Of a stretch of 64,000 nt of DNA, positions 1-64,000 are shown one piece after another. The notes under the pieces were generated by a model. It did not search any database, was not told where the DNA came from, and saw only the letters and a list, made by a program, of their open reading frames with translations. The DNA comes from Geobacter sp. SVR (lineage in GTDB: Bacteria; Desulfobacterota; Desulfuromonadia; Geobacterales; Pseudopelobacteraceae), in contig NZ_AP024469.1 of NCBI RefSeq assembly GCF_016865365.1, forward strand, positions 3,130,501 to 3,194,500. The letters run 5' to 3'. Each line of letters opens with the position of its first letter. Within the stretch, counting starts at the first letter, position 1. A program made the translations under genes and the position numbers.

Positions 1-424
1 TCTCGCGCTGGGTATCCTTCTTCTTCATGTCTTCCCGCTTGTCATGGTGCTTCTTGCCTTTGCCCAGTCCGATCTCGACTTTGACCAGACCGTTCTTGAA
101 ATACAGCCGCAACGGAATGGCGGAGAAGCCCTGCTCCCTGATGCGCCCGTACAGCCTGTCGATCTCCTTGCGGTGCAGCAGCAGCTTGCGCTTGCGATCA
201 GGATCGTGGTTCTGGCGGTTGCCGAATTCGTAATGGGAGATGTTCAGATTGTGGAGAAAGGCTTCGCCGTCGCGCACCATCATGAAGGCATCGCTCAGAT
301 TGGCCTTGCCTGCCCTCAGCGACTTGACCTCCGTGCCTTGCAGCACCATGCCCGCTTCCAGCCGGTCTTCGATGAAGTAATCGTGAAAGGCTTTCTTATT
401 TGCACAAATCAGTTTTTCGCTCAT
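1..424 (-). CDS. smpB: SsrA-binding protein SmpB (3' end cut off by window edge)
   Basis: SmpB binds tmRNA and brings it to stalled ribosomes for trans-translation. The visible 141 codons begin [17 protein letters not shown] and contain the family hallmark [18 protein letters not shown], followed by [12 protein letters not shown] and the basic segment [14 protein letters not shown]. The reading ends in a Lys-rich tail ([20 protein letters not shown]), which in SmpB is the C-terminal tail that enters the empty mRNA channel. Family members are about 150-155 residues, so only roughly ten residues and the stop codon are missing. The start is the ATG at 422-424. No other start is needed to cover the conserved N-terminus. 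The gene diverges from the magnesium operon on the other strand. Confidence 0.95.
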
Positions 425-570
425 TACTCAAAAATGATAGCAGAGATCGTTGAAAAAGGGAATGCCTATGGCAAAATAGCAGTGCCGCCGCCGGCAGAAG
501 TGACCGCCGGACAGGATGTCCGGATGCGACAAGTACACAGAATGTCACCCGGTTTTAACGCAAATTTAAC

Positions 571-599
571 TTTACCCGCCAATCCAATCGATGTATAAA
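571..599 (+). promoter_or_regulatory. Predicted sigma-70 promoter of the M-box operon
   Basis: TTTACC at 571-576 and TATAAA at 594-599 are separated by exactly 17 bases, which would start transcription near 606, about 30 bases ahead of the riboswitch core. A TATAAT at 627-632 lacks a matching -35 and would begin the transcript inside the aptamer, so the upstream pair is preferred. This is a pattern call only. Confidence 0.5.
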
Positions 600-633
600 C
601 AAGGGTCCCAAACACGTTTTACCACATATAATT

Positions 634-790
634 CCTCGTTAGCATGAGGCGTTTGCACAAACACAGGCTACTGCCCAGAAACGTCGAAAGACGCCAATGC
701 GGTCCAACAGGTTTTGTCGGCTTAAGGCTTAACCCAATGTAGCTGGTTCACTATCCTACGTTGTGCACTGCCGAAAATCTACCAGGGGGG
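634..790 (+). ncRNA. M-box (ykoK leader) Mg2+ riboswitch aptamer
   Basis: The leader matches the M-box (Rfam ykoK class) consensus along its length: a 5' CGTTAGCATGAGGC segment (637-650), the invariant core GCCCAGAAACGTCGAAAGAC (673-692), then GCCAATGCGGTCCAACAG, the CTTAAGGCTTAA arm, and AGCTGGTTCACTATCCTA (741-758) ahead of the closing strand. M-box RNAs fold when cellular Mg2+ is sufficient and then shut off magnesium transporter genes. Here a Rho-independent terminator follows at 815-845 and the next gene is an MgtE-N/CBS protein upstream of an NRAMP-related transporter, which is the expected regulon. The match is by eye against the remembered B. subtilis ykoK leader. The ends of the aptamer are approximate. 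Confidence 0.9.
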
Positions 791-814
791 AAGCGGTGTC
801 CTTGCGTATTTTTT

Positions 815-845
815 AAGGCCCTTTCTCTCTGAAAGGGCCTTTTGC
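815..845 (+). terminator. Riboswitch expression-platform terminator
   Basis: AAGGCCCTTTC (815-825) and GAAAGGGCCTT (831-841) pair around a short TCTCT loop and are followed by a T-rich run (TTTTGCTTTTT). The hairpin lies between the M-box and the first codon at 864, so it is the likely off-switch at high Mg2+. Confidence 0.85.
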
Positions 846-863
846 TTTTTAAGGGTTTCCCGA

Positions 864-2126
864 ATGACGACTGAATTCACTGAAATATACCTGAGCGCGG
901 TCATCGGTCGCTCCGTAATCAATAGTAAAGGCGACGAGATCGGCCTTCTGCGCGATCTGATCATGGTGCCGGGCGACGTGTTCCCCGAGGTTTCCCACAT
1001 AGTGATCAAAGCGCGCAAGGGCATTTTCAGCCTGCCCTGGAACGAAGTGACGCTGTTCACCCATGTGGTGATCTCCGCCAGCAGCGTGAGACCTCCGGGC
1101 CTGTCACCGTTCCAGTCCTACCAAGGGGAGATCCTCGTCAAGCGCGACCTGCTCGACAAGCAGATCGTGGATGTGGACGGCGCCAAAGTGGTGCGGGTCA
1201 ACGACATCAAGCTGGGCAACCTCAATCAGAAGCTGTGCATCTTTTCGGTCGACATCGGCTTTCGCGGCCTGCTCAGACGCCTGGGATACGAGCGTTTCGG
1301 CGAGCGCTTCGCCCAGGCCATCCGGCGCGACATCCCCCACAATGAAATCAGCTGGGAATATGTCCAGCCTCTGGAGGCCAACTCGTCCCGTCTGGCACTC
1401 AACATCGCCCGGGACCAGATGAACGAACTGCACCCAGCCGACTTGGCCGACATCATCGAAAACATCCCGATCCAGAACATCAAGATGATGCTCGAATCAA
1501 TGGATGCCGAAACTGCCGGCGAGACGCTGTACGAGTTGGAGCCGGACATGCGCAATGTCGTCATCAGCCAGCTCGATGACGAACAGGTCAGCGACATCCT
1601 GGAAGAGATGGAGCCGGACGATGCCGCCGACGTGCTCTCCGACCTTCCGGAGCAGAAGGCCCAGGAACTGCTGCACCTGATGGATCAGGAGGATGCCGAG
1701 GATATCCAGGAGTTGCTGGAGCACGAAGAGGACTCGGCTGGCGGCCTGATGACCCCCGAATATTTCCGGCTTGCATCGAACATTTCGGTGGGGCGCGCGC
1801 TGGAGCTGCTCAAGGAAGGGGCCGAGGAAGCGGAAACCGTTTATTACGGTTACGTGGTCGACGCAGAGGAGCGCCTGGAAGGGGTCGTATCCCTGAAGAC
1901 CTTGCTGCTGAGTTCGCCCGATGCACATATCACCGACGTGATGGAGGAAAACGTGAAGTACGTCCACGTTGACTCCGAACCTGAAGACATGCTCGAAATG
2001 CTTACCAAGTACGACCTGATCGCGCTGCCGGTCCTGGACGAGGAGGACCGTATGGCGGGCATCGTCACGGTCGACGACGTGCTGGCCCACTACCTGCCGC
2101 TGATTCTCAAAAACAGGCGCAGATAA
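864..2126 (+). CDS. PRC-barrel / MgtE-N / CBS-pair protein lacking the MgtE channel
   Basis: This 420-residue protein is soluble and has no transmembrane stretch. Residues about 8-75 and 85-150 look like two PRC-barrel-type units (VINSKGDEIGLLRDL and QIVDVDGAKVVRVNDI). Residues about 180-290 form the acidic helical MgtE N domain (HPADLADIIENIP, LEEMEPDDAADVLSDLPE). From SAGGLMTPEYFRL a CBS pair runs to the C-terminus. In true MgtE these N and CBS parts sense Mg2+ and gate a five-helix channel. Here the channel is absent and the next gene, 18 bases downstream, encodes a separate transporter. Control by the M-box and this pairing suggest it senses cytosolic Mg2+ and may regulate the neighbouring transporter, which is inference. 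The ATG at 864 follows AAGGG at a usual distance. Confidence 0.85.
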   Translation: MTTEFTEIYLSAVIGRSVINSKGDEIGLLRDLIMVPGDVFPEVSHIVIKARKGIFSLPWNEVTLFTHVVISASSVRPPGLSPFQSYQGEILVKRDLLDKQIVDVDGAKVVRVNDIKLGNLNQKLCIFSVDIGFRGLLRRLGYERFGERFAQAIRRDIPHNEISWEYVQPLEANSSRLALNIARDQMNELHPADLADIIENIPIQNIKMMLESMDAETAGETLYELEPDMRNVVISQLDDEQVSDILEEMEPDDAADVLSDLPEQKAQELLHLMDQEDAEDIQELLEHEEDSAGGLMTPEYFRLASNISVGRALELLKEGAEEAETVYYGYVVDAEERLEGVVSLKTLLLSSPDAHITDVMEENVKYVHVDSEPEDMLEMLTKYDLIALPVLDEEDRMAGIVTVDDVLAHYLPLILKNRRR

Positions 2127-2144
2127 CCATCAAAGGCTTTTCCC

Positions 2145-3443
2145 ATGTTCACCGGTATTTCCCTGTTCAAATTATTCAGGCCCTTCAAGAGCGTAAACGC
2201 CAAGAACATCATGCTGTTCCTGGCGATTCTCGGACCGGGCATCATCACCGCCAACGTAGACAACGATGCCGGCGGCATAACCACCTATTCCCTGGCTGCG
2301 GCCAACTACGGCTATGCCATCCTCTGGCCGATGATCCCCACCACCATTGCGCTGGTGGTGATCCAGGAGATGTGCGCCCGGATGGGAGCCGTGACCGGCA
2401 AGGGACTCTCGGACCTGATTCGGGAATCCTTCGGCGTCAAGGTCACCTTTTACGTCATGATCGCGCTGCTGTTGACCAACATGGGCAACTCGATCTCCGA
2501 GTTCGCCGGTATAGCCGCCAGCCTGGAGATCTTCGGCATCAGCAAGTACCTGTCGGTGCCGCTGGCCGCCATCTGCGTCTGGCTGCTGATCGTCAAGGGC
2601 TCCTACAAGACCGTGGAAAAGGTCTTCCTGGTGGCCTGCATGGTCTACGTGGCCTACCCCATCGCCGCCTTTATCGCCGGACCGAACTGGGACGTGGTGC
2701 TCAAGTCCACGGTTGTGCCTTCCTTCAAATCAGACAGTGCCTATCTGATGACGCTGATCGGTATCATCGGGACCACCATCGCCCCCTGGATGCAGTTCTA
2801 CCAGCAGTCGGCCGTGGTTGAGAAAGGCATCACCGCCGAACAGTACGGTTTTACGCGGCTGGATGTGATCATCGGCTGCATCCTGGCAATCGTGGTGGCC
2901 TTCTTCATGATGGTAGCCTGCGCCTCCACCATCCATCTCCATGGCCTCAAGATCGAGACCGCCGCGGATGCCGCCATGGCCCTGAAGCCGCTGGTCGGCC
3001 AGCATGCCTCGGCCCTGTTCGCCTTTGGACTGTTCAACGCCTCGCTCTTCGGTGCCTGCATCCTGCCGCTTTCCACCGCCTTTTACATTTGCGAGGGCAT
3101 GGGCTGGGAATCGGGAGTGGACAATGATTTCGAACAAGCCCCCCAGTTTTTCTGGCTCTTCACCGTGATCATCGCCATCAGCGCCGGGCTGATCCTGATA
3201 CCCAACGCCCCGCTGCTGCAGATCATGTTCCTGTCCCAGGTGGTCAACGGCGCCGTGCTCCCCTTTGTGCTGATCTTCATGCTGCTGCTGATCAACGACA
3301 AAAACCTGATGGGCCGCTATGTCAACGGCCCGATCTTTAACATCATCGCCTGGCTGACGGTGGTGATCATGATCATTTTGACGCTCGTCATGACCACTGA
3401 CATGGCCATTCCCGGTCTGGTCAAGCGCCTGCTCGCCTTCTGA
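2145..3443 (+). CDS. NRAMP-related transporter, magnesium (NRMT) type
   Basis: The 432-residue protein has about eleven hydrophobic segments and NRAMP architecture. The helix-1 signature GPG...DPGN of Mn/Fe transporters reads G30-P31-G32 ... D41-A42-G43-G44, and the helix-6 MPHN motif reads A213-P214-W215-M216. Loss of the metal-selective methionine and of the DPGN asparagine is typical of the NRAMP-related Mg2+ transporters characterised in Clostridium and Eggerthella, not of MntH. Its position downstream of an M-box and of an MgtE-N/CBS protein agrees with Mg2+ import across the inner membrane. Automatic annotation would probably call it MntH, and the sequence argues against that. A strong terminator follows at 3457-3502. 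Confidence 0.88.
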   Translation: MFTGISLFKLFRPFKSVNAKNIMLFLAILGPGIITANVDNDAGGITTYSLAAANYGYAILWPMIPTTIALVVIQEMCARMGAVTGKGLSDLIRESFGVKVTFYVMIALLLTNMGNSISEFAGIAASLEIFGISKYLSVPLAAICVWLLIVKGSYKTVEKVFLVACMVYVAYPIAAFIAGPNWDVVLKSTVVPSFKSDSAYLMTLIGIIGTTIAPWMQFYQQSAVVEKGITAEQYGFTRLDVIIGCILAIVVAFFMMVACASTIHLHGLKIETAADAAMALKPLVGQHASALFAFGLFNASLFGACILPLSTAFYICEGMGWESGVDNDFEQAPQFFWLFTVIIAISAGLILIPNAPLLQIMFLSQVVNGAVLPFVLIFMLLLINDKNLMGRYVNGPIFNIIAWLTVVIMIILTLVMTTDMAIPGLVKRLLAF

Positions 3444-3456
3444 TCCGACAACCCCG

Positions 3457-3502
3457 CAACAAAAAAGGCCCCTCGGGAACTTCGGGGGGCCTTTTTTGTT
3501 GC
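3457..3502. terminator. Bidirectional intrinsic terminator
   Basis: GCAACAAAAAAGGCCCC and GGGGCCTTTTTTGTTGC form a near-perfect stem with A and T runs on both sides. It serves the converging transporter gene (plus) and HIT gene (minus). Confidence 0.92.
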
Positions 3503-3530
3503 GATATGCGAAGACAGTACGGTCTGCCGT

Positions 3531-3875
3531 TTAGCCCGGAGGCCAGCCCAGCTCGCGTCCTGCCAGCAGGTGGACATGCAGGTGAAACACCGACTGCCCG
3601 GCCAGTTCGCCGTTGTTCTGCACCAGACGGAAGCCGCTGTCGGCCACCCCTTTTTCCCGGGCGATTTCCCCCGCCTTCCTGAAGATGTAACCGACGAGTT
3701 CGTCATGGCTGTCGGCCATGTCGAGGCAGTTGGAAAAATGTACTTTGGGAATGAACAGCAGATGCAGCGGCGCCTTGGGGCCGATATCCTCGATCACCAG
3801 CAGGCGATCGTCCTCGAATACCTTCTTAGAGGGGATTTCATTGCGGATGATCTTGCAGAATATGCAATTCTCCAT
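3531..3875 (-). CDS. HIT (histidine triad) family nucleotide-binding protein
   Basis: This 114-residue HINT-type protein hydrolyses or transfers nucleotidyl groups in the cytosol. It opens MENCIFCKIIRNEIPSKKVF with the CxxC zinc pair, has the mid-domain PKAPLHLLFIPK, and ends with the triad QSVFHLHVHLL. The chosen ATG at 3873-3875 has a perfect AAGGAGG six bases upstream. An in-frame ATG 15 bases earlier lacks this and would add non-conserved residues. It is the last gene of the minus-strand array that begins with purB. The physiological substrate cannot be told from sequence. Confidence 0.93.
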   Translation of the reverse strand: MENCIFCKIIRNEIPSKKVFEDDRLLVIEDIGPKAPLHLLFIPKVHFSNCLDMADSHDELVGYIFRKAGEIAREKGVADSGFRLVQNNGELAGQSVFHLHVHLLAGRELGWPPG

Positions 3876-3907
3876 GTCAGCCTCCTTCAAAACATCAAAT
3901 TAACTCC

Positions 3908-3926
3908 CCCCTCATATCCTGAGGGG
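3908..3926. other. Short hairpin between tlyA and HIT genes
   Basis: CCCCTCA and TGAGGGG flank a five-base loop. There is no T run, so it may be a processing or attenuation hairpin within the transcript. Little else is visible in the 111-base gap. Confidence 0.35.
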
Positions 3927-3986
3927 AACACATGATCGGGGTATTGTCTGAAATTCCTACAACAGCCCGCCGGAGCGTCCCTCCCC

Positions 3987-4751
3987 TTAAACTAAGGGAA
4001 GGACAGGAGGGGTTAAAGGCACCTGCAGCAGTATCAGAAATTCCCGGTTTCCGTCGGCACCGGTGATGGGTGAATCGCACAGGCCTGCCACGCTCAATCC
4101 TAATTCCGCCGCAACCTGCCTAACCCCTTCGACGGCCTTTTCGTGGGCGGCCGGATCTCTCACAATGCCCCCCTTGCCCACCTCGCCCTTCCCTACCTCG
4201 AACTGCGGCTTGATCAGGGCAACGATCCTGCCCCCGGGCTTGACCAGCGCCACCGTGGCCGGCAGCACCTTGGAGAGCGAGATGAAGGAGGCGTCGATCA
4301 CCGCCAGATCCGGCATCCCGTCCAGTTGATCCGGCGTCAGGTAGCGGATGTTGGTTTTCTCCATGCTGACCACGCGCGGGTCCTGCTGGAGTTTCCAGGC
4401 CAGTTGGCCGTAGCCGACATCCACCGCGAATACGCGGTCCGCCCCTGCCTGCAGCAGGCAATCGGTGAAACCGCCGGTGGAGGCACCCACATCGATCGCC
4501 ACCAGCCCCCTCACATCGAGCTCGAAGCATTCCAGAGCCCGTTGCAGCTTCAGTCCGCCACGGCTGACAAAGGGGAGGATTTCACCCTTGATGCGGATCT
4601 CGACATCGGCCGGCACCTGTTGGCCGGCCTTGTCGACAGTGTGCTCACCCACCACCACTTGACCGGCCATGATCAGTGCCTGAGCCTTTTCCCGCGAAGG
4701 GGCCAGTCCCCGTTCCACCAGCAGCTTGTCGAGGCGTTGTTTCGAGGTCAT
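3987..4751 (-). CDS. tlyA: TlyA family rRNA 2'-O-methyltransferase / hemolysin-like
   Basis: The 254-residue protein has an N-terminal S4 RNA-binding domain (QRLDKLLVERGLAPSREKAQALI, about residues 4-65) and an FtsJ-type methyltransferase fold. The SAM loop is DVGASTGGFTDCLLQAGA near residue 87, and KPQFE lies later. TlyA enzymes methylate ribose positions in 16S and/or 23S rRNA. In mycobacteria this governs capreomycin sensitivity. The hemolysin name is historical. Its ATG overlaps the pyrE stop codon (ATGA, 4748-4751), so translation is probably coupled. The ribosome-binding site GGTAGGTGG lies inside pyrE. Confidence 0.92.
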   Translation of the reverse strand: MTSKQRLDKLLVERGLAPSREKAQALIMAGQVVVGEHTVDKAGQQVPADVEIRIKGEILPFVSRGGLKLQRALECFELDVRGLVAIDVGASTGGFTDCLLQAGADRVFAVDVGYGQLAWKLQQDPRVVSMEKTNIRYLTPDQLDGMPDLAVIDASFISLSKVLPATVALVKPGGRIVALIKPQFEVGKGEVGKGGIVRDPAAHEKAVEGVRQVAAELGLSVAGLCDSPITGADGNREFLILLQVPLTPPVLPLV

Positions 4752-5299
4752 CCACCTACCAGTTCGGATTTGGTAAAGATCGCCTTCAGCCAGTATCCTT
4801 CGGCTTCGATATTCTCCCGGCCACCCTCTTCACGGTCGACCAGGGTGACGATGCCGAGCACTTTCAGTCCCTCTTCCTCGGCCCGGCGTACCGCCTTCAT
4901 GGAGGAACCGCCGGTGGTGACGACATCTTCCACGATTACCACGCCCGTGCCGGCCGGCAGATTCTTGCGCCCCTCCAGCCATTGGCCGGTGCCGTGCCCC
5001 TTGGGCTCCTTGCGGATGATAAAGGCGTGCATGCTCTTGCCGTCCAGATGGGCGGCAATGGAGGTGGCGGTGGCGATCGGGTCGGCTCCCAGAGTGATGC
5101 CGCCGACCGCTTCCACCCCTGCAACGTCCTTGATGGCTTCATAGAACAGCTTGCCGGCCAGAAAGCCCCCTTCAGCGTGCAGGGTGGTCTGTTTGCCGTC
5201 GAAGTAGAAATCGCTCTCGCGTCCCGAAGCCAGCTTGACCAGCCGCTTTTCGTAGGACAGCTGCAGGATGATCTGTTTGAGTTTATCGCGGTCCGTCAT
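4748..5299 (-). CDS. pyrE: Orotate phosphoribosyltransferase
   Basis: PyrE joins orotate with PRPP to give OMP, the fifth step of UMP synthesis. The 183-residue protein starts MTDRDKLKQIILQLSYEK and carries LASGRESDFYFDGK, the PRPP loop VVIVEDVVTTGGSSMKAV and EEGGRENIEAEGY near the C-terminus. The start at 5297-5299 lies one base after the purF stop, with GGAGGAG upstream. A longer in-frame extension has no family similarity and would overlap purF. Its placement directly after purF couples the first PRPP-consuming step of purine synthesis to the PRPP-consuming step of pyrimidine synthesis. Confidence 0.95.
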   Translation of the reverse strand: MTDRDKLKQIILQLSYEKRLVKLASGRESDFYFDGKQTTLHAEGGFLAGKLFYEAIKDVAGVEAVGGITLGADPIATATSIAAHLDGKSMHAFIIRKEPKGHGTGQWLEGRKNLPAGTGVVIVEDVVTTGGSSMKAVRRAEEEGLKVLGIVTLVDREEGGRENIEAEGYWLKAIFTKSELVGG

Positions 5300-5300
5300 G

Positions 5301-6719
<1,419 letters not shown>

Positions 6720-6744
6720 ATGGTGTGAACTCTCCTTATGCTTT

Positions 6745-6791
6745 GAACGAAAAATCTGCCACAGAGACACCGGGGCACAGAGCGGCAGGTG
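6745..6791. repeat. Partial copy of the CACAGAG intergenic repeat
   Basis: The purF-purQ gap contains CTGCCACAGAGACACCGGGG and CACAGAGCGGCAGG, which resemble the left arm of the long inverted repeats at 9558, 15239 and 58758. Only one arm is present. Confidence 0.4.
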
Positions 6792-7619
6792 TTACATAAG
6801 ATTCTTCCGCGCATACTCCGCTGCGTTCCGATACAGGATCAGACCATCTCCCTCTTCGGGCAGCTGTTCCCGCGTCCAGCGCGGGTGCTGGGTGTAATGG
6901 ACAAAGGCCTCGGGATGCGGCATCAGCCCCATCAGGCGTCCGGTGGGGTCGCAGACCCCGGCGATGGCGTTATGGGAGCCGTTGGGATTGGCGGGAAATT
7001 CCATTGTCGGCGCGGCATAATCGGGGCCGGAGTATTTGAACACCGCCAAGTGCGCCGCTTCGATCCGCTCCAGGGTCGCGGCGGTATCGCACATGAACTT
7101 TCCTTCACCGTGCCGCATGGGCAGATAGATGCCCTTGTCGATGCCTTGCGTGAAGATGGAGGGAGAGGCGGGATCGACCTTGAGATAGGTCCAACGGTCC
7201 TGGAAGCGGCCGCATTCGTTGTGGGTCAGAGTGACCGATTGGCTCAGGTAGTCGCCATCAAAACCGGGCAGCATTCCCATCTTGACCATCAATTGGAAGC
7301 CGTTGCAGACCCCCAGGATCAGCTTGCCGTCAGCGATGAAGCGGGTGAACTGCTCTACCAGTTTCTCGCCGCTGCCTGCCACGGCAGCATGCTTGAGCCG
7401 GTTGGCCTGTGCCTTGGCGCTCCCCAGGTCGTCGCCGTCGAGGAAGCCTCCGGTCAGGTTGAGGAAATGAAAGTCATCCAGCCTGACCTCCCCGGAAAGA
7501 ATTTCGGCGATATGGGCGATGACCGCCTCGTCAAAGCCCCCCAGGCGGCAGGCATGGGCCGCTTCCATCTCGCAGTTGGTGCCGTTGCCGGTTATGACTA
7601 TCGCTCGTGTTGGTGCCAT
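6792..7619 (-). CDS. purQ: FGAM synthase glutaminase subunit PurQ
   Basis: PurQ releases ammonia from glutamine for PurL, which converts FGAR to FGAM. The 275-residue class-I amidotransferase has the nucleophile elbow LGVCNGFQLM near residue 100, N-terminal VITGNGTNCEMEAAHA, and the His-Glu pair in GLMPHPEAF. It is longer than the roughly 227-residue Bacillus PurQ and more like the glutaminase domain of large fused PurL enzymes. Together with the enlarged PurL at 9735-12725 it looks like a large-type enzyme split in two. The ATG at 7617-7619 is preceded by AAGGAG. recQ separates it from purL. Confidence 0.93.
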   Translation of the reverse strand: MAPTRAIVITGNGTNCEMEAAHACRLGGFDEAVIAHIAEILSGEVRLDDFHFLNLTGGFLDGDDLGSAKAQANRLKHAAVAGSGEKLVEQFTRFIADGKLILGVCNGFQLMVKMGMLPGFDGDYLSQSVTLTHNECGRFQDRWTYLKVDPASPSIFTQGIDKGIYLPMRHGEGKFMCDTAATLERIEAAHLAVFKYSGPDYAAPTMEFPANPNGSHNAIAGVCDPTGRLMGLMPHPEAFVHYTQHPRWTREQLPEEGDGLILYRNAAEYARKNLM

Positions 7620-7651
7620 ATGATTGCCCTTCTCCTTGTTGTCGTGAAACT

Positions 7652-7667
7652 ATTATTTTACAAAATA
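7652..7667. promoter_or_regulatory. AT-rich palindrome upstream of purQ
   Basis: TTATTTT-AC-AAAATAA has perfect seven-base arms and lies 33-48 bases upstream of the purQ start in the recQ-purQ gap. It could be an operator or an AT-rich promoter element. There is no further support. Confidence 0.3.
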
Positions 7668-7695
7668 AAGCGTGACGCTGTCCGTTAGAATATAT

Positions 7696-9543
7696 TTAAG
7701 CATACATGTCTTCGGGCGGTCCATCCGCCTGTTCTGCAAGGCGGTCAATAACCCGGTCGTGCCGGCCGATGACTGCCAGAAAAGGGGCACCATAGGTACG
7801 TAGCTTGTAGTCCCCTACCCCGCCGATCAGCCGCAGTTCGCGTTCGTCCCGCGGCCGGGCCGTGGCCATGGCCACCAGCGTCGCATCGGAGAAGACCACG
7901 AAAGGGGGCACGGAGGCCGCGTCGGCAATCTGTTTGCGCAAGGCCCGCAGCTCATCGAACAGGGCACGGTCGGCCTCTCCGACCGTTGCGCCGCGCCGGG
8001 CCGGTTTCTCCTTGGCAACCTCAGCGTTACGTGGCAGGCCGAGCGTGACGTGGGCTTCCCCTTTGAGCAGCGGACGTGCCAGCGGTGAAAGCGTCAAGGC
8101 GCCGAAACGGGTAAAATCCTGCACCAGGTAGCCCAGGTGGATCAACTGACGGATGATGTTGTCCCACTCGGCTGCGGAGAGATCGGCGCCGATGCCGTAG
8201 GTGGAAAGCCGGTTGTGCCCCAGATCGAGTATGCGCTGTCCCTGGCTCCCCCGAAGGACATCGATCACATGCCTGGCGCCGAAGCGCTCACCGACACGAT
8301 ACACGCAGGAGAGCACCTTCCGGGCCGCTTCGGTGGCATCAAAGCGCTGCGGCGGCTCGACACAGATGTCGCAATTGCCGCAATCATGCGTGCGGCTCTC
8401 GCCGAAATAAGCCAGCAGCGCCCGTCGCCGACAGGTCAGGGCTTCGGAATAAGCGACCATGGCATTCAGCTTTTGCAGCTCGATCCGGATCCGCTCGGCA
8501 TTGTCGCTGTTGTTGATCAGCGCCCGGGCGGTCATGACATCACCCATGCCGAACAGCATCAGCGCCTCGGAGGGCAGGCCATCGCGGCCGGCGCGGCCGG
8601 TTTCCTGGTAGTAGCTCTCCACGCTCTTGGGCATGTCGTAGTGCACTACGAAGCGCACGTTGGGCTTGTCGATGCCCATGCCGAAGGCCACCGTTGCCAC
8701 GACGATCCGCAGGTCGTCGCGTCGGAAGGCGTCCTGCACCCGGTGGCGCTCGGTGTCCGACAGGCCGGCATGATAGGCGGCAGCGGCAAAACCGGCCGCG
8801 CAGAGACGCTCGGCCACCTGCTCGACCCGATTGCGGCTCAGGGCGTAGACAATGCCCGCTTCATCGCGCCGCCCCTTCAGGAACGCCTCCAGCTGCGCCA
8901 TGGGCTTGTGTTTGGGCATGACCGTATAGCTAATGTTGGGGCGATCGAAACCGGCCACATGGACCCGCGCCTGCTGGATGTCCAACTGCCGGGTGATGTC
9001 GTTGCGGGTCTCGGGATCGGCCGTGGCGGTCATGGCCACGATCGGCACGTCGGGGAACAGACTGCGCAGCCTGCCGATCTGGACATAATCCGGACGGAAA
9101 TCGTGGCCCCACTGGGAGATGCAGTGCGCCTCGTCAATGGCGAACAGTGCCAGCTTCAGGGTTCCCAGGCGTTCCAGAAACTCCGGCAGCATCAGCCGCT
9201 CCGGAGCCACATACAGCAGATCCAGTTCTCCCGCATCCAGCTGCTGCGAGACACGGCGCGCCTCCTGGGCGGAGAGCGAGGAATTGTAGCAGGCCGCCCG
9301 CACGCCGTTGGCAATCAGGGCATCCACCTGATCCTTCATCAGCGAGATCAGGGGCGATACGACGATCGCCAGCCCCTCGCGGTGCAGGGCCGGGATCTGG
9401 TAACAGAGCGACTTACCTCCCCCGGTCGGCATGACCAGAAAGACATCCTCGCCGGCCAGCACCTGCTCAATCACCTCCTGCTGGGGGGCACGGAATTCGT
9501 GGAAGCCGAAGACGGTTCTTAAGGTTTCCTTGATGGTGACCAT
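7696..9543 (-). CDS. recQ: ATP-dependent DNA helicase RecQ
   Basis: RecQ unwinds DNA 3'-5' in recombination repair and stalled-fork processing. The 615-residue protein shows Walker A MPTGGGKSLCYQIPA, box IDEAHCISQWGHDFRPDY, helicase motif VATVAFGMGIDKPNVRFVVH and QETGRAGRDG. The RQC zinc cysteines are CRRRALLAYFG...CGNCDIC, followed by a winged helix and a C-terminal HRDC domain (about residues 520-600). Length and domain order are those of complete RecQ. Its place inside a run of purine genes (purL upstream, purQ downstream) is unusual. The purL-recQ gap holds a long inverted repeat, so recQ may have its own transcript. Confidence 0.96.
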   Translation of the reverse strand: MVTIKETLRTVFGFHEFRAPQQEVIEQVLAGEDVFLVMPTGGGKSLCYQIPALHREGLAIVVSPLISLMKDQVDALIANGVRAACYNSSLSAQEARRVSQQLDAGELDLLYVAPERLMLPEFLERLGTLKLALFAIDEAHCISQWGHDFRPDYVQIGRLRSLFPDVPIVAMTATADPETRNDITRQLDIQQARVHVAGFDRPNISYTVMPKHKPMAQLEAFLKGRRDEAGIVYALSRNRVEQVAERLCAAGFAAAAYHAGLSDTERHRVQDAFRRDDLRIVVATVAFGMGIDKPNVRFVVHYDMPKSVESYYQETGRAGRDGLPSEALMLFGMGDVMTARALINNSDNAERIRIELQKLNAMVAYSEALTCRRRALLAYFGESRTHDCGNCDICVEPPQRFDATEAARKVLSCVYRVGERFGARHVIDVLRGSQGQRILDLGHNRLSTYGIGADLSAAEWDNIIRQLIHLGYLVQDFTRFGALTLSPLARPLLKGEAHVTLGLPRNAEVAKEKPARRGATVGEADRALFDELRALRKQIADAASVPPFVVFSDATLVAMATARPRDERELRLIGGVGDYKLRTYGAPFLAVIGRHDRVIDRLAEQADGPPEDMYA

Positions 9544-9557
9544 AGTTTCAAAATCCT

Positions 9558-9722
9558 TTCACCACAGAGGACACAGAGGAACACAGAGAGAAAGCACCAT
9601 CCATTTTACAAGGAAACACAGGATTAATGGGATGAATCCAAGCCGTGTCAGAATAAAGCCTACGTATCTTGTCTATCCCTGTTTAGTTTTCCTCTGATTT
9701 CTTCCGTATCCTCCGTGGTGAA
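9558..9722. repeat. Long inverted repeat, CACAGAG family copy 1
   Basis: The left arm TTCACCACAGAGGACACAGA and the right arm, read on the other strand as TTCACCACGGAGGATACGGA, face each other across about 120 bases containing GGATTAATGGGATGAATCC. The element fills the recQ-purL gap. Related elements occur at 15239-15353 and 58758-58920. No coding sequence is present. Confidence 0.7.
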
Positions 9723-9734
9723 GGCTTTGGGGTG

Positions 9735-12725
9735 TTACAGTTCCCGCAGCGTCTTCTGCCACGCTTCCTTCAGCTCCGCCAGTTCCGCCTTGACCACGGA
9801 GCCACCGGCGAGTCCCGTTACAACCAGAGCCTGCTCCTCAGTCACTACACCGATGGAGGCGAAGCAGTTGCCGCTCATGACGGCCTCGAACTGCTCGCGC
9901 TGTTCGGGATGCACGGTAACCAGGTGGCGCGAAGCCGATTCGGAAAACAGCAGCGCTGCATCGGTTTTACCCGCCGTATCCCCTTTCCAGAGCACACGGG
10001 AGAGATCGACAGTCATGCCGAAGCCGCCGGCAAAGGCCGCTTCCGCCGCAGCCACCGCCAGTCCGCCGTCGGACAGGTCGTGACAGGAGGCCACCAGCCC
10101 CTGCACGACTGCCTGGTGGTAGGCCTGGTAGCGCTTGTAGGCACGACCGGTATCGACCTGGGGCACCGTGTTGCCGATGGCTCCCTTGAGCGCCAGATAT
10201 TCCGAGCCACCCAGTTCGTCGCCGGTCTTGCCCAACAGATAGACGATGTCCCCCGAACGCTTGACATCCAGAGTCACCGCCTTGCGGGCGTCCTCGATCT
10301 TGCCGATCACCGAGAAGAGCAGTGTCGGAGGGATCGAGATCTTGACGGCGCCGTCGTAGAAGTCGTTCTTCATGGAGTCCTTGCCGGAGATCAGCGGCAG
10401 GTTGTAGGCCATGCAGATGTCGTAGAGCGCCTGGTTGGAGCGCACCAGCTGGGCCATCTTGTAGGGACCGTCCGGGGTCTTGTCCGACAGGACCGGGTCG
10501 CACCAGCAGAAGTTGTCCAGGCCGGCCACCAGCTCCAGCGAGCCCCCCACGGCAACGTAGTTGCGCAGCGCCTCGTCAATGGCGTTGGCGGTCATATGGT
10601 AGGTGTCGATGTCGGAATAACGCGGGCAGATGCCGTGAGCCGTCACCACCCCTTCGAAGGAGTCCAGGATCGGCCGCACCACGGCCGCATCGGAGGGACC
10701 ATCGTTATTGACCCCCACGAAGGGCTTGACTACCGAGCCCCCCTGAACCTCATGGTCGTAGCGCCGCACCACCGATTCTTTGGAACAGATGTTCAACGAG
10801 GACAGCAACTGCTGCAGATCGCCGGTGTAGTCAGATTTCTGTTCCACAACCGGTTCCGCGTGCTGCGGCGGAGTCCACTTGGCCGGCAGTTGCATGGGGG
10901 GCAGCCCCTCATGCATGAAGTCCATCGGCAGCCAGGCCACGGTGCGGTCGTTGTACAGGATGTGGAACACGCCGCTATCAGTGAACTCGCCCAGCAGGGT
11001 TGCCTCCACGCCGAAACGTTTGGCCATGGCCATGAATTCGTCGATCTTCTGCGGCGGCACGGCCAGGGACATGCGTTCCTGGGCCTCGGAGATCAGGATT
11101 TCCCATGGGTTGAGGCCGGGGTATTTCAGCGGCGCTTTGGCCAGGTCCATGCGGCAGCCGCCGCACTCGCCGGACATCTCGCCGATGGAGGAGGAGAGCC
11201 CACCGGCGCCGTTATCGGTGATGAAACGGTAGAGCCCCTTGTCACGGGCCCGGATCAGGAAGTCGAACATGCGCTTCTGGGTGATGGGATCGCCGATCTG
11301 TACCGCCGTGACCGGCGAGTTCTCGTTCAATTCCTCCGACGAAAAGGTGGCGCCATGGATGCCGTCCTTGCCGATGCGGCCACCGGTCATCACGATCAGG
11401 TCACCCGGCTGGATGGACTTCTCATGCCCGGGCTGACCGTTCAGCTCGGCCGGCATCAGACCGGCCGTGCCGCAGAAGACCAGGGGCTTGCCGGCAAAAC
11501 GGTCGTCAAACACCAGCGAGCCGTTGACAGTCGGAATGCCGCTCTTGTTACCGCCGTGCTCGACACCTTCCACCACCCCTTCGTAGATCCGGCGCGGATG
11601 CAGCAGGCGGCTGGGGAGCGGCTTTTTATAGAACGGATCGGCAAAGCAGAACACGTCGGTGTTGAAGATCAGCTTGGAACCCTGGCCGGTGCCGAACGGG
11701 TCGCGGTTGACCCCCACGATGCCGGTCAAGGCCCCGCCGTAGGGGTCCAGCGCCGACGGAGAGTTGTGGGTTTCGACCTTGAAGACCAGCGAATAGTCGT
11801 CGTTGAAGCGGATCACCCCGGCGTTGTCCTTGAAGACCGACAGGCAGAAATCACGCTCCCCCAATTTTTCGCGCACATCCTTGGTAGTACGCTGGATGAA
11901 GGACTTGAACAGGGACTTGATCTCCTGTTTGTTACCCTGCTCGTCCTCATACTGCACCGTGCCTGCAAAGATCTTGTGCTTGCAGTGCTCGGACCAGGTC
12001 TGGGCCAGGCACTCCAGCTCCACGTCGGTCGGTTTGGCGCCCAGGCCGACCTTGGCACGCACAGCCACTACCTGCGGGTCGCGGTAATGCGCCTGGATGA
12101 TACGCATCTCTTCCAGGGTCAGGGCCAGCACCCCTTCCTTGCTGATGCGCAGCAGCTCATCGTCGGAAACATTCAGGTCGATTTCCTTGACCTCGGCCTT
12201 AACCTCGACCTGTACCTTGGGCACCACCGGCGGAAAGCCGCGCTTGGCCATGAACTCCGCCGCCGAAAGCACGCTGTAGCGTTGGATCAGAGTATTGCAG
12301 AGCAGGCCGGTGGCAATTTTTTCCACGTCAGCGGCAGCAAGCTGCCCCTTCAACAGATACTGCACCGCATAGAAGGCCCCTTGCCCCTCGCCAAAAGGGC
12401 GGCCGGTCAGATACTCGATCGCCTCGCGGGCGGTACGGCCGACATTGTCGGTTACGCCGGGGCGGAAGCCGACCTCCACGGCATAGTCGAATCCTGCGGC
12501 CAGGGGCCTGTCGAGGCTCCAGGTCTGGATGACCGGATCACTGAAGGGGCCGTTGGCCGCCTGTTCCAGTTCAGTCTGCGACAGGTCGGCATCGACGGTA
12601 TAGACGTCGATGGTGCGCACTTCCTCCACCGGCAGGTTCAGAAAATGCTCGATCTCACGCTTGATCCGCTCGCCGCGGGCGTCGCGAACGCCTTCTTTCA
12701 GGGCTATTTCAATTCTGTTGGACAT
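9735..12725 (-). CDS. purL: FGAM synthase PurL with fused PurS-like N-terminus
   Basis: PurL performs the ATP-dependent amidation of FGAR. At 996 residues it lies between the small (about 740) and large (about 1300, with glutaminase) types. Residues about 1-160 contain two PurS-like ferredoxin-fold units (IALKEGVRDARGERI and VEVGFRPGVTDNVGRTA). The synthase core follows with SEHCKHKIFAG, VFKVETHNSPSALDPYGGA, GGRIGKDGIHGATFSS, DNGAGGLSSSIGEMSGECGG and the C-terminal SCHDLSDGGLAVAAAE. The glutaminase is supplied by the separate PurQ. The ATG at 12723-12725 is the first Met. RecQ, not PurQ, is the next gene downstream. Confidence 0.94.
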   Translation of the reverse strand: MSNRIEIALKEGVRDARGERIKREIEHFLNLPVEEVRTIDVYTVDADLSQTELEQAANGPFSDPVIQTWSLDRPLAAGFDYAVEVGFRPGVTDNVGRTAREAIEYLTGRPFGEGQGAFYAVQYLLKGQLAAADVEKIATGLLCNTLIQRYSVLSAAEFMAKRGFPPVVPKVQVEVKAEVKEIDLNVSDDELLRISKEGVLALTLEEMRIIQAHYRDPQVVAVRAKVGLGAKPTDVELECLAQTWSEHCKHKIFAGTVQYEDEQGNKQEIKSLFKSFIQRTTKDVREKLGERDFCLSVFKDNAGVIRFNDDYSLVFKVETHNSPSALDPYGGALTGIVGVNRDPFGTGQGSKLIFNTDVFCFADPFYKKPLPSRLLHPRRIYEGVVEGVEHGGNKSGIPTVNGSLVFDDRFAGKPLVFCGTAGLMPAELNGQPGHEKSIQPGDLIVMTGGRIGKDGIHGATFSSEELNENSPVTAVQIGDPITQKRMFDFLIRARDKGLYRFITDNGAGGLSSSIGEMSGECGGCRMDLAKAPLKYPGLNPWEILISEAQERMSLAVPPQKIDEFMAMAKRFGVEATLLGEFTDSGVFHILYNDRTVAWLPMDFMHEGLPPMQLPAKWTPPQHAEPVVEQKSDYTGDLQQLLSSLNICSKESVVRRYDHEVQGGSVVKPFVGVNNDGPSDAAVVRPILDSFEGVVTAHGICPRYSDIDTYHMTANAIDEALRNYVAVGGSLELVAGLDNFCWCDPVLSDKTPDGPYKMAQLVRSNQALYDICMAYNLPLISGKDSMKNDFYDGAVKISIPPTLLFSVIGKIEDARKAVTLDVKRSGDIVYLLGKTGDELGGSEYLALKGAIGNTVPQVDTGRAYKRYQAYHQAVVQGLVASCHDLSDGGLAVAAAEAAFAGGFGMTVDLSRVLWKGDTAGKTDAALLFSESASRHLVTVHPEQREQFEAVMSGNCFASIGVVTEEQALVVTGLAGGSVVKAELAELKEAWQKTLREL

Positions 12726-12810
12726 GGTGTCTTCCTTTGGTTTATCGCTTCACGAGAGCCCATCAGAGCTCTTGTTCGGAACTCGTCTGTCTTTCTTCCG
12801 ACGGATAAGA

Positions 12811-13914
12811 TTATCGGGGCTGCTCCACCATTTTATCCACGATCACGGTGCGGACCGGGAACGGAATCTCGATGCGCTCCTCACGGAAACGTCTGAGAAT
12901 GGCGCTGTTCAACTGGTCGGTGACCCGGCCCAGGGCTGCCGGATCATTGACCCAGAAAAGGAGCAGCATAGTGAGCGCGCTGTCGCCGAAGGCGGTGAAG
13001 AGCGCCACGGGAGCCGGATCAGGCAGCACTTCGGGATTCCCCTGCGCAATCTCCAGCAGGAGTGCTTTGACCCGCTCCACATCGCTGTTGTAGCCGACGC
13101 CAAGGGTGATGCGCCCCTGGCTCACGGCAGTGGGACGCATCATGTTGATCACGGTGGAATTGCACAGATCGGAGTTGGGAATGACCAGCACCGTGCTGTC
13201 GAGCCCCTGGATCTTGGTGGATCGCAGGCCGATGTCGATCACATCCCCCACCTGGCCGCCCGCCAGCCTGATCCGGTCGCCGATGTGGAAGGGCTGATCC
13301 AGCATCAGGGTGAAGCCGGAGATCATATGGGCCAGGGTGTCCTTGGCAGCCAGACCGATAGCTAGAGAGCCGATCCCCAGGGCGGTGATGATCGAGAAGA
13401 TGTCGTAGTTGAAGTGCTTGAGGATGATGATCAGGGCGGCGCCCATCAGGAACAGCAGGGCAATCTTTTCGGCAATGGGAAGCATGTGCCGGGAAATCAG
13501 TGCCTCGTCAGCCTGCCGCCGCCCCAGGTACCACTGCAGCAGCTCGTCCAGGGCATGGTAGACCAGGTTGAAGAGGATCACTACCAGCGCCACGAACAAC
13601 ACGCCGGAGATCACGATTACGACCTTTTCGTGGAGCGGCAGCGAGCGGACAGCCAGGTAGAAACCGAGCATGTTCAGCAGCCGTGAGACATGCGGGATAC
13701 TGCGCTGCAGTATCCGGTCGTCCAGGTCGGTAGAGGTGAAGGCGGTCAGTTTCCGGCCCCACTTTTCCAGCACCATGCCGGCCATCTGGCTCAGCATCCA
13801 GAAGAAGGACAGGATCAGCAGCGCTCCCAGAATCTCTTTGGCCCAGAACAGCACCGCGCCGTCGCTGTCCTCGGGGCGCAGCAGCCCCTGAATGAAATCT
13901 GAAAGGTTATTCAC
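12811..13914 (-). CDS. MscS family mechanosensitive channel
   Basis: The product is a 367-residue inner-membrane protein. It begins VNNLSDFIQGLLRPEDSDG on a GTG at 13912-13914, which overlaps the purB stop (GTGAATAA), with AGAGGG upstream. Several hydrophobic helices occupy about residues 20-180. The pore-helix and beta-domain junction reads GIGSLAIGLAAKDTLAHMISGFTLM, followed by the conserved IGDRIRLAGGQVGDVIDIGLRSTKI. The family opens on membrane tension to release solutes in hypo-osmotic shock. Translational coupling to purB is the odd feature and no functional link is obvious. The extra N-terminal helices place it outside the minimal three-helix E. coli MscS form. Whether it is a major emergency valve is unknown. 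Confidence 0.9.
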   Translation of the reverse strand: MNNLSDFIQGLLRPEDSDGAVLFWAKEILGALLILSFFWMLSQMAGMVLEKWGRKLTAFTSTDLDDRILQRSIPHVSRLLNMLGFYLAVRSLPLHEKVVIVISGVLFVALVVILFNLVYHALDELLQWYLGRRQADEALISRHMLPIAEKIALLFLMGAALIIILKHFNYDIFSIITALGIGSLAIGLAAKDTLAHMISGFTLMLDQPFHIGDRIRLAGGQVGDVIDIGLRSTKIQGLDSTVLVIPNSDLCNSTVINMMRPTAVSQGRITLGVGYNSDVERVKALLLEIAQGNPEVLPDPAPVALFTAFGDSALTMLLLFWVNDPAALGRVTDQLNSAILRRFREERIEIPFPVRTVIVDKMVEQPR

Positions 13915-15202
13915 CGAAAACCCTCTTGAAGATAGTGTCGACGTGTTTGAGATGGTAATTGAGATCAAAGGACTCGCGAATCTTGGCCTCTCCCAGCGCC
14001 CCGACAACGTCCTGGTCAGCCAGGAGTTCGGTCAGGAAATCCTTGCCCTCTTCCCAGACCTTCATGGCGTTGCGCTGCACCAGGCGGTAGGAATCCTCCC
14101 GTGATACGCCGGCCTGGGTCAGGTCCAGCAGGATCTTCTGGGAGAAGACCAGTCCCTTCATCTGGTTCAGGTTCTTGAGCATGTTCTCGGGATAGACCAC
14201 CAGGTTGCGGATCAGGCCGCTCAGTCTGCGCAGGGAGAAGTCCAGGGCCACGGTGGCATCCGGCCCGATGTAGCGCTCCACCGAAGAATGGGAGATGTCC
14301 CGCTCGTGCCACAGGGCCACGTTCTCCAGGGCCGGGATGCACATGGAGCGGACATAACGGGCCTGACCGGTCAGGTTTTCGGACAGGATCGGGTTGCGCT
14401 TGTGCGGCATGGCCGAAGAGCCCTTCTGCCCCTTGGTGAACTGCTCTTCCGCCTCCAGCACCTCGGTGCGCTGCAGGTGACGGATCTCCACGGCGATGCG
14501 TTCCATGGAGGAGGCGATGATCGAGAGGGCGCAGAAGTACTCGGCATGCCGGTCGCGGGGGATGACCTGAGTCGAGACCGGCTCGGGCTTGAGCCCCATC
14601 TGCTTGCAGACGTATTCCTCCACAAAGGGGTCGATATTGGCGAAGGTGCCGACAGCGCCGGAAATGGCGCCGGTGGCGATATTCTCGCGGGCAGCGGCCA
14701 GGCGGACCCGATTACGCTGCATCTCGGCATACCAGCCGGCCAATTTCAGGCCGAAGGTGACCGGCTCGGCATGAATGCCGTGGGAGCGCCCCATGCAGAC
14801 CGTATGCTTGTGCTCCAGAGCCCGCACCCTGATCGAATCGAGCACCATGTCCAGGTCGGCCAGCAGTTCGTCGGCAGCCTGCACCAGCTGCACCGACAAA
14901 CAGGTATCCAACACGTCCGAGGAGGTCATGCCCTGATGGATGAAGCGCGCCTCAGGACCGACATACTCGGCCACCGAGGTCAGAAAGGCGATCACGTCAT
15001 GCTTGACCTCGGCCTCGATGGCGTCGATACGGGCGATGTCGAAGTTGCCCTTCTCGCGAATGACCGGCACCGCCTCCTTGGGGATCACCCCCAGTTCGGC
15101 CTGGGCCTCGCAGGCCAGGGTTTCGATTTCGAGCCAGATGCGAAAGCGGTTTTCGGGTTCCCAGATTTTTGCCATGTCGGGACGGGTATAGCGTGAAATC
15201 AT
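13907..15202 (-). CDS. purB: Adenylosuccinate lyase
   Basis: PurB cleaves SAICAR to AICAR and adenylosuccinate to AMP, releasing fumarate in both cases. The 431-residue protein has the fumarase/aspartase-superfamily signature KGSSAMPHKRNPILSENL, TSSDVLDTCLSVQLVQAADE and GRSHGIHAEPVTFGLKLA. The start MISRYTRPDMAKIW at 15200-15202 has GAGGAG eight bases upstream. An in-frame Met nine codons earlier does not. It heads the purB-mscS-purL-recQ-purQ-purF-pyrE-tlyA-HIT array. The mscS start codon overlaps its stop. Confidence 0.96.
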   Translation of the reverse strand: MISRYTRPDMAKIWEPENRFRIWLEIETLACEAQAELGVIPKEAVPVIREKGNFDIARIDAIEAEVKHDVIAFLTSVAEYVGPEARFIHQGMTSSDVLDTCLSVQLVQAADELLADLDMVLDSIRVRALEHKHTVCMGRSHGIHAEPVTFGLKLAGWYAEMQRNRVRLAAARENIATGAISGAVGTFANIDPFVEEYVCKQMGLKPEPVSTQVIPRDRHAEYFCALSIIASSMERIAVEIRHLQRTEVLEAEEQFTKGQKGSSAMPHKRNPILSENLTGQARYVRSMCIPALENVALWHERDISHSSVERYIGPDATVALDFSLRRLSGLIRNLVVYPENMLKNLNQMKGLVFSQKILLDLTQAGVSREDSYRLVQRNAMKVWEEGKDFLTELLADQDVVGALGEAKIRESFDLNYHLKHVDTIFKRVFGE

Positions 15203-15238
15203 GCACAACTCCTCAATAATTGAATTCAAAACAAAAGC

Positions 15239-15353
15239 TTCACCACAGAAAACACAGAGGCAGTCAAAGTCGAAGACGAAAAAACAGGTTATTGATAAAA
15301 ATGATTTCGCCTTGTCCTTGTTTTCTTGTTTTCCTCTGTGTCCCCAGTGGTGA
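15239..15353. repeat. Long inverted repeat, CACAGAG family copy 2
   Basis: TTCACCACAGAAAACACAGA on the left pairs with the reverse complement of TTTCCTCTGTGTCCCCAGTG on the right. It occupies the gap between the metallo-hydrolase gene and purB. Confidence 0.7.
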
Positions 15354-15366
15354 GTAAACTTTGATT

Positions 15367-16137
15367 CTAGATTTCCAGCACCGCGCTGGCCTTATACTGG
15401 TCGCCGATCACCACCGACGGTGCGCAAATGTTCTGGTCGGCCAGAAAGGATCGAGTGGTCGCCACCACATGATCGGGGTGATTGTTAACCTCCGACAGAT
15501 GGGCCATAACCAATGCCTCCAGGCCGTCGTGGGCCAGCTCGTGCAGGAGTTCCAGCGACTCGACATTGGAAAGATGACCGTGGCGCGACTTGATGCGTTG
15601 TTTCAGCTCCCAGGGATAGGGGCCGTTCATCAGCATCTCCACGTCGTGATTCGATTCCAGGTTCAGGCAGCGGCAGCCGCGCAGCTTCTCCATGACCAGA
15701 CGGGTGACCACCCCCAGGTCGGTGGCGGAACCGCAGCATCCCTCCCGGGATTCGAGGACATAGCCGACCGGATCGCAGGCGTCATGGGTAATCGGGAAAG
15801 GATCGATGCGGAGGTCCCTGAAGGAGAATGCGCTGCCCGATTCGAATTCGAGCACCTGCGTCTTTTTGAAGTAATGCTCGGCCTTGCGGCGCACCAGGTG
15901 GCTGGCGACCACCGGCACCTTGAACTTGCGCGCAAACGAACCGGCACTGCGGATATGGTCGATATGCTCATGAGTGACTAGCACCGCATGGACGCCAACA
16001 GGATCGAGCCCGCAGCCCTCCATGCGCAGTACGGTCTCGCGCAGCGACATGCCTGCATCGATCAGCACGCGGGTTTCGCCGGTCTCCACATAGAGACAAT
16101 TTCCCTTGCTGCCGCTGGCCAGCGAACAGATTTTCAC
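15367..16137 (-). CDS. Metallo-beta-lactamase fold hydrolase (YycJ/WalJ-like)
   Basis: This cytosolic 256-residue protein starts at a GTG (16135-16137) as VKICSLASGSKGNCLYVETG, with GGAG five bases upstream. Upstream residues in the same frame are unlike the family. The zinc motif THEHIDHIRSAG sits near residue 53, with later ligands in FPITHDACDP and LNLESNHDVEML. The opening SLASGSKGNC and the ESNHD motif are typical of the YycJ/WalJ group, linked in Firmicutes to DNA and cell-wall housekeeping. The true substrate is not established. It lies upstream of purB on the same strand, separated by an inverted repeat. Confidence 0.85.
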   Translation of the reverse strand: MKICSLASGSKGNCLYVETGETRVLIDAGMSLRETVLRMEGCGLDPVGVHAVLVTHEHIDHIRSAGSFARKFKVPVVASHLVRRKAEHYFKKTQVLEFESGSAFSFRDLRIDPFPITHDACDPVGYVLESREGCCGSATDLGVVTRLVMEKLRGCRCLNLESNHDVEMLMNGPYPWELKQRIKSRHGHLSNVESLELLHELAHDGLEALVMAHLSEVNNHPDHVVATTRSFLADQNICAPSVVIGDQYKASAVLEI

Positions 16138-16356
16138 ACAGGCTCCAAAGATTCGTCGGTTGTCAGGAAATGGCCCCACATCGGGACTAAATAAGCGGGA
16201 TTACAGCCTGTTATGTAAACGCGCAACGGCGCATATGCGGCTCAATGGAAGCCCTAATTTATACAGGAACAGCGACCGAGTTTCAAGGCTAATGATACCG
16301 ATCCTGCTGCGCTGCCGATTCGGGAGGGGACGAGAATATGCGGGCGGCAGCATCGA

Positions 16357-17244
16357 TCAGCCCCGGGGATGGATCTGCTGGTGCATTTTCTTCAGCCGCT
16401 CCAAGGTGACATGGGTGTAGATCTGTGTGGTGGAAAGATCGGCGTGCCCCAGCATGATCTGGACGCTGCGAAGGTCGGCACCGTTTTCCAGCAGATGTGT
16501 GGCAAAGGAGTGCCGCAGGGTGTGGGGGGAGATGTTCTTGCGGATGCCGGCCTGGTAGGAGCGCTTCTTGACGATGTTCCAGAAGGCTTGGCGGCTCATG
16601 GCGTCCCCCAGGCGCGAAAGAAACAGGAACGGGTTCCGGCTGGCCGGGTCGAGCCGGCCACGCACCTGCGCCAAATAGACGGCCACCTTTTCACAGGCCG
16701 ATTCGCCGATCGGCACCAACCGTTCCTTGTTGCCCTTGCCGATTGTCAGCAGATACCCGGCATCAAGATTCACCTCCCGCAGCCGGAGGCTGACCAGCTC
16801 GGACACCCGCAGCCCGGTAGCGTACAACAGCTCCAGCATGGCCAGGTCGCGCACCTCTTCCTGCTTGTGCCCGGCGCAAACGGCAAAGAGGGCATCCACC
16901 TCGGCGGAACTCAGAAACTCGGGCAGCTTGTGCAGCGTGCGGGGGGACTCGATGATCGAGGCCGGGTTGCGGTCGGCATAGTTCTCGATCATCAGGAATT
17001 TGTGAAACATGCGGATCGACGACAGACAGCGGGCTCGGCTGCGGGGACCGAGCCCCTGCTCCTTGAGGCATCCCAGGAACGCGGCGATCTCTGCGGCACC
17101 GACAACGGCAGGGGTGGTGCATCCTTTTTTTTCGAGGAAATCCAGGTAGCGGGCCAGATCCCGGCTGTAGGCCTCCCGGGTATTGGCGGAAAGCCCCTTT
17201 TCCACGGTCAGGTAGCTGATGAACAGGTCCAGATAGTCGTTCAT
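16357..17244 (-). CDS. xerD: Site-specific tyrosine recombinase XerD
   Basis: XerC/XerD resolve chromosome dimers at dif. The 295-residue protein has the N-terminal SAM-like core-binding domain (residues 1-90) and a complete catalytic domain: Arg in ATGLRVSELVSL, Lys in GKGNKERLVPIG, HTLRHSFATHLLENGADLR, His in MLGHADLSTTQIY and the Tyr nucleophile in TQIYTHV. Length and spacing are typical of XerD. Its ATG overlaps the stop of the upstream hydrolase gene (ATGA), so it is translated as part of a small operon. There are no att-like repeats or phage genes nearby, so it is the housekeeping recombinase and not a mobile-element integrase. Confidence 0.93.
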   Translation of the reverse strand: MNDYLDLFISYLTVEKGLSANTREAYSRDLARYLDFLEKKGCTTPAVVGAAEIAAFLGCLKEQGLGPRSRARCLSSIRMFHKFLMIENYADRNPASIIESPRTLHKLPEFLSSAEVDALFAVCAGHKQEEVRDLAMLELLYATGLRVSELVSLRLREVNLDAGYLLTIGKGNKERLVPIGESACEKVAVYLAQVRGRLDPASRNPFLFLSRLGDAMSRQAFWNIVKKRSYQAGIRKNISPHTLRHSFATHLLENGADLRSVQIMLGHADLSTTQIYTHVTLERLKKMHQQIHPRG

Positions 17245-18020
17245 TGGCTGGTGCCCGCCACCTGTCCGATCAGTGCTCCCACGGCCGAGAAGTAGGCGTC
17301 GTGATTGGCCGTTAGAATGGTGTTATGATCGCCGAGCTCGAAAATCAGCAGCCGCTTGGGGGGATTGGCCCAGACAAACAGGCGTTCGGCATGGTCCACC
17401 GACACAAGGTCATCGTCGCGGGTATGCATCACCAGCACCTGACCGCTGAAGGCGGCGATCTTCCCGCGCTGGTTGAGACAACGGTCCACCGTGGCCAGCA
17501 GCTCCTCCGGTGTGGCCCCCACCTGGTGCGGCTCGACCCGTACCAGGATCCTTTCCAGCGGATCGGCCAGGCCGCTCTCCACGATCAGGCCGGCAGCCTG
17601 CGGATAGAGGGCAGCACCGTGCAGGGCATAAAGCGAGCCGAGCGAGCGGCCGAAAAAGATGATCCGCTCCGGCGGCACGCCGCTGGCTGCGACAATCAGC
17701 GGCACATCGTCCAGCATGGCGGCCAGGACCGGTGTGCCGCTGGACATGCCGTAGCCTCGGTATTCGGCTAGCAGCAGGTTGGCTCCCAGGGCGCAGACAG
17801 CCTGCTCGAACCCCCCCAGGTAATCGGCCACGCTCTCGCCGTTGCCGTGAAAATGGATGATGGTGGGGAGATCGTCGGATATCTTCAGGTAGCGGCAACC
17901 AAGACGGAAACCATCCCCTTCGACGAAAAAAGGCCCCTCGAAGCGATTCGGCCAGGGGTAGAAATAGCGGGCAGAGAGCTCGGGATGATCCAGCAACGGG
18001 TCGCGCATGGATGTTCTCAT
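17241..18020 (-). CDS. Alpha/beta hydrolase (BEM46/ABHD-like)
   Basis: The 259-residue predicted serine hydrolase has IIHFHGNGESVADY (oxyanion region), YRGYGMSSG, the nucleophile elbow FFGRSLGSLYAL, Asp in MHTRDDDLVSVDHAE and His in ELGDHNTIL. No signal peptide is visible. The ATG at 18018-18020 overlaps the stop of the upstream 90-residue gene (ATGA), and its own stop overlaps xerD. The substrate cannot be predicted. The pattern resembles BEM46-type serine hydrolases. Confidence 0.82.
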   Translation of the reverse strand: MRTSMRDPLLDHPELSARYFYPWPNRFEGPFFVEGDGFRLGCRYLKISDDLPTIIHFHGNGESVADYLGGFEQAVCALGANLLLAEYRGYGMSSGTPVLAAMLDDVPLIVAASGVPPERIIFFGRSLGSLYALHGAALYPQAAGLIVESGLADPLERILVRVEPHQVGATPEELLATVDRCLNQRGKIAAFSGQVLVMHTRDDDLVSVDHAERLFVWANPPKRLLIFELGDHNTILTANHDAYFSAVGALIGQVAGTSQ

Positions 18021-18289
18021 GGTTCCGGCTCCTCCAGCAGCTGCCATTCGGCATAGCCGGGCTTGCGGTCCGGCACATGCCGTCCCCTAAGAGCGACTCG
18101 GCTGGTCAGCGGACCGGTCTTGATCGCGGTATAGGCCCGCACCACAGCGGCCACGGTGGCCTCCTGCAGGGTGATGGTGGTGCCGTCCGCCAGATGCAAA
18201 GTGGTGCGCAAATGACGGTGTCCCTCCGGGATCTCCGCCACAACTCCGATCACCTCTTCGTTTCTCACTATGCGTGCTCCCACAGTCAC
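18017..18289 (-). CDS. Conserved-looking small protein of unknown function
   Basis: The product is 90 residues, starting at a GTG 12 bases after the stop of the upstream metallo-hydrolase gene and ending in an ATGA overlap with the alpha/beta hydrolase. It has no transmembrane stretch, signal peptide or metal-binding motif. The central LHLADGTTITLQEATVAAVVRAYTAIKT looks like a small beta-rich then helical fold, and the C-terminus is charged (LLEEPEP). I do not recognise the family. The tight packing on both sides and codon use like its neighbours support it as real. Confidence 0.7.
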   Translation of the reverse strand: MTVGARIVRNEEVIGVVAEIPEGHRHLRTTLHLADGTTITLQEATVAAVVRAYTAIKTGPLTSRVALRGRHVPDRKPGYAEWQLLEEPEP

Positions 18290-18301
18290 GCTCGACTCAG
18301 C

Positions 18302-19105
18302 TCATTTCCACACCAGCGTCTCCCCCACCTTCATCTGTCGCATCGTCTTGCCGAGCTTCAGCTTGTCCAATTCCACCTTGAACTGCTGGGGCGTGCCGGT
18401 CAGGGCCGGGAAGGTGCCGAAGTGCATCGGTACTGCCATGCGGGGGCGGATCAGCTTGACCGCCTGGGCAGCCAGGCGCGGTCCCATGGTGAACTTGTCG
18501 CCGATACAAACCATCATCAGGTCCACGCTGCCGGACAAAAGCGCCATGTCGTTGAACAGGTCGGTATCGCCGGTGTGGTAGATGCGGGGCCCGTTTTTGA
18601 CCGAAATCAGAAAGCCCCCCGGCTGACCGGCATAGACCGGTCCTTTTTCGGTATCCATGCTGCCGCCGTGCACTGCCGGGACAAAGCGCACCGACACCTC
18701 GCCGTCAAGCAGAGGGATTTCGCCGCCGAAGCTGCCGGTCAGGGCGCGGTCGGCCTGCTTTTCCGGAAAACCGGCATAGCTGACCATGGCTTTCATCAAG
18801 TCAAAGGTGGCCACCAGCTTGGCTCCGGTCCGTTTGGCTATTTCTACCGTATTGCCGATATGGTCGCCATGCCCGTGGGTCAGCAGGATCAGGTCCACCC
18901 GGTTGAGCGACTCCAGATCCTTCTGGCCATTGGGATTGGCCGGATTCACAATCCAGGGATCGATCAGCACGACTTTCCCGGCCGGCGTCGTAACCCGGAA
19001 AGCGGACTGGCCGAACCAGGTAATTTCGGTCGGGCCGGCCATGGCGACACCGTACAGACAGAGGGACAGCAGCACAGCAGCGACGACCAGCGAAAATCTC
19101 TTCAT
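18302..19105 (-). CDS. Exported UPF0173-like metal-dependent hydrolase
   Basis: The product is 267 residues with a clear Sec signal peptide ([23 protein letters not shown], residues 1-23). The mature part begins [14 protein letters not shown], the standard start of UPF0173 metallo-beta-lactamase-fold proteins, with [11 protein letters not shown] near residue 76, GDTDLFNDM and MHFGTFPAL as further metal sites. UPF0173 members are usually cytosolic, so the signal peptide is notable and predicts a periplasmic enzyme. GGGAGGTG precedes the ATG. The function in this family is not well defined. Confidence 0.85.
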
Positions 19106-19204
19106 GATGCACCTCCCTTGGAATGTTGTTCTGATCTTTGTTTGCCGCCCCGTGATGCGGTACTGTCCGAGTTGCCCTGCAGAGCAGCGGCAACTGAATC
19201 CAGG

Positions 19205-21916
19205 TCAGACCCACTCGTCGATGGCAGCGATCATGCGCCCCTTGATCTCTTCGAGCTTGCCTTCGTCGGTGATCTTCTGCCCGAAAATGTCGCGCACGTA
19301 GAAGACGTCCGCCACCTGATCGACCTTGGTCGAGATCTTGGACACGCCGATGTAGAGCCCCATGTGGGTCAGGGTGCTGGTTATCAGGTACAGCAGGCCG
19401 ACCTTGTCGTGGGTGTAGATGTCGATGACGGTGTAGTCCTCGGAGACTTCGTTATCGAACTCGATCCGGGTCGGGAAACGGGGAGCCGGCCGGGCTGTCA
19501 GGAGCGAGGGGCGCTGCCGCTTTTCCACCAGCAGGGCCACATCGGCCTCTCCATGGATCACCCGACGCATGTCATTCTGCACCTTCTGCCAGCGCTGTTC
19601 ATCAACGATCAGTTCACCGTGGGGGGAGTTGACCTGCAGGATGTCCAGCACCTTGCCGTTGCGGCAGGTATTGATCTGGGCACCCAGGATGTTGACGCCG
19701 TTGGCCGCCATCACTCCGGTGATGCGGGAAAACAGCCCCGGCATATCGGGGGTGCAGATGGTGAACTCGGAGTAGCCGTTTTCCGGGCGGTGAACCACCT
19801 GCATCAGGATGTCTGACCGCTCCAGCCCCATCAGCGTGCGGACATGTTCGGAAATCAGCGGGACATTGTTGGACAGGAGCAGCCGCACCGGCATGGCCTT
19901 GAGCTCGGCCTGCACCTTGGCAGGCGGAAATTCGTCCTTCAACAGCTCCGTTACCTTGCGCATGACGCCTTTGACCCGCTCGCTGCTTGCCTCCAGGCGG
20001 AAATCGCCCCGTTCCAGCACGTTGAAGGCCTTTTCGTACAGTTCCTGGAACAGAAGCGCCTTCCAGCTTGTCCAGACGTCGGAACCGACCGCCCGGACAT
20101 CGGCTACGGTCAGCAGAAAGAGCATCTTCAGATTTTCACTGGTTTCCATCTGGCGGGCGAACTGGATAATCATCCGCTCGTCGTTCAGGTCACGGCGCTG
20201 GGAGATGTGGGCAAAGAGCAGGTGCTGGCGAACAAGGAATGCCAGGCGTTCGCTGTCTTCCCGGGAAAGACCGAGCCGGCGGCAGATGGACGGGATCATG
20301 GCCGCACCCTTCTCGGCATGGCCTCCGCCGGCCCCTTTGCCAATGTCATGGAACAGGACCGACAGCACCAGCAGCTCGCGTTTTCCGACCTGGGCCGCGA
20401 TCTCGCAGGGGAACGGCAGTTCCTTTTTCAGGTCGTTGTTCAGCATCCGCTCGGTCTCTTCCACGGCGAACAGGGTATGAATGTCAACGGTGTAGATGTG
20501 ATACAGGTCGTGCTGCACCTTGCAGTAGATGTGCTCCATCTCGGGGATGTAGTTGTTGAGGAACTCCAGGTGGTGCATCCTGCGCAAGGCTTCGGCCACA
20601 CCTTTGGTCGAGCTCAGGATGTTGAGGAAGGACTGGCTGACGTCGCGGTTGCGGCGGAATTTGTCGTTGACCAGGTGCAGGTTTTTGCGGACCAGCCCCT
20701 TGACGCGGACATTCAGGGTCACGCCGTGCTTCTGGGCCAGCTCGAAGATCCGCATCAGCACCACCGGATTCTTTTCCACCACCGTTTCGTCCGGAACGAT
20801 CAGCTCACCCTTGAGCACGAAACAGCCATCCCCCACCGGCCGCCGCACGAAGTAGCCCAGGATCTTCAGAGCCCCTTCGTCCCGCCAGACGCAGCGCGAA
20901 ACCAGGCTGGAAGAAAAATGCTCCACCCGGTTGGCATGGCGGTAGTAATCCCGCATGAAATCTTCCACCGCCAGCACCCGGTCCCGGTCCTGATATCCCA
21001 GGAATCCGGCCAGATGGACCTGGGCATCGAAGGTCAACTGGTCGTTCTTGCGTCCGCTGAAGTAATGCAGTTCGTTGCGGATACGCCACAGGTAATCGAG
21101 AGCGGCATAATAGGTTTCCAGCTCATCTTCGCTGAGAATGCCTTTGATGATCAGTTCCTTGGGATAGTTGAACTTGTACTTGACCCGCGCTACCCACATG
21201 GCGGTCTGCAGGTCGCGCAGCCCACCTTCCCCTTCCTTCAGGTTGGGCTCCAGGAGATACACGGTCGAGCCGTACTTTTCACGCCGCACCTTCAGCTCGG
21301 ACATCTTCTCCTTGATGAACTTGTCGCTGGACTTGGGTAGAATCTGGGTGAAGATAACCTTGTGCAGCGCTTCGTACAGCTGCCGGCTACCGTTCAGGTA
21401 ACGCACGTCCATCAGGGCGGTCTTGACCGTGTTGTCTGCAGCGGCCATCTCGACGCAATCGGCAATGACACGTACCGAATACCCCACATCCAGCCGCATG
21501 TCCCACAGGAAGTAGAGCAGTTTCTGGGCGATGTCCTCCACCTGGGAAACCGGCATGCTGCCGTCATGCAGGAACATGATGTCGATGTCTGAGTAGGGGT
21601 TGAGTTCTCCCCGCCCGTAACCGCCGACAGCCACCAGTGCCACGTGTTCCATGGCTGCGCGGCTGCTGTCGATATCGTCCAGAATCGACAGAAACAGCTT
21701 GTTGACCAGTTCGTCGATCATGTCGCACAAAAGGTGCGTAATTTCGGTGCCCGAGGCGCCCCCTTGATGCACCGTGCGGATCTCTTCTCGATAATGGCTG
21801 AGAAAATTCTTGCAGCCGGAGAGGTACAGCGGACGTTTCTCCTCGAATCCGGCCATTCCGGCATCCCCGACGGCATGAATATCGTCGGGGAAATATGGGT
21901 CGACATAGAATTGCAT
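19205..21916 (-). CDS. glnD: [PII] uridylyltransferase / uridylyl-removing enzyme
   Basis: GlnD senses glutamine and adds or removes UMP on PII proteins, setting nitrogen metabolism. The 903-residue protein has the nucleotidyltransferase motif GGYGRGELNPYSDIDI near residue 97, a GlnD-type helical region, the HD domain with VLFHDIGKGAGGGHAEKG, and two C-terminal ACT domains (PDMPGLFSRITGVM and HDKVGLLYLITSTL). All parts are intact and the length matches the family. The ATG at 21914-21916 has a G-rich Shine-Dalgarno. Upstream at 22031-22079 there are two perfect palindromes that could regulate it. Confidence 0.95.
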   Translation of the reverse strand: MQFYVDPYFPDDIHAVGDAGMAGFEEKRPLYLSGCKNFLSHYREEIRTVHQGGASGTEITHLLCDMIDELVNKLFLSILDDIDSSRAAMEHVALVAVGGYGRGELNPYSDIDIMFLHDGSMPVSQVEDIAQKLLYFLWDMRLDVGYSVRVIADCVEMAAADNTVKTALMDVRYLNGSRQLYEALHKVIFTQILPKSSDKFIKEKMSELKVRREKYGSTVYLLEPNLKEGEGGLRDLQTAMWVARVKYKFNYPKELIIKGILSEDELETYYAALDYLWRIRNELHYFSGRKNDQLTFDAQVHLAGFLGYQDRDRVLAVEDFMRDYYRHANRVEHFSSSLVSRCVWRDEGALKILGYFVRRPVGDGCFVLKGELIVPDETVVEKNPVVLMRIFELAQKHGVTLNVRVKGLVRKNLHLVNDKFRRNRDVSQSFLNILSSTKGVAEALRRMHHLEFLNNYIPEMEHIYCKVQHDLYHIYTVDIHTLFAVEETERMLNNDLKKELPFPCEIAAQVGKRELLVLSVLFHDIGKGAGGGHAEKGAAMIPSICRRLGLSREDSERLAFLVRQHLLFAHISQRRDLNDERMIIQFARQMETSENLKMLFLLTVADVRAVGSDVWTSWKALLFQELYEKAFNVLERGDFRLEASSERVKGVMRKVTELLKDEFPPAKVQAELKAMPVRLLLSNNVPLISEHVRTLMGLERSDILMQVVHRPENGYSEFTICTPDMPGLFSRITGVMAANGVNILGAQINTCRNGKVLDILQVNSPHGELIVDEQRWQKVQNDMRRVIHGEADVALLVEKRQRPSLLTARPAPRFPTRIEFDNEVSEDYTVIDIYTHDKVGLLYLITSTLTHMGLYIGVSKISTKVDQVADVFYVRDIFGQKITDEGKLEEIKGRMIAAIDEWV

Positions 21917-22030
21917 GCGGCTGCCCCCCTGATCTGTCCAGTAGAATAGTCTTATCCTACGAATTCACAGGTCAAGGCAACCGTTTTTTGGACCGGGACT
22001 GCCAGCTCCGCTTCTCTGGTAACCTGCTGT

Positions 22031-22079
22031 CTGGCAGGAATATTCCTGTCAGGCGGGAATTATTCCTGTCCGACAGGAA
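22031..22079. repeat. Pair of perfect palindromes sharing GACAGGAA / CAGGAAT units
   Basis: CAGGAATATTCCTG (22035-22048) is a perfect 14-base palindrome inside CTGgCAGGAATATTCCTGtCAG. TTCCTGTC-C-GACAGGAA (22063-22079) is a second palindrome with eight-base arms. Both use the same TTCCTGTC half-site. They lie 115-163 bases upstream of glnD and just past the terminator of the small membrane gene. They could be a tandem operator. Confidence 0.5.
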
Positions 22080-22110
22080 AGCCCCGCCTCCATACCGGAG
22101 AGCGGGGCTT
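22079..22110 (-). terminator. GC-rich hairpin, probable terminator of the 67-residue gene
   Basis: AAGCCCCGC and GCGGGGCTT pair around a CTCTCCGGTATGGAG insert that can extend the stem. On the minus strand it is followed only by TTTCCTGTC, a short T run. Confidence 0.6.
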
Positions 22111-22161
22111 GAATACGGCGGCGGAAAAAAGGAGCGCCAGCGGCGGGGAGGAGTCTGGAGC

Positions 22162-22365
22162 TTAAGCATGTCTCCTGCCCTGCGACAACACGCCGGACCT
22201 GCGGCAGCCGCAGATTCGCACCGTCAGGAACAGCATGGAGAAACCGAGCAGCACCCTTACGAACATCCCGCTGAAGCCATCCAGTATGCCGGTCCCGGAG
22301 AGCAGCCACGTCAGGATTCCTATCACTACCAGAACAGCGAAAACGGCGATGAGTTCCTTTTGCAT
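22162..22365 (-). CDS. Small two-helix membrane protein
   Basis: The 67-residue product begins MQKELIAVFAVLVVIGILTW on the ATG at 22363-22365, with a strong AGGAGGTGG six bases upstream. The longer in-frame reading has no such signal. Two hydrophobic helices, about residues 5-25 and 32-53, are separated by LSGTGILDGFSG. The tail is short and basic (CGCRRSGVLSQGRRHA). I do not recognise a named family. The good ribosome-binding site and following hairpin terminator argue that it is expressed as a single gene. Confidence 0.65.
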   Translation of the reverse strand: MQKELIAVFAVLVVIGILTWLLSGTGILDGFSGMFVRVLLGFSMLFLTVRICGCRRSGVLSQGRRHA

Positions 22366-22790
22366 GATCCACCTCCTGACAATAGGTTGATGCCCATAAA
22401 AAGCATAAGCCATGCCAGGGAATTGTCCACCAAGTGCGGCGAAGATCGGGCCTCCTCGCGAACTGGCACCTTGCACCAGATCGCGGCCAGCGCCCCAGCC
22501 GACAGCCGGCTGCTGTCGATTACCTGGACAGCGTCGCCTGCCAGCCGGCAAAGGTGATGCCCCGTGTGACGCGGATGCTGTCCAGCGTGCGAGAACTGGG
22601 CGAGTCGATGCTGTCGTGCTTCAATGCCCACGAATTGGCAGCGAGCTTGCTTCATGCGGCTTTATTCTGCGCGAACACCTCGGACCGTGCGACATACACC
22701 GCCGGTACTTCATGGCGCGAACCGATCATCACCGTGCCTGTGAACACGTGCATTTCGCCCTGGCCGAGGGGGTCTAGGCGACATCGCTGC
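22366..22790. other. 425-base stretch without a convincing gene
   Basis: Several overlapping open frames exist on both strands here, but none shows a Shine-Dalgarno site, a known domain or consistent codon use. The GC content is that of the flanks. It may be decayed coding sequence or long leader DNA. No RNA structure was recognised. Confidence 0.4.
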
Positions 22791-22826
22791 AAAAAACGCC
22801 CCGCTCAGCATATCCGAGCGGGGCGT
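22791..22826 (-). terminator. Intrinsic terminator downstream of pyc
   Basis: Read on the minus strand, ACGCCCCGCTC, a nine-base loop and GAGCGGGGCGT are followed by TTTTTT. It lies about 150 bases beyond the pyruvate carboxylase stop. Confidence 0.88.
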
Positions 22827-22850
22827 TGAAGTTTGTCTACCTGTTTTTCA

Positions 22851-22972
22851 ACGGCACAGCCAAAGGCTCCAGATGCAAGGCGCACCGGAGGACGGGGCGC
22901 GAGGCGTAGCAGCGCTACGTTGAACGTCCCGTCCGAGGAGCAACGCCGCAGACGGACCTTTGGCGAAGCCGT
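22851..22972. repeat. Long palindromic intergenic repeat, GCGTAGC family copy 1
   Basis: ACGGC, GCCAAAGG and CCGGAGGACGGGGCG on the left pair with CGTCCCGTCCGAGG, CCTTTGGC and GCCGT on the right, around the centre GGCGTAGCAGCGCTACGT. It abuts the pyc stop codon. Relatives with the same centre lie at 39662-39759 and 41192-41295. Confidence 0.7.
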
Positions 22973-22975
22973 CAA

Positions 22976-25900
22976 TCAGCCCATAACGATGACCAGGTCT
23001 TCCTTCTCCACCTTCTCCCCTTCCTTGAACTTCACCTCTGCCACCGTGCCGTCCGCCTTGGCCTTGATGTTGGTCTCCATCTTCATGGCCTCGGTCACTA
23101 TCAGCACATCGCCGGCCTTGACCACATCGCCCGCCTTGACGTTGACCTTGAGCACCTTGCCCGGCATCGGCGCACCGATATGGCCGGCGTTGCCCTTGTC
23201 GGCCTTGACACGCACCGCCTCGTCGGTCTGGGCCGACTGGTCGCGGACCACCACCGAGCGATTGTTGCCATTCAGTTCGAAGTACACTGCCCGGGTGCCG
23301 TCCTTCTGGACCTTGCCGATGGCGTTCAGCTTGATGATCAGGGTCTTGCCCGGCTCGAGGTCGAGGGAGGTCTCCTGACCCGGCTCCAGACCGTAGAAGA
23401 AGATTGGGGTCGGGATGACCGCGGTGTCGGAAAATTCCTGGCGATGCCGGTCGAACTCGGGATAGACGTGTGGGTAGAGGATGGAGGAGATCAGAGCCTT
23501 GTCGTCCACCTTATGGCCCAGTTTTTCCTCCAACTTCAGCCGCTCCTCGAAGAAATCCACCGGCTCCAGCAGCTCGCCGGGACGGCAAGTGATCGGCTGC
23601 TCCCCCTTGAGGATGATCTTCTGCAGCTCTTCCGGCCACCCCTGATAGGGCTGGCCGAGCATGCCCTTGAACATGCCCACCACCGACTCGGGAAAGGCCA
23701 GCTCTGCCCCCTTGGTGAAGACATCCTCAGGCTGCAGGTCGTTCTTGACCAGGAACATGGCCATGTCCCCCACCACCTTGGAGGAGGGGGTGACCTTGAC
23801 GATGTCGCCGAAGAGCATGTTGACCTTGTGGTACATCTCCTTGCACTCGTCCCAGCGCTCGATCAGACCGAGGCCGGCCACCTGCGGCTTATAGTTGGAG
23901 TACTGGCCGCCGGGAATCTCGTGGTGGTAGACCTCGGCCGTGCCGCTTTTCAGGCCTGACTCGAAGGGGGCGTAGTAGTCGCGCACCGTCTCCCAATAGT
24001 TGGCCAGCTTCTGCAGGCCGGGGGCGTTGACCTGCGGGTCGCGCTCGCTTCCCTCCAGGGTGGCCACCAGGGCGTTCAGGTTGGGCTGGGCGGTCAGCCC
24101 CGACAGGGACGACAGGGCCGCATCCACGATATCGACTCCTGCCTCGGCCGCCTTGAGCAGCGTGGCGCTGCCGTTGCTGGAAGTGTCGTGGGTATGCAGG
24201 TGCACCGGGATGCCGATATTCTCCTTGAGGGCCTTGACCAGTTTGTAGGCGGCCAGCGGCTTCAACAGGCCGGCCATGTCCTTGATGGCCAGGATATGGG
24301 CACCCATTGCCTCCAGTTCCTTGGCCATGCCGATGTAGTACTCCAACGGGTATTTGTCCCGCTTCGGGTCGGTGATGTCGCCGGTGTAACAGATGGCCGC
24401 CTCGCAGACCTTGCCGGTCTTGCGCACCGCTTCCATGGCCACCTGCATGCCTTTGGTCCAGTTGAGGGAGTCGAACACCCGGAAGATATCGACCCCCGAA
24501 TTGGCTGCCTCTTCCACGAACTTTTCGACCACGTTGTCGGGATAGTTGGTGTAGCCGACGGCATTGGAACCGCGCAGCAGCATCTGGAACAGGATGTTGG
24601 GAACCGCCTCGGACAGCTTGTGGAGACGCTGCCAGGGGTCTTCCTTCAGAAAGCGCATGGAGACGTCAAAGGTGGCGCCCCCCCAGCATTCCAGCGAAAA
24701 CAGGTCCGCCCCCAGGTAGGAGGTCGGCTCGGCGATCCTGAGCAGGTCGTAGGTACGCACGCGGGTGGCCAGATTGGACTGGTGGGCATCGCGCATGCTG
24801 GTGTCGGTCAACAGCAGTTTCTTCTGCTCCAGGATCCACTTGGAGAGCCCCTCGGCCCCCAGCGTCATCAGCAGGTCGCGGCTGCCGGCCGGGCGCGGCC
24901 GGGTGTAGTCGATCTCCGGCAGGCGGGCTTCGATCAGGTCGGCCGACTTGAGCGGCTTGACGATGCCGGGAGAACCGTTGACGACCACGTCCCCCAGGAA
25001 GGAGAGCACCTTGCTGGCGCGATCCTTCTTCTCGCGGAACTGCAGCAGCTCCGGATGCTTATCGATGAAGGAGGTGTCGCAGTTGCCTTTCAGGAACACC
25101 GGATGGGTGACAACGTTCTCCAGAAAGCCGATGTTGGTCTTGACTCCGCGTACGCGGAATTCCTGCAGGGCGCGGTTCATGATGTGGGCCGCGTCCTGGA
25201 ACGACAGCCCCCAGGAACTTACCTTGACCAGCAACGAATCGTAGTGGGGGGTGATCTTGGAGCCGGTGAAGGCGTTGCCCGCATCCAGGCGTATACCGCA
25301 GCCGGCTGCCGAACGATAGGTGGTCAGGGTGCCGAAATCGGGGGAGAAATTATTGGCCGGGTCCTCGGTGGTGATGCGGCACTGGATGGCATAGCCGCGC
25401 ATGTCGATGGCGCTCTGGGAGGGGATGTTGATCTCCGGGTCGGAGAGTTTGTGTCCGCAGGCCACCAGGATCTGATTCTGCACCAGGTTGCGGCCGGTGA
25501 TCATCTCGGTCACGGTATGCTCGACCTGAATGCGGGGATTCATCTCGATGAAGTAGTGATTACCCTCCTGGTCCACCAGAAACTCAACCGTACCGGCGTT
25601 GCGGTATCTGACCTGCCCGGCGATCTTGAGGGCCGCGGTGCAGAGCTCCTCACGCTGGGTCTGGGTCAGGCAGAGCGCCGGCGCGAACTCGACCACCTTC
25701 TGATGGCGGCGCTGCACCGAGCAGTCGCGCTCGAAGAAATGCACCAGGTTGCCGTAGTTGTCTCCCAGCACCTGCACCTCGATATGCTTGGGGTTGGCCA
25801 GGTAGCGCTCCAGGAATACGGCGGCATTGCCGAAGGAGGCCTTGGCCTCGCTGCCGGCCGCCACCAGCCCTTCCAGCAGTTCCTTCTTGTTGTGGGCCAC

Positions 25901-26422
25901 CCGCATGCCCCGTCCGCCGCCGCCGGCCGCGGCCTTGATGATGATCGGATAGCCGTGGTCCTTGGCGAATTTGAGAGCCTCCTCCTCTTTGGTGATCGGC
26001 TCCTCGGTGCCGGGCACCACGTTGACACCGGCCGCAATGGCCGCTTTGCGGCCGGCCACCTTGTCACCCAGAGCGCGCTGCATGTCGGCGGTGGGGCCGA
26101 TGAAGGTGATGCCGTTGGCTTCGCATTTCTCGGCGAATTCGGCATTTTCCGCCAGAAAACCGTAACCGGGATGGATGGCATCCACATCGGCCTTGAGCGC
26201 CAGGGCAATGATTTCGTCGATCCCCAGGTAGGCGTCAATGGGGGCCTTGCCCTTGCCGACCTGATAAGCCTCATCCGCCTTGTAGCGGTGCAGCGAGAGC
26301 TTGTCCTCCTCGGAATAGATGGCGACCGTGCCGATGCCCAACTCGGTGCAGGCCCGGAAGATACGGATGGCGATCTCGCCGCGGTTGGCTGCCATGACCT
26401 TGCGGAATCTCTGTTTCTGCAT
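22976..26422 (-). CDS. pyc: Pyruvate carboxylase
   Basis: Pyc carboxylates pyruvate to oxaloacetate with ATP and biotin, filling the TCA cycle. The 1148-residue single-chain enzyme has the biotin carboxylase part (residues 1-450: KVMAANRGEIAIRIFRAC, AAAGGGGRGMRV, FIEMNPRIQVEHTVTE), the carboxyltransferase TIM barrel (LLTDTSMRDAHQSNLATR, LECWGGATFDVSMRFL, HLHTHDTSSNG), an allosteric linker, and the biotinyl domain with VTEAMKMETNIKA. It starts MQKQRFRKVMAANRGE at 26420-26422 after GGGAGGAG. An upstream in-frame ATG is not supported. It is the only gene of its transcript and ends at the terminator at 22791-22826. Confidence 0.97.
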   Translation of the reverse strand: MQKQRFRKVMAANRGEIAIRIFRACTELGIGTVAIYSEEDKLSLHRYKADEAYQVGKGKAPIDAYLGIDEIIALALKADVDAIHPGYGFLAENAEFAEKCEANGITFIGPTADMQRALGDKVAGRKAAIAAGVNVVPGTEEPITKEEEALKFAKDHGYPIIIKAAAGGGGRGMRVAHNKKELLEGLVAAGSEAKASFGNAAVFLERYLANPKHIEVQVLGDNYGNLVHFFERDCSVQRRHQKVVEFAPALCLTQTQREELCTAALKIAGQVRYRNAGTVEFLVDQEGNHYFIEMNPRIQVEHTVTEMITGRNLVQNQILVACGHKLSDPEINIPSQSAIDMRGYAIQCRITTEDPANNFSPDFGTLTTYRSAAGCGIRLDAGNAFTGSKITPHYDSLLVKVSSWGLSFQDAAHIMNRALQEFRVRGVKTNIGFLENVVTHPVFLKGNCDTSFIDKHPELLQFREKKDRASKVLSFLGDVVVNGSPGIVKPLKSADLIEARLPEIDYTRPRPAGSRDLLMTLGAEGLSKWILEQKKLLLTDTSMRDAHQSNLATRVRTYDLLRIAEPTSYLGADLFSLECWGGATFDVSMRFLKEDPWQRLHKLSEAVPNILFQMLLRGSNAVGYTNYPDNVVEKFVEEAANSGVDIFRVFDSLNWTKGMQVAMEAVRKTGKVCEAAICYTGDITDPKRDKYPLEYYIGMAKELEAMGAHILAIKDMAGLLKPLAAYKLVKALKENIGIPVHLHTHDTSSNGSATLLKAAEAGVDIVDAALSSLSGLTAQPNLNALVATLEGSERDPQVNAPGLQKLANYWETVRDYYAPFESGLKSGTAEVYHHEIPGGQYSNYKPQVAGLGLIERWDECKEMYHKVNMLFGDIVKVTPSSKVVGDMAMFLVKNDLQPEDVFTKGAELAFPESVVGMFKGMLGQPYQGWPEELQKIILKGEQPITCRPGELLEPVDFFEERLKLEEKLGHKVDDKALISSILYPHVYPEFDRHRQEFSDTAVIPTPIFFYGLEPGQETSLDLEPGKTLIIKLNAIGKVQKDGTRAVYFELNGNNRSVVVRDQSAQTDEAVRVKADKGNAGHIGAPMPGKVLKVNVKAGDVVKAGDVLIVTEAMKMETNIKAKADGTVAEVKFKEGEKVEKEDLVIVMG

Positions 26423-26495
26423 ACAGGTTACTCCTCCCGATTTTTTGTTGAACAATAAGTACTGGAACTAAATAGTCTTCCGAAAATTCAAAAAA

Positions 26496-26510
26496 TTTAG
26501 TCAAACTAAA
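26496..26510. promoter_or_regulatory. Perfect palindrome in the pyc-ilvE divergent region
   Basis: TTTAGT-CAA-ACTAAA lies in a very AT-rich stretch 74-88 bases upstream of pyc and about 150 bases upstream of ilvE. A further ACTAAA at 26467-26472 repeats the half-site. It is a candidate operator for a dimeric regulator. The protein is not identified. Confidence 0.45.
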
Positions 26511-26597
26511 ATTTTCTAGTTATTTTAAATACTTACAGAACCAAAAGCGCTGGCACTTAACCATGACCGCAGGGGTTTGTCAACAGGGTTTTTCACC

Positions 26598-26626
26598 TTG
26601 CCGTAAAGGTACGGTTATGGTACAAA
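26598..26626 (+). promoter_or_regulatory. Predicted sigma-70 promoter for ilvE
   Basis: TTGCCG (26598-26603) and TACAAA (26621-26626) have a 17-base spacer, giving a leader of about 27 bases before the ATG at 26660. Confidence 0.5.
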
Positions 26627-26659
26627 AATCGCGATTACACGACATGGGGAGGCGCATCG

Positions 26660-27733
26660 ATGGAGATCACGATTACCCCGCTGCCCGCGGACAAGATCAA
26701 GGACAAGATCAAGGATCAGGCTCAACTCGGCTTTGGTAAGTATTTTACCGACCGGATGCTGCTTGTCGAGTGGAAGGCAGGCCAGGGGTGGGTCGATGCG
26801 CGCGTCAAGCCTCACGAGCCGTTTCAGTTGGATCCGGCCTGTGCAGTGTTGCACTATGCCCAGGAGATCTTCGAGGGTCTCAAGGCTTACAAGTGGGACG
26901 ACGGTCGCGTGGCCCTGTTCCGCCCCGAAATGAATGCCCGCCGCTTCAACCAGTCCGCCGAACGCATTTGCATGCCGGCGGTTCCGGAGGAGCTGTTCCT
27001 GAAAGGGATCGAGCAGTTGGTCGCCCTGGAAAAGGACTGGATTCCGACTGCACCCGAAACCTCGCTCTACATTCGTCCGGCCATGATCGCCGTTGATCCG
27101 GTTCTGGGGGTCAAGCCCTCCGATCATTACTACTTCTTCGTCATCCTTTCGCCGGTGGGGGCCTATTACGCCGCCGGCTTCAATCCGGTCAACATCCTCG
27201 TGGAGGACCGCTATGTGCGTGCCGTCCCGGGAGGAACCGGCGAGGCCAAGACCGGCGGAAACTACGCCAGTTCGCTGATGGCCGCCCAGGAAGCCAAGAA
27301 AAAGGGCTTCGACCAGGTGCTCTGGCTGGATGGCCGCGAACGGCGCTACATCGAAGAAGTGGGCGCCATGAACATGTTCTTTGCCTACGGCAACAAGATC
27401 GTCACCGCCCCCCTGACCGGTACGATCCTGTCCGGCGTCACCCGCGATTCGGTGCTGACCCTGGCGCCGACCTTAGGATACGAGGTTGAGGAACGCCTGA
27501 TCGACATCGCAGAACTGATGGCCGACATCCGGGCCGGCAAGGTAACCGAAGCCTTTGGCAGCGGAACCGCCGCCGTGATCACTCCGGTCGGCAAACTCTG
27601 CTACAAGGACGAGTGCCTGCAGTTGACCGGGGGACGGGTGGGTGATATCACCCAGAAACTGTACGATACCCTGACAGGCATCCAGACCGGCAAGATCAAG
27701 GACGAATTCGGCTGGGTCAGGTTCGTGGCCTGA
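26660..27733 (+). CDS. ilvE: Branched-chain amino acid aminotransferase (long, class II type)
   Basis: IlvE interconverts Leu, Ile and Val with their 2-oxoacids using PLP and glutamate. The 357-residue length and the motifs HYAQEIFEGLKAYKWDDG, FRPEMNARRFNQSAERICMP, the Lys-bearing TGEAKTGGNYASSLMAAQEA, the EVGAMNMFF turn and FGSGTAAVITPVG define the longer (BCAT2-like) branch of fold-IV transaminases. GGGGAGG lies ten bases ahead of the ATG. The gene diverges from pyc across an AT-rich 240-base region, so shared control of pyruvate use and branched-chain synthesis is possible but not shown. Confidence 0.95.
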   Translation: MEITITPLPADKIKDKIKDQAQLGFGKYFTDRMLLVEWKAGQGWVDARVKPHEPFQLDPACAVLHYAQEIFEGLKAYKWDDGRVALFRPEMNARRFNQSAERICMPAVPEELFLKGIEQLVALEKDWIPTAPETSLYIRPAMIAVDPVLGVKPSDHYYFFVILSPVGAYYAAGFNPVNILVEDRYVRAVPGGTGEAKTGGNYASSLMAAQEAKKKGFDQVLWLDGRERRYIEEVGAMNMFFAYGNKIVTAPLTGTILSGVTRDSVLTLAPTLGYEVEERLIDIAELMADIRAGKVTEAFGSGTAAVITPVGKLCYKDECLQLTGGRVGDITQKLYDTLTGIQTGKIKDEFGWVRFVA

Positions 27734-27746
27734 CACAATCCATGAG

Positions 27747-27778
27747 AGGCCTCCGGGAGCATTCCAACCCCGGAGGCC
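27747..27778 (+). other. Hairpin after ilvE
   Basis: GGCCTCCGGG and CCCGGAGGCC form a perfect ten-base stem with an eleven-base loop. There is no T run, so it is a weak or Rho-assisted stop or an mRNA stabiliser. It lies just ahead of the next small gene. Confidence 0.5.
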
Positions 27779-27785
27779 GCACCAG

Positions 27786-27959
27786 ATGCGAATGAAATCC
27801 ACTCAACACGCAAAATCCTCCAACAAGCTGTGCACGTCGTGCCGCCGCACCTGCAAACAGGCCTCCATCGCGGTGGTTGCCTCCTGCCCCCGCTATTATC
27901 CCTTCGGACGCCAGAAGAAAGCCGAATTCACCTGGAAACAGCTGGATCTGGGGTTGTGA
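27786..27959 (+). CDS. Small Cys-rich protein, coupled to ferredoxin
   Basis: A 57-residue frame runs MRMKSTQHAKSSNKL, then CTSCRRTC, then ASCPRYYPFGRQKK and ends TWKQLDLGL. Four cysteines (C16, C19, C23, C34) in a C-x2-C-x3-C-x10-C-P pattern suggest a zinc or Fe-S site. No transmembrane segment is present. The last codons overlap the GTG of the ferredoxin gene (GTGA), as in co-translated partners. It has no strong Shine-Dalgarno and the start could also be the ATG two codons later. The family is not recognised. The Cys pattern and coupling make it unlikely to be chance. Confidence 0.6.
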   Translation: MRMKSTQHAKSSNKLCTSCRRTCKQASIAVVASCPRYYPFGRQKKAEFTWKQLDLGL

Positions 27960-28168
27960 GCTCCCCTCCCCCTGCGTTCGTTCAGATAGCTGCCGAGCGC
28001 TGTTCCGGCTGCGGTCGCTGTGTGGCCGCCTGCAGGCAGCGCATCTTCACGCTTGAGCCCCGGGGGCGCCGCAAGCTGGCGGTGATGATAAACCGGAAGC
28101 CGTGCGACCGCTGCAAACGCTGCATTGAAAATTGCCCGACCGGGGCGCTTTTCACCGCTCCCTCCTGA
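27956..28168 (+). CDS. 2[4Fe-4S] ferredoxin-like protein
   Basis: The 70-residue product starts at the GTG overlapping the previous stop. Two cluster motifs are present: CSGCGRCVAAC near residue 16 and CDRCKRCIENCPTGA near residue 52. The first lacks the usual proline after the fourth Cys (C-R instead of C-P), the second is canonical. Between them is a longer basic loop (RQRIFTLEPRGRRKLAVMI). It is probably a small cytosolic electron carrier or the Fe-S partner of the Cys-rich protein before it. A longer reading from 27830 would only take in out-of-family residues. Confidence 0.8.
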   Translation: MSSPPPAFVQIAAERCSGCGRCVAACRQRIFTLEPRGRRKLAVMINRKPCDRCKRCIENCPTGALFTAPS

Positions 28169-28258
28169 AATCCCTCCCCTGCCGGAGCTGCTCCATCCAG
28201 AGACAGCAGCCAGCCTCACCGGGGGTATACGAGCCATCCCTAGCACAACACATTCCGC

Positions 28259-28287
28259 TTGCCATCAACATCGTCACATGTTATAAA
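28259..28287 (+). promoter_or_regulatory. Predicted sigma-70 promoter of the rpsB operon
   Basis: TTGCCA (28259-28264) and TATAAA (28282-28287) are 17 bases apart. The resulting leader would be about 90 bases, enough for the autogenous control by S2 that is common for rpsB, although no specific structure was identified. Confidence 0.6.
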
Positions 28288-28385
28288 ATAATGCTTTTTC
28301 AATTCACACGCCCCGAACGAACCGGCGGTGTCCCTTGTGACGTGCAGGGATTTAGCGGGGCGGAGGAAAACCAAAGGAGAACACC

Positions 28386-29144
28386 ATGTCAAGCATCAGT
28401 ATGAAGGAACTGCTGGAAGCCGGCGTCCACTTCGGACACCAGACCAAGCGCTGGAACCCCAAGATGAAGCCCTACATTTTCGGGGCTCGCAACGGCATCT
28501 ACATCATCGACCTCCAGAAGACCGTCCGCTACTTCAAATCCGCTTACAACTTCGTCAAGGAATCTGCTCAGGAAGGCAGCACCGTGCTGTTCGTCGGCAC
28601 CAAGAAGCAGGCCCAGGATTCGGTCGCCGAAGAGGCGCTGCGCTGCGGCCAGTTCTATGTCAACCAGCGCTGGCTGGGTGGCATGCTGACCAACTTTGCC
28701 ACGGTCAAGCAGAGTATCGATCGCCTCAAAAGGATCGATACCATGTTCGAGGACGGCACCATCGAAGCCTATCCCAAAAAAGAGCGCATGCTGCTTGAGA
28801 AGGACCGCGAGAAGCTCCAGAAAACCCTGGGCGGCATCAAGGGCATGCACAAACTCCCCAGCGTCCTGTTCGTCATCGACCCCAAAAACGAAGAAATCGC
28901 CGTCCAGGAAGCCAACAAGCTCGGCATCCCGGTAGTCGCCATTGTCGATACCAACTGCGATCCCGATCCGATCGACCATGTCATCCCCGGCAACGACGAT
29001 GCCATCCGCGCTATCCGCCTGCTGACCTCCAAGATCGCTGATGCGGTCCTCGAAGGGGGCCAGGCCCGCAACGCAGCTCTTCAGGCCGATACGGAAGGGG
29101 CCTCTGAAGAGGCTGTCGAAGCCGAAGCCGCAGTAGAAGCCTAA
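28386..29144 (+). CDS. rpsB: 30S ribosomal protein S2
   Basis: S2 is an essential small-subunit protein. The 252-residue product shows [78 protein letters not shown] and [29 protein letters not shown]. An acidic Ala/Glu tail ends it. AAAGGAG is seven bases from the ATG. It leads the rpsB-tsf-pyrH-frr-uppS-cdsA-dxr-rseP array found in many bacteria. Confidence 0.98.
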
Positions 29145-29156
29145 ACCGGAATCGGA

Positions 29157-29226
29157 CCGCAGGGCATCAGCGCCGGGCGCACCGGCTGCCACTGGCAGAC
29201 AAGCGCCCGGCATTGCCGTCCTGCGG
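29157..29226 (+). other. Three-tier hairpin in the rpsB-tsf gap
   Basis: CCGCAGG/CCTGCGG encloses GCCGGGCGC/GCGCCCGGC, which encloses CTGCC/GGCAG, giving a long stepped stem of about 70 bases between rpsB and tsf. It has no T run. It could reduce or process read-through and set the S2 to EF-Ts ratio. Confidence 0.65.
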
Positions 29227-29271
29227 TTATTTACCCATATACATCCCCTAACAATGGGGAAGGAGGATATA

Positions 29272-31046
<1,775 letters not shown>

Positions 31047-31051
31047 AGGCC

Positions 31052-31609
31052 ATGCCAAGAACCGTACTCGATGACATGAAATTGCACATGGAGAAATCCG
31101 TGGCTGTCCTGAAGAACGAATTCCAGAAAATCCGCACGGGACGTGCCTCAACCTCCATCCTGGATGCCGTCAAGGTCGATTACTACGGCAACCCCTCCTC
31201 CTTGAGCCAGGTGGCCACCCTGGCGGTTCCGGAGCCGCGTACCATCACCATCGCTCCCTGGGAAGCCAAGATGGTTCCCCTGATCGAGAAGGCCATTCTC
31301 AACGCCAATATCGGCCTGACCCCTTCCAGCGACGGGCGTACGATTCGTCTGAACCTGCCGCCGCTGACCGAAGAACGGCGCAAGGAGATCGTCAAGGACC
31401 TGAAAAAGAAGGCCGAGGAGGACAAGGTTGCCCTGCGCAACATCCGCCGCGACGCCATCGACCGCCTCAAAAAGCTTGAAAAAGAAAAGGCGATTACCGA
31501 GGACGATCTGAAAAGACTGGAAAAAGAGGTCCAGGATACCACCAAAAGCTTCGAGACCAAGATCGACGAAGCGGTGGCCCACAAGGAAAAAGAGGTAATG
31601 GAAGTCTGA
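31052..31609 (+). CDS. frr: Ribosome recycling factor
   Basis: RRF, with EF-G, splits post-termination ribosomes. The 185-residue, tRNA-shaped protein shows [68 protein letters not shown] and a long helical C-terminal domain ending [17 protein letters not shown] lies upstream in pyrH. Its TGA overlaps the uppS ATG by one base. Confidence 0.97.
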
Positions 31610-32355
31610 TGAAAAAACTCGACCCGGACAAATTACCGGTCCATCTGGCAATCATTATGGACGGTAACGGACGCTGGGCTCAACAGCGAATGCTTAAACG
31701 CGTCATCGGTCATCAGCGAGGAGCCGAGACTGTCAACATGGTCGTCGAACAGGCCTGGCAGCTGGGCATCAAGTATCTGACCCTGTTCGCCTTCTCGTCC
31801 GAAAACTGGTCCCGGCCGGCTATCGAGGTGAGGGCGCTGATGTCGCTGCTCAAGAAATACATCCGCCAGGAAACGGCGCGGATGATGCGCAAGAACATCC
31901 GCTACAACGTCATCGGCAACCGCAGCGACCTGCCCGATGACGTCAACCAGACGCTTGACGATGCGATTGCGCAGACTGCCGGCAATACCGGCATGCTCCT
32001 GACCCTGGCGCTCTCCTATGGCGGACGCCAGGAGTTGAGTATGGCTGCCGCCCGGCTGGCACGCGACGTGATGGCAGGCACGCTTACCCCGGAGCAGATA
32101 ACCGTCGATACCTTCGGCACCTATCTGGATACCGGGGGATTGCCTGATCCCGACTTCCTGATCCGGACCAGCGGTGAAATGCGCATCAGCAATTTCCTGC
32201 TCTGGCAATTGGCCTACACCGAGCTGTATTTTACCGAAACCAACTGGCCCGACTTCACCATCAACGAACTGCACAAGGCGCTGGCCGATTTCCAGTCGCG
32301 CGAGCGACGATTCGGAAAAACCAGCGATCAGCTAACCAGGGGATCTCATCATTAA
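31609..32355 (+). CDS. uppS: Isoprenyl (undecaprenyl diphosphate) synthase
   Basis: UppS builds the C55 lipid carrier for peptidoglycan from FPP and IPP. The 248-residue cis-prenyltransferase has HLAIIMDGNGRWAQQR with the catalytic Asp, GHQRGAETVNMVVEQAWQLG, LTLFAFSSENWSRP and the C-terminal DFLIRTSGEMRISNFLLWQL and TELYFTETNWPDF. The ATG overlaps the frr stop. cdsA begins directly at its end. Confidence 0.97.
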   Translation: MKKLDPDKLPVHLAIIMDGNGRWAQQRMLKRVIGHQRGAETVNMVVEQAWQLGIKYLTLFAFSSENWSRPAIEVRALMSLLKKYIRQETARMMRKNIRYNVIGNRSDLPDDVNQTLDDAIAQTAGNTGMLLTLALSYGGRQELSMAAARLARDVMAGTLTPEQITVDTFGTYLDTGGLPDPDFLIRTSGEMRISNFLLWQLAYTELYFTETNWPDFTINELHKALADFQSRERRFGKTSDQLTRGSHH

Positions 32356-33148
32356 ACGGGTAATCTCTGCGATCATCCTCCTGCCTGTCGTCATCCTGAC
32401 CATCGTTAAAGGCGGCCCGCTGCTTTTTGCCATGCTGTTGGGAGTTTTCACCTTCATCGGCACCCACGAGTTCTATCGCATGGCCCTGCCTGCCAGGAAT
32501 GCGGAATCGTGGCTGGCTGCCTCCTGCAGTGGGCTGATCATCTTCCTTCCCCTTCTCGGCGACAATCGCCTCCTGTTGGGCGCCCTCACCGCCTTGTTCC
32601 TGGTTTTCGCGCTGCTGTTCCTGTTCCGCATCAGGGACATCAGCGTCGCTGCCACGGAAATTGCCCATGCTAGCCTGGCATTCATCTACATCCCCCTTCT
32701 TCTGGTGCACCTGGTCCTGCTGAGGCAGACAGCCTTCGGCATCCAGTGGCTGCTCCTGATCATGCTGATCGTGATGACCAACGATTCGGCCGCTTACTAC
32801 ACCGGCAGTGCCTTTGGAAAACGCCGGCTCTACGAGAAAGTCAGCCCGAAGAAGAGCATCGAAGGGTCGCTGGGAGGACTAGCCGGCAGCATAGGCGGCA
32901 CGCTGGTGGCGAAGTTCTCCTTTTTCCCGCAGCTGACCCTGACCGACGCCCTGCTGACTGCGGTTCTGATCGGCATTCTCGGCCAGACCGGGGATCTGTT
33001 CGAGTCCCTGCTGAAACGCAGCTTCGGGGTCAAGGATTCCGGCTGCATCATCCCGGGGCACGGCGGCGTGCTGGACCGTCTCGACAGCATCATCTTCGCG
33101 GCCCCGGCCACGTATTATTATGCGGTGTACCTGTTCGGCAGATTTTGA
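32351..33148 (+). CDS. cdsA: Phosphatidate cytidylyltransferase (non-canonical start)
   Basis: CdsA makes CDP-diacylglycerol, the precursor of all phospholipids, in the inner membrane. About 265 residues contain several helices and the family signature in KKSIEGSLGGLAGSIGGTL, ILGQTGDLFESLLKRSFGVKDSG and IPGHGGVLDRLDSIIFAAP. From the in-frame stop at 32333-32335 to the first ATG at 32432 there is no ATG, GTG or TTG, yet the stretch encodes the usual first helix (KRVISAIILLPVVILTIVKG). The start is therefore probably ATT at 32351 or ATC at 32348, behind AGGGGA at 32338-32343 and overlapping the uppS stop. Starting at 32432 would lose the first helix. Confidence 0.85.
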   Translation: MKRVISAIILLPVVILTIVKGGPLLFAMLLGVFTFIGTHEFYRMALPARNAESWLAASCSGLIIFLPLLGDNRLLLGALTALFLVFALLFLFRIRDISVAATEIAHASLAFIYIPLLLVHLVLLRQTAFGIQWLLLIMLIVMTNDSAAYYTGSAFGKRRLYEKVSPKKSIEGSLGGLAGSIGGTLVAKFSFFPQLTLTDALLTAVLIGILGQTGDLFESLLKRSFGVKDSGCIIPGHGGVLDRLDSIIFAAPATYYYAVYLFGRF

Positions 33149-33292
33149 CATGCCCACGGAGACAGTGAGAGAAGGGGTTCCGCCACGTTCCATCCAAAAG
33201 CCTGGGTATCCGGTACATGGCTTGTAACATTTTTTCTCCCTGTCACTATGCCTTTCTAGCAGATTTTTTGTAGCAACTTCGAGGGAATACCA

Positions 33293-34453
33293 ATGAAACA
33301 CCTTTCCATACTTGGAGCAACCGGCTCCATCGGCGTCAGCACTCTGGAAATCGTGGCCGCCTACCCTGAACGCTTTCGTGTGGTTGCCATGACCGCAGGG
33401 AAAAACCTGGACCTCTTCGCGCAACAGATCCGGCAATTCTCTCCGCGCATTGCAGCGGTGGCATCTCCCGACGATGTCGGCCGCCTGAAGGAGCTCTGCA
33501 GCGGTCTGAAGGTGGAGATTCTGGGGGGTATCGAAGGCCTGATTGCCGCCGCCACGGCTGACGAGACCGAGATGGTTGTCGCGGCCATCGTCGGTGCCGC
33601 AGGGCTTGTGCCCACCGCAGCCGCAATCCGCTGCGGCAAGGACATCGCCCTGGCCAACAAGGAAACCCTGGTAACCGCAGGTCATCTTTTCATGGACATG
33701 GTCAAGGAGTACGGCGTCAGGCTGTATCCGGTCGACAGCGAACACAGCGCCGTGTTCCAGTCCATGGAAGGGCACCGCAGCCAGGACATCAGCAAGATCA
33801 TCCTGACCGCCTCCGGTGGCCCCTTCCTGAATGCTCCGACAGAGACCCTCGCCGGCGTCACGGTCAAGGATGCCCTCAACCATCCCAACTGGAGCATGGG
33901 CAGAAAGATTTCGATCGATTCGGCCACCATGATGAACAAAGGGCTGGAGGTCATCGAGGCGCGCTGGCTGTTCGACGTGCCGGTGGAGAAGATCGACGTC
34001 AACATTCATCCCCAGAGCATCATTCATTCCATGGTAGAATATATCGACGGCTGCGTCATTGCCCAGCTCGGCTCCCCTGACATGAAGGCGCCGATCGCCT
34101 ATGCCCTCTCCCATCCCGAACGCGTTGCCACCGGCGTCAAGCCGCTCGACCTGACCCTGTTCTCCGGCCTGACCTTTTTCAGGCCCGATATGGATAAGTT
34201 CAGGTGCCTGTCGCTGGCCTACCGCGCGATCAATGAGGGTGAGAGCATGCCCGCGGTCATGAATGCCGCCAATGAAGTCGCCGTGGAATATTTCCTGGAA
34301 GGAAACATCGGATTCACACAGATTGCCGAGGTCATCGAAGGCACCATGAATGCGCATCAGGCTCATCGGGTGACCTCGATCGAAGAGGTTCTGCAGGCAG
34401 ATCTCTGGGGGCGCACCATCGCACGCGAGATCTGCCGGAAACGGATAGCCTGA
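33293..34453 (+). CDS. dxr: 1-deoxy-D-xylulose 5-phosphate reductoisomerase
   Basis: Dxr converts DXP to MEP with NADPH, committing carbon to the MEP isoprenoid pathway that feeds uppS. The 386-residue enzyme opens [21 protein letters not shown] (NADPH loop), then has [12 protein letters not shown], the metal-site [51 protein letters not shown] and [14 protein letters not shown] 144-base gap upstream may hold its own promoter. rseP starts one base after its stop. Confidence 0.97.
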
Positions 34454-34454
34454 T

Positions 34455-35585
34455 ATGATGATCGTCTACGCCGTGATTGCCTTGGGTGTGCTGATTTTCG
34501 TGCACGAACTGGGGCATTTTCTGGTTGCGAAACTGTTCAATGTCAAAGTAGAGAAGTTCTCGCTCGGGTTCGGTCCCAAGCTGCTCGGCAAGCGGATCGG
34601 AGAAACCGAATATCTGCTGTCGGCCTTCCCGCTGGGGGGCTATGTCAAGATGTTCGGAGAGACCGGCTTCATCGAAGGGAGCGACGCTCCGGCAGCCATC
34701 GACCAGGCTGGAGAGCAATTCAAGGAGCAGGAACCGCGCGAATTGACGGAAGAGGAAAAGAAACGTTCATTCTTCCACAAGCCTCCCTTGGCCAGAATCG
34801 CCATCGTGATTGCAGGGCCGACCTTCAACCTGCTGTTCGCCTGGCTGGCCTTCATCGTGCTCTGCATGCTGGGCGTGCCGACTGTCACCCCCCGCATCGG
34901 CGAGGTACTGAAGGACAAGCCTGCAGCCATGGCAGGCATCCTGAAAGGCGATGTCGTCACCGCCATAGACGGCAAACCGGTAACCCGCTGGGACGAGATC
35001 GCCGAAAAAATTACCGCCAGCAAGGGGCGGCCGATCAGCCTGACGGTCAAGCGGGGCGCCGAAGAGGTTGGCTTCACCGTCACTCCGCAGCCGCGCGTCG
35101 CCCAGAACCTGTTCGGTGAGAAGGTCGAAGGTTTCGCCATCGGTGTGGCCTCGGCCGGCGAGGTCGTCGTCGAAAAGTTCGGGCCGGTACAGGCGCTGTC
35201 CAAGGGAAGCGACCAGACCTGGAAAGTGATCGATCTGACCATCATGTCGCTGGTCAAGATGGCCCAGCGGGTCGTGCCGCTGGATACGGTGGGCGGGCCG
35301 ATCATGATCGTCAAGATGGCCGGAGAGCAGGCCTCGGCCGGCGGCTCGAGCTTTCTGGCATTCATGGCGCTGCTCTCGATCAACCTGGGGGTGCTGAACC
35401 TCCTGCCGGTGCCGGTGCTCGATGGCGGGCATCTCTTCTTCTACTTCTGGGAGTTGATCTTCCGCCGACCGGTCAATCCAAAGGTGCGCGAATATGCCCA
35501 GCAGGTGGGGCTGATGCTGCTGCTGGGGCTGATGGCCCTGGCATTCTACAACGATATCGTCAGGTACTTCACCGGCCAGGGATAG
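34455..35585 (+). CDS. rseP: RIP site-2 zinc metalloprotease RseP/RasP
   Basis: RseP cuts membrane-embedded anti-sigma factors and signal peptides. The 376-residue inner-membrane protein has HELGHF at residues about 16-21, one PDZ domain (about 130-200: RIGEVLKDKPAAMAGILKGDVVTAIDG) and the second catalytic motif NLLPVPVLDGGHLFFYFWE near residue 315. E. coli RseP has two PDZ domains. The single one here is the Bacillus-type layout. The gene ends the array, followed by the hairpin at 35613-35650. Confidence 0.95.
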   Translation: MMIVYAVIALGVLIFVHELGHFLVAKLFNVKVEKFSLGFGPKLLGKRIGETEYLLSAFPLGGYVKMFGETGFIEGSDAPAAIDQAGEQFKEQEPRELTEEEKKRSFFHKPPLARIAIVIAGPTFNLLFAWLAFIVLCMLGVPTVTPRIGEVLKDKPAAMAGILKGDVVTAIDGKPVTRWDEIAEKITASKGRPISLTVKRGAEEVGFTVTPQPRVAQNLFGEKVEGFAIGVASAGEVVVEKFGPVQALSKGSDQTWKVIDLTIMSLVKMAQRVVPLDTVGGPIMIVKMAGEQASAGGSSFLAFMALLSINLGVLNLLPVPVLDGGHLFFYFWELIFRRPVNPKVREYAQQVGLMLLLGLMALAFYNDIVRYFTGQG

Positions 35586-35612
35586 TGCCGGAAAACACCT
35601 GCGCGGGAAAAA

Positions 35613-35650
35613 GAAAAAGAGATAGGGACATGCACGTCTCTATCTCTTTT
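35613..35650. terminator. Bidirectional terminator between rseP and the PrkA-like gene
   Basis: AAAAGAGATAG and CTATCTCTTTT pair around GGACATGCACGTCT, with A and T tracts on both sides. The two flanking genes converge. Confidence 0.82.
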
Positions 35651-35675
35651 CTATTTTATGGTCACATTTCTTCTG

Positions 35676-37976
35676 CTATGCGTGGGAAGGAAACTTCCTC
35701 GCCAGATCGTTATCGATGACATAGACGCAGACTTCCCGGGCCCCCTGCTTGGTGTAGTGGTACTTGGGGGCGCACAGGTTGCTGATCAGAAACGACACGT
35801 CGTCGCGGATCCGTTTATCGTAGGAATTGAAGGCGGCCGTGTCGTAGTCCTTGATGGCCCGGCGGAAGTTGACGTTGTCCAGGAACGGTTCCAACACCTT
35901 CTCCTTCAGGCTGTGAAGGTAGCGTTCGTGCAGCGACTGGTACAGTCCGGTCTGGCGGGGATCGATCCCCTCGGCCAGTATCTCCTGGGTCAGGGTGCGC
36001 GAGGCGTATTCCTTCTGGGTCTCCCGACGGAACGCCAGCCGGGCGTCCGCATCAACGGCCGGGCCGATCAACCGCCCCTCGATGGCGCTCAGAAACTCGT
36101 CCGTAATCTCCAGTTTATCGCCGGTGAAACGGCAGACCGCCACGGAACCGGACTCGAAGTTGACCGCAAACATGTAGTTCAGAAGATCCCGGCTAATCTG
36201 CTCCTCATTGTAGTAGTACAGCGATTCCTTCACCTCCTGCAGCACCGCATAGTCATAGTTCCTGATCAGCGAATCCAGGAAGCCGGGGGGCAACATCTCG
36301 TTCAGGTCGGTGCGCCACTTGGTGAAGAACGAATTGAGGTTGGACATGGAGATCAGCTTGTCCTTGCGGGCATAGGCAGCATAAAAGTCGCCGAAGATCC
36401 TGATCGAATCGCGGCCGGAAAAGCCGGTCACCCCTTCGTACTCGGACTCGTCGATGATCCGCCGCCGCCGTTTGGCGCTCAGGCGCTTGCGATCCTCTTC
36501 CGAGAGCCAGGAGGGGAGATACCCGGTATAGAGCTCCATCTTGAGAAGCTGCAGGTGCTCGTCGCAGTACTGCTCGTACTTGCGCGGGTCGCTGATCCAG
36601 TCCAGCATGGCGTCCGAATGGGTACCCATCCGGGTTGAAATGATCGTGCGGGCGAAGTTGTGCAGCACCCGGGGAATGAAGCTCTCGTCGATATGCTTGC
36701 CAAAGGTGTTGCGATAGATCTCCACCTCGGTGTTCAGGTCCATGACGTAGGGGATATTGATGAACTCGATCCGGTCGCTGAAGGACTGGAAACCTTCGAT
36801 GTTCTTTTCGTCCTCCGGGTTCATCAGGGCGATGAACAGCGACTTGACGTTCTCCTCCACATCCTCGACCTTGTGAATCCCCTCGCTGATGATGTTGTGC
36901 AGTTCCAGCAGACGCTGGGCGTTGTGGGACTTGACATCCATCAGGGCATAGATGCCGTTGTTGGTCTTCGCCAGACTGGAATAGAGATACCTGACCGCAT
37001 TGCTGTCCCCCAGCAGCGAGTCGATCTTGCGCTGGAGATGCTCGTTGCCGCTCACATCCTGTTTCATCTGCCGGTCACCCGGAGTGAACACCGTGATGCC
37101 CTCCCCCACCCGCCGATTAAAGCGGTAGGGGCGCGCATGGATCATGCGATAGATGTCGAGGGAAGTGGAGACGTTCCTGATCAGGGCATCGAACAGGGAA
37201 CTGCAGATGGTGCAGGGGGTATCGCTCAGCACCCAGTCATATTCCTTGTGACTGAAGAGCCTTTCCCTGAACGCCTCGTTGTCATGGAACAGGTCGCTGA
37301 AAAAGGAATGCCGGTCCTTTTTGGGAATCAGCAACAAGGGATTGTCATGTGAGGGACAAGGCACATCGATATAATCCCCGCTGCGGCTCAGAGAGTTCTT
37401 TATCTCGGCCAGGTCGGCCTGCCCCAGTTCGTATTCGTCCAGAAGACTCGACAGCCGGTCCACGAATGAGGAAACCTGGGTGGCATTGATCCGCGCCAGG
37501 ACCCGGCGATCCAGCCTCCACACCACTTCGTAGCGCGTACCCGCCTCGCTGTTCGAGTACTCTTCGAATTTCATGAGCAGATTGTTCAAAAAGGTGCTCT
37601 TGCCGGAACCGGGGGGACCTTCGAAGATATAGATCTTGTTCTGCCGCACGCTGCTCTTCATGGCCTCCACATGGTTAACCAGCCGGTTGGCGAACAACCG
37701 GTCCGCAAAGAAGGGGCGGTCGGTACCGTCGACAAACAGGCTGCGGCAATCGTAGCTGACGTAGTTGATCGACTCCGGGTCTTCCGGGTATTCGTCGCGG
37801 CCGATCCCCACATGGGAGCGGATCATGTCGTGAAAAGCCTGGAAGACATTGCGCACAACCGACTCAGGCCGCTCGGTCAGTACCTCCAGAAACTCGTCGA
37901 AGGAGATGCTCTGGCTCTGCTCGCGCTCGCTGATCTTGCGGTTGAGATTCGCTATGGCCCGCTCCACGTTGGTCAT
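35676..37976 (-). CDS. Second, divergent PrkA-like AAA+ ATPase / putative serine kinase
   Basis: The 766-residue protein has Walker A IFEGPPGSGKSTFLNNLL near residue 117, an acidic N-terminus (FDEFLEVLTERPESVV), ALMNPEDEKNIEG and SDRIEFINIPYVMDLNTEVEIYRN in the AAA core, and a long C-terminal region ending in a basic helix. Layout and gene context resemble PrkA (YeaG), but it is longer and differs from the 684-residue PrkA at 41310 almost everywhere outside the ATPase core. It is the last gene of prkA-yhbH-spoVR-this gene, 17 bases after spoVR. Whether it phosphorylates proteins cannot be seen. It may be an ATPase partner of PrkA. Confidence 0.75.
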   Translation of the reverse strand: MTNVERAIANLNRKISEREQSQSISFDEFLEVLTERPESVVRNVFQAFHDMIRSHVGIGRDEYPEDPESINYVSYDCRSLFVDGTDRPFFADRLFANRLVNHVEAMKSSVRQNKIYIFEGPPGSGKSTFLNNLLMKFEEYSNSEAGTRYEVVWRLDRRVLARINATQVSSFVDRLSSLLDEYELGQADLAEIKNSLSRSGDYIDVPCPSHDNPLLLIPKKDRHSFFSDLFHDNEAFRERLFSHKEYDWVLSDTPCTICSSLFDALIRNVSTSLDIYRMIHARPYRFNRRVGEGITVFTPGDRQMKQDVSGNEHLQRKIDSLLGDSNAVRYLYSSLAKTNNGIYALMDVKSHNAQRLLELHNIISEGIHKVEDVEENVKSLFIALMNPEDEKNIEGFQSFSDRIEFINIPYVMDLNTEVEIYRNTFGKHIDESFIPRVLHNFARTIISTRMGTHSDAMLDWISDPRKYEQYCDEHLQLLKMELYTGYLPSWLSEEDRKRLSAKRRRRIIDESEYEGVTGFSGRDSIRIFGDFYAAYARKDKLISMSNLNSFFTKWRTDLNEMLPPGFLDSLIRNYDYAVLQEVKESLYYYNEEQISRDLLNYMFAVNFESGSVAVCRFTGDKLEITDEFLSAIEGRLIGPAVDADARLAFRRETQKEYASRTLTQEILAEGIDPRQTGLYQSLHERYLHSLKEKVLEPFLDNVNFRRAIKDYDTAAFNSYDKRIRDDVSFLISNLCAPKYHYTKQGAREVCVYVIDNDLARKFPSHA

Positions 37977-37993
37977 AATTCACCGATACAGGC

Positions 37994-39628
37994 TCAAGCC
38001 TGCCCAATTTTCTTTCTTGTCAGCACCTTTCCCTCCATCGAATAGATCACCCGTTCCCAGGTAATCGCCTCCTGCGGGACTTCCTCATGGCTTCCCGAGG
38101 GTTGCGGCACGAGTCTGGCGTCGGTGGTTTCCAGATGCACCGGCCGTCCCCACAGGTACTCGATGCCCATCATGGTATTGGCGATGTATTCCCGCACCAG
38201 TTGCTTGCCTTCGAAGGTGTGCTTCAGATGGAGCTCGCCATCCCCCTCTCCGGCCGGCTCCACGGTGATGACCGGGGGATGGTAGAGCGTATCCCTGACC
38301 ATCCTGCTGTAATCCTGGGCCTTCCTGGACTTGACGTAGTATTGCCAGACCATGCGCTGACGGTCCAGGCGCTTGCCGGCCACAAAAAAACTGTGCCGGT
38401 CCAGAAACTCCTGGTCCAGGAAGTTGCTGACAAAGAGGTGGTCGCTCAGATTTTCCCGTACCCTGAAGATGGTTTCCAGTCCATCGGGACGCTTCTGGTC
38501 GTAATCCTCACGCTTCTTACGGTCCAGGACGCGCTCGAAATCATAGGAGAGTCGCCCCTTGTCCGCCTGTTCCTCGATGTAGCTGAAAAGCCGCATGCCC
38601 AGGGCATAGGGATTCATGCCCACCCTCGGCATGGAGGTGACGCCGGCGTGAACCCGGGCAAAATCGATCTCATGCCCCTTGATGCGGTCGTCCTGCAGAA
38701 ACAGCTTTTCATGCCAGTAGCTGGCCCAGCCTTCATTGAGAATCTTCGTACGGATCTGGGGCTGGAAGAAGATCGAGGTTTTGCGGACTATTTCCACGAT
38801 CGACTTCATCCACTTGTTCTCGTCCCGGTTCAGGAATTCGGACCGGTCCAGCAGATACCGGAGCAGGTCGCGCCGGGTGGTGGGGCGTACCTGCTGGTCC
38901 CTGACGAAATAGCTTTCCAACTCGGGAAAGCGCCGTTCGGCGTCGGCGAAAAAGGTCTTCTCCGCCAGGGGTGCGTCGAACCGCTTCAGACAGTCGTTGT
39001 AGCGGTTGACCTCCTTGATGTACTCGCTGATCGGCAGCTTCTTGACCACTTGCAGGAACTGGTCGAAATAGTAGTTGAGCCGGGGTGAGCAGCCCCCTTC
39101 CGACGGGGTGAACAGGGCCGACAGTTCGCCGTGAAAATCGACCAGGTTGTCGATGCCCCGGGCGAATTCGATCACGTAATCGACCCAGTGCCCCTTTTCG
39201 GCGCGCAGTTTGGCGATCACCCGCTTGTCCGACAAGGCCTCGCCGTTGAAGTCGTAGTCCCAGGTGTGGCGGAAATTGAGATTGTTCTGAAAAAAATCGA
39301 TGTGCCCCAGCACGTGATAGAAAATCATCACGTTCAGCCAGTCGGGGTTGTTGTCGTTGTAAAACGAGATCGGCGGCCGGGTGTTGATCACCGTTTCATA
39401 GGGATTATGCGGATACAGTTCGTACTTGCCCTTCTCGCGCAGCACCTCGACGTCATGGACCCAGTAATCGTACAGGGTCGGAATCATCACCTTGGGTCCC
39501 AGCTCCAGCAGGTCGCGGTTGGTGACGATATACTCCAGGCTCTCGTCGGTGAAGCGCAGACCAGCCGCCCGGGCCCGCTCCTTGCAGCCTTCCATGATAG
39601 CTTTGGTATGCTGGTTAATCAGTTCCAT
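37994..39628 (-). CDS. SpoVR family protein (YcgB-like)
   Basis: The 544-residue protein has the SpoVR opening (YDYWVHDVEVLREKGKYELY, PHNPYETVINTRPPISFYND) and the conserved NEGWASYWHEKLFLQD, HAGVTSMPRVGMNPYALGMRLF and VSNFLDQEFLDRHSFF. SpoVR affects spore cortex formation in Bacillus. In non-sporeformers its homologue YcgB is grouped with yeaG/yeaH stress genes. The biochemical role is unknown. The NEGWASYWHE motif suggests a metal-binding region. It lies between yhbH and the second PrkA-like gene. Confidence 0.92.
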   Translation of the reverse strand: MELINQHTKAIMEGCKERARAAGLRFTDESLEYIVTNRDLLELGPKVMIPTLYDYWVHDVEVLREKGKYELYPHNPYETVINTRPPISFYNDNNPDWLNVMIFYHVLGHIDFFQNNLNFRHTWDYDFNGEALSDKRVIAKLRAEKGHWVDYVIEFARGIDNLVDFHGELSALFTPSEGGCSPRLNYYFDQFLQVVKKLPISEYIKEVNRYNDCLKRFDAPLAEKTFFADAERRFPELESYFVRDQQVRPTTRRDLLRYLLDRSEFLNRDENKWMKSIVEIVRKTSIFFQPQIRTKILNEGWASYWHEKLFLQDDRIKGHEIDFARVHAGVTSMPRVGMNPYALGMRLFSYIEEQADKGRLSYDFERVLDRKKREDYDQKRPDGLETIFRVRENLSDHLFVSNFLDQEFLDRHSFFVAGKRLDRQRMVWQYYVKSRKAQDYSRMVRDTLYHPPVITVEPAGEGDGELHLKHTFEGKQLVREYIANTMMGIEYLWGRPVHLETTDARLVPQPSGSHEEVPQEAITWERVIYSMEGKVLTRKKIGQA

Positions 39629-39661
39629 ACGAGTTATCCCGGTTTTCTTCTGGAGTGGTTA

Positions 39662-39759
39662 TTTTTCGTCCTGGCCAGGCTGTCGAGGGATTGCGCGGAG
39701 GCGTAGCAGCGCTACGCCGCACAAGGGATCCCGAAGATTTACGCCGCCAGGGCGGAAAA
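39662..39759. repeat. Palindromic intergenic repeat, GCGTAGC family copy 2
   Basis: TTTTCGTCCTGGC at the left pairs with GCCAGGGCGGAAAA at the right, and the centre is a perfect GGCGTAGC-AGC-GCTACGCC stem (39700-39718). It fills the yhbH-spoVR gap. Confidence 0.8.
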
Positions 39760-39770
39760 GAGCCGCTCCT

Positions 39771-41177
39771 CTACGAGATCAACCTCTTGATCCCCTCTAT
39801 CAGCCTCGGCTCATCCGCATCCTCCTGCATCACATCCATCCTGATCAGATTGGCCCGTTCCTTCAGCAACCCCGAGTCCTCCAGGTAGCGTGCCACCTCG
39901 GTAATACCGGGCTGGCCAAAGCCGTGCTCCGCGACGGTGACACCCACCCGGCTGACATAGGCAAGCATCTTCTCCAGCTCGGGAATGGCCAGTTGGCCGC
40001 GGGAATCCCAATCGTCGCCATCGGTGCCGTGGAAAACATAGATGTTGTAATCGTTGGCCAGGTTTCCCTTGGCCACCATCTCATTCACCAACTGATAGGC
40101 GCCAGCGACCTGGGTGCCCCCTGCCACGCGCGAATTGTAGTAGGTGTAAAAGTCCGGCACCTCCTTGGCCTCGGTGTCGTGGAGGATGAAGCGGCACTCC
40201 ACCTGGCCGGCGTACTGGTACAGGAGCCAGCTGTAGATCAGGATATGCTGGGTGACCACCAGATCGGTCACCTTGCCGGCCATGGAGCCGGAATAGTCGC
40301 GCAGAAAGAAAACCATGGCCTGGGGCTCGTAGTCCTTTTCCTGCGAAAACACGCGGTAAACCTTGTCGCGCGGGGCAATCATGAAGCGTGACGGATCGAT
40401 GTCTGCCACATCGGGAATGTTGCCCAAGGCGCTGTTGGTTTCGATGATCCTGCGCAGGGTCGCCTTCTTGTCGAGGATCTGACCCACGCCGCGGTTCCTG
40501 TCGGTCAAGTCGTAGGTATAACGGGTGAAGGAGACCTTCTTGCCCTTCTCCTTCAGGTTCGGCAACTGGAACTGTTCGGTCAGGGTCTTGCCCAGCTCGT
40601 AGGCCGAAGATTCGATCTCGTGTTTCTCCCCCTCCCCCTGCCCCGGGCCGGCACCCGGCTCTTCCCCTTCCTGCCGGGCCTGTTGTTCGCCGAACACCTC
40701 CCCTTCCTGTTCATCGCCGGTTCCCCCTGAAGCACGCCCCTCATCTTCTTCCGGCTGAACGCTGGGGTCATGGTAAAATTTCTCCTCCACCGTGGAGGGG
40801 ACCACCACGGTGACCGCCCCCTGGGCGCCCCGTCTGGCCTTTACCAGCCGGCCGAGCTGGATCTTGCGCGGGAAACCGTCCTCTTCGCGCTGGCGGTCGC
40901 GCTCCAGCAGCTCATCCAGCGATTTCATCAGCCCCACGGTGCCGTACTGCGGGTTGTCGGCCTGGCGCAGCACCATCAGGTCGTTGAAGGCATAAACGCT
41001 GCGGTCGAAGCCGGAGAACGGGCTGTCCTGTTTCGCAACGGGGGGCGGAAGCACGTGGTCGACGCCTGCCGTTGCCAGTTCGGCCCGCAGCCGCACCTCC
41101 CGCTCGGGAGACAGCCCGGCTGCCTTCAGCTCTTCCAGGTTTTTTTTTAGATCTTTTTCCATAGAAAATCCGGACAC
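39771..41177 (-). CDS. YhbH/YeaH (DUF444) family VWA-like protein
   Basis: The 468-residue protein has a flexible Gly/Glu-rich middle (about residues 140-190), followed by VSFTRYTYDLTDRNRGVGQIL and a von Willebrand A-type metal motif FLRDYSGSMAGKV (DxSxS, near residue 290) and GTQVAGAYQLVNEM. DUF444 proteins are encoded beside PrkA across bacteria and bind or are phosphorylated by it in some systems. The start is uncertain. The GTG at 41175-41177 or the ATG five codons later is possible, and neither has a strong Shine-Dalgarno, perhaps because the upstream palindrome intervenes. Confidence 0.9.
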   Translation of the reverse strand: MSGFSMEKDLKKNLEELKAAGLSPEREVRLRAELATAGVDHVLPPPVAKQDSPFSGFDRSVYAFNDLMVLRQADNPQYGTVGLMKSLDELLERDRQREEDGFPRKIQLGRLVKARRGAQGAVTVVVPSTVEEKFYHDPSVQPEEDEGRASGGTGDEQEGEVFGEQQARQEGEEPGAGPGQGEGEKHEIESSAYELGKTLTEQFQLPNLKEKGKKVSFTRYTYDLTDRNRGVGQILDKKATLRRIIETNSALGNIPDVADIDPSRFMIAPRDKVYRVFSQEKDYEPQAMVFFLRDYSGSMAGKVTDLVVTQHILIYSWLLYQYAGQVECRFILHDTEAKEVPDFYTYYNSRVAGGTQVAGAYQLVNEMVAKGNLANDYNIYVFHGTDGDDWDSRGQLAIPELEKMLAYVSRVGVTVAEHGFGQPGITEVARYLEDSGLLKERANLIRMDVMQEDADEPRLIEGIKRLIS

Positions 41178-41191
41178 TCAGAAAACGCAGA

Positions 41192-41295
41192 TTCTCGTCC
41201 CGGCAAGGCTTTCGAGGGAGGCCACGGAGGCGCAGTACCCTAAAGCGCTACGCCGCACACGGCATCCCGAAGACTTACACAGCCAAGGCGGAAAA
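41192..41295. repeat. Palindromic intergenic repeat, GCGTAGC family copy 3
   Basis: It follows the same order as copy 2: TCGTCCCGGCAAGGC, TCGAGGGA, GGAGGCG, a degenerate centre, GCGCTACGCCGCAC, CATCCCGAAGACTTAC, GCCAAGGCGGAAAA. It fills the prkA-yhbH gap. Confidence 0.8.
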
Positions 41296-41309
41296 AGCCG
41301 CGTTTCCCA

Positions 41310-43364
41310 TCAGGTTTCGTCTTCCTGGGTGCAGAAGTATTCAATCGTCTTCTGCGCACAGGTCCGGCAATACCCCAGCTTGTTCAGCATGGTGTTGATC
41401 ATCCGATCGTACAGCTTCTGGTTTTCCTCATTGGTGCGGTTGGCCAGAGCCCCGATCAGGCTGCCGGCACCGGCGATATCCGATTTCAGGCGTACATCCG
41501 TGACCGCCTTGACCAGTTCCAGGTTATCCATGAAGTCGTAGTTGGGGTCCACGGAGATTTTCTGGCCGTAGATCTTGCGGATCGAGGTGCGGAACGAATC
41601 GCGCTGTTCCTCGGTCTTCAGGCCGATACGCTCTTCCACGCTCCTGACGTAGCGCTCGTCGATCTTGAGCGCCCGCAGCTCGCCGGACTGGGGGTCCTTG
41701 TACTTCCACATCCGGTCCGGCCCCAGGTTCTCCGCATCGATCCCGATGATCATGTTGACGTAGTTCATGACATCCTTGCGGATGGCAAAGGGCTCATCCA
41801 TGTAGGCGTTGAACATCTCGGTCATGATCCGTTCGCGGTAGAGCCCCTTGGCGATCTTCAGATCCTCCAGGTATTTGGCCCGATCATTGGTGTCGACCAC
41901 ATAATCCAGCACCACCCGCTCCAGGGACTTGAAAATGTCGTAGGCCACCATGCAGCGCCCTTCGTTGGTCTCGGAATTCTCCACCAGCAGCTGGACCGCC
42001 CGTCCCAGACTGCGGTGCCCCAGCCCCTTCTGGCCGAAACGCTTGGTGATATCGGGCTCCTGTCCCAGGGTATCGATCACCTCCGCCAGGGCCTTGATGC
42101 TTTTCTCCCCGGCGATCTCGCCGGCCGAAAGCTTCATGATCTCGATCGGGGTCAGCTTTTCCGAGCGCGGGAAGCGGGTCAGCACCACCCCTACTGAGGC
42201 GGCGTAGTTCAGGTTGGGGTCCTGGTGCAGGTCTTCGTTGGTCAGAGTCGTCTTGGTGTCGCTGCCGATGGCGTAGGAGGTCAGCCCTTCCTGCAGGCGG
42301 TAGTTGGTGTTATGGGAGACATAGCAGATCCGGCAGCGGTCCACGATCGGCGCCTCCTCCCGCTCCGCCAGGAAGCGGTTGAATTCGGAGTTGTTGCTGG
42401 TGGCGATGATCAGGGAATCGATCGGCCATTTGTAGCCGTCGATCTCGATGGCACGGTTCTGGATCACGCCCAGATACACCTGGACCAGGTCTTTCTTGTT
42501 CTTGAAGATCTCGTCCGAAAAATGAATGCCGCCGCCTGCCACGCGGGCCAGGGCGCCACGGCGCAGGTCGAAGCGGTAGGGGTTGTTGGTGTCGCTGATG
42601 TGCAGCAGCCGCTGGATCGATTCCTCTCCCAGCAGATCCACCGAAGAGGAGGTGATCTTGTCTTTGGCCGGATACTTGCCGGTGATGGTGCCCAGGCTTT
42701 CGCTCATCGGTACCGGGATCACCTCGACGTGATTGAACATGCGCTCGGGATCGTTGTCGCAAAAGGCGCGGATCTCGCTCCAGATATAGCCGCTGCAGGC
42801 CCCCAGCGGCCGGTAGTTCTGATAGAGGGTATCCAGCTGCGCTTCGCTGAAACCGCCCTGCTCCGCCAGAAAGCGGCGATTCTCGTCGTTTGTTTCAAAG
42901 AGGTTCATAGCCAGGATCATCGGATCTTCGTAGGTCTGGGAATCGATCACGTCGATCTTGCCGTAATGCCCGAGCTGGCTCAGTCCGGTATAACGGAAAG
43001 TGTAGCGCCGGTTGCGCGGCGTTGTCAGAAAGCCTCGGTACTGGGAACAGAGAAATTCAACGAAAAAGGTCTTGCCGTTGCCGGGCTCTCCCACCAGGAC
43101 ATAGGCCATCTCCTTGCTGGAGCCCCCTTCGGCGGCATCCTTCACGTAGGAGACGAAACTGTTGATCTCGTCGAACATGCCGATGGTATGCTTCCTGCCG
43201 ACGCGGAAGATCTTGAAGTCGTAGGTTGTTCGGCCGTTGACCACTACCTTTTCGAAGCCAGCGCCCAGGATCATGCGGGCCACTGACTGGAATGCATTCT
43301 CGAAGACCCGTGTATCCGCTTGTACCGCGCTGATATGCTGAATCAGCTTCTCGTAGGCAGCCAT
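41310..43364 (-). CDS. prkA: PrkA serine protein kinase / AAA+ ATPase (YeaG)
   Basis: The 684-residue protein has Walker A VLVGEPGNGKTFFVEFLC near residue 89, the PrkA core with GALARVAGGGIHFSDEIFKNKKDL and SLIIATSNNSEFNRFL, ITKRFGQKGLGHRSLGRAV, and the C-terminal kinase-like part (PDRMWKYKDPQSGELRALKIDE, YDFMDNLELVKAVTDV). It ends GYCRTCAQKTIEYFC, a CxxC-like tail. PrkA/YeaG is linked to stationary-phase and nitrogen-starvation stress, and to sporulation in Bacillus. The ATG has GGAGG six bases upstream. It heads a four-gene run with yhbH, spoVR and another PrkA-like ATPase. Confidence 0.93.
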   Translation of the reverse strand: MAAYEKLIQHISAVQADTRVFENAFQSVARMILGAGFEKVVVNGRTTYDFKIFRVGRKHTIGMFDEINSFVSYVKDAAEGGSSKEMAYVLVGEPGNGKTFFVEFLCSQYRGFLTTPRNRRYTFRYTGLSQLGHYGKIDVIDSQTYEDPMILAMNLFETNDENRRFLAEQGGFSEAQLDTLYQNYRPLGACSGYIWSEIRAFCDNDPERMFNHVEVIPVPMSESLGTITGKYPAKDKITSSSVDLLGEESIQRLLHISDTNNPYRFDLRRGALARVAGGGIHFSDEIFKNKKDLVQVYLGVIQNRAIEIDGYKWPIDSLIIATSNNSEFNRFLAEREEAPIVDRCRICYVSHNTNYRLQEGLTSYAIGSDTKTTLTNEDLHQDPNLNYAASVGVVLTRFPRSEKLTPIEIMKLSAGEIAGEKSIKALAEVIDTLGQEPDITKRFGQKGLGHRSLGRAVQLLVENSETNEGRCMVAYDIFKSLERVVLDYVVDTNDRAKYLEDLKIAKGLYRERIMTEMFNAYMDEPFAIRKDVMNYVNMIIGIDAENLGPDRMWKYKDPQSGELRALKIDERYVRSVEERIGLKTEEQRDSFRTSIRKIYGQKISVDPNYDFMDNLELVKAVTDVRLKSDIAGAGSLIGALANRTNEENQKLYDRMINTMLNKLGYCRTCAQKTIEYFCTQEDET

Positions 43365-43475
43365 GATGGTCCTCCATGCGTGTCTGATATCTCGTTACAC
43401 CTACAATTATTACCTCTCTGTTTCTTTTGGCAAGGAAATAAAGCCGACAAAAAAGGTCGTATAAAACCTAAACAT

Positions 43476-43499
43476 ACATGTCCGACGTGGCTGACATGT
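43476..43499. promoter_or_regulatory. Inverted repeat upstream of tsaB
   Basis: ACATGTC and GACATGT flank a ten-base spacer in the prkA-tsaB divergent region, about 110 bases upstream of tsaB. It could be an operator. No protein is assigned. Confidence 0.35.
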
Positions 43500-43603
43500 C
43501 CCCCCATGGTGGGCAGCTCCGAAGGATGATGCGCCTTGCCTCGGGGAAAATTTCGGGATACAGTGAGGACGCTTTCCCGACTCCCGCATCCGAAAGACAT
43601 GCC

Positions 43604-44305
43604 ATGTATATCCTGAGTATCGATACCTCGACCGCACTGGCCAGTGTGGCGCTTGCAACGGAAGAAAAGGTGCTGGCCGAATCCCTGCTGCCTGCCGAGC
43701 GGTGCCTGTCGGCGCGGCTCGTGCCGGAAATCGAGCGGCTTCTGGCGATGGCCGGAGTGACTATCGGCCAGATCGACCTGTTTGCAAGCGCCATCGGCCC
43801 CGGCTCCTTTACCGGGGTGCGCGCCGGTGTGGCCACCGTACAGGGCTTGGCGCTCTCCACCGGTAAACCGTGCGCAGGCTTCTCCACCCTGGCTGCCCTG
43901 GCCATGAACCTGAGCCTCGTCTCCCGGCCGGTCTGCGCCCTGCTCGATGCCCGCAAGCAGGAGGTCTACGGCGGGCTTTACGACTGTTCCCTCCCCCTTC
44001 CCACGGCACTGATCGAGGACTGCGTCATGCCTCCGGCCACTCTGGCCGAAATGATCTGCGCCCACACCGCCGAACCGGTCATCTTCCTCGGTGAGGGCGC
44101 CCTGCGCTACCGCGACCTGATCGCCTCCCGGATGGGGGCGCAGGCCATCTTCGCCCCCTCCTCCCACCACGCCGGCCGTGCCGCCAACGGCATCCTGCTG
44201 GCCCTGGCCACATACCATGCAGGACGAACCGTTCCACCGGACAGACTGCTGCCGGTCTACATCCGCCCCTCCGAGGCCGAACTGGCCCGCCAGAAGAAAC
44301 AATAA
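43604..44305 (+). CDS. tsaB: tRNA t6A synthesis protein TsaB
   Basis: TsaB is the inactive Kae1-like partner of TsaD in making t6A37 on ANN-decoding tRNAs. The 233-residue actin-fold protein starts MYILSIDTSTALASVALATE, followed by SARLVPEIERLLAMAGVTIG, GPGSFTGVRAGVATVQGLAL and ARKQEVYGGLYD. The ATG at 43604 matches the family N-terminus. Forty-two in-frame upstream residues are unlike the family. The Shine-Dalgarno is weak. tsaB stands alone, between the prkA cluster and the sucCD operon. Confidence 0.94.
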   Translation: MYILSIDTSTALASVALATEEKVLAESLLPAERCLSARLVPEIERLLAMAGVTIGQIDLFASAIGPGSFTGVRAGVATVQGLALSTGKPCAGFSTLAALAMNLSLVSRPVCALLDARKQEVYGGLYDCSLPLPTALIEDCVMPPATLAEMICAHTAEPVIFLGEGALRYRDLIASRMGAQAIFAPSSHHAGRAANGILLALATYHAGRTVPPDRLLPVYIRPSEAELARQKKQ

Positions 44306-44406
44306 AAATCAGATTGAGATTAAGGTGAGGTTTCTGCGCTTGGTAGGAACTGCCGCAACAGGTGCATGGCAGTTGTCTTGAGAGTGAGAAGAGAAAACAG
44401 GCAATG

Positions 44407-44465
44407 TTAAGGCTGAGGTCAAGGATGAAGTTTCTCAACCTCAACCTTAACCTCAGCCTGCTTTT
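44407..44465. repeat. Pyrimidine-tract inverted repeat, copy 1 (beside sucD)
   Basis: AAGGCTGAGGT pairs with ACCTCAGCCT, and bases 44431-44454 (TTTCTCAACCTCAACCTTAA plus CCTC) are identical to 48231-48254. The T-rich end (GCTTTTCTTTATTTT) may help end tsaB transcription. Confidence 0.7.
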
Positions 44466-44467
44466 CT

Positions 44468-45343
44468 TTATTTTGGCGTATACACCTTCAGCAGTGCCTG
44501 TGCCATATCGGCCGGGCTGGCTGCCACACTGATGCCGCATTCCTCCAAGACCGCCACCTTTTCAGCAGCAGTACCCTTGCCGCCCGAGATGATCGCGCCG
44601 GCATGGCCCATGCGCTTGCCCGGAGGGGCAGTGCGGCCGGCGATGAAGGCGGCTACCGGTTTGGTCATGTGTTCTTTGACGAAACGCGCTGCTTCCTCTT
44701 CGGCGTTGCCGCCGATTTCGCCGATCATGATGACCGCTTCGGTGTTGGGGTCTTCTTCGAACATGCGCAGGCAGTCGATGTGGCTGGTGCCGTTGACCGG
44801 GTCACCCCCGATGCCGACGCAGGTGGATTGGCCGATGCCCAGGCTGGTGAGCTGCCAGACAGCTTCGTAGGTGAGGGTGCCGGAGCGAGAGACAACGCCC
44901 ACTTTGCCCGGTTTGTGGATGTAGCCGGGCATGATGCCGATTTTGCATTCGCCGGGGGTGATGATGCCGGGGCAGTTGGGACCGATCAGGCGGGTCCCTT
45001 TGCCGGCCATGTAGTGTTTGACTTTGACCATGTCCAGGACCGGGATGCCTTCCGTGATGCAGCAGACCAGTTCGATGCCGGCGTCGACCGCTTCCATGAT
45101 GGCGTCGGCGGCGTAGGGGGGCGGGACGTAGATGACCGAGGCGGTGGCGCCGGCTTTGTCGACCGCTTCTTTGACGGTGTCGAAGACCGGGAAGCCGTCG
45201 ATGCTGGTGCCCCCTTTGCCGGGGGTGACGCCCCCTACCATCTGCGTGCCGTATTCGCGAGCCCCTTGGGCGTGGAACAGACCGGTGGCGCCGGTGATGC
45301 CCTGGGTGATGACTCTGGTGTGTTTGTCGACGAGGATGCTCAT
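44468..45343 (-). CDS. sucD: Succinyl-CoA synthetase alpha subunit (copy 1)
   Basis: SucD carries the CoA site and the phospho-His of the ADP/GDP-linked succinyl-CoA to succinate step. The 291-residue protein starts [21 protein letters not shown], with [54 protein letters not shown] and [14 protein letters not shown]. The active His is in [18 protein letters not shown]. The ATG at 45341-45343 overlaps the sucC stop. A longer in-frame extension is only shadow of sucC. Confidence 0.95.
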
Positions 45344-46512
45344 CAGTTGGCTCCTTTCACGGCTGCGACGATTTTCTGAGCCGCGTCGGCCATGCCGTCG
45401 GCGGTGACTATGTTGAGGCCGCTTTCGGCCAGCATCTGTTTGCCCAGGGCGACGTTGGTGCCTTCCAGGCGGACCACCAGCGGGACTTTGATGCCGACCT
45501 GTTTGGCCGCTTCGACGACGCCGGTGGCGATGACGTCGCATTTCATGATGCCGCCGAAGATGTTGACCAGGATGCCTTTGACGTTGGCGTCCGAGAGGAT
45601 GATTTTGAAGGCTTCGGTGACCCGTTCGATGGTGGCTCCGCCGCCGACGTCCAGAAAGTTGGCCGGGTCGCCGCCGTAGTGTTTGATGATGTCCATGGTG
45701 GCCATGGCCAGGCCTGCGCCGTTGACCAGGCAGCCGATGTTGCCGGTAAGCGAGATGTAGGAGAGGTCGTATTGGGAGGCTTCGATTTCGTTGTGGTCTT
45801 CTTCGTCGTAGTCGCGCAGGTCGGCGATTTTGGGATGGCGGAAGAGGGCGTTGTCGTCAAAGCCGAATTTGGCGTCCAGGGCCAGGAGGTTGTTTTCGGC
45901 GGTGACCACCAGGGGGTTGATTTCTAAAAGCGAGCAGTCGCAGGCGATGAAGGTGGTGTAGAGCCCTTCCAGCAGTTTGACCGCTTTGTTGATCAGTTTG
46001 CCGTCCAGGCCGAGGCTGAAGGCGATTTTGCGGCACTGGAAGGGGGTCAGGCCCACCAGGGGGTCAACCGCTTCCATGAAGATTTTCTCGGGAGTTTTGG
46101 CAGCCACTTCCTCGATGTCCATGCCCCCTTCGGTGGAGGCCATGACCGTGACTTTGGAGGTGGCGCGGTCCACCAGCAGGCTGACGTAGAGTTCGTTGGC
46201 GATGTTGCAGCCTTCTTCCACCAGGACCCGTTTGACCAGTTTGCCTTCCGGTCCGGTCTGGTGGGTGACCAGGGTCATGCCCAGCATTTCGCGGGCCAGG
46301 TCGCGCACTTCGTTGGGGGTGCGGGCCAGTTTGACTCCGCCACCTTTGCCGCGGCCGCCGGCATGGATCTGGGCCTTGACCACCCAGGGGCCTTCTCCCA
46401 GGCGCTTGGACCATTCACGCGCGCTGGCGCTGTTGTAGATGACATGACCGTCGGGAACGGGTACGCCGAAACTCCTCAATATCCCTTTCGCCTGATACTC
46501 GTGAATATTCAT
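45343..46512 (-). CDS. sucC: Succinyl-CoA synthetase beta subunit (copy 1)
   Basis: The 389-residue ATP-grasp subunit opens [37 protein letters not shown] is the nucleotide loop, with [55 protein letters not shown] and [20 protein letters not shown]. It is a standard SucC. Together with sucD it forms a coupled pair, divergent from a second, related pair at 47040-49223. The operon would serve the TCA cycle in either direction. Confidence 0.95.
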
Positions 46513-47039
46513 GGCAACTCCTTGTTCCGGCTCGCCGGAAATAATGGCATTTCAACCGCAAAGACGGCCAGGGCCGCAGCGTCTCTGCACCGGCTCCTGA
46601 ATCCGTGAATCCTTCCAGCCTTGACTCTCTCTCCTGCCTGTAGTTCCCGTTTTCCGGTATGGGAGCCATTTCGTCGCGACAAGGCGGCCTCGCCGGTACT
46701 TAAGCGCAGCCCTCATGCCCCCACTTCCGCTTCACTGCCACAGATTCATGCCAGCTCTGGTGGAATCACGGTTCCATAGAAAAAAAGCGAATAAAAGTCG
46801 ACCCACTCCTGATAAACACAGTAAAATTTTAGTGAAAATAAAAATACTCCGCATTACTACCATGTTTTTTAATTATTGCAAAACATTTTTCGCCTTTTTC
46901 GGAAACACGTTTCCCCTGGTGAAACCAGAATCCACATCATTTAAAATTATTCATACAATCATTGACTCTCACTCCCAACCTGTTATGTTTAATGAAGATC
47001 GACATTGCCGTTCTTATTCCGTCGCACATGGAGAACACG
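46513..47039. other. Divergent control region between the two sucCD operons
   Basis: There is no gene in this 527-base gap. The left half (46553-46620) has a GC-rich stretch that looks like degenerate intergenic repeat. From about 46780 the DNA is AT-rich, as is usual for promoters. A TTTTAGTGAAAATAAAA stretch (about 46828-46844) resembles half of the pyc-ilvE palindrome at 26496. Confidence 0.5.
46962..46989 (+). promoter_or_regulatory. Predicted sigma-70 promoter for the second sucCD operon
   Basis: TTGACT (46962-46967) and TATGTT (46984-46989) are 16 bases apart, giving a leader of about 45 bases before the ATG at 47040. Confidence 0.5.
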
Positions 47040-48200
<1,161 letters not shown>

Positions 48201-48212
<12 letters not shown>

Positions 48213-48261
48213 GTCGGGATTAGGAAGCTTTTTCTCAACCTCAACCTTAACCTCGACCTGG
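48201..48261. repeat. Pyrimidine-tract inverted repeat, copy 2 (between paralogous genes)
   Basis: CAGGTCGAG at the left pairs with CTCGACCTG at the right, and 48231-48254 is identical to 44431-44454. The element overlaps the very end of the sucC paralogue and fills the gap. Confidence 0.7.
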
Positions 48262-48281
48262 TCGACTGCAAGGAGACCACC

Positions 48282-49223
48282 ATGTCCATACTGATCGACA
48301 AAAACTCCCGGGTCATCGTCCAGGGGATTACCGGGCGCAGCGGGCTGTTCCACACCAAGCAGTGCCGGGCCTACGGCACCAATATCGTGGCAGGCGTCAC
48401 CCCCGGCAAGGGGGGCATCCACATCGATGGCATCCCGGTTTTCAATACGGTGGAGGAGGCGGTGCGCTATACCCGGGCCAATGTCTCGATGATCTTCGTT
48501 CCTCCCCCCGCAGCGGCCGATGCCATCCTAGAGTCCTGCGCCGCGGGGCTGGACTTGGCAGTCTGCATAACCGAAGGCATTCCGGTGCGCGACATGGTGC
48601 TGGCCCGGGCGGTCCAGAAGGAGAGCAGCACCCGTCTGGTCGGTCCCAACTGCCCCGGCGTCATCACGCCGGGAGAATGCAAACTGGGCATCATGCCGGG
48701 CTACATCCACACCCCTGGCAGGATCGGGGTGGTGTCCCGCAGTGGCACCCTGACCTACGAAGCGGTCAAGCAGCTCACGGATCTGGGGTTGGGGCAGTCG
48801 ACCTGCGTCGGCATCGGCGGCGACCCGATTATCGGCATGAAGTTCATCGACACGCTGCAGCTGTTCAACGATGATCCGCAGACCGAGGCGGTCTTCATGA
48901 TCGGCGAGATCGGCGGCGGGGCAGAAGAAGAAGCGGCTTACTGGATAAAAGAAAATATGAAGAAGCCGGTGGCAGCGTTCATAGCCGGTGTAACCGCACC
49001 GCCGGGCAAGCGCATGGGGCATGCCGGCGCCATCATCACCGGCGGCAAAGGCAGGGCGGCAGACAAGATCCGCACCCTGCAGGAGTGCGGGGTGGTGGTG
49101 TCCCCCAGTCCGACACGCATCGGCGAGACCATGCGTGAGGCGCTGCAGGCGGCGGGAAAACCTGTTGTCAGCGCACCGGCCAGGACCGGCACAAAGCCGG
49201 CCGTGAAAAGGTCAAAGAAATAG
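48282..49223 (+). CDS. Succinyl-CoA synthetase-type alpha subunit (paralogue, Lys-rich tail)
   Basis: This 313-residue SucD-like protein starts [21 protein letters not shown], with [40 protein letters not shown] and the phospho-His in [19 protein letters not shown]. After the normal end it has about 22 extra residues ([17 protein letters not shown]), basic and probably disordered. GCAAGGAG precedes the ATG. It is the partner of the SucC paralogue upstream. The substrate is not certain. Confidence 0.85.
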
Positions 49224-49244
49224 GCTCGGAATCAGCTCGAATGC

Positions 49245-49281
49245 AAAAGCCCTGTCTTCCCGTGCGGAAGGCAGGGCTTTT
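49245..49281 (+). terminator. Intrinsic terminator after the second sucCD operon
   Basis: AAAAGCCCTG and CAGGGCTTTT pair around a loop that itself contains CTTCC/GGAAG. It separates this operon from the dehydrogenase gene. Confidence 0.85.
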
Positions 49282-49410
49282 ACATGAACGCCACCGACAG
49301 TGTGCATCAGACAGCTGGCGGCTTTTTCCTTGAACACAAAAATCACCTGCACGACCCGCCAAACATGCTATAGTCTGCCGCGCATTTCATCCCCTATCTG
49401 GAGTGACCTT

Positions 49411-50382
49411 ATGAAAATCGTGATTCTGGACGGCTTCACCATCAATCCCGGCGACAATCCCTGGGACAGCCTGGCTGAATTGGGAGAGCTGGTGATATAC
49501 GACCGCACTCCGCCCGAACTGAAGATCGAACGCGCCGCCGATGCCGACATCCTGCTGACCAGCAAGGTAAAACTCACGGCGGAGGTGATCGCCGCCCTGC
49601 CGAAGCTCAAGTACATCTCGATGCTGGCCACCGGCTACAACAATGTCGATGTGGCTGCCGCCGGGGCACGCGGCATTCCGGTCTCCAACGTGCCGGCCTA
49701 TTCCACCGAATCGGTGGTGCAGACCGCCTTTGCCCTGCTGCTGGAACTGACCACCGGCGCCGGGCTGCACGACCGGGCCGTGAAGGAGGGGGAATGGTGC
49801 CGCAATCCGGACCACTCCTTCTGGAAACGGCCGATTATCGAGCTGGACGGCCTGACCCTGGGCATCGTCGGTTACGGCACCATCGGACAGGCCGTGGCCC
49901 GGGTCGGGGCGGCCTTTGGCATGCGCATCATCGCCCATGCCCCGCGCATCCCGGCCGATCCCGGTCCCACCCCGGTCAGTTTCGTCTCCCTGGACGAGCT
50001 CTTCAGCACCGCCGACGTGATTTCCCTGAACTGCCCCCAGACCGCGGACAATGCCGATATGGTCAACAAGCACACCCTCGGGCTGATGAAGCGCAGCGCC
50101 TACCTGCTCAACCTGGCCCGCGGCGGACTGGTGAACGAGGCTGATCTGGCAACGGCGCTGAAAGAAGGCACCATTGCCGGAGCTGGCCTGGACGTGGTGG
50201 CTGCGGAGCCGATGCAGCCGGACAATCCGCTGCTCGATGCCCCCAACTGCATCATCACCCCCCACATCGCCTGGGCCTCGGTGGCCGCCCGCAAGCGGCT
50301 GATGGAGATCGTCACCGCCAACGTGGTCTCCTTCATCAAAGGTGCGCCGATCAACCTGGTCAACCGGCAGCACTTGAGCTGA
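49411..50382 (+). CDS. D-isomer 2-hydroxyacid dehydrogenase (glycerate/hydroxypyruvate type)
   Basis: The 323-residue NAD(P)-dependent enzyme has the dinucleotide loop LGIVGYGTIGQAVARV, VSNVPAYSTESVVQTAFALL, Arg in LLNLARGGLVNEADL, Glu in GLDVVAAEPMQ and His in NCIITPHIAWASVAARKRL. The pattern is closest to hydroxypyruvate/glycerate dehydrogenases (HprA). The exact substrate is uncertain. The ATG at 49411 has TGGAG seven bases upstream. Longer readings add unrelated residues. It is a single gene between two terminators. Confidence 0.88.
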   Translation: MKIVILDGFTINPGDNPWDSLAELGELVIYDRTPPELKIERAADADILLTSKVKLTAEVIAALPKLKYISMLATGYNNVDVAAAGARGIPVSNVPAYSTESVVQTAFALLLELTTGAGLHDRAVKEGEWCRNPDHSFWKRPIIELDGLTLGIVGYGTIGQAVARVGAAFGMRIIAHAPRIPADPGPTPVSFVSLDELFSTADVISLNCPQTADNADMVNKHTLGLMKRSAYLLNLARGGLVNEADLATALKEGTIAGAGLDVVAAEPMQPDNPLLDAPNCIITPHIAWASVAARKRLMEIVTANVVSFIKGAPINLVNRQHLS

Positions 50383-50414
50383 GCCGCTACGTCCAAAAAA
50401 CGAATAAAAGCGAA

Positions 50415-50450
50415 TAAAAAACGGGAGCCGACATCGCTCCCGTTTTTTTA
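50415..50450. terminator. Bidirectional terminator
   Basis: AAAAACGGGAGC and GCTCCCGTTTTTTT form a strong stem-loop between the converging dehydrogenase and nitric oxide reductase genes. Confidence 0.9.
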
Positions 50451-50474
50451 TTGCAGGTGATCGCGCCCCTGCCC

Positions 50475-52742
50475 TCATGCCTCGATCCGGGGCAGCTCGG
50501 GACGCTTGCGATTGGCGAACATCCGCAGCGCCAGGTACACCACCGGCAGTATTCCCAAGATGAAGAGCAGGTCGCCCGGCAGGCGCAGCCACTCGAACAG
50601 ACGCACCAGCGGCTGGTTGAAGAACTCCGGTTCGCGCCCCTGCCAGTAGGAGGTGGCCAGGATCTTGTTCAGCTGGATCATGCCCACCGGGAACAGGTTG
50701 ACGAACAGCATCCAGGCCAGCCCCAGGTTGGTGCACCAGAAGGCCAGCCCCATGGCGCGGTTGCTGGCTTTATCCAGGGGCAGGAAGTAGCGCGCCACGA
50801 ACATGAAGAAGCCCAGGGACAGCATGCCGTAGACCCCCATCATGGCCCCATGGCCGTGGTTGGCGGTCCATTGGGTGCCGATCTCGTAATAGCTGACGAT
50901 CGGCAGGTTGATCAGGAACCCGAACACCCCGGCCCCCAGGAAGTTCCAGAAACCGACCGCTATCAGGAACATCACCGCCCACTTGTGCGGGAACATGGCT
51001 CCGGTGGTGCTCAGCATGGAGGTACCGGTCCGGGCGCCCAAGCGCATGAAGTTCCAGGCCTCGTAGGTCAAGAGCAACAGCGGCACGACCTCCATGGCGG
51101 AGAAAAACGCACCAAAGGCCATGTGCATCTCCGGCGTACCGCTGAAATAGAGATGATGCATGGTGCCGAGCACCCCGCCGATCGAATAGAGGATAATGTC
51201 GAGATAGACGATGGTGGTCGCCACCCTCACCCGCACGACCCTCAGCAGCACGAACACGTAGGCCACCATGATGGTGGTGAACAGTTCCAGGAAATCCTCT
51301 ACCCAGAGGTGCACCACCCAGAACCGCCAGAATTCCGTCTGGACAAAGCTGGTGTTTTTTCCGTACAGCATGCCGGCTGCGTAGAAAAGCGGTATGGAAA
51401 TGGCGCTGTAAATGAACAGCCACGGCAGGTTGCCGGGATGTTCACCTTTCAGCCGTTCCTTCATGCCGCGCATCAGGATCACCAGCCAGATGACCATCCC
51501 CGCGGTCAGCAGGATCTGCCAGAGCCGTCCCAGGTCGAGATACTCCCATCCCTGGGACCCGATCCAGAACCACGCTTCGCCTGGAATCAATCCCTTGAGG
51601 CTGCCCGCCTCCCCTGCCATGCTGCCGACCACCACCACGGTCAGCGCTCCCAGAAGGATCAGGGCCAGCTTATCCTGATGGCGGGGCTCATGCCCCGCGA
51701 CCATGGGGGTCATGAAGATGCCCATGGCCAGAAAACTGGAGGCCACGAAAAAGAGCGCCAGTTGCACATGCCACATCCGGGACAGGTTATAGGGAAGCAT
51801 CTCGGCCAGAGACAGCCCGTAGAAGCCAGCCCGTTCCACGTGGTAGTGGGCGTTGATTCCGCCGAGAAGCCCCTGGCAGAGAAACAGGCCCGCCACGACC
51901 AGGAAGTACCAGGCCACGGTCCGCTGGGATGGCGTCAGCGCAACCTCTTCCGGGGCGCGCCCCGCGCCGGCCGGCGGTTCGTCCGCGGCATGCCAGCCGA
52001 GCCACTGGTAGCGGCCGGAGATGAACAGGATGATGCCCGATCCTCCCAAGAGCGCCACCAAGCTGAGAACGCTCCACATGAGGGCGCCCGGGGTCGGCCG
52101 GTTGCCGGCCAGCTCATCGGGGGGCCAATTATTCGTGTAGGAGTGGTCGGTGCCGGGACGCTGGGCAGCACTCAGCCAGGCGGCCCACGAGAAGTAGGCG
52201 GTGATCCTGCGGACATCCTCGGGGTCCTTCAGGTGAGGCCGCCGCAAACCCTGTTGCGTTTCAGGCGGGCCGAACCACTCGCGGTAGAACGGAAGCATCT
52301 GGCGGTAGGCAGCGGCTTGACCCGGCGAAAACACCAGGACCGAGCTGCCGCTGTCGTAGGCGTTGGTCCGTGCCTCCCGCCGCACCGTTTCGGCAGCCTC
52401 GGCCGGCGACAGCCTTTGCCCGGAGTAGTAAGCAAGTGCTTTCTCGCCGCTCTTGTGCAGGTACTGGGCAGTGAAGTCCGGGCCCAGATAGGCCCCATGG
52501 CCGAACAGCGTGCCGTACTGCATCAGACCGTACTTCTGAAAGAGATGCTGGCCGGCCAGGATGTCCTCGCCGGTATACAGCAGTGCTCCATCTGCGGCCC
52601 GCACTTCCCGGGGGATGGGAGGCTGGTCGGTGCCGGTCCTGACCGCCAGGTAGATCAGGATGGAAAAGCCGAAAACAAAGGTGATGACAGCGGTAAGGAG
52701 CCAGGCGGGGGAAAGCAGCATAGTCTTCTCGCGCACGTTCAT
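50475..52742 (-). CDS. norB: Quinol-dependent nitric oxide reductase (qNor)
   Basis: qNor reduces two NO to N2O using quinol, with no separate NorC. The 755-residue inner-membrane protein has an N-terminal extension with one helix and a periplasmic domain (about residues 40-215), then a 12-13-helix NorB core. Heme and FeB ligands appear in MWHVQLALFF, VVHLWVEDFLELFTT, GTMHHLYFSG and NHGHGAMMGVYGML. The Glu of HLWVE is the family marker. The start MNVREKTMLLSP at 52740-52742 follows GGAGG. There are no nirS/nosZ genes here, so NO detoxification is more likely than full denitrification. Confidence 0.95.
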   Translation of the reverse strand: MNVREKTMLLSPAWLLTAVITFVFGFSILIYLAVRTGTDQPPIPREVRAADGALLYTGEDILAGQHLFQKYGLMQYGTLFGHGAYLGPDFTAQYLHKSGEKALAYYSGQRLSPAEAAETVRREARTNAYDSGSSVLVFSPGQAAAYRQMLPFYREWFGPPETQQGLRRPHLKDPEDVRRITAYFSWAAWLSAAQRPGTDHSYTNNWPPDELAGNRPTPGALMWSVLSLVALLGGSGIILFISGRYQWLGWHAADEPPAGAGRAPEEVALTPSQRTVAWYFLVVAGLFLCQGLLGGINAHYHVERAGFYGLSLAEMLPYNLSRMWHVQLALFFVASSFLAMGIFMTPMVAGHEPRHQDKLALILLGALTVVVVGSMAGEAGSLKGLIPGEAWFWIGSQGWEYLDLGRLWQILLTAGMVIWLVILMRGMKERLKGEHPGNLPWLFIYSAISIPLFYAAGMLYGKNTSFVQTEFWRFWVVHLWVEDFLELFTTIMVAYVFVLLRVVRVRVATTIVYLDIILYSIGGVLGTMHHLYFSGTPEMHMAFGAFFSAMEVVPLLLLTYEAWNFMRLGARTGTSMLSTTGAMFPHKWAVMFLIAVGFWNFLGAGVFGFLINLPIVSYYEIGTQWTANHGHGAMMGVYGMLSLGFFMFVARYFLPLDKASNRAMGLAFWCTNLGLAWMLFVNLFPVGMIQLNKILATSYWQGREPEFFNQPLVRLFEWLRLPGDLLFILGILPVVYLALRMFANRKRPELPRIEA

Positions 52743-52901
52743 GGCAGCCTCCGGCACAGAAATTAGTATTATTTAAACCCTAGCCTAATTGAGCCCGATG
52801 TCAAAAAGGCCGGTACTGTGGCAATCCCCCTTCTTGGTCTTGATGCGTGGAGGCTCATAGGATCTGGTCTTCGAAAAATTTCCCACAGTTCCCAGCCAAC
52901 G

Positions 52902-52927
52902 AAAAAAGCCCGCCAAAAGCGGGCTTT
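52902..52927 (-). terminator. Intrinsic terminator after the DJ-1/PfpI gene
   Basis: AAGCCCGC and GCGGGCTT pair around a five-base loop. The minus strand ends in TTTTTTC. It lies about 95 bases beyond the stop at 53022. Confidence 0.85.
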
Positions 52928-53021
52928 CCAGCCAGAATCGGAGCGCCGCCCTCCCACCATCACCCAACCCGTGCGGGTAAACGGTTTTGAGCGATATCGG
53001 CCCCTGTCCGAATGCCGCTAC

Positions 53022-53819
53022 TCACTCCACCAGCCCGGCTTTTACGGCAAACGGGTCCCATGCCGGGTCACGATGCGCGCTGTATTCGGTGAATCGCTCC
53101 AGCCAGGCAGCGACATCCTTGCCATACAGCCGCCCGATGACCGCCAGGCTCATATCCATACCTGCCGAGATGCCCGACGATGTGACAATTGTGCCATCGT
53201 CTATCCACCTTGCTTTCTTGACCCACTTTACTTTCGGCCCAGGCTTGACGGAGTTATTCCAGAACATCTTGTTTGTGGTGGCGAGGCGGTTGTCCAGGAT
53301 GCCGGCAGCGGCCAGAAGCGATGCACCGTTGCAGACCGACATGACAAGTTCCGCTTTCCCTACCCGCGTCCGAAGCCAAGTAATTGTTGCGTGGTCCTGC
53401 AACAGCGGAATGATTCCCAACCCGCCGGGTACCAGCAGGTAGTCTAACTGCGGGGCATCGTCATACCCGAATTCGGCTATGGTTTTCGGTCCCTGATTTG
53501 AGGGGACTTCGCCCCGTTTAGCGGAGATCGTGACAATCCGTACGCCGGTTTTCTTCTCTGCGCCTCCCCATACCTTTGCCGGTATATGCTTGAGGTTTCC
53601 CCACATCTCCATGGGGCCATAGGCATCCAGCATTTCAAAGCCGGGAAAAATCAGTACTCCGATAGTTTTCTGTGTGAGTGCCGGCGTGGGCTGCAAATCA
53701 ATCAAAGGCTCTTGCGCTGCAGGCGATCTATTCTCACCGGCGATGACGGGTAACGCCGATGCAAGCAGCGACAGGATAAGGAGGCATAGCATGATGCTTC
53801 GCATAGTGAGTTGTTTCAT
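53022..53819 (-). CDS. Exported DJ-1/PfpI family protein
   Basis: The 265-residue protein has a Sec signal peptide (residues 1-27, ...LLASALPVIAGE) and a DJ-1/PfpI fold: KTIGVLIFPGFEMLDAYGPM, LDYLLVPGGLGIIPLL, the nucleophile elbow VMSVCNGASLLAAAG and TSSGISAGMDMSLAVI. The relationship is to isonitrile hydratase/GlxA-N-like members, not to DJ-1 itself. A signal peptide is unusual in this group and predicts a periplasmic protein. Substrate or chaperone role is unknown. It follows the GlxA-type regulator by 21 bases, so the regulator may respond to a ligand this protein handles. Confidence 0.85.
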   Translation of the reverse strand: MKQLTMRSIMLCLLILSLLASALPVIAGENRSPAAQEPLIDLQPTPALTQKTIGVLIFPGFEMLDAYGPMEMWGNLKHIPAKVWGGAEKKTGVRIVTISAKRGEVPSNQGPKTIAEFGYDDAPQLDYLLVPGGLGIIPLLQDHATITWLRTRVGKAELVMSVCNGASLLAAAGILDNRLATTNKMFWNNSVKPGPKVKWVKKARWIDDGTIVTSSGISAGMDMSLAVIGRLYGKDVAAWLERFTEYSAHRDPAWDPFAVKAGLVE

Positions 53820-53840
53820 AGGACTCTCCCTGGTCTGATG

Positions 53841-54854
53841 TTATCCGGTCTCCGACCGGAATCTGTCCCGGTACTGGCCGGGGCTAATCCCGAAGCGGCG
53901 GGCAAATGTCAGCCTGAAGTGTTCGCCGGACTGGAAGCCGCAATCCCGGGCGACGGTTTCCATTGACTGGCAGGTTTCCTCAAGGAGCTTGACCGCTGCT
54001 TCAAGGCGAATTTGTTCGATGAATCGGGCAGGCGTCGCACCGACTTCGCGCCTGAAGACTCGGGCAAAATTGCGCAGGCTCATGGCAGCGTGCGCGGCCA
54101 GGGTTTCGTTGTCCAGGCTGCCCCGGTAATTGTCGCGTATCCACTGTATGGTCGGAGCCAGGGAGCCGCCTTCGCGGAACTGGGCTGAAAGGGACGTGCT
54201 GAACTGGGATTGTCCACCATGCCGCTTGAAATACAACACCATCACCCGCGCTACGCTCAGTGCCAGTGTCCGGCCATGATCTTCCTCCAGGAGTGCCAGC
54301 GCCAGATCAATCCCTGCCGTTATCCCGGCCGAGGTGTAAATCGAACCATCCTTGGTATGAATGGCATCTTCATTGACATCGACATGCGGATAAAAACGGC
54401 GGAGTTCCTCTGCTCTGCTCCAATGGGTTGTTGCCCGGCGGCCATCCAGTAGCCCTGCCCGTGCCAGGATGAATGCGCCGGTGCAGATCGACCCGACCCG
54501 TCGCACACCGGTGGCTGCCTGGCGCAGCCAATCCACCAGGTCAGCCGGTGCCAGTTCCGCCGACGGGCCGCCCGCCACAAGGAGCGTATCCATGCCGGAA
54601 CAATCGCACCAAGCCTTATCGGCCAGAAGTCTGATTCCGGACGAGGTGACTATTATGTCATTTTTTGCCCTGGCCGCTGTTTCGATACGATAGAGGGGCT
54701 CCGTGCCGCCATTCTCCTTATGGATGTCGTTTGCAAGGGCGAACACATCCAACGGTCCGGTTATATCCAGAACCTCGGCCCCCTCATAGGCGACCATCGT
54801 CACAAGTCGTGATTTTGAGTTCTTGGCAGGTGTGCACACGTCACAACGTTTCAT
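53841..54854 (-). CDS. GlxA-type AraC family transcriptional regulator
   Basis: The 337-residue protein has an N-terminal DJ-1/PfpI-like domain (about residues 15-190: LVTMVAYEGAEVLDITGPLD, SICTGAFILARAGLLDGRRATTHW) and a C-terminal AraC double helix-turn-helix (about 235-330: SLRNFARVFRREVGATPARF, SMETVARDCGFQSGEHFRLT, FGISPGQYRDRF). GlxA-type proteins activate catabolic or stress genes in response to small metabolites. The N-terminal Met-Lys-Arg-Cys-Asp-Val-Cys start is odd and could be later. It is likely co-transcribed with the exported DJ-1-like gene. Confidence 0.9.
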   Translation of the reverse strand: MKRCDVCTPAKNSKSRLVTMVAYEGAEVLDITGPLDVFALANDIHKENGGTEPLYRIETAARAKNDIIVTSSGIRLLADKAWCDCSGMDTLLVAGGPSAELAPADLVDWLRQAATGVRRVGSICTGAFILARAGLLDGRRATTHWSRAEELRRFYPHVDVNEDAIHTKDGSIYTSAGITAGIDLALALLEEDHGRTLALSVARVMVLYFKRHGGQSQFSTSLSAQFREGGSLAPTIQWIRDNYRGSLDNETLAAHAAMSLRNFARVFRREVGATPARFIEQIRLEAAVKLLEETCQSMETVARDCGFQSGEHFRLTFARRFGISPGQYRDRFRSETG

Positions 54855-55182
54855 GTTGTAAGCCTAACGTGATACCCTGTATGGCACAATGACAAATAAC
54901 ACGATATTTAGGCCAAATATCTATCAGGCAGTTGAAATCAGCCTATTTAAGCTTTGCTGACTCTTGCAGCTCGCTTTCACTCCTGAAAAAACCGATCACG
55001 TAATTTAGTACTGCTGTTGTAATGTGGCACGGTGCTGATTCCCTGCAGGTTCTACATCGATACTTCTCCCGAAATCTCCGTTGCAACGCACAAAATATAG
55101 GGTCGGCTCCATTCCCTTGACACCACATCTTGCCCTGAGGCATAATTCAGCCTTCATTGAATTGCAGGAGGCAGTAACCCCC
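54855..55182. other. Intergenic region upstream of dnaE and the GlxA gene
   Basis: The 328 bases contain no gene. They hold divergent promoters, with an AT-rich left part facing the regulator gene and the dnaE promoter at 55117-55146. No riboswitch or repeat was recognised. Confidence 0.6.
55117..55146 (+). promoter_or_regulatory. Predicted sigma-70 promoter for dnaE
   Basis: TTGACA (55117-55122) and CATAAT (55141-55146) are 18 bases apart. The leader before the ATG at 55183 would be about 30 bases and include AGGAGG. Confidence 0.6.
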
Positions 55183-58100
55183 ATGGAAACCCCCAACAGC
55201 AGCGTCGCGAGCGATACCGGCTCCGCCCCCCCCTTTGTCCATCTCCATCTCCATACCCAGTATTCGCTGTTGGATGGCGCCATCCGCCTGGAAGACCTGA
55301 TCGCCAAGGCCAAGGCCCACAACATGCCTGCCGTGGCGATCACCGACCACGGTAACATGTTCGGTGCGGTCGAATTCTACCTCAAGTGCAAGAAGGCGGG
55401 CATCAAGCCGATCATCGGCTGCGAGGTGTACCTGGCCCCGGACTCGCGCTTTGCCAGGGATTCCAAGGGCATCTCCGACGCAGCCTACCACCTGGTGCTC
55501 CTGTGCGAGAACCTGGTCGGTTACAAGAACCTCTCCTACCTGACCTCGGCCGGCTACAAGGAGGGCTTCTATTACCGCCCCCGCATCGATCGCGAGTTGC
55601 TGGAAAAGCATGCCGAGGGGCTGATCGCGTTGTCGGCCTGCCTGAAGGGCGAGGTGGCCATGCAGTGCGGCCGCGGCCGGATGGATGAGGCGCTGGAGAC
55701 GGCACGCTGGTACAGCGAGCTGTTTCCCGGGCGTTATTACATCGAGCTGCAGGAGAACACCCTGCCGGAGCAGGATGTCGTCAACAAGCGCCTGCTGGAG
55801 GTGGCAACCGAGCTGAACCTGCCGCTGGTGGCGACCAACGACTGTCATTACCTGAACCGCGAGGACGCCCGCGCCCATGAAGTGCTGCTCTGCATCCAGA
55901 CTGGCAAGACCATGAGCGACCCGACCCACATGAAGTTTTCGGCCGACGAGTTCTACGTCAAGACCCCGGGGGAGATGGCGGCCGCCTTCAGCTACGCCCC
56001 CCAGGCCATCGCCAATACGGTGGCCATTGCCGAGCGCTGCAACATCGAATTGCCGCTGGAGAAGGAATACTATTTCCCGCACTTCGAACCCCCTCCGGGC
56101 CAGAACCACGACGACATGCTGGAACAGCTGGCCACCGAAGGGCTCAAGGAGCGGATGAGTACCATCCTGGCCAAGTACCCGGACATGAGCCTGGAACAGC
56201 AGCAGTCCTACTTCGACCGCCTGCGGATAGAACTGGACTGCATCCGCGCCATGAAGTTCCCGGCCTACTTCCTGATCGTGTCCGACTTCATCACCTGGGC
56301 CAAGAACAAGGGCATCCCGGTCGGTCCGGGCAGGGGCTCCGCCGCCGGTTCTCTGGTGGCCTACGCCATCAAGATCACCGACCTGGACCCCCTGCCCTAC
56401 AATCTGCTGTTCGAGCGTTTCCTCAATCCCGAACGTATCTCCATGCCCGATATCGACGTCGACTTCTGCCAGGACCGCCGCGAGGAGGTCATCCAGTACG
56501 TTGTCGAAAAGTACGGCCGCGAGCGGGTCTGCCAGATCATCACCTTCGGTACCATGAAGGCCAAGGCCGTGGTGCGCGACGTGGGACGGGCTCTGAATAT
56601 GGCCTACGGCGACGTGGACAGGATCGCCAAGCTGGTGCCGGATGACCTGAAGATGACGCTGGAGAAGGCCATCAAGCAGGAGCCGCAACTGAAGGAACTG
56701 GCCGACGCCGACCCGCAGGTGAAGGATCTGCTGGATACGGCCCTGTGCCTGGAAGGGTTGACCCGGCACGCCTCGACCCACGCCGCCGGCGTAGTGGTGG
56801 CCCCCAACCAGATGGAGGAGTACCTGCCGGTCTACAAGGACCAGAAAACCGGATCGATCAACACCCAGTACTCCATGAAATATGTCGAGATGGTCGGACT
56901 GGTGAAGTTCGACTTCCTGGGACTCAAGAACCTGACCGTGATCCAGAATGCCGTGCGGCTGGTCAAGGAGAAGAACCCTGACTTCGACATCACCCGCCTC
57001 AGGGACGACGACCAGGCCAGTTACGACCTGATCACCGCCGGTAACACCACCGGCATCTTCCAGCTCGAATCGAGCGGCATGAAGGAGATGCTGGTCAAGC
57101 TCAAGCCCTCCTGCTTCGAGGATGTCATCGCGGCCTGCGCCCTGTACCGTCCCGGTCCGCTGGGCTGCGGCATGGTGGACGACTTCATCGAGCGCAAGCA
57201 TGGCCGCCAGAAGGTGGTCTACGATCTGCCGCAACTGGAGCCGATCCTGAAGGACACCTACGGGGTCATCGTCTACCAGGAGCAGGTCATGCAGATCTCC
57301 CGTACCCTGGCCGGCTATTCGCTGGGGCGCGCCGACCTGCTGCGCCGCGCCATGGGCAAGAAGGACCCCCTGGTCATGGCCAAGGAAAAGGAGCCTTTCC
57401 TGGAGGGGGCCAAGGCCCAGGGTCTCGACCCCAAAAAGGCCGAGGCTATCTTCGACCAGATGGCCAAGTTCGCCGAGTACGGCTTCAACAAGTCGCACTC
57501 GGCCGCCTATGCCCTGATCGCCTACCAGACCGCCTATCTCAAGGCCCATTACCCGGTGGAGTTCATGGCGGCGCTTTTGACCTGCGATATGGACAGCACC
57601 GACAAGGTCATCAAGAACATCGCCGACTGCCGTGAACAGGGCATCGAAGTGCTGCCACCCGATATCAACAAGTCCGGGCTCTCCTTCACCGTGGTGGGCC
57701 ACTCGATGCGCTTCGGTCTGGGAGCGGTCAAAGGGGTCGGTACCGGGGCCGTGGAGGCGATTCTGGAGGCCCGCGGTGATGAGCCGTTCAAGGATATCTT
57801 CGACTTCTGCGAACGGATCGACATGCGACGCGCCAACAAAAAGGTGCTGGAGGCGCTGATCAAGTGCGGCGCCTTCGACTCCACCAAGGCCCATCGCGCA
57901 GCACTGATGGAGGGGCTGGAAGCGGCCATGTCCTACGGCCAGAAGATACAGGAGGAAAAGGCCAGCGCCCAGGTTTCCCTGTTTGGGACCGCCGAGGTGG
58001 TCAAGAGCAACGGCAATGGCGGCATGAAACTGCCCAATGCAGCGGAGTGGCACGACAAGCAGAAGCTGGCCTTCGAGAAGGAGGCCCTCGGCTTCCTGAT

Positions 58101-58740
58101 TACCGGCCACCCGCTCGACCGCTACATCGACGACATCAAGCGGCTGGCCAGCAGCGAAATTGCCAGGCTGACCGAACAGGCCGACGGCAGCGAGGTGCGC
58201 GTCTGCGGCATCGTCTCCAGCCTGAAGGAGATAATCACCAAAAAAGGGGACCGGATGGGCTTCGTCACCATCGAAGACCTGACCGGTTCGGTCGAGATAA
58301 CGGTCTTCTCGGATATCTACACGACAGCGGTCAGTCTGCTGAAATCCGACGACCCCCTGCTGATCACCGGCAAGCTTGAGCGGGGCGAGAAAGGGGCTAA
58401 AATTCTGGTACAGGCAGCCAAAGAGGGGGGCAGCGAATGGCAGCAGAAGAACCGCGGTCCTGCCGGCGACATCAAGCTCCTGAGCGAAGCACGCTCCCAG
58501 ACCACCAAACGGGTGCTGTTCACGCTTCGGCTGGACGAGACACCGGCAGACCGGCTCGACACCTTCAAGGAGATCATCTCGCGCCATCCCGGCAGTGTGC
58601 CGGCCTGCATCCAGTTCCTGATCCCGGAACGCAGCCGCTCCACCCTGCCGCTTTCTCCCGATCTGAACGTAGCTGCCAGCGACGATTTAAGACTGGAAGT
58701 AGAGCGATTGTTCGGCTATAATGCCGCGACTTTTGAGTGA
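55183..58740 (+). CDS. dnaE: DNA polymerase III alpha subunit
   Basis: DnaE is the replicative polymerase. The 1185-residue protein has an N-terminal PHP domain (HLHTQYSLLDGAIRLEDL, AITDHGNMFGAVEFY), the C-family catalytic motifs GPGRGSAAGSLVAYAIKITD and MPDIDVDFCQDRREEVI, TRHASTHAAGVVV, YNLLFERFLNPERIS, the fingers/tower region with MGKKDPLVMAKEKEPFLEGA and FNKSHSAAYALIAYQTAYLK, helix-hairpin-helix SLGAVKGVGTGAVEAIL-like region and a C-terminal OB domain. The start METPNSSVASDTG follows AGGAGG. Thirty-four in-frame upstream residues lack support. accA follows after a 198-base gap with a repeat. Confidence 0.97.
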   Translation: METPNSSVASDTGSAPPFVHLHLHTQYSLLDGAIRLEDLIAKAKAHNMPAVAITDHGNMFGAVEFYLKCKKAGIKPIIGCEVYLAPDSRFARDSKGISDAAYHLVLLCENLVGYKNLSYLTSAGYKEGFYYRPRIDRELLEKHAEGLIALSACLKGEVAMQCGRGRMDEALETARWYSELFPGRYYIELQENTLPEQDVVNKRLLEVATELNLPLVATNDCHYLNREDARAHEVLLCIQTGKTMSDPTHMKFSADEFYVKTPGEMAAAFSYAPQAIANTVAIAERCNIELPLEKEYYFPHFEPPPGQNHDDMLEQLATEGLKERMSTILAKYPDMSLEQQQSYFDRLRIELDCIRAMKFPAYFLIVSDFITWAKNKGIPVGPGRGSAAGSLVAYAIKITDLDPLPYNLLFERFLNPERISMPDIDVDFCQDRREEVIQYVVEKYGRERVCQIITFGTMKAKAVVRDVGRALNMAYGDVDRIAKLVPDDLKMTLEKAIKQEPQLKELADADPQVKDLLDTALCLEGLTRHASTHAAGVVVAPNQMEEYLPVYKDQKTGSINTQYSMKYVEMVGLVKFDFLGLKNLTVIQNAVRLVKEKNPDFDITRLRDDDQASYDLITAGNTTGIFQLESSGMKEMLVKLKPSCFEDVIAACALYRPGPLGCGMVDDFIERKHGRQKVVYDLPQLEPILKDTYGVIVYQEQVMQISRTLAGYSLGRADLLRRAMGKKDPLVMAKEKEPFLEGAKAQGLDPKKAEAIFDQMAKFAEYGFNKSHSAAYALIAYQTAYLKAHYPVEFMAALLTCDMDSTDKVIKNIADCREQGIEVLPPDINKSGLSFTVVGHSMRFGLGAVKGVGTGAVEAILEARGDEPFKDIFDFCERIDMRRANKKVLEALIKCGAFDSTKAHRAALMEGLEAAMSYGQKIQEEKASAQVSLFGTAEVVKSNGNGGMKLPNAAEWHDKQKLAFEKEALGFLITGHPLDRYIDDIKRLASSEIARLTEQADGSEVRVCGIVSSLKEIITKKGDRMGFVTIEDLTGSVEITVFSDIYTTAVSLLKSDDPLLITGKLERGEKGAKILVQAAKEGGSEWQQKNRGPAGDIKLLSEARSQTTKRVLFTLRLDETPADRLDTFKEIISRHPGSVPACIQFLIPERSRSTLPLSPDLNVAASDDLRLEVERLFGYNAATFE

Positions 58741-58757
58741 GAATAAAAATATCAAAA

Positions 58758-58920
58758 TCTGCCGCAGAGGCGCCGAGACGCGGATAAACCTCTATTTAAC
58801 TGGGATGAACAGGATAGCTGCCGAATAAAACCGATCAAGCAGGCATCGGTTTGTCGTGGGTAACTTGTTTATCCTTGTTAAATTTCATTTTCGTTTTTCT
58901 CCGAGTCTCTGTGACAGAAA
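58758..58920. repeat. Long inverted repeat, CACAGAG family copy 3
   Basis: CTGCCGCAGAGGCGCCGAGA on the left pairs with the reverse complement of TCTCCGAGTCTCTGTGACAG on the right. Internal CTGGGATGAACAGGATA resembles the centre of copy 1. It fills the dnaE-accA gap. Confidence 0.7.
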
Positions 58921-58938
58921 CTAAATTGAGGTGTCATC

Positions 58939-59895
58939 ATGGCAACCCCTGTGTATATGGACTTTGAAAAACCTATCGCCGATTTGGAAAAGAAGATCGA
59001 TGAGCTGAACCGGCTGGCGCTTGACGGACTGGATATCGGCTCCGACGTAGCTGCACTGCAGGGACGCGTCGAGCAGATGCGCGCGGAGATTTTCTCGAAT
59101 CTCTCCCGCTGGCAGACCGCACAGGTGGCACGCCACATCAACCGTCCCTTTACGCTGGACTACATCAATCTGATGTTCACCGAGTTCACCGAGCTGCATG
59201 GCGACCGTAATTTCGGCGATGACCACGCCATAGTCGGCGGCCTGGCCCGTTTCGACGGCCAGCCGGTAGTGGTGATCGGCCACCAGAAAGGGCGCGACAC
59301 CAAGGAGAAGGTCTACCGCAACTTCGGCATGCCCAATCCCGAAGGCTATCGCAAGGCGTTGCGCCTGATGCAGATGGCCGAGCAGTTCAAGCTGCCGGTG
59401 ATCACCTTCGTCGATACCCCGGGCGCCTATCCCGGCATCGGGGCCGAAGAGCGCGGTCAGGCAGAGGCCATTGCCCGCAACCTGCGCGAAATGGCCAGCT
59501 TGCAGACTCCCATCGTGGTCTGCATCACCGGTGAAGGGGGCTCAGGAGGGGCTCTGGCCATCGCGGTCGGCGACCGCATCCTGATGTTGGAGCATTCGGT
59601 CTATGCCGTCATCTCTCCGGAAGGGTGCGCCGCCATCCTCTGGTCCGACGGCACCAAGGGAGCTCAGGCTGCCGAGGCCCTCAAGCCGACCGCCAAGGAT
59701 ATCATCAAACTGGGTGTCATCGACGAGATCGTGCCCGAGCCGATGGGAGGCGCTCACCGCGACCACGAGGCCACGGCAGCCAATCTCAAGGCGGCCATTG
59801 CCCGCCACCTGGACGAATTGAAAGCTCTGTCGCCGGAAGAACTGGTGGAGAAACGATACGAGAAATTCCGGGCCATGACCCGCTGCGCAGAGTAG
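58939..59895 (+). CDS. accA: Acetyl-CoA carboxylase carboxyltransferase alpha subunit
   Basis: AccA, with AccD, transfers CO2 from biotin to acetyl-CoA, giving malonyl-CoA for fatty acids. The 318-residue protein has [99 protein letters not shown] and [20 protein letters not shown]. It belongs to the standard alpha-subunit length class. TTGAGG precedes the ATG. A terminator follows at 59917. Confidence 0.97.
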
Positions 59896-59916
59896 ACTCG
59901 GTTGGAGCCGAATACC

Positions 59917-59952
59917 AAGGGGCGGAGTTAAATCTCTGCCCCTTTTGTGTTT
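59917..59952 (+). terminator. Intrinsic terminator after accA
   Basis: AAGGGGCGGAG and CTCTGCCCCTT pair around TTAAAT and are followed by TTGTGTTT. Confidence 0.8.
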
Positions 59953-60027
59953 AGGCTCTCCGGGCAAGCACCGGCCCGGCATTAAACTTGGGGCACACGC
60001 GGTAACCAGGACAGGGGGCTGATCTTC

Positions 60028-60834
60028 ATGCAAGAACGTCTGCAAAAACTGATTTCACAGGCCGGCATCACCTCGCGCCGGGCCGCCGAGGAGTTGATCC
60101 TGGCCGGCCGGGTCACGGTCAACAATACGGTTGTCACGGAACTGGGCAGCAAGGCGGACCCTGTCAGCGACCGTATCGCCGTGGACGGCAAACCGCTCCG
60201 CTTTGCTGCCAAGCGTTTGTATATCCTGCTCAACAAGCCTGTCGGCTATATGACCACCCTGGACGACCCCGAGGGGCGGCCGGTAATCACCGACCTGTTG
60301 AAGGATGTGGGTGAGCGGGTGTATCCGGTGGGGCGGCTGGACTACAATACCGAAGGGCTGCTGTTGCTGACCAATGACGGGGAGTGGGCCAACAAGCTGA
60401 TGCATCCGCGCCACGAGGTCGTCAAGGAATACCATATCCGGGTACGCGGCAAGGTGCACCAGAGCCAGCTCGACCAGCTTGCCGGCGGAGTGGTGATCGA
60501 CGAACGAAAAACGGCGCCGGCCGTGGTGAGCTTGGTCAAATCGGGCGAGCAGAACGACTGGCTTTCGATAACGATTCACGAGGGGCGCAACCGGCAGGTG
60601 CGGCGCATGTGCGAGGCGGTCAGCCTTTCGGTGGTGCGGCTCAAGAGGGTGCGCTACGGAACCTTGACGGTGGGAACTTTGAAGCCGGGGGAATTTCGTC
60701 ATCTCACCGATGACGAGGTACGGAAGCTCGCCCTTCCCGCGCCGGCAACGGTTCAGCGGAGTAATTCCGTGAAACGGACACCGCCCCCCCGCACAAACCG
60801 GGAGAAAGACAAGGGGCGCCGGAGCCCCCGATAA
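60028..60834 (+). CDS. RNA pseudouridine synthase, RsuA/RluB family
   Basis: The enzyme isomerises uridine in 23S or 16S rRNA. The 268-residue protein has an N-terminal S4 domain (LQKLISQAGITSRRAAEELI) and the RsuA-family catalytic motif GRLDYNTEGLLLLTNDG, with YILLNKPVGYMTTLDDPEGR, EYHIRVRGKVHQSQLDQLAG and EGRNRQVRRMCEAV. RluB (U2605 of 23S) is the most likely specificity. RsuA or RluE cannot be excluded. The C-terminal tail of about 30 residues is Pro/Arg/Lys-rich and probably disordered. Confidence 0.9.
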   Translation: MQERLQKLISQAGITSRRAAEELILAGRVTVNNTVVTELGSKADPVSDRIAVDGKPLRFAAKRLYILLNKPVGYMTTLDDPEGRPVITDLLKDVGERVYPVGRLDYNTEGLLLLTNDGEWANKLMHPRHEVVKEYHIRVRGKVHQSQLDQLAGGVVIDERKTAPAVVSLVKSGEQNDWLSITIHEGRNRQVRRMCEAVSLSVVRLKRVRYGTLTVGTLKPGEFRHLTDDEVRKLALPAPATVQRSNSVKRTPPPRTNREKDKGRRSPR

Positions 60835-60912
60835 ACATCGTCAGGTGCAGCAGTTGCAGGAGAGGGTAACGTATCAGGGACTGTGAACCTGACCGTCGTG
60901 CCGCAGACCGGC

Positions 60913-61296
60913 CTACCGTTTCCCTTGGGCCTTTCGCAGAGACTCCTGGAACGATTCCGGGTTGAAGCCCTTTACCACTACTTCATCCTTCCCGCTGCCG
61001 ATGACTATTACCGGCACTCCCTGACTCTTGTACTTTCCGGTCAGCTCCGCCATCGCCCCGGCATCCTGCTCCACGTCCCTATTGACGAAGGGGATATTGT
61101 TTTTGGTGAAATACTCCTTGGCCTCACGGCAATGAGGGCACCAGGCGACCGAATAGAGCGTGATCCGCGGATACTTGCGCGATGCCTCGGCCTTGGCCGG
61201 ATCCAGCCTGCTCTGCCCCGGTTCCTGCGCTATCGACAGGGTGCTCCCTGCGATGAGCATCATGGCCGGCACTACCAGCAGTACGAACTTCTTCAT
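60913..61296 (-). CDS. Exported glutaredoxin-like protein
   Basis: The 127-residue protein has a signal peptide (MKKFVLLVVPAMMLIAGSTL..., residues 1-24) and a thioredoxin-fold domain with the active site VAWCPHCREAKEYF, the cis-Pro region GVPVIVIG and the terminal helix NPESFQESLRKAQ. CPHC is a redox motif. Its location outside the cytosol, after SEC export, is atypical for glutaredoxins and points to disulfide or selenium/metal redox in the periplasm. GGGGGA precedes the chosen ATG at 61294-61296. Upstream in-frame residues lack a signal-peptide logic. Confidence 0.85.
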   Translation of the reverse strand: MKKFVLLVVPAMMLIAGSTLSIAQEPGQSRLDPAKAEASRKYPRITLYSVAWCPHCREAKEYFTKNNIPFVNRDVEQDAGAMAELTGKYKSQGVPVIVIGSGKDEVVVKGFNPESFQESLRKAQGKR

Positions 61297-61405
61297 GGTT
61301 TCCCCCGAAACAGAGGCATCGTGATACGCCCCGTGATAGGTTCCTCCCAGGAGGAACAGAGTCCAATAATCCGGCTCAAACACGCCGTACAAAGGCATTG
61401 ACTTC

Positions 61406-61434
61406 TTGCAACTATACTCATACTTCTGTAGGAT
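61406..61434 (+). promoter_or_regulatory. Possible sigma-70 promoter for the pilus-like operon
   Basis: TTGCAA (61406-61411) and TAGGAT (61429-61434) are 17 bases apart. This would leave a leader of about 130 bases before 61568. Weak evidence. Confidence 0.35.
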
Positions 61435-61567
61435 AACACCACTTTTGTACACTAAAGTTTACATTGGGCTCTCCCGTAAAAGGAATCATGGTTTTGGGTC
61501 TCCGTTACGCACATGAATCGGCCGGATCAACTCGGCTCTGGCCGCAGGGTAAAGGTAGTTCGGTTTT

Positions 61568-62953
61568 ATGAGCGATGTGCTTTCCTTTTACCTTGATGAC
61601 TCCGTGGTTCAGGTTGTAAATGCATCCGTTTCGGATGGCATGGTCACTGCCGTACATGAATACGGGACTTTTCCGCGCGAACAACTGGAAGCATACCTGA
61701 CGTCCTGCCGGACCAAGACCTGCATCATCTGCTGCAATCCCGACCTTTTCTATCAGAACACCTTCAATTTCCCTCCTGCCGCTTCCAAACATTACGAAAG
61801 CCTGATCCCGCTGGAAGTACGGAAAGCGCTTCCCGACCTGCAGGATTTCACCTTTTTCCACCGCATCGTCGGCGAGGCCACCGTCGATGGCGTTATCATG
61901 AACAAGGTGGCTGTCTTCAGCTATACCGACGAATCCCTCTCTGAAAGTATATCCCTGTTCAACCGGTGCGGGAAAACAATCTCCACCATCTATGCCGCAC
62001 CCTACCCCATTTTCAGGCTGGCTGCCGCCTCCTGCCCGGATGATCCGGACACGACGCGTCTGATCGTCGCTTCGTTGCCGAATGAAAAAATGATCCTGCT
62101 GAGCCTGCAGGGAGAACTCGCCTTTATCCGCAAGATCCCTTCCAGCGATGCCGAACTGCGCTCGGCCGACATACACAACATCAACATGACCATTGATTAC
62201 TGTTTCCAGTCTCTCAGGGTCCGCCCTTCGGAAGCACTGCTGGTCAACCTGTGCGAACCGTCCTCCGAGCCGTCCGGCACGGTCGGCATCCCGCTCCGCG
62301 TCTCCCCTCTCCCCTCCCTGGCGGCCATTTCCCCGGAACTGGCGGAAAGCTATATTGCTCCGTTGGCCGCTGCCCTGCATCATACAATCGCACCCGCGCT
62401 GAGCGACATCACTCCGCCCGAGTATACCGCTTTCAAGATAGAAAAGACCCATTACACCATAGCCATAGCGGTTATGGTTCTGCTCTCCGTGCTGCTTGGC
62501 TGCCTGGCCTATACGCAGCGCACGGCAATTACGGACCTGAAATCGGCGATCGGCACCACACGGGGGCAACTGGTCAGGGCCGATAAAGAACTGGCTGCCT
62601 ACCGAACGCTGGAGAGCGAAGCAAAACAGTGCGGCCGCCCCATTGAAAGCCTGAACAGGCTCTGCGCTGCCATAAACCCCGCGGCGGCCCTGGCCACACT
62701 TTCACGCTTCAATTCGCCGGCATGCACGCTGAGACAGGTGGCTACCCAGAAGGGAGACGGATTCATCGGCTTGCACCTGGAAGGAGACTTCCGCTCCGGC
62801 AACCTGGGCGAAACCCAGAGAGCCTATGAGGAGGCGCTGGCCCGGCTGGTCAGGATTCCCGGCTATTCGATCGCCTCAAGCTCCCTGGACATCAACAAAA
62901 AGAGCTTCGTCATCGAAGCCCGCTTCAACGGCGGCACGGGACAGTCCAAGTGA
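61568..62953 (+). CDS. PilM/GspL-like actin-fold and membrane protein (type IV pilus / T2SS-like)
   Basis: The 461-residue protein begins with an actin-like half (residues 1-285: VLSFYLDDSVVQVVNASVSD, IPLEVRKALPDLQDFTFFHR), as in PilM or the cytoplasmic domain of GspL. One transmembrane helix (about 298-318, YTIAIAVMVLLSVLLGCLAYT) is followed by a coiled coil (TDLKSAIGTTRGQLVRADKE) and a ferredoxin-like periplasmic part similar to PilN/GspL-C. This PilM-plus-PilN fusion is the GspL arrangement. It is followed by PilO-like and PilP-like genes with stop-start overlaps. Sequence conservation is low, so the exact system (T2SS, MSHA-like or type IV pilus) is open. Confidence 0.65.
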   Translation: MSDVLSFYLDDSVVQVVNASVSDGMVTAVHEYGTFPREQLEAYLTSCRTKTCIICCNPDLFYQNTFNFPPAASKHYESLIPLEVRKALPDLQDFTFFHRIVGEATVDGVIMNKVAVFSYTDESLSESISLFNRCGKTISTIYAAPYPIFRLAAASCPDDPDTTRLIVASLPNEKMILLSLQGELAFIRKIPSSDAELRSADIHNINMTIDYCFQSLRVRPSEALLVNLCEPSSEPSGTVGIPLRVSPLPSLAAISPELAESYIAPLAAALHHTIAPALSDITPPEYTAFKIEKTHYTIAIAVMVLLSVLLGCLAYTQRTAITDLKSAIGTTRGQLVRADKELAAYRTLESEAKQCGRPIESLNRLCAAINPAAALATLSRFNSPACTLRQVATQKGDGFIGLHLEGDFRSGNLGETQRAYEEALARLVRIPGYSIASSSLDINKKSFVIEARFNGGTGQSK

Positions 62954-63492
62954 ACCGTTACCATACCAGCCTTACAACACCCAAAATAAATTTCGTGCTT
63001 GTGACCATCCTTTTTCTGGTCATTTCCACGGTATGCGCCCTTCAGGAGCGGGAACGCAGAGCGCTCGACAAACAGCAGAAGGAACTGGTACGCGCCACGG
63101 AAGGTTTGCAGAGGATCGAAACGGCGGCTCGGGATTATCGCACTGCACTGGCACTCCTCAGATCGCACTATAGCGGGGAAGCCGTCAAAACCACCCCGGC
63201 CGGCCAGATCTATTCCCGGCTCGACGAGATACAGGCCCGTTACAGGCCTGACAACACCGTTTTCGGTGCCATCGAGAAAAACGACGGCAATGCGTCCCTG
63301 ACCTATACGCTGAGCTTCACCAACCGGGATTACAGCACCCTGCTCGACACGATCAGCCAGTTGCAGCGCAATGTCTTTCCCTTCACCTCGGTGGACTCGG
63401 TCACCATTTCACAAAAGGAGCAGCAGGGGAAAGGCGCCGTGGTCTGCGACATCAGCGGCAGGATCACCTCCCTGGAGGGAGTCAAGCCATGA
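62950..63492 (+). CDS. PilO/GspM-like inner-membrane protein
   Basis: The 180-residue protein starts at a GTG overlapping the previous stop (GTGA). One N-terminal helix (residues about 13-31, NFVLVTILFLVISTVCAL) precedes a coiled coil (RERRALDKQQKELVRATEGL) and an alpha/beta periplasmic domain. This is the shape of PilO or GspM, which pair with the PilN/GspL protein upstream. The identification rests on shape and neighbours and not on a distinctive motif. Confidence 0.6.
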   Translation: MNRYHTSLTTPKINFVLVTILFLVISTVCALQERERRALDKQQKELVRATEGLQRIETAARDYRTALALLRSHYSGEAVKTTPAGQIYSRLDEIQARYRPDNTVFGAIEKNDGNASLTYTLSFTNRDYSTLLDTISQLQRNVFPFTSVDSVTISQKEQQGKGAVVCDISGRITSLEGVKP

Positions 63493-63962
63493 GCCTCAAC
63501 AAGAGCATGGCTGCCATGCTGCTGGTTCCGATTGTCGGTCTGACTCTTCCTGCTACCGTTCTTCTCTGGAAAACGCGGGGCAACGGCCTGACCCGAACGG
63601 AAGAGGAGGTGCTGAAATTCTCCAGCCAGCCGCTGGTCGTGGCACGGCTTTCAGATGCCACCACGTACCACGGGGCAGAAAATCCGATCCGCCCGCCAAA
63701 GCCCGATCAGGCAACTCCGGCAGCCTTCCCGCCGGGCCCCCTACCGAAAGCGGACGGGACCAAGTCGGCTGAAACAGCCAAACAGGCGCCCGGCCCACAC
63801 CTCTCCATGATCTACAGCGACAACGGATCAAGAATGGCCATCATCGACGGACAGGTACTTCGGGAAGGGGCAGTCGTCAACGGGCACACGATCGTAAAAA
63901 TTGAAAAGTCAAAGGTACTTGCAAGAATTGCCGGAAAGGATTTATGGCTCTCCATCGAGTGA
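63489..63962 (+). CDS. PilP/GspC-like periplasmic assembly protein
   Basis: The 157-residue protein overlaps the preceding stop by four bases (ATGA). An N-terminal helix (residues about 7-28, MAAMLLVPIVGLTLPATVLLW) anchors it. A Pro-rich linker (NPIRPPKPDQATPAAFPPG) leads to a C-terminal beta domain (SRMAIIDGQVLREGAVVNGH and AGKDLWLSIE) like the homology region of GspC/PilP, which contacts the secretin. It fits the order M/N, O, P of pilus or secretion operons. The next gene probably encodes the secretin. Confidence 0.6.
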   Translation: MSLNKSMAAMLLVPIVGLTLPATVLLWKTRGNGLTRTEEEVLKFSSQPLVVARLSDATTYHGAENPIRPPKPDQATPAAFPPGPLPKADGTKSAETAKQAPGPHLSMIYSDNGSRMAIIDGQVLREGAVVNGHTIVKIEKSKVLARIAGKDLWLSIE

Positions 63963-64000
63963 AACCAGTTCTGACAAAGCTCGCCCGACTGCTCTGCACG
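63944..64000 (+). CDS. Start of next gene, probably secretin-type (cut by window edge)
   Basis: An open frame runs from the ATG at 63944, or from a GTG at 63959 that overlaps the previous stop (GTGA), to the window edge. Its first residues, KPVLTKLARLLCT, look like the beginning of a signal peptide. In this operon type the gene after PilP/GspC is usually the outer-membrane secretin. That is inference, because only 14-19 codons are visible. Confidence 0.45.
   Translation, partial: MALHRVKPVLTKLARLLCT

Follow-up and report, generated by a model that had tools for sequence, protein, structure and literature searches.

The PrkA-YhbH-SpoVR gene set occurs widely among bacteria and archaea and has been linked to starvation, stress and sporulation. 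Bacillus PrkA, YeaG/YeaH/YcgB of E. coli and the prkA operon of Rhizobium etli are examples of this PrkA-DUF444(YeaH/YhbH)-SpoVR(YcgB) module. In the window, which is the whole stretch of 64,000 nucleotides of Geobacter sp. SVR DNA that was analysed, the set is joined by a gene for a second AAA+ protein, and the locus raises the question of what two such proteins might do in one module. The biochemistry of the module is itself unsettled, PrkA having been variously called a kinase, a protease and neither (PMC13001217, in the part of the text available).

The four genes were co-directional, lay on the minus strand and exactly spanned positions 35676-43364, in the transcription order PrkA1, DUF444, SpoVR and PrkA2 (Table 1). 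By Pfam, the three families PrkA, DUF444 and SpoVR adjoin on one strand, as in a PrkA-DUF444-SpoVR module. The initial annotation had described a PrkA/YhbH/SpoVR set with an added 766-residue AAA+ protein, and the open reading frames, the Pfam matches and the GPPGSGKS motif of that protein confirmed that the set is real. A chance reading frame or a local oddity was ruled out by conservation across relatives. The genome consists of one contig of 4.72 Mb, and its two PF06798 matches both lie in this cluster; a third match was sought across the 4.72 Mb and was not found. Named from Pfam matches, the genes of one flank were housekeeping genes (tsf, pyrH-like, frr, uppS-like, cdsA-like, dxr and the M50 protease gene rseP), and those of the opposite flank were tsaB-like and succinyl-CoA-ligase-like. 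An anti-phage system was also considered and was rejected, as only weak PADLOC matches were obtained.

Table 1. Genes and motifs of the four-gene cluster, with positions in the window; motif counts are numbers of aligned rows.
Feature	Position	Strand	Support
PrkA1, PrkA-family AAA+ protein, 684 aa	41310..43364	-	PF06798 134 bits, AAA_PrkA 44 bits
PrkA1 Walker A GEPGNGKT, residues 92-99	43068..43091	-	identical eight letters in 71/71
PrkA1 Walker B GGIHFSDEI, residues 278-286	42507..42533	-	D284 and E285 in 71/71
PrkA1 C-terminal CxxC (C666, C669)	41358..41369	-	71/71 PrkA1; tail pattern in 0/113 PrkA2
DUF444/YhbH protein, 468 aa	39771..41177	-	PF04285 112 bits; NF003712 734 bits (cut-off 421)
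DUF444 MIDAS-like DYSGS, residues 294-298	40284..40298	-	strict pattern in at least 76/92
SpoVR family protein, 544 aa	37994..39628	-	PF04293 204 bits, SpoVR_C 33.5 bits
SpoVR HVLGH, residues 105-109, possible metal site	39302..39316	-	pattern in 103/105
SpoVR NEGWASYWH, residues 298-306	38711..38737	-	103/105
PrkA2, second PrkA-family AAA+ protein, 766 aa	35676..37976	-	PF06798 166.3 bits, AAA_PrkA 37.6 bits
PrkA2 Walker A GPPGSGKS, residues 120-127	37596..37619	-	K126 in 113/113
PrkA2 CPSH, residues 207-210, half of possible zinc site	37347..37358	-	C207 and H210 in 113/113
PrkA2 CTIC, residues 255-258, other half of possible zinc site	37203..37214	-	C255 and C258 in 113/113
PrkA2 altered Walker B NGIYALMDV, residues 340-348	36933..36959	-	M346 and D347 in 113/113

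The 766-residue protein had been taken for a PrkA-like ATPase diverged from PrkA. The divergence held, but "PrkA-like" was too weak: against the PrkA C-terminal family PF06798 (cut-off 25) PrkA2 scored higher than PrkA1 did, and it also exceeded the cut-off of 25 for AAA_PrkA (PF08298). By these Pfam scores, PrkA2 is a member of the PrkA family and more than a diverged AAA+ protein, and PrkA1 and PrkA2 each retain both PrkA domains. On AAA_5, the nearest MoxR-type Pfam model listed, PrkA1 and PrkA2 scored 21.1 and 14.7 bits, respectively, and neither passed the cut-off of 22. Furthermore, no Pfam match was obtained to protein kinase families other than the PrkA family itself. This bears on the cascade half of an earlier proposal of a cascade or heteromeric complex, in which one PrkA would phosphorylate the other, or DUF444 or SpoVR. 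The family name favours such a cascade, and so does the reported finding, related in PMC13001217, that B. subtilis PrkA phosphorylated a 60-kDa protein in vitro. The same text, as far as available, reports that purified B. anthracis PrkA had no detected kinase activity, negligible protease activity and a kinase-like region without a P-loop, and the conserved motifs found here are AAA+ motifs. The cascade is thus the least likely of the explanations, with very little probability left to it.

The two PrkAs of the window were only distantly related to each other. Their sequences shared 23% identity over 214 aa (E 0.001), and in a tree of 50 rows PrkA1 (13 rows), PrkA2 (19 rows) and ordinary PrkA (16 rows) were separate, with supports of 100/100, 100/100 and 99/95, respectively, both PrkAs of the window falling outside the ordinary group. 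In profile comparisons, PrkA1 and PrkA2 each matched ordinary PrkA end to end (E 8.7e-35 over 603 columns and E 2.6e-32 over 595 columns, respectively), and PrkA1 matched PrkA2 at E 4.7e-5 over 227 columns only. A recent duplicate of PrkA, which the initial annotation had named as a finding that would refute its proposal, is ruled out by the identity, the tree groups and the profile comparison. The tree has long stems and is unrooted; its midpoint drawing puts PrkA1, PrkA2 and one outlying sequence, L088b, on one side and does not settle the origin of the pair. Moreover, DUF444 and SpoVR split along the same line as the PrkAs in quick trees (18 against 15 rows and 18 against 14 rows, with SH-aLRT of 99 and 100, respectively). 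All four genes have co-diverged from the ordinary module. PrkA1 was the most conserved of the four, with a mean pairwise identity of 0.83 compared with 0.68-0.69 for the others (57 loci).

The outlying sequence belongs to genome G093, whose locus L088 has the same gene order and a very divergent PrkA pair. The first PrkA of L088 has a GYCGKC tail like PrkA1, and the second resembles PrkA2 in its GYSKQGA tail and in the Asp that replaces the Glu. The tree placed the first (L088a) with ordinary PrkA and the second (L088b) with PrkA1, both on long branches; the alternative placements of L088b with PrkA2 (AU p 0.239) and of L088a with PrkA1 (AU p 0.172) were not rejected, and the place of this divergent pair in the tree is unsure.

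The distribution of the pair was studied in genomes of the same order, in a named collection and in wider samples. PrkA2 was present in relatives, contrary to a possible absence from them that had also been raised; yet half of the sampled order genomes (29 of 58, the window's own included) were without PrkA. The other 29 each had exactly two PF06798 matches, and the two PrkAs were at most 6 kb apart on one contig in 27 of these 29 and on different contigs in G048 and G055. With the PrkA2 protein as query, matches were obtained in 24 of 57 genomes, the window's own among them, and those in G028 and G033 were fragments only. The 20 neighbourhoods fetched from relatives all kept the order PrkA1-DUF444-SpoVR-PrkA2, one of them (L041) being cut before PrkA1.

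From the named collection, the best 80 of 373 PrkA2 relatives were kept as loci. This survey of operons, suggested by the initial annotation, found the complete four-gene set in one order and on one strand in 58 of the 80 loci, whose names were mostly those of Geobacter- and Desulfo-type bacteria. Just the four genes were present in 57 of these, and L148 had the four genes with a second, cut SpoVR-PrkA2 copy. Among the 22 incomplete loci, PrkA2 started less than 3 kb from the locus start in 18, which were thus cut. In L139 (Desulfonema magnum) PrkA1 was about 25 kb away, and for L160 a PrkA1-type match was found on another contig. PrkA2 without PrkA1 was seen in two of the six genomes checked (G267 and G268), one of the two loci (L158) holding 200 N; PrkA2 alone was found in the genome of L158, and no PrkA1 was found in that of L165. 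In the 57 complete loci, the median intergenic gaps were 72, 55 and 14 bp, and no fifth conserved gene was found. Upstream of PrkA1, a sigma-54 promoter was sought in 57 loci (window included), with no strict match and one match to a looser pattern. The largest cluster of shared neighbours occurred at 27 loci, on both strands and both sides, and one example sequence of it looked sensor-like by eye.

The genes rseP and tsaB on either side of the cluster were also followed in relatives. In the 14 genomes tested, the two genes were adjacent in five (G020, G022, G041, G045 and G056), had the four-gene cassette between them in three (G000, G002 and G006) and were apart in the other six, and from these arrangements the four genes may move as one block. 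PrkA2 had no match in the plasmid collection, and among phages it had seven weak matches, none covering 80%. PF06798 was present in 24 of the 198 genomes sampled from the phylum; by score, 11 of the carriers had ordinary PrkA only (one of them with two), 12 had the pair and one was G093 with its very divergent pair. In the phylum of the KSB1 genome G270, 30 of 82 genomes had PF06798, of which 28 were of the ordinary type and two (G270 and G288) had the pair; G270, G288 and UASB270 showed the same four-gene order. The pair and the ordinary module were never found together in one genome (13 pair against 11 ordinary, and 2 against 28), and as less than one overlap was expected by chance in each sample, no claim of mutual exclusion of the two module types is made.

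The ATPase sites of the two PrkAs were compared with those of ordinary PrkA. The motif counts include near-copies, with 98 distinct rows among the 113 of PrkA2 and 67 among the 71 of PrkA1, and the arginine-finger and sensor roles were assigned from AAA+ proteins in general. The Walker A lysine and the arginine of a "DR" motif, taken as the finger, were kept in all rows of both proteins, as was the sensor-1 Asn with a gap in one PrkA2 row, and a later arginine at the sensor-2 position was retained in both. The Walker B region of ordinary PrkA is GxxEFxE, with the final Glu invariant in the 12 aligned sequences. PrkA1 has the pattern GGIHFxDE, with the textbook DE in 71 of 71 rows. PrkA2 has NGIYALMD[VI], and its D347 aligned with the invariant Glu of the 12 ordinary PrkAs; the catalytic Glu was thus Asp in 113 of 113 rows, and residues 344-346 and 348 were never acidic. 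The Cys/His sites were divided as well. CPxH was present in nine of 16 ordinary PrkAs and in none of the 71 PrkA1 rows, and the C-terminal CxxC in all 71 PrkA1 rows, 12 of 16 ordinary PrkAs and none of the 113 PrkA2 rows. The loss is complementary: PrkA1 has an intact Walker B DE without the CPxH/CxxC site, and PrkA2 has kept that site with Met-Asp in Walker B. This site of PrkA2 is probably metal-binding, with C207, H210, C255 and C258 as a putative zinc-binding set.

Because one ATP site is intact and the other altered, one mixed machine of the two PrkAs is suggested, and the heteromeric half of the earlier proposal, which fits the complementary motif loss, fared better than the cascade. Our best explanation, to which we assign about an even chance, is that the cluster is a four-gene form of the PrkA-DUF444-SpoVR module, complete in itself, with two specialised paralogs in place of the usual single PrkA, and that these work in one heteromeric AAA+ machine. 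Against this explanation, hydrolysis may still be possible with Asp as the catalytic residue, and the Walker B Asp is missing from ordinary PrkA too. In addition, purified B. anthracis PrkA was a monomer, with oligomeric species in the presence of ATP, according to the available text of PMC13001217.

The same motifs were weighed against two other readings. With the Walker B change in 113 of 113 rows, a kept Walker A and a conserved Cys/His set, PrkA2 could be a pure regulator outside the ring: a pseudo-ATPase that binds nucleotide, responds to ATP or to metal/redox state by way of CPxH/CxxC and turns a PrkA1 machine on or off. An arginine finger is of use mainly within a ring, and R402 of PrkA2 at the finger position was conserved in 113 of 113 rows, so that we regard a role outside the ring as rather improbable. 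The main rival is that the PrkAs form two separate homomeric AAA+ machines, which would share DUF444 and SpoVR and serve other clients or conditions as sub-functionalised duplicates. Both proteins keep Walker A, the sensor-1 Asn, the arginine finger and the two PrkA domains, and each could form a ring of its own. That the two PrkAs are consistently paired in one cluster and have lost sites in a complementary way speaks against separate machines, as does the rarity of doubled partners: among the best 80 of the 373 named relatives, a doubled SpoVR occurred only in L148 with its cut copy, and no doubled DUF444 was seen in the 80 loci. Two separate machines are thus unlikely, with roughly one chance in four in our estimation.

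The other two gene products were examined for sites through which a mixed PrkA machine might act. The second operon gene, DUF444, is a VWA protein according to the accessible part of PMC3188799. In SpoVR, H105 and H109 were invariant among 30 aligned sequences, and a metal site is suggested by the conservation of HxxGH and NEGWAxxxH. Since the structure predicted for SpoVR was of poor quality (pLDDT 62) and had no structural match, this metal site rests on motif conservation. Ordinary SpoVR carries similar motifs, with the HVLGH type in 11 of 14 and the NEGWASYWH type in 13 of 14 by the pattern used. B. subtilis SpoVR was reported to bind RNA (PMC12456014, in the part available), which the reading of one mixed machine does not explain.

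The PrkA2 model, built from 34 aligned sequences, had a mean pLDDT of 78.6. Foldseek with this model returned no match at E ≤ 0.001 and gave weak AAA+ matches, including Lon-like proteins, BchI and a NorQ chain. In VIA-align, NorQ and NorQ-NorD VWA complexes matched with Z of 9.3-10.3 and AfCbbQ2 with 9.5, and ORC (10.4) and NSF/Sec18 (up to 9.9) were at the same level. The solved PrkA relatives by sequence (9xip, 9xiq and 9xir) were absent among the fold matches listed for PrkA2. An AAA+ core in PrkA2 is clear from the model, and its AAA+ clade is not decided by it, the NorQ matches being tied with ORC and NSF. In the stretch from Walker B to sensor 1, the model also has two strands, at residues 367-370 and 373-376, in blocks with pLDDT of 59 and 66; this low-confidence hairpin together with the VWA partner would fit the MoxR/BchI side. 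Bacillus PrkA was placed in AAA+ clade III by PMC13001217, as far as its text was available.

Under the preferred explanation of one mixed machine, PrkA1, with Walker A, Walker B DE, sensor-1 Asn and arginine finger intact, would be the ATP-hydrolysing subunit. PrkA2, which has kept Walker A, the sensor-1 Asn and the finger and has a Met-Asp Walker B, would be a slow or non-hydrolysing subunit and would contribute the kept CPxH/CxxC site, probably for metal binding. The two would form one mixed AAA+ ring, and DUF444, through its VWA domain and MIDAS, would couple the ring to SpoVR as its client. The logic, not the family, would be that of NorQ/NorD, in which a VWA adaptor mediates the ATP-driven remodelling of a target or its loading with metal. 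A fuller version can be put forward tentatively, as something we hold to be possible but short of even probability. It has the sites of an ancestral PrkA divided within a heteromeric ring between a hydrolysing PrkA1 and a structural, metal-binding and hydrolysis-impaired PrkA2, the ring making up with DUF444 and SpoVR a four-part AAA+/VWA machine that metal-loads or remodels SpoVR, and the L088 and haloarchaeal pairs being branches of one ancient split. From a natural variant with unequal ATPase and Cys/His sites it can be seen which sites of the machine do not have to reside together in one subunit. Moreover, the question of whether PrkA is an AAA+ remodeller or a kinase is made directly testable by this four-protein variant.

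Compared with the ordinary module, the cluster has the same three families, and the PrkA-DUF444-SpoVR order on one strand is that of nine ordinary loci (L089-L097); the MIDAS and SpoVR motifs are mostly common to both. It differs in having two PrkAs instead of one, with proteins in separate tree groups. The E. coli stretch (L203) has no SpoVR next to its PrkA gene. MCM2-7, ORC and BchI/BchD are heteromeric AAA+ rings that combine active with altered subunits. The window shares with these the paralogous subunits and unequal ATPase sites, as an analogy only. Like the MoxR-type AAA+/VWA pairs (NorQ-NorD, RavA-ViaA, CbbQ-CbbO and BchI-BchD), the cluster joins an AAA+ gene with a VWA/MIDAS partner, the DYSGS motif lying in DUF444, and the top structural matches of PrkA2 include NorQ and CbbQ, at the same level as ORC and NSF. 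Unlike them, it is built of different families, neither PrkA passing the AAA_5 cut-off. For NorQ/NorD, PMC13036017 describes a finger of the VWA protein that reaches into the pore of NorQ and a twisting force that makes metal insertion possible.

The closest known arrangement is that of haloarchaea. PMC3102087 (2011) describes a signature cluster in all haloarchaeal genomes of a study of ten, with two PrkA-related kinase genes next to each other and DUF444 and SpoVR present in every case, and prkA2 is named in Haloquadratum in the part of PMC9684190 available. No haloarchaeal PrkA was found in the plasmid collection, where the 73 records with an ordinary PrkA match all bear bacterial names. 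By that description, the joint occurrence of two PrkAs, DUF444 and SpoVR in one locus is already known and is not new as such. In the literature searched, which comprised open-licence papers among the matches listed, no bacterial two-PrkA set was found. Unlike the adjacent haloarchaeal kinase genes, the two PrkA genes of the window lie on either side of DUF444-SpoVR, as they do in 58 of the best 80 loci. As far as searched, the new elements are this bacterial version with its other gene order, the near-fixed pairing of the two PrkAs, the joint divergence of the four genes and the complementary way in which the two PrkAs have lost sites.

In the comparison of 14 related genomes, rseP and tsaB (named from Pfam matches) were neighbours in five, and the four-gene set PrkA1-DUF444-SpoVR-PrkA2 separated them in the window, G002 and G006. 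The window also carries two adjoining succinyl-CoA-ligase-like gene pairs in opposite orientation.

Features in the window and in locus L088 of genome G093
Feature	Location	Strand	Remark
rseP	window 34455-35585		borders four-gene set
tsaB	window 43478-44305		borders four-gene set
succinyl-CoA-ligase-like pair (ATP-grasp + CoA-binding subunits)	window 44468-46512	-	
succinyl-CoA-ligase-like pair (ATP-grasp + CoA-binding subunits)	window 46962-49223	+	
strongly divergent PrkA-DUF444-SpoVR-PrkA set	L088:3031-10645 (G093)		gene order as in four-gene set

For the divergent set of L088, the MIDAS was not found in the DUF444 protein with the pattern used for this motif, and the Walker B of the second PrkA was His-Asp. 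In the plasmid collection searched, the matches of the first PrkA were ordinary PrkAs (the type known from the usual one-PrkA module), and the second PrkA had no match.

Additional and divided copies were also observed. In the collection locus L148, a cut second SpoVR-PrkA2 copy (L148:1-3543) lies immediately upstream of a full four-gene set. In G201, the four genes were divided over two sites of one contig (L086 and L087), and a third site held a fragment whose match was to the final part of the PrkA family. The scattered genes of G201 may result from rearrangement or an assembly fault.

Furthermore, ordinary PrkA was matched in 16 records of the phage collection, 11 of them from Thermus phages and three from uncultured phages of 634-642 kb. 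PrkA and SpoVR genes have been reported in a Ralstonia jumbo phage (PMC8504454).
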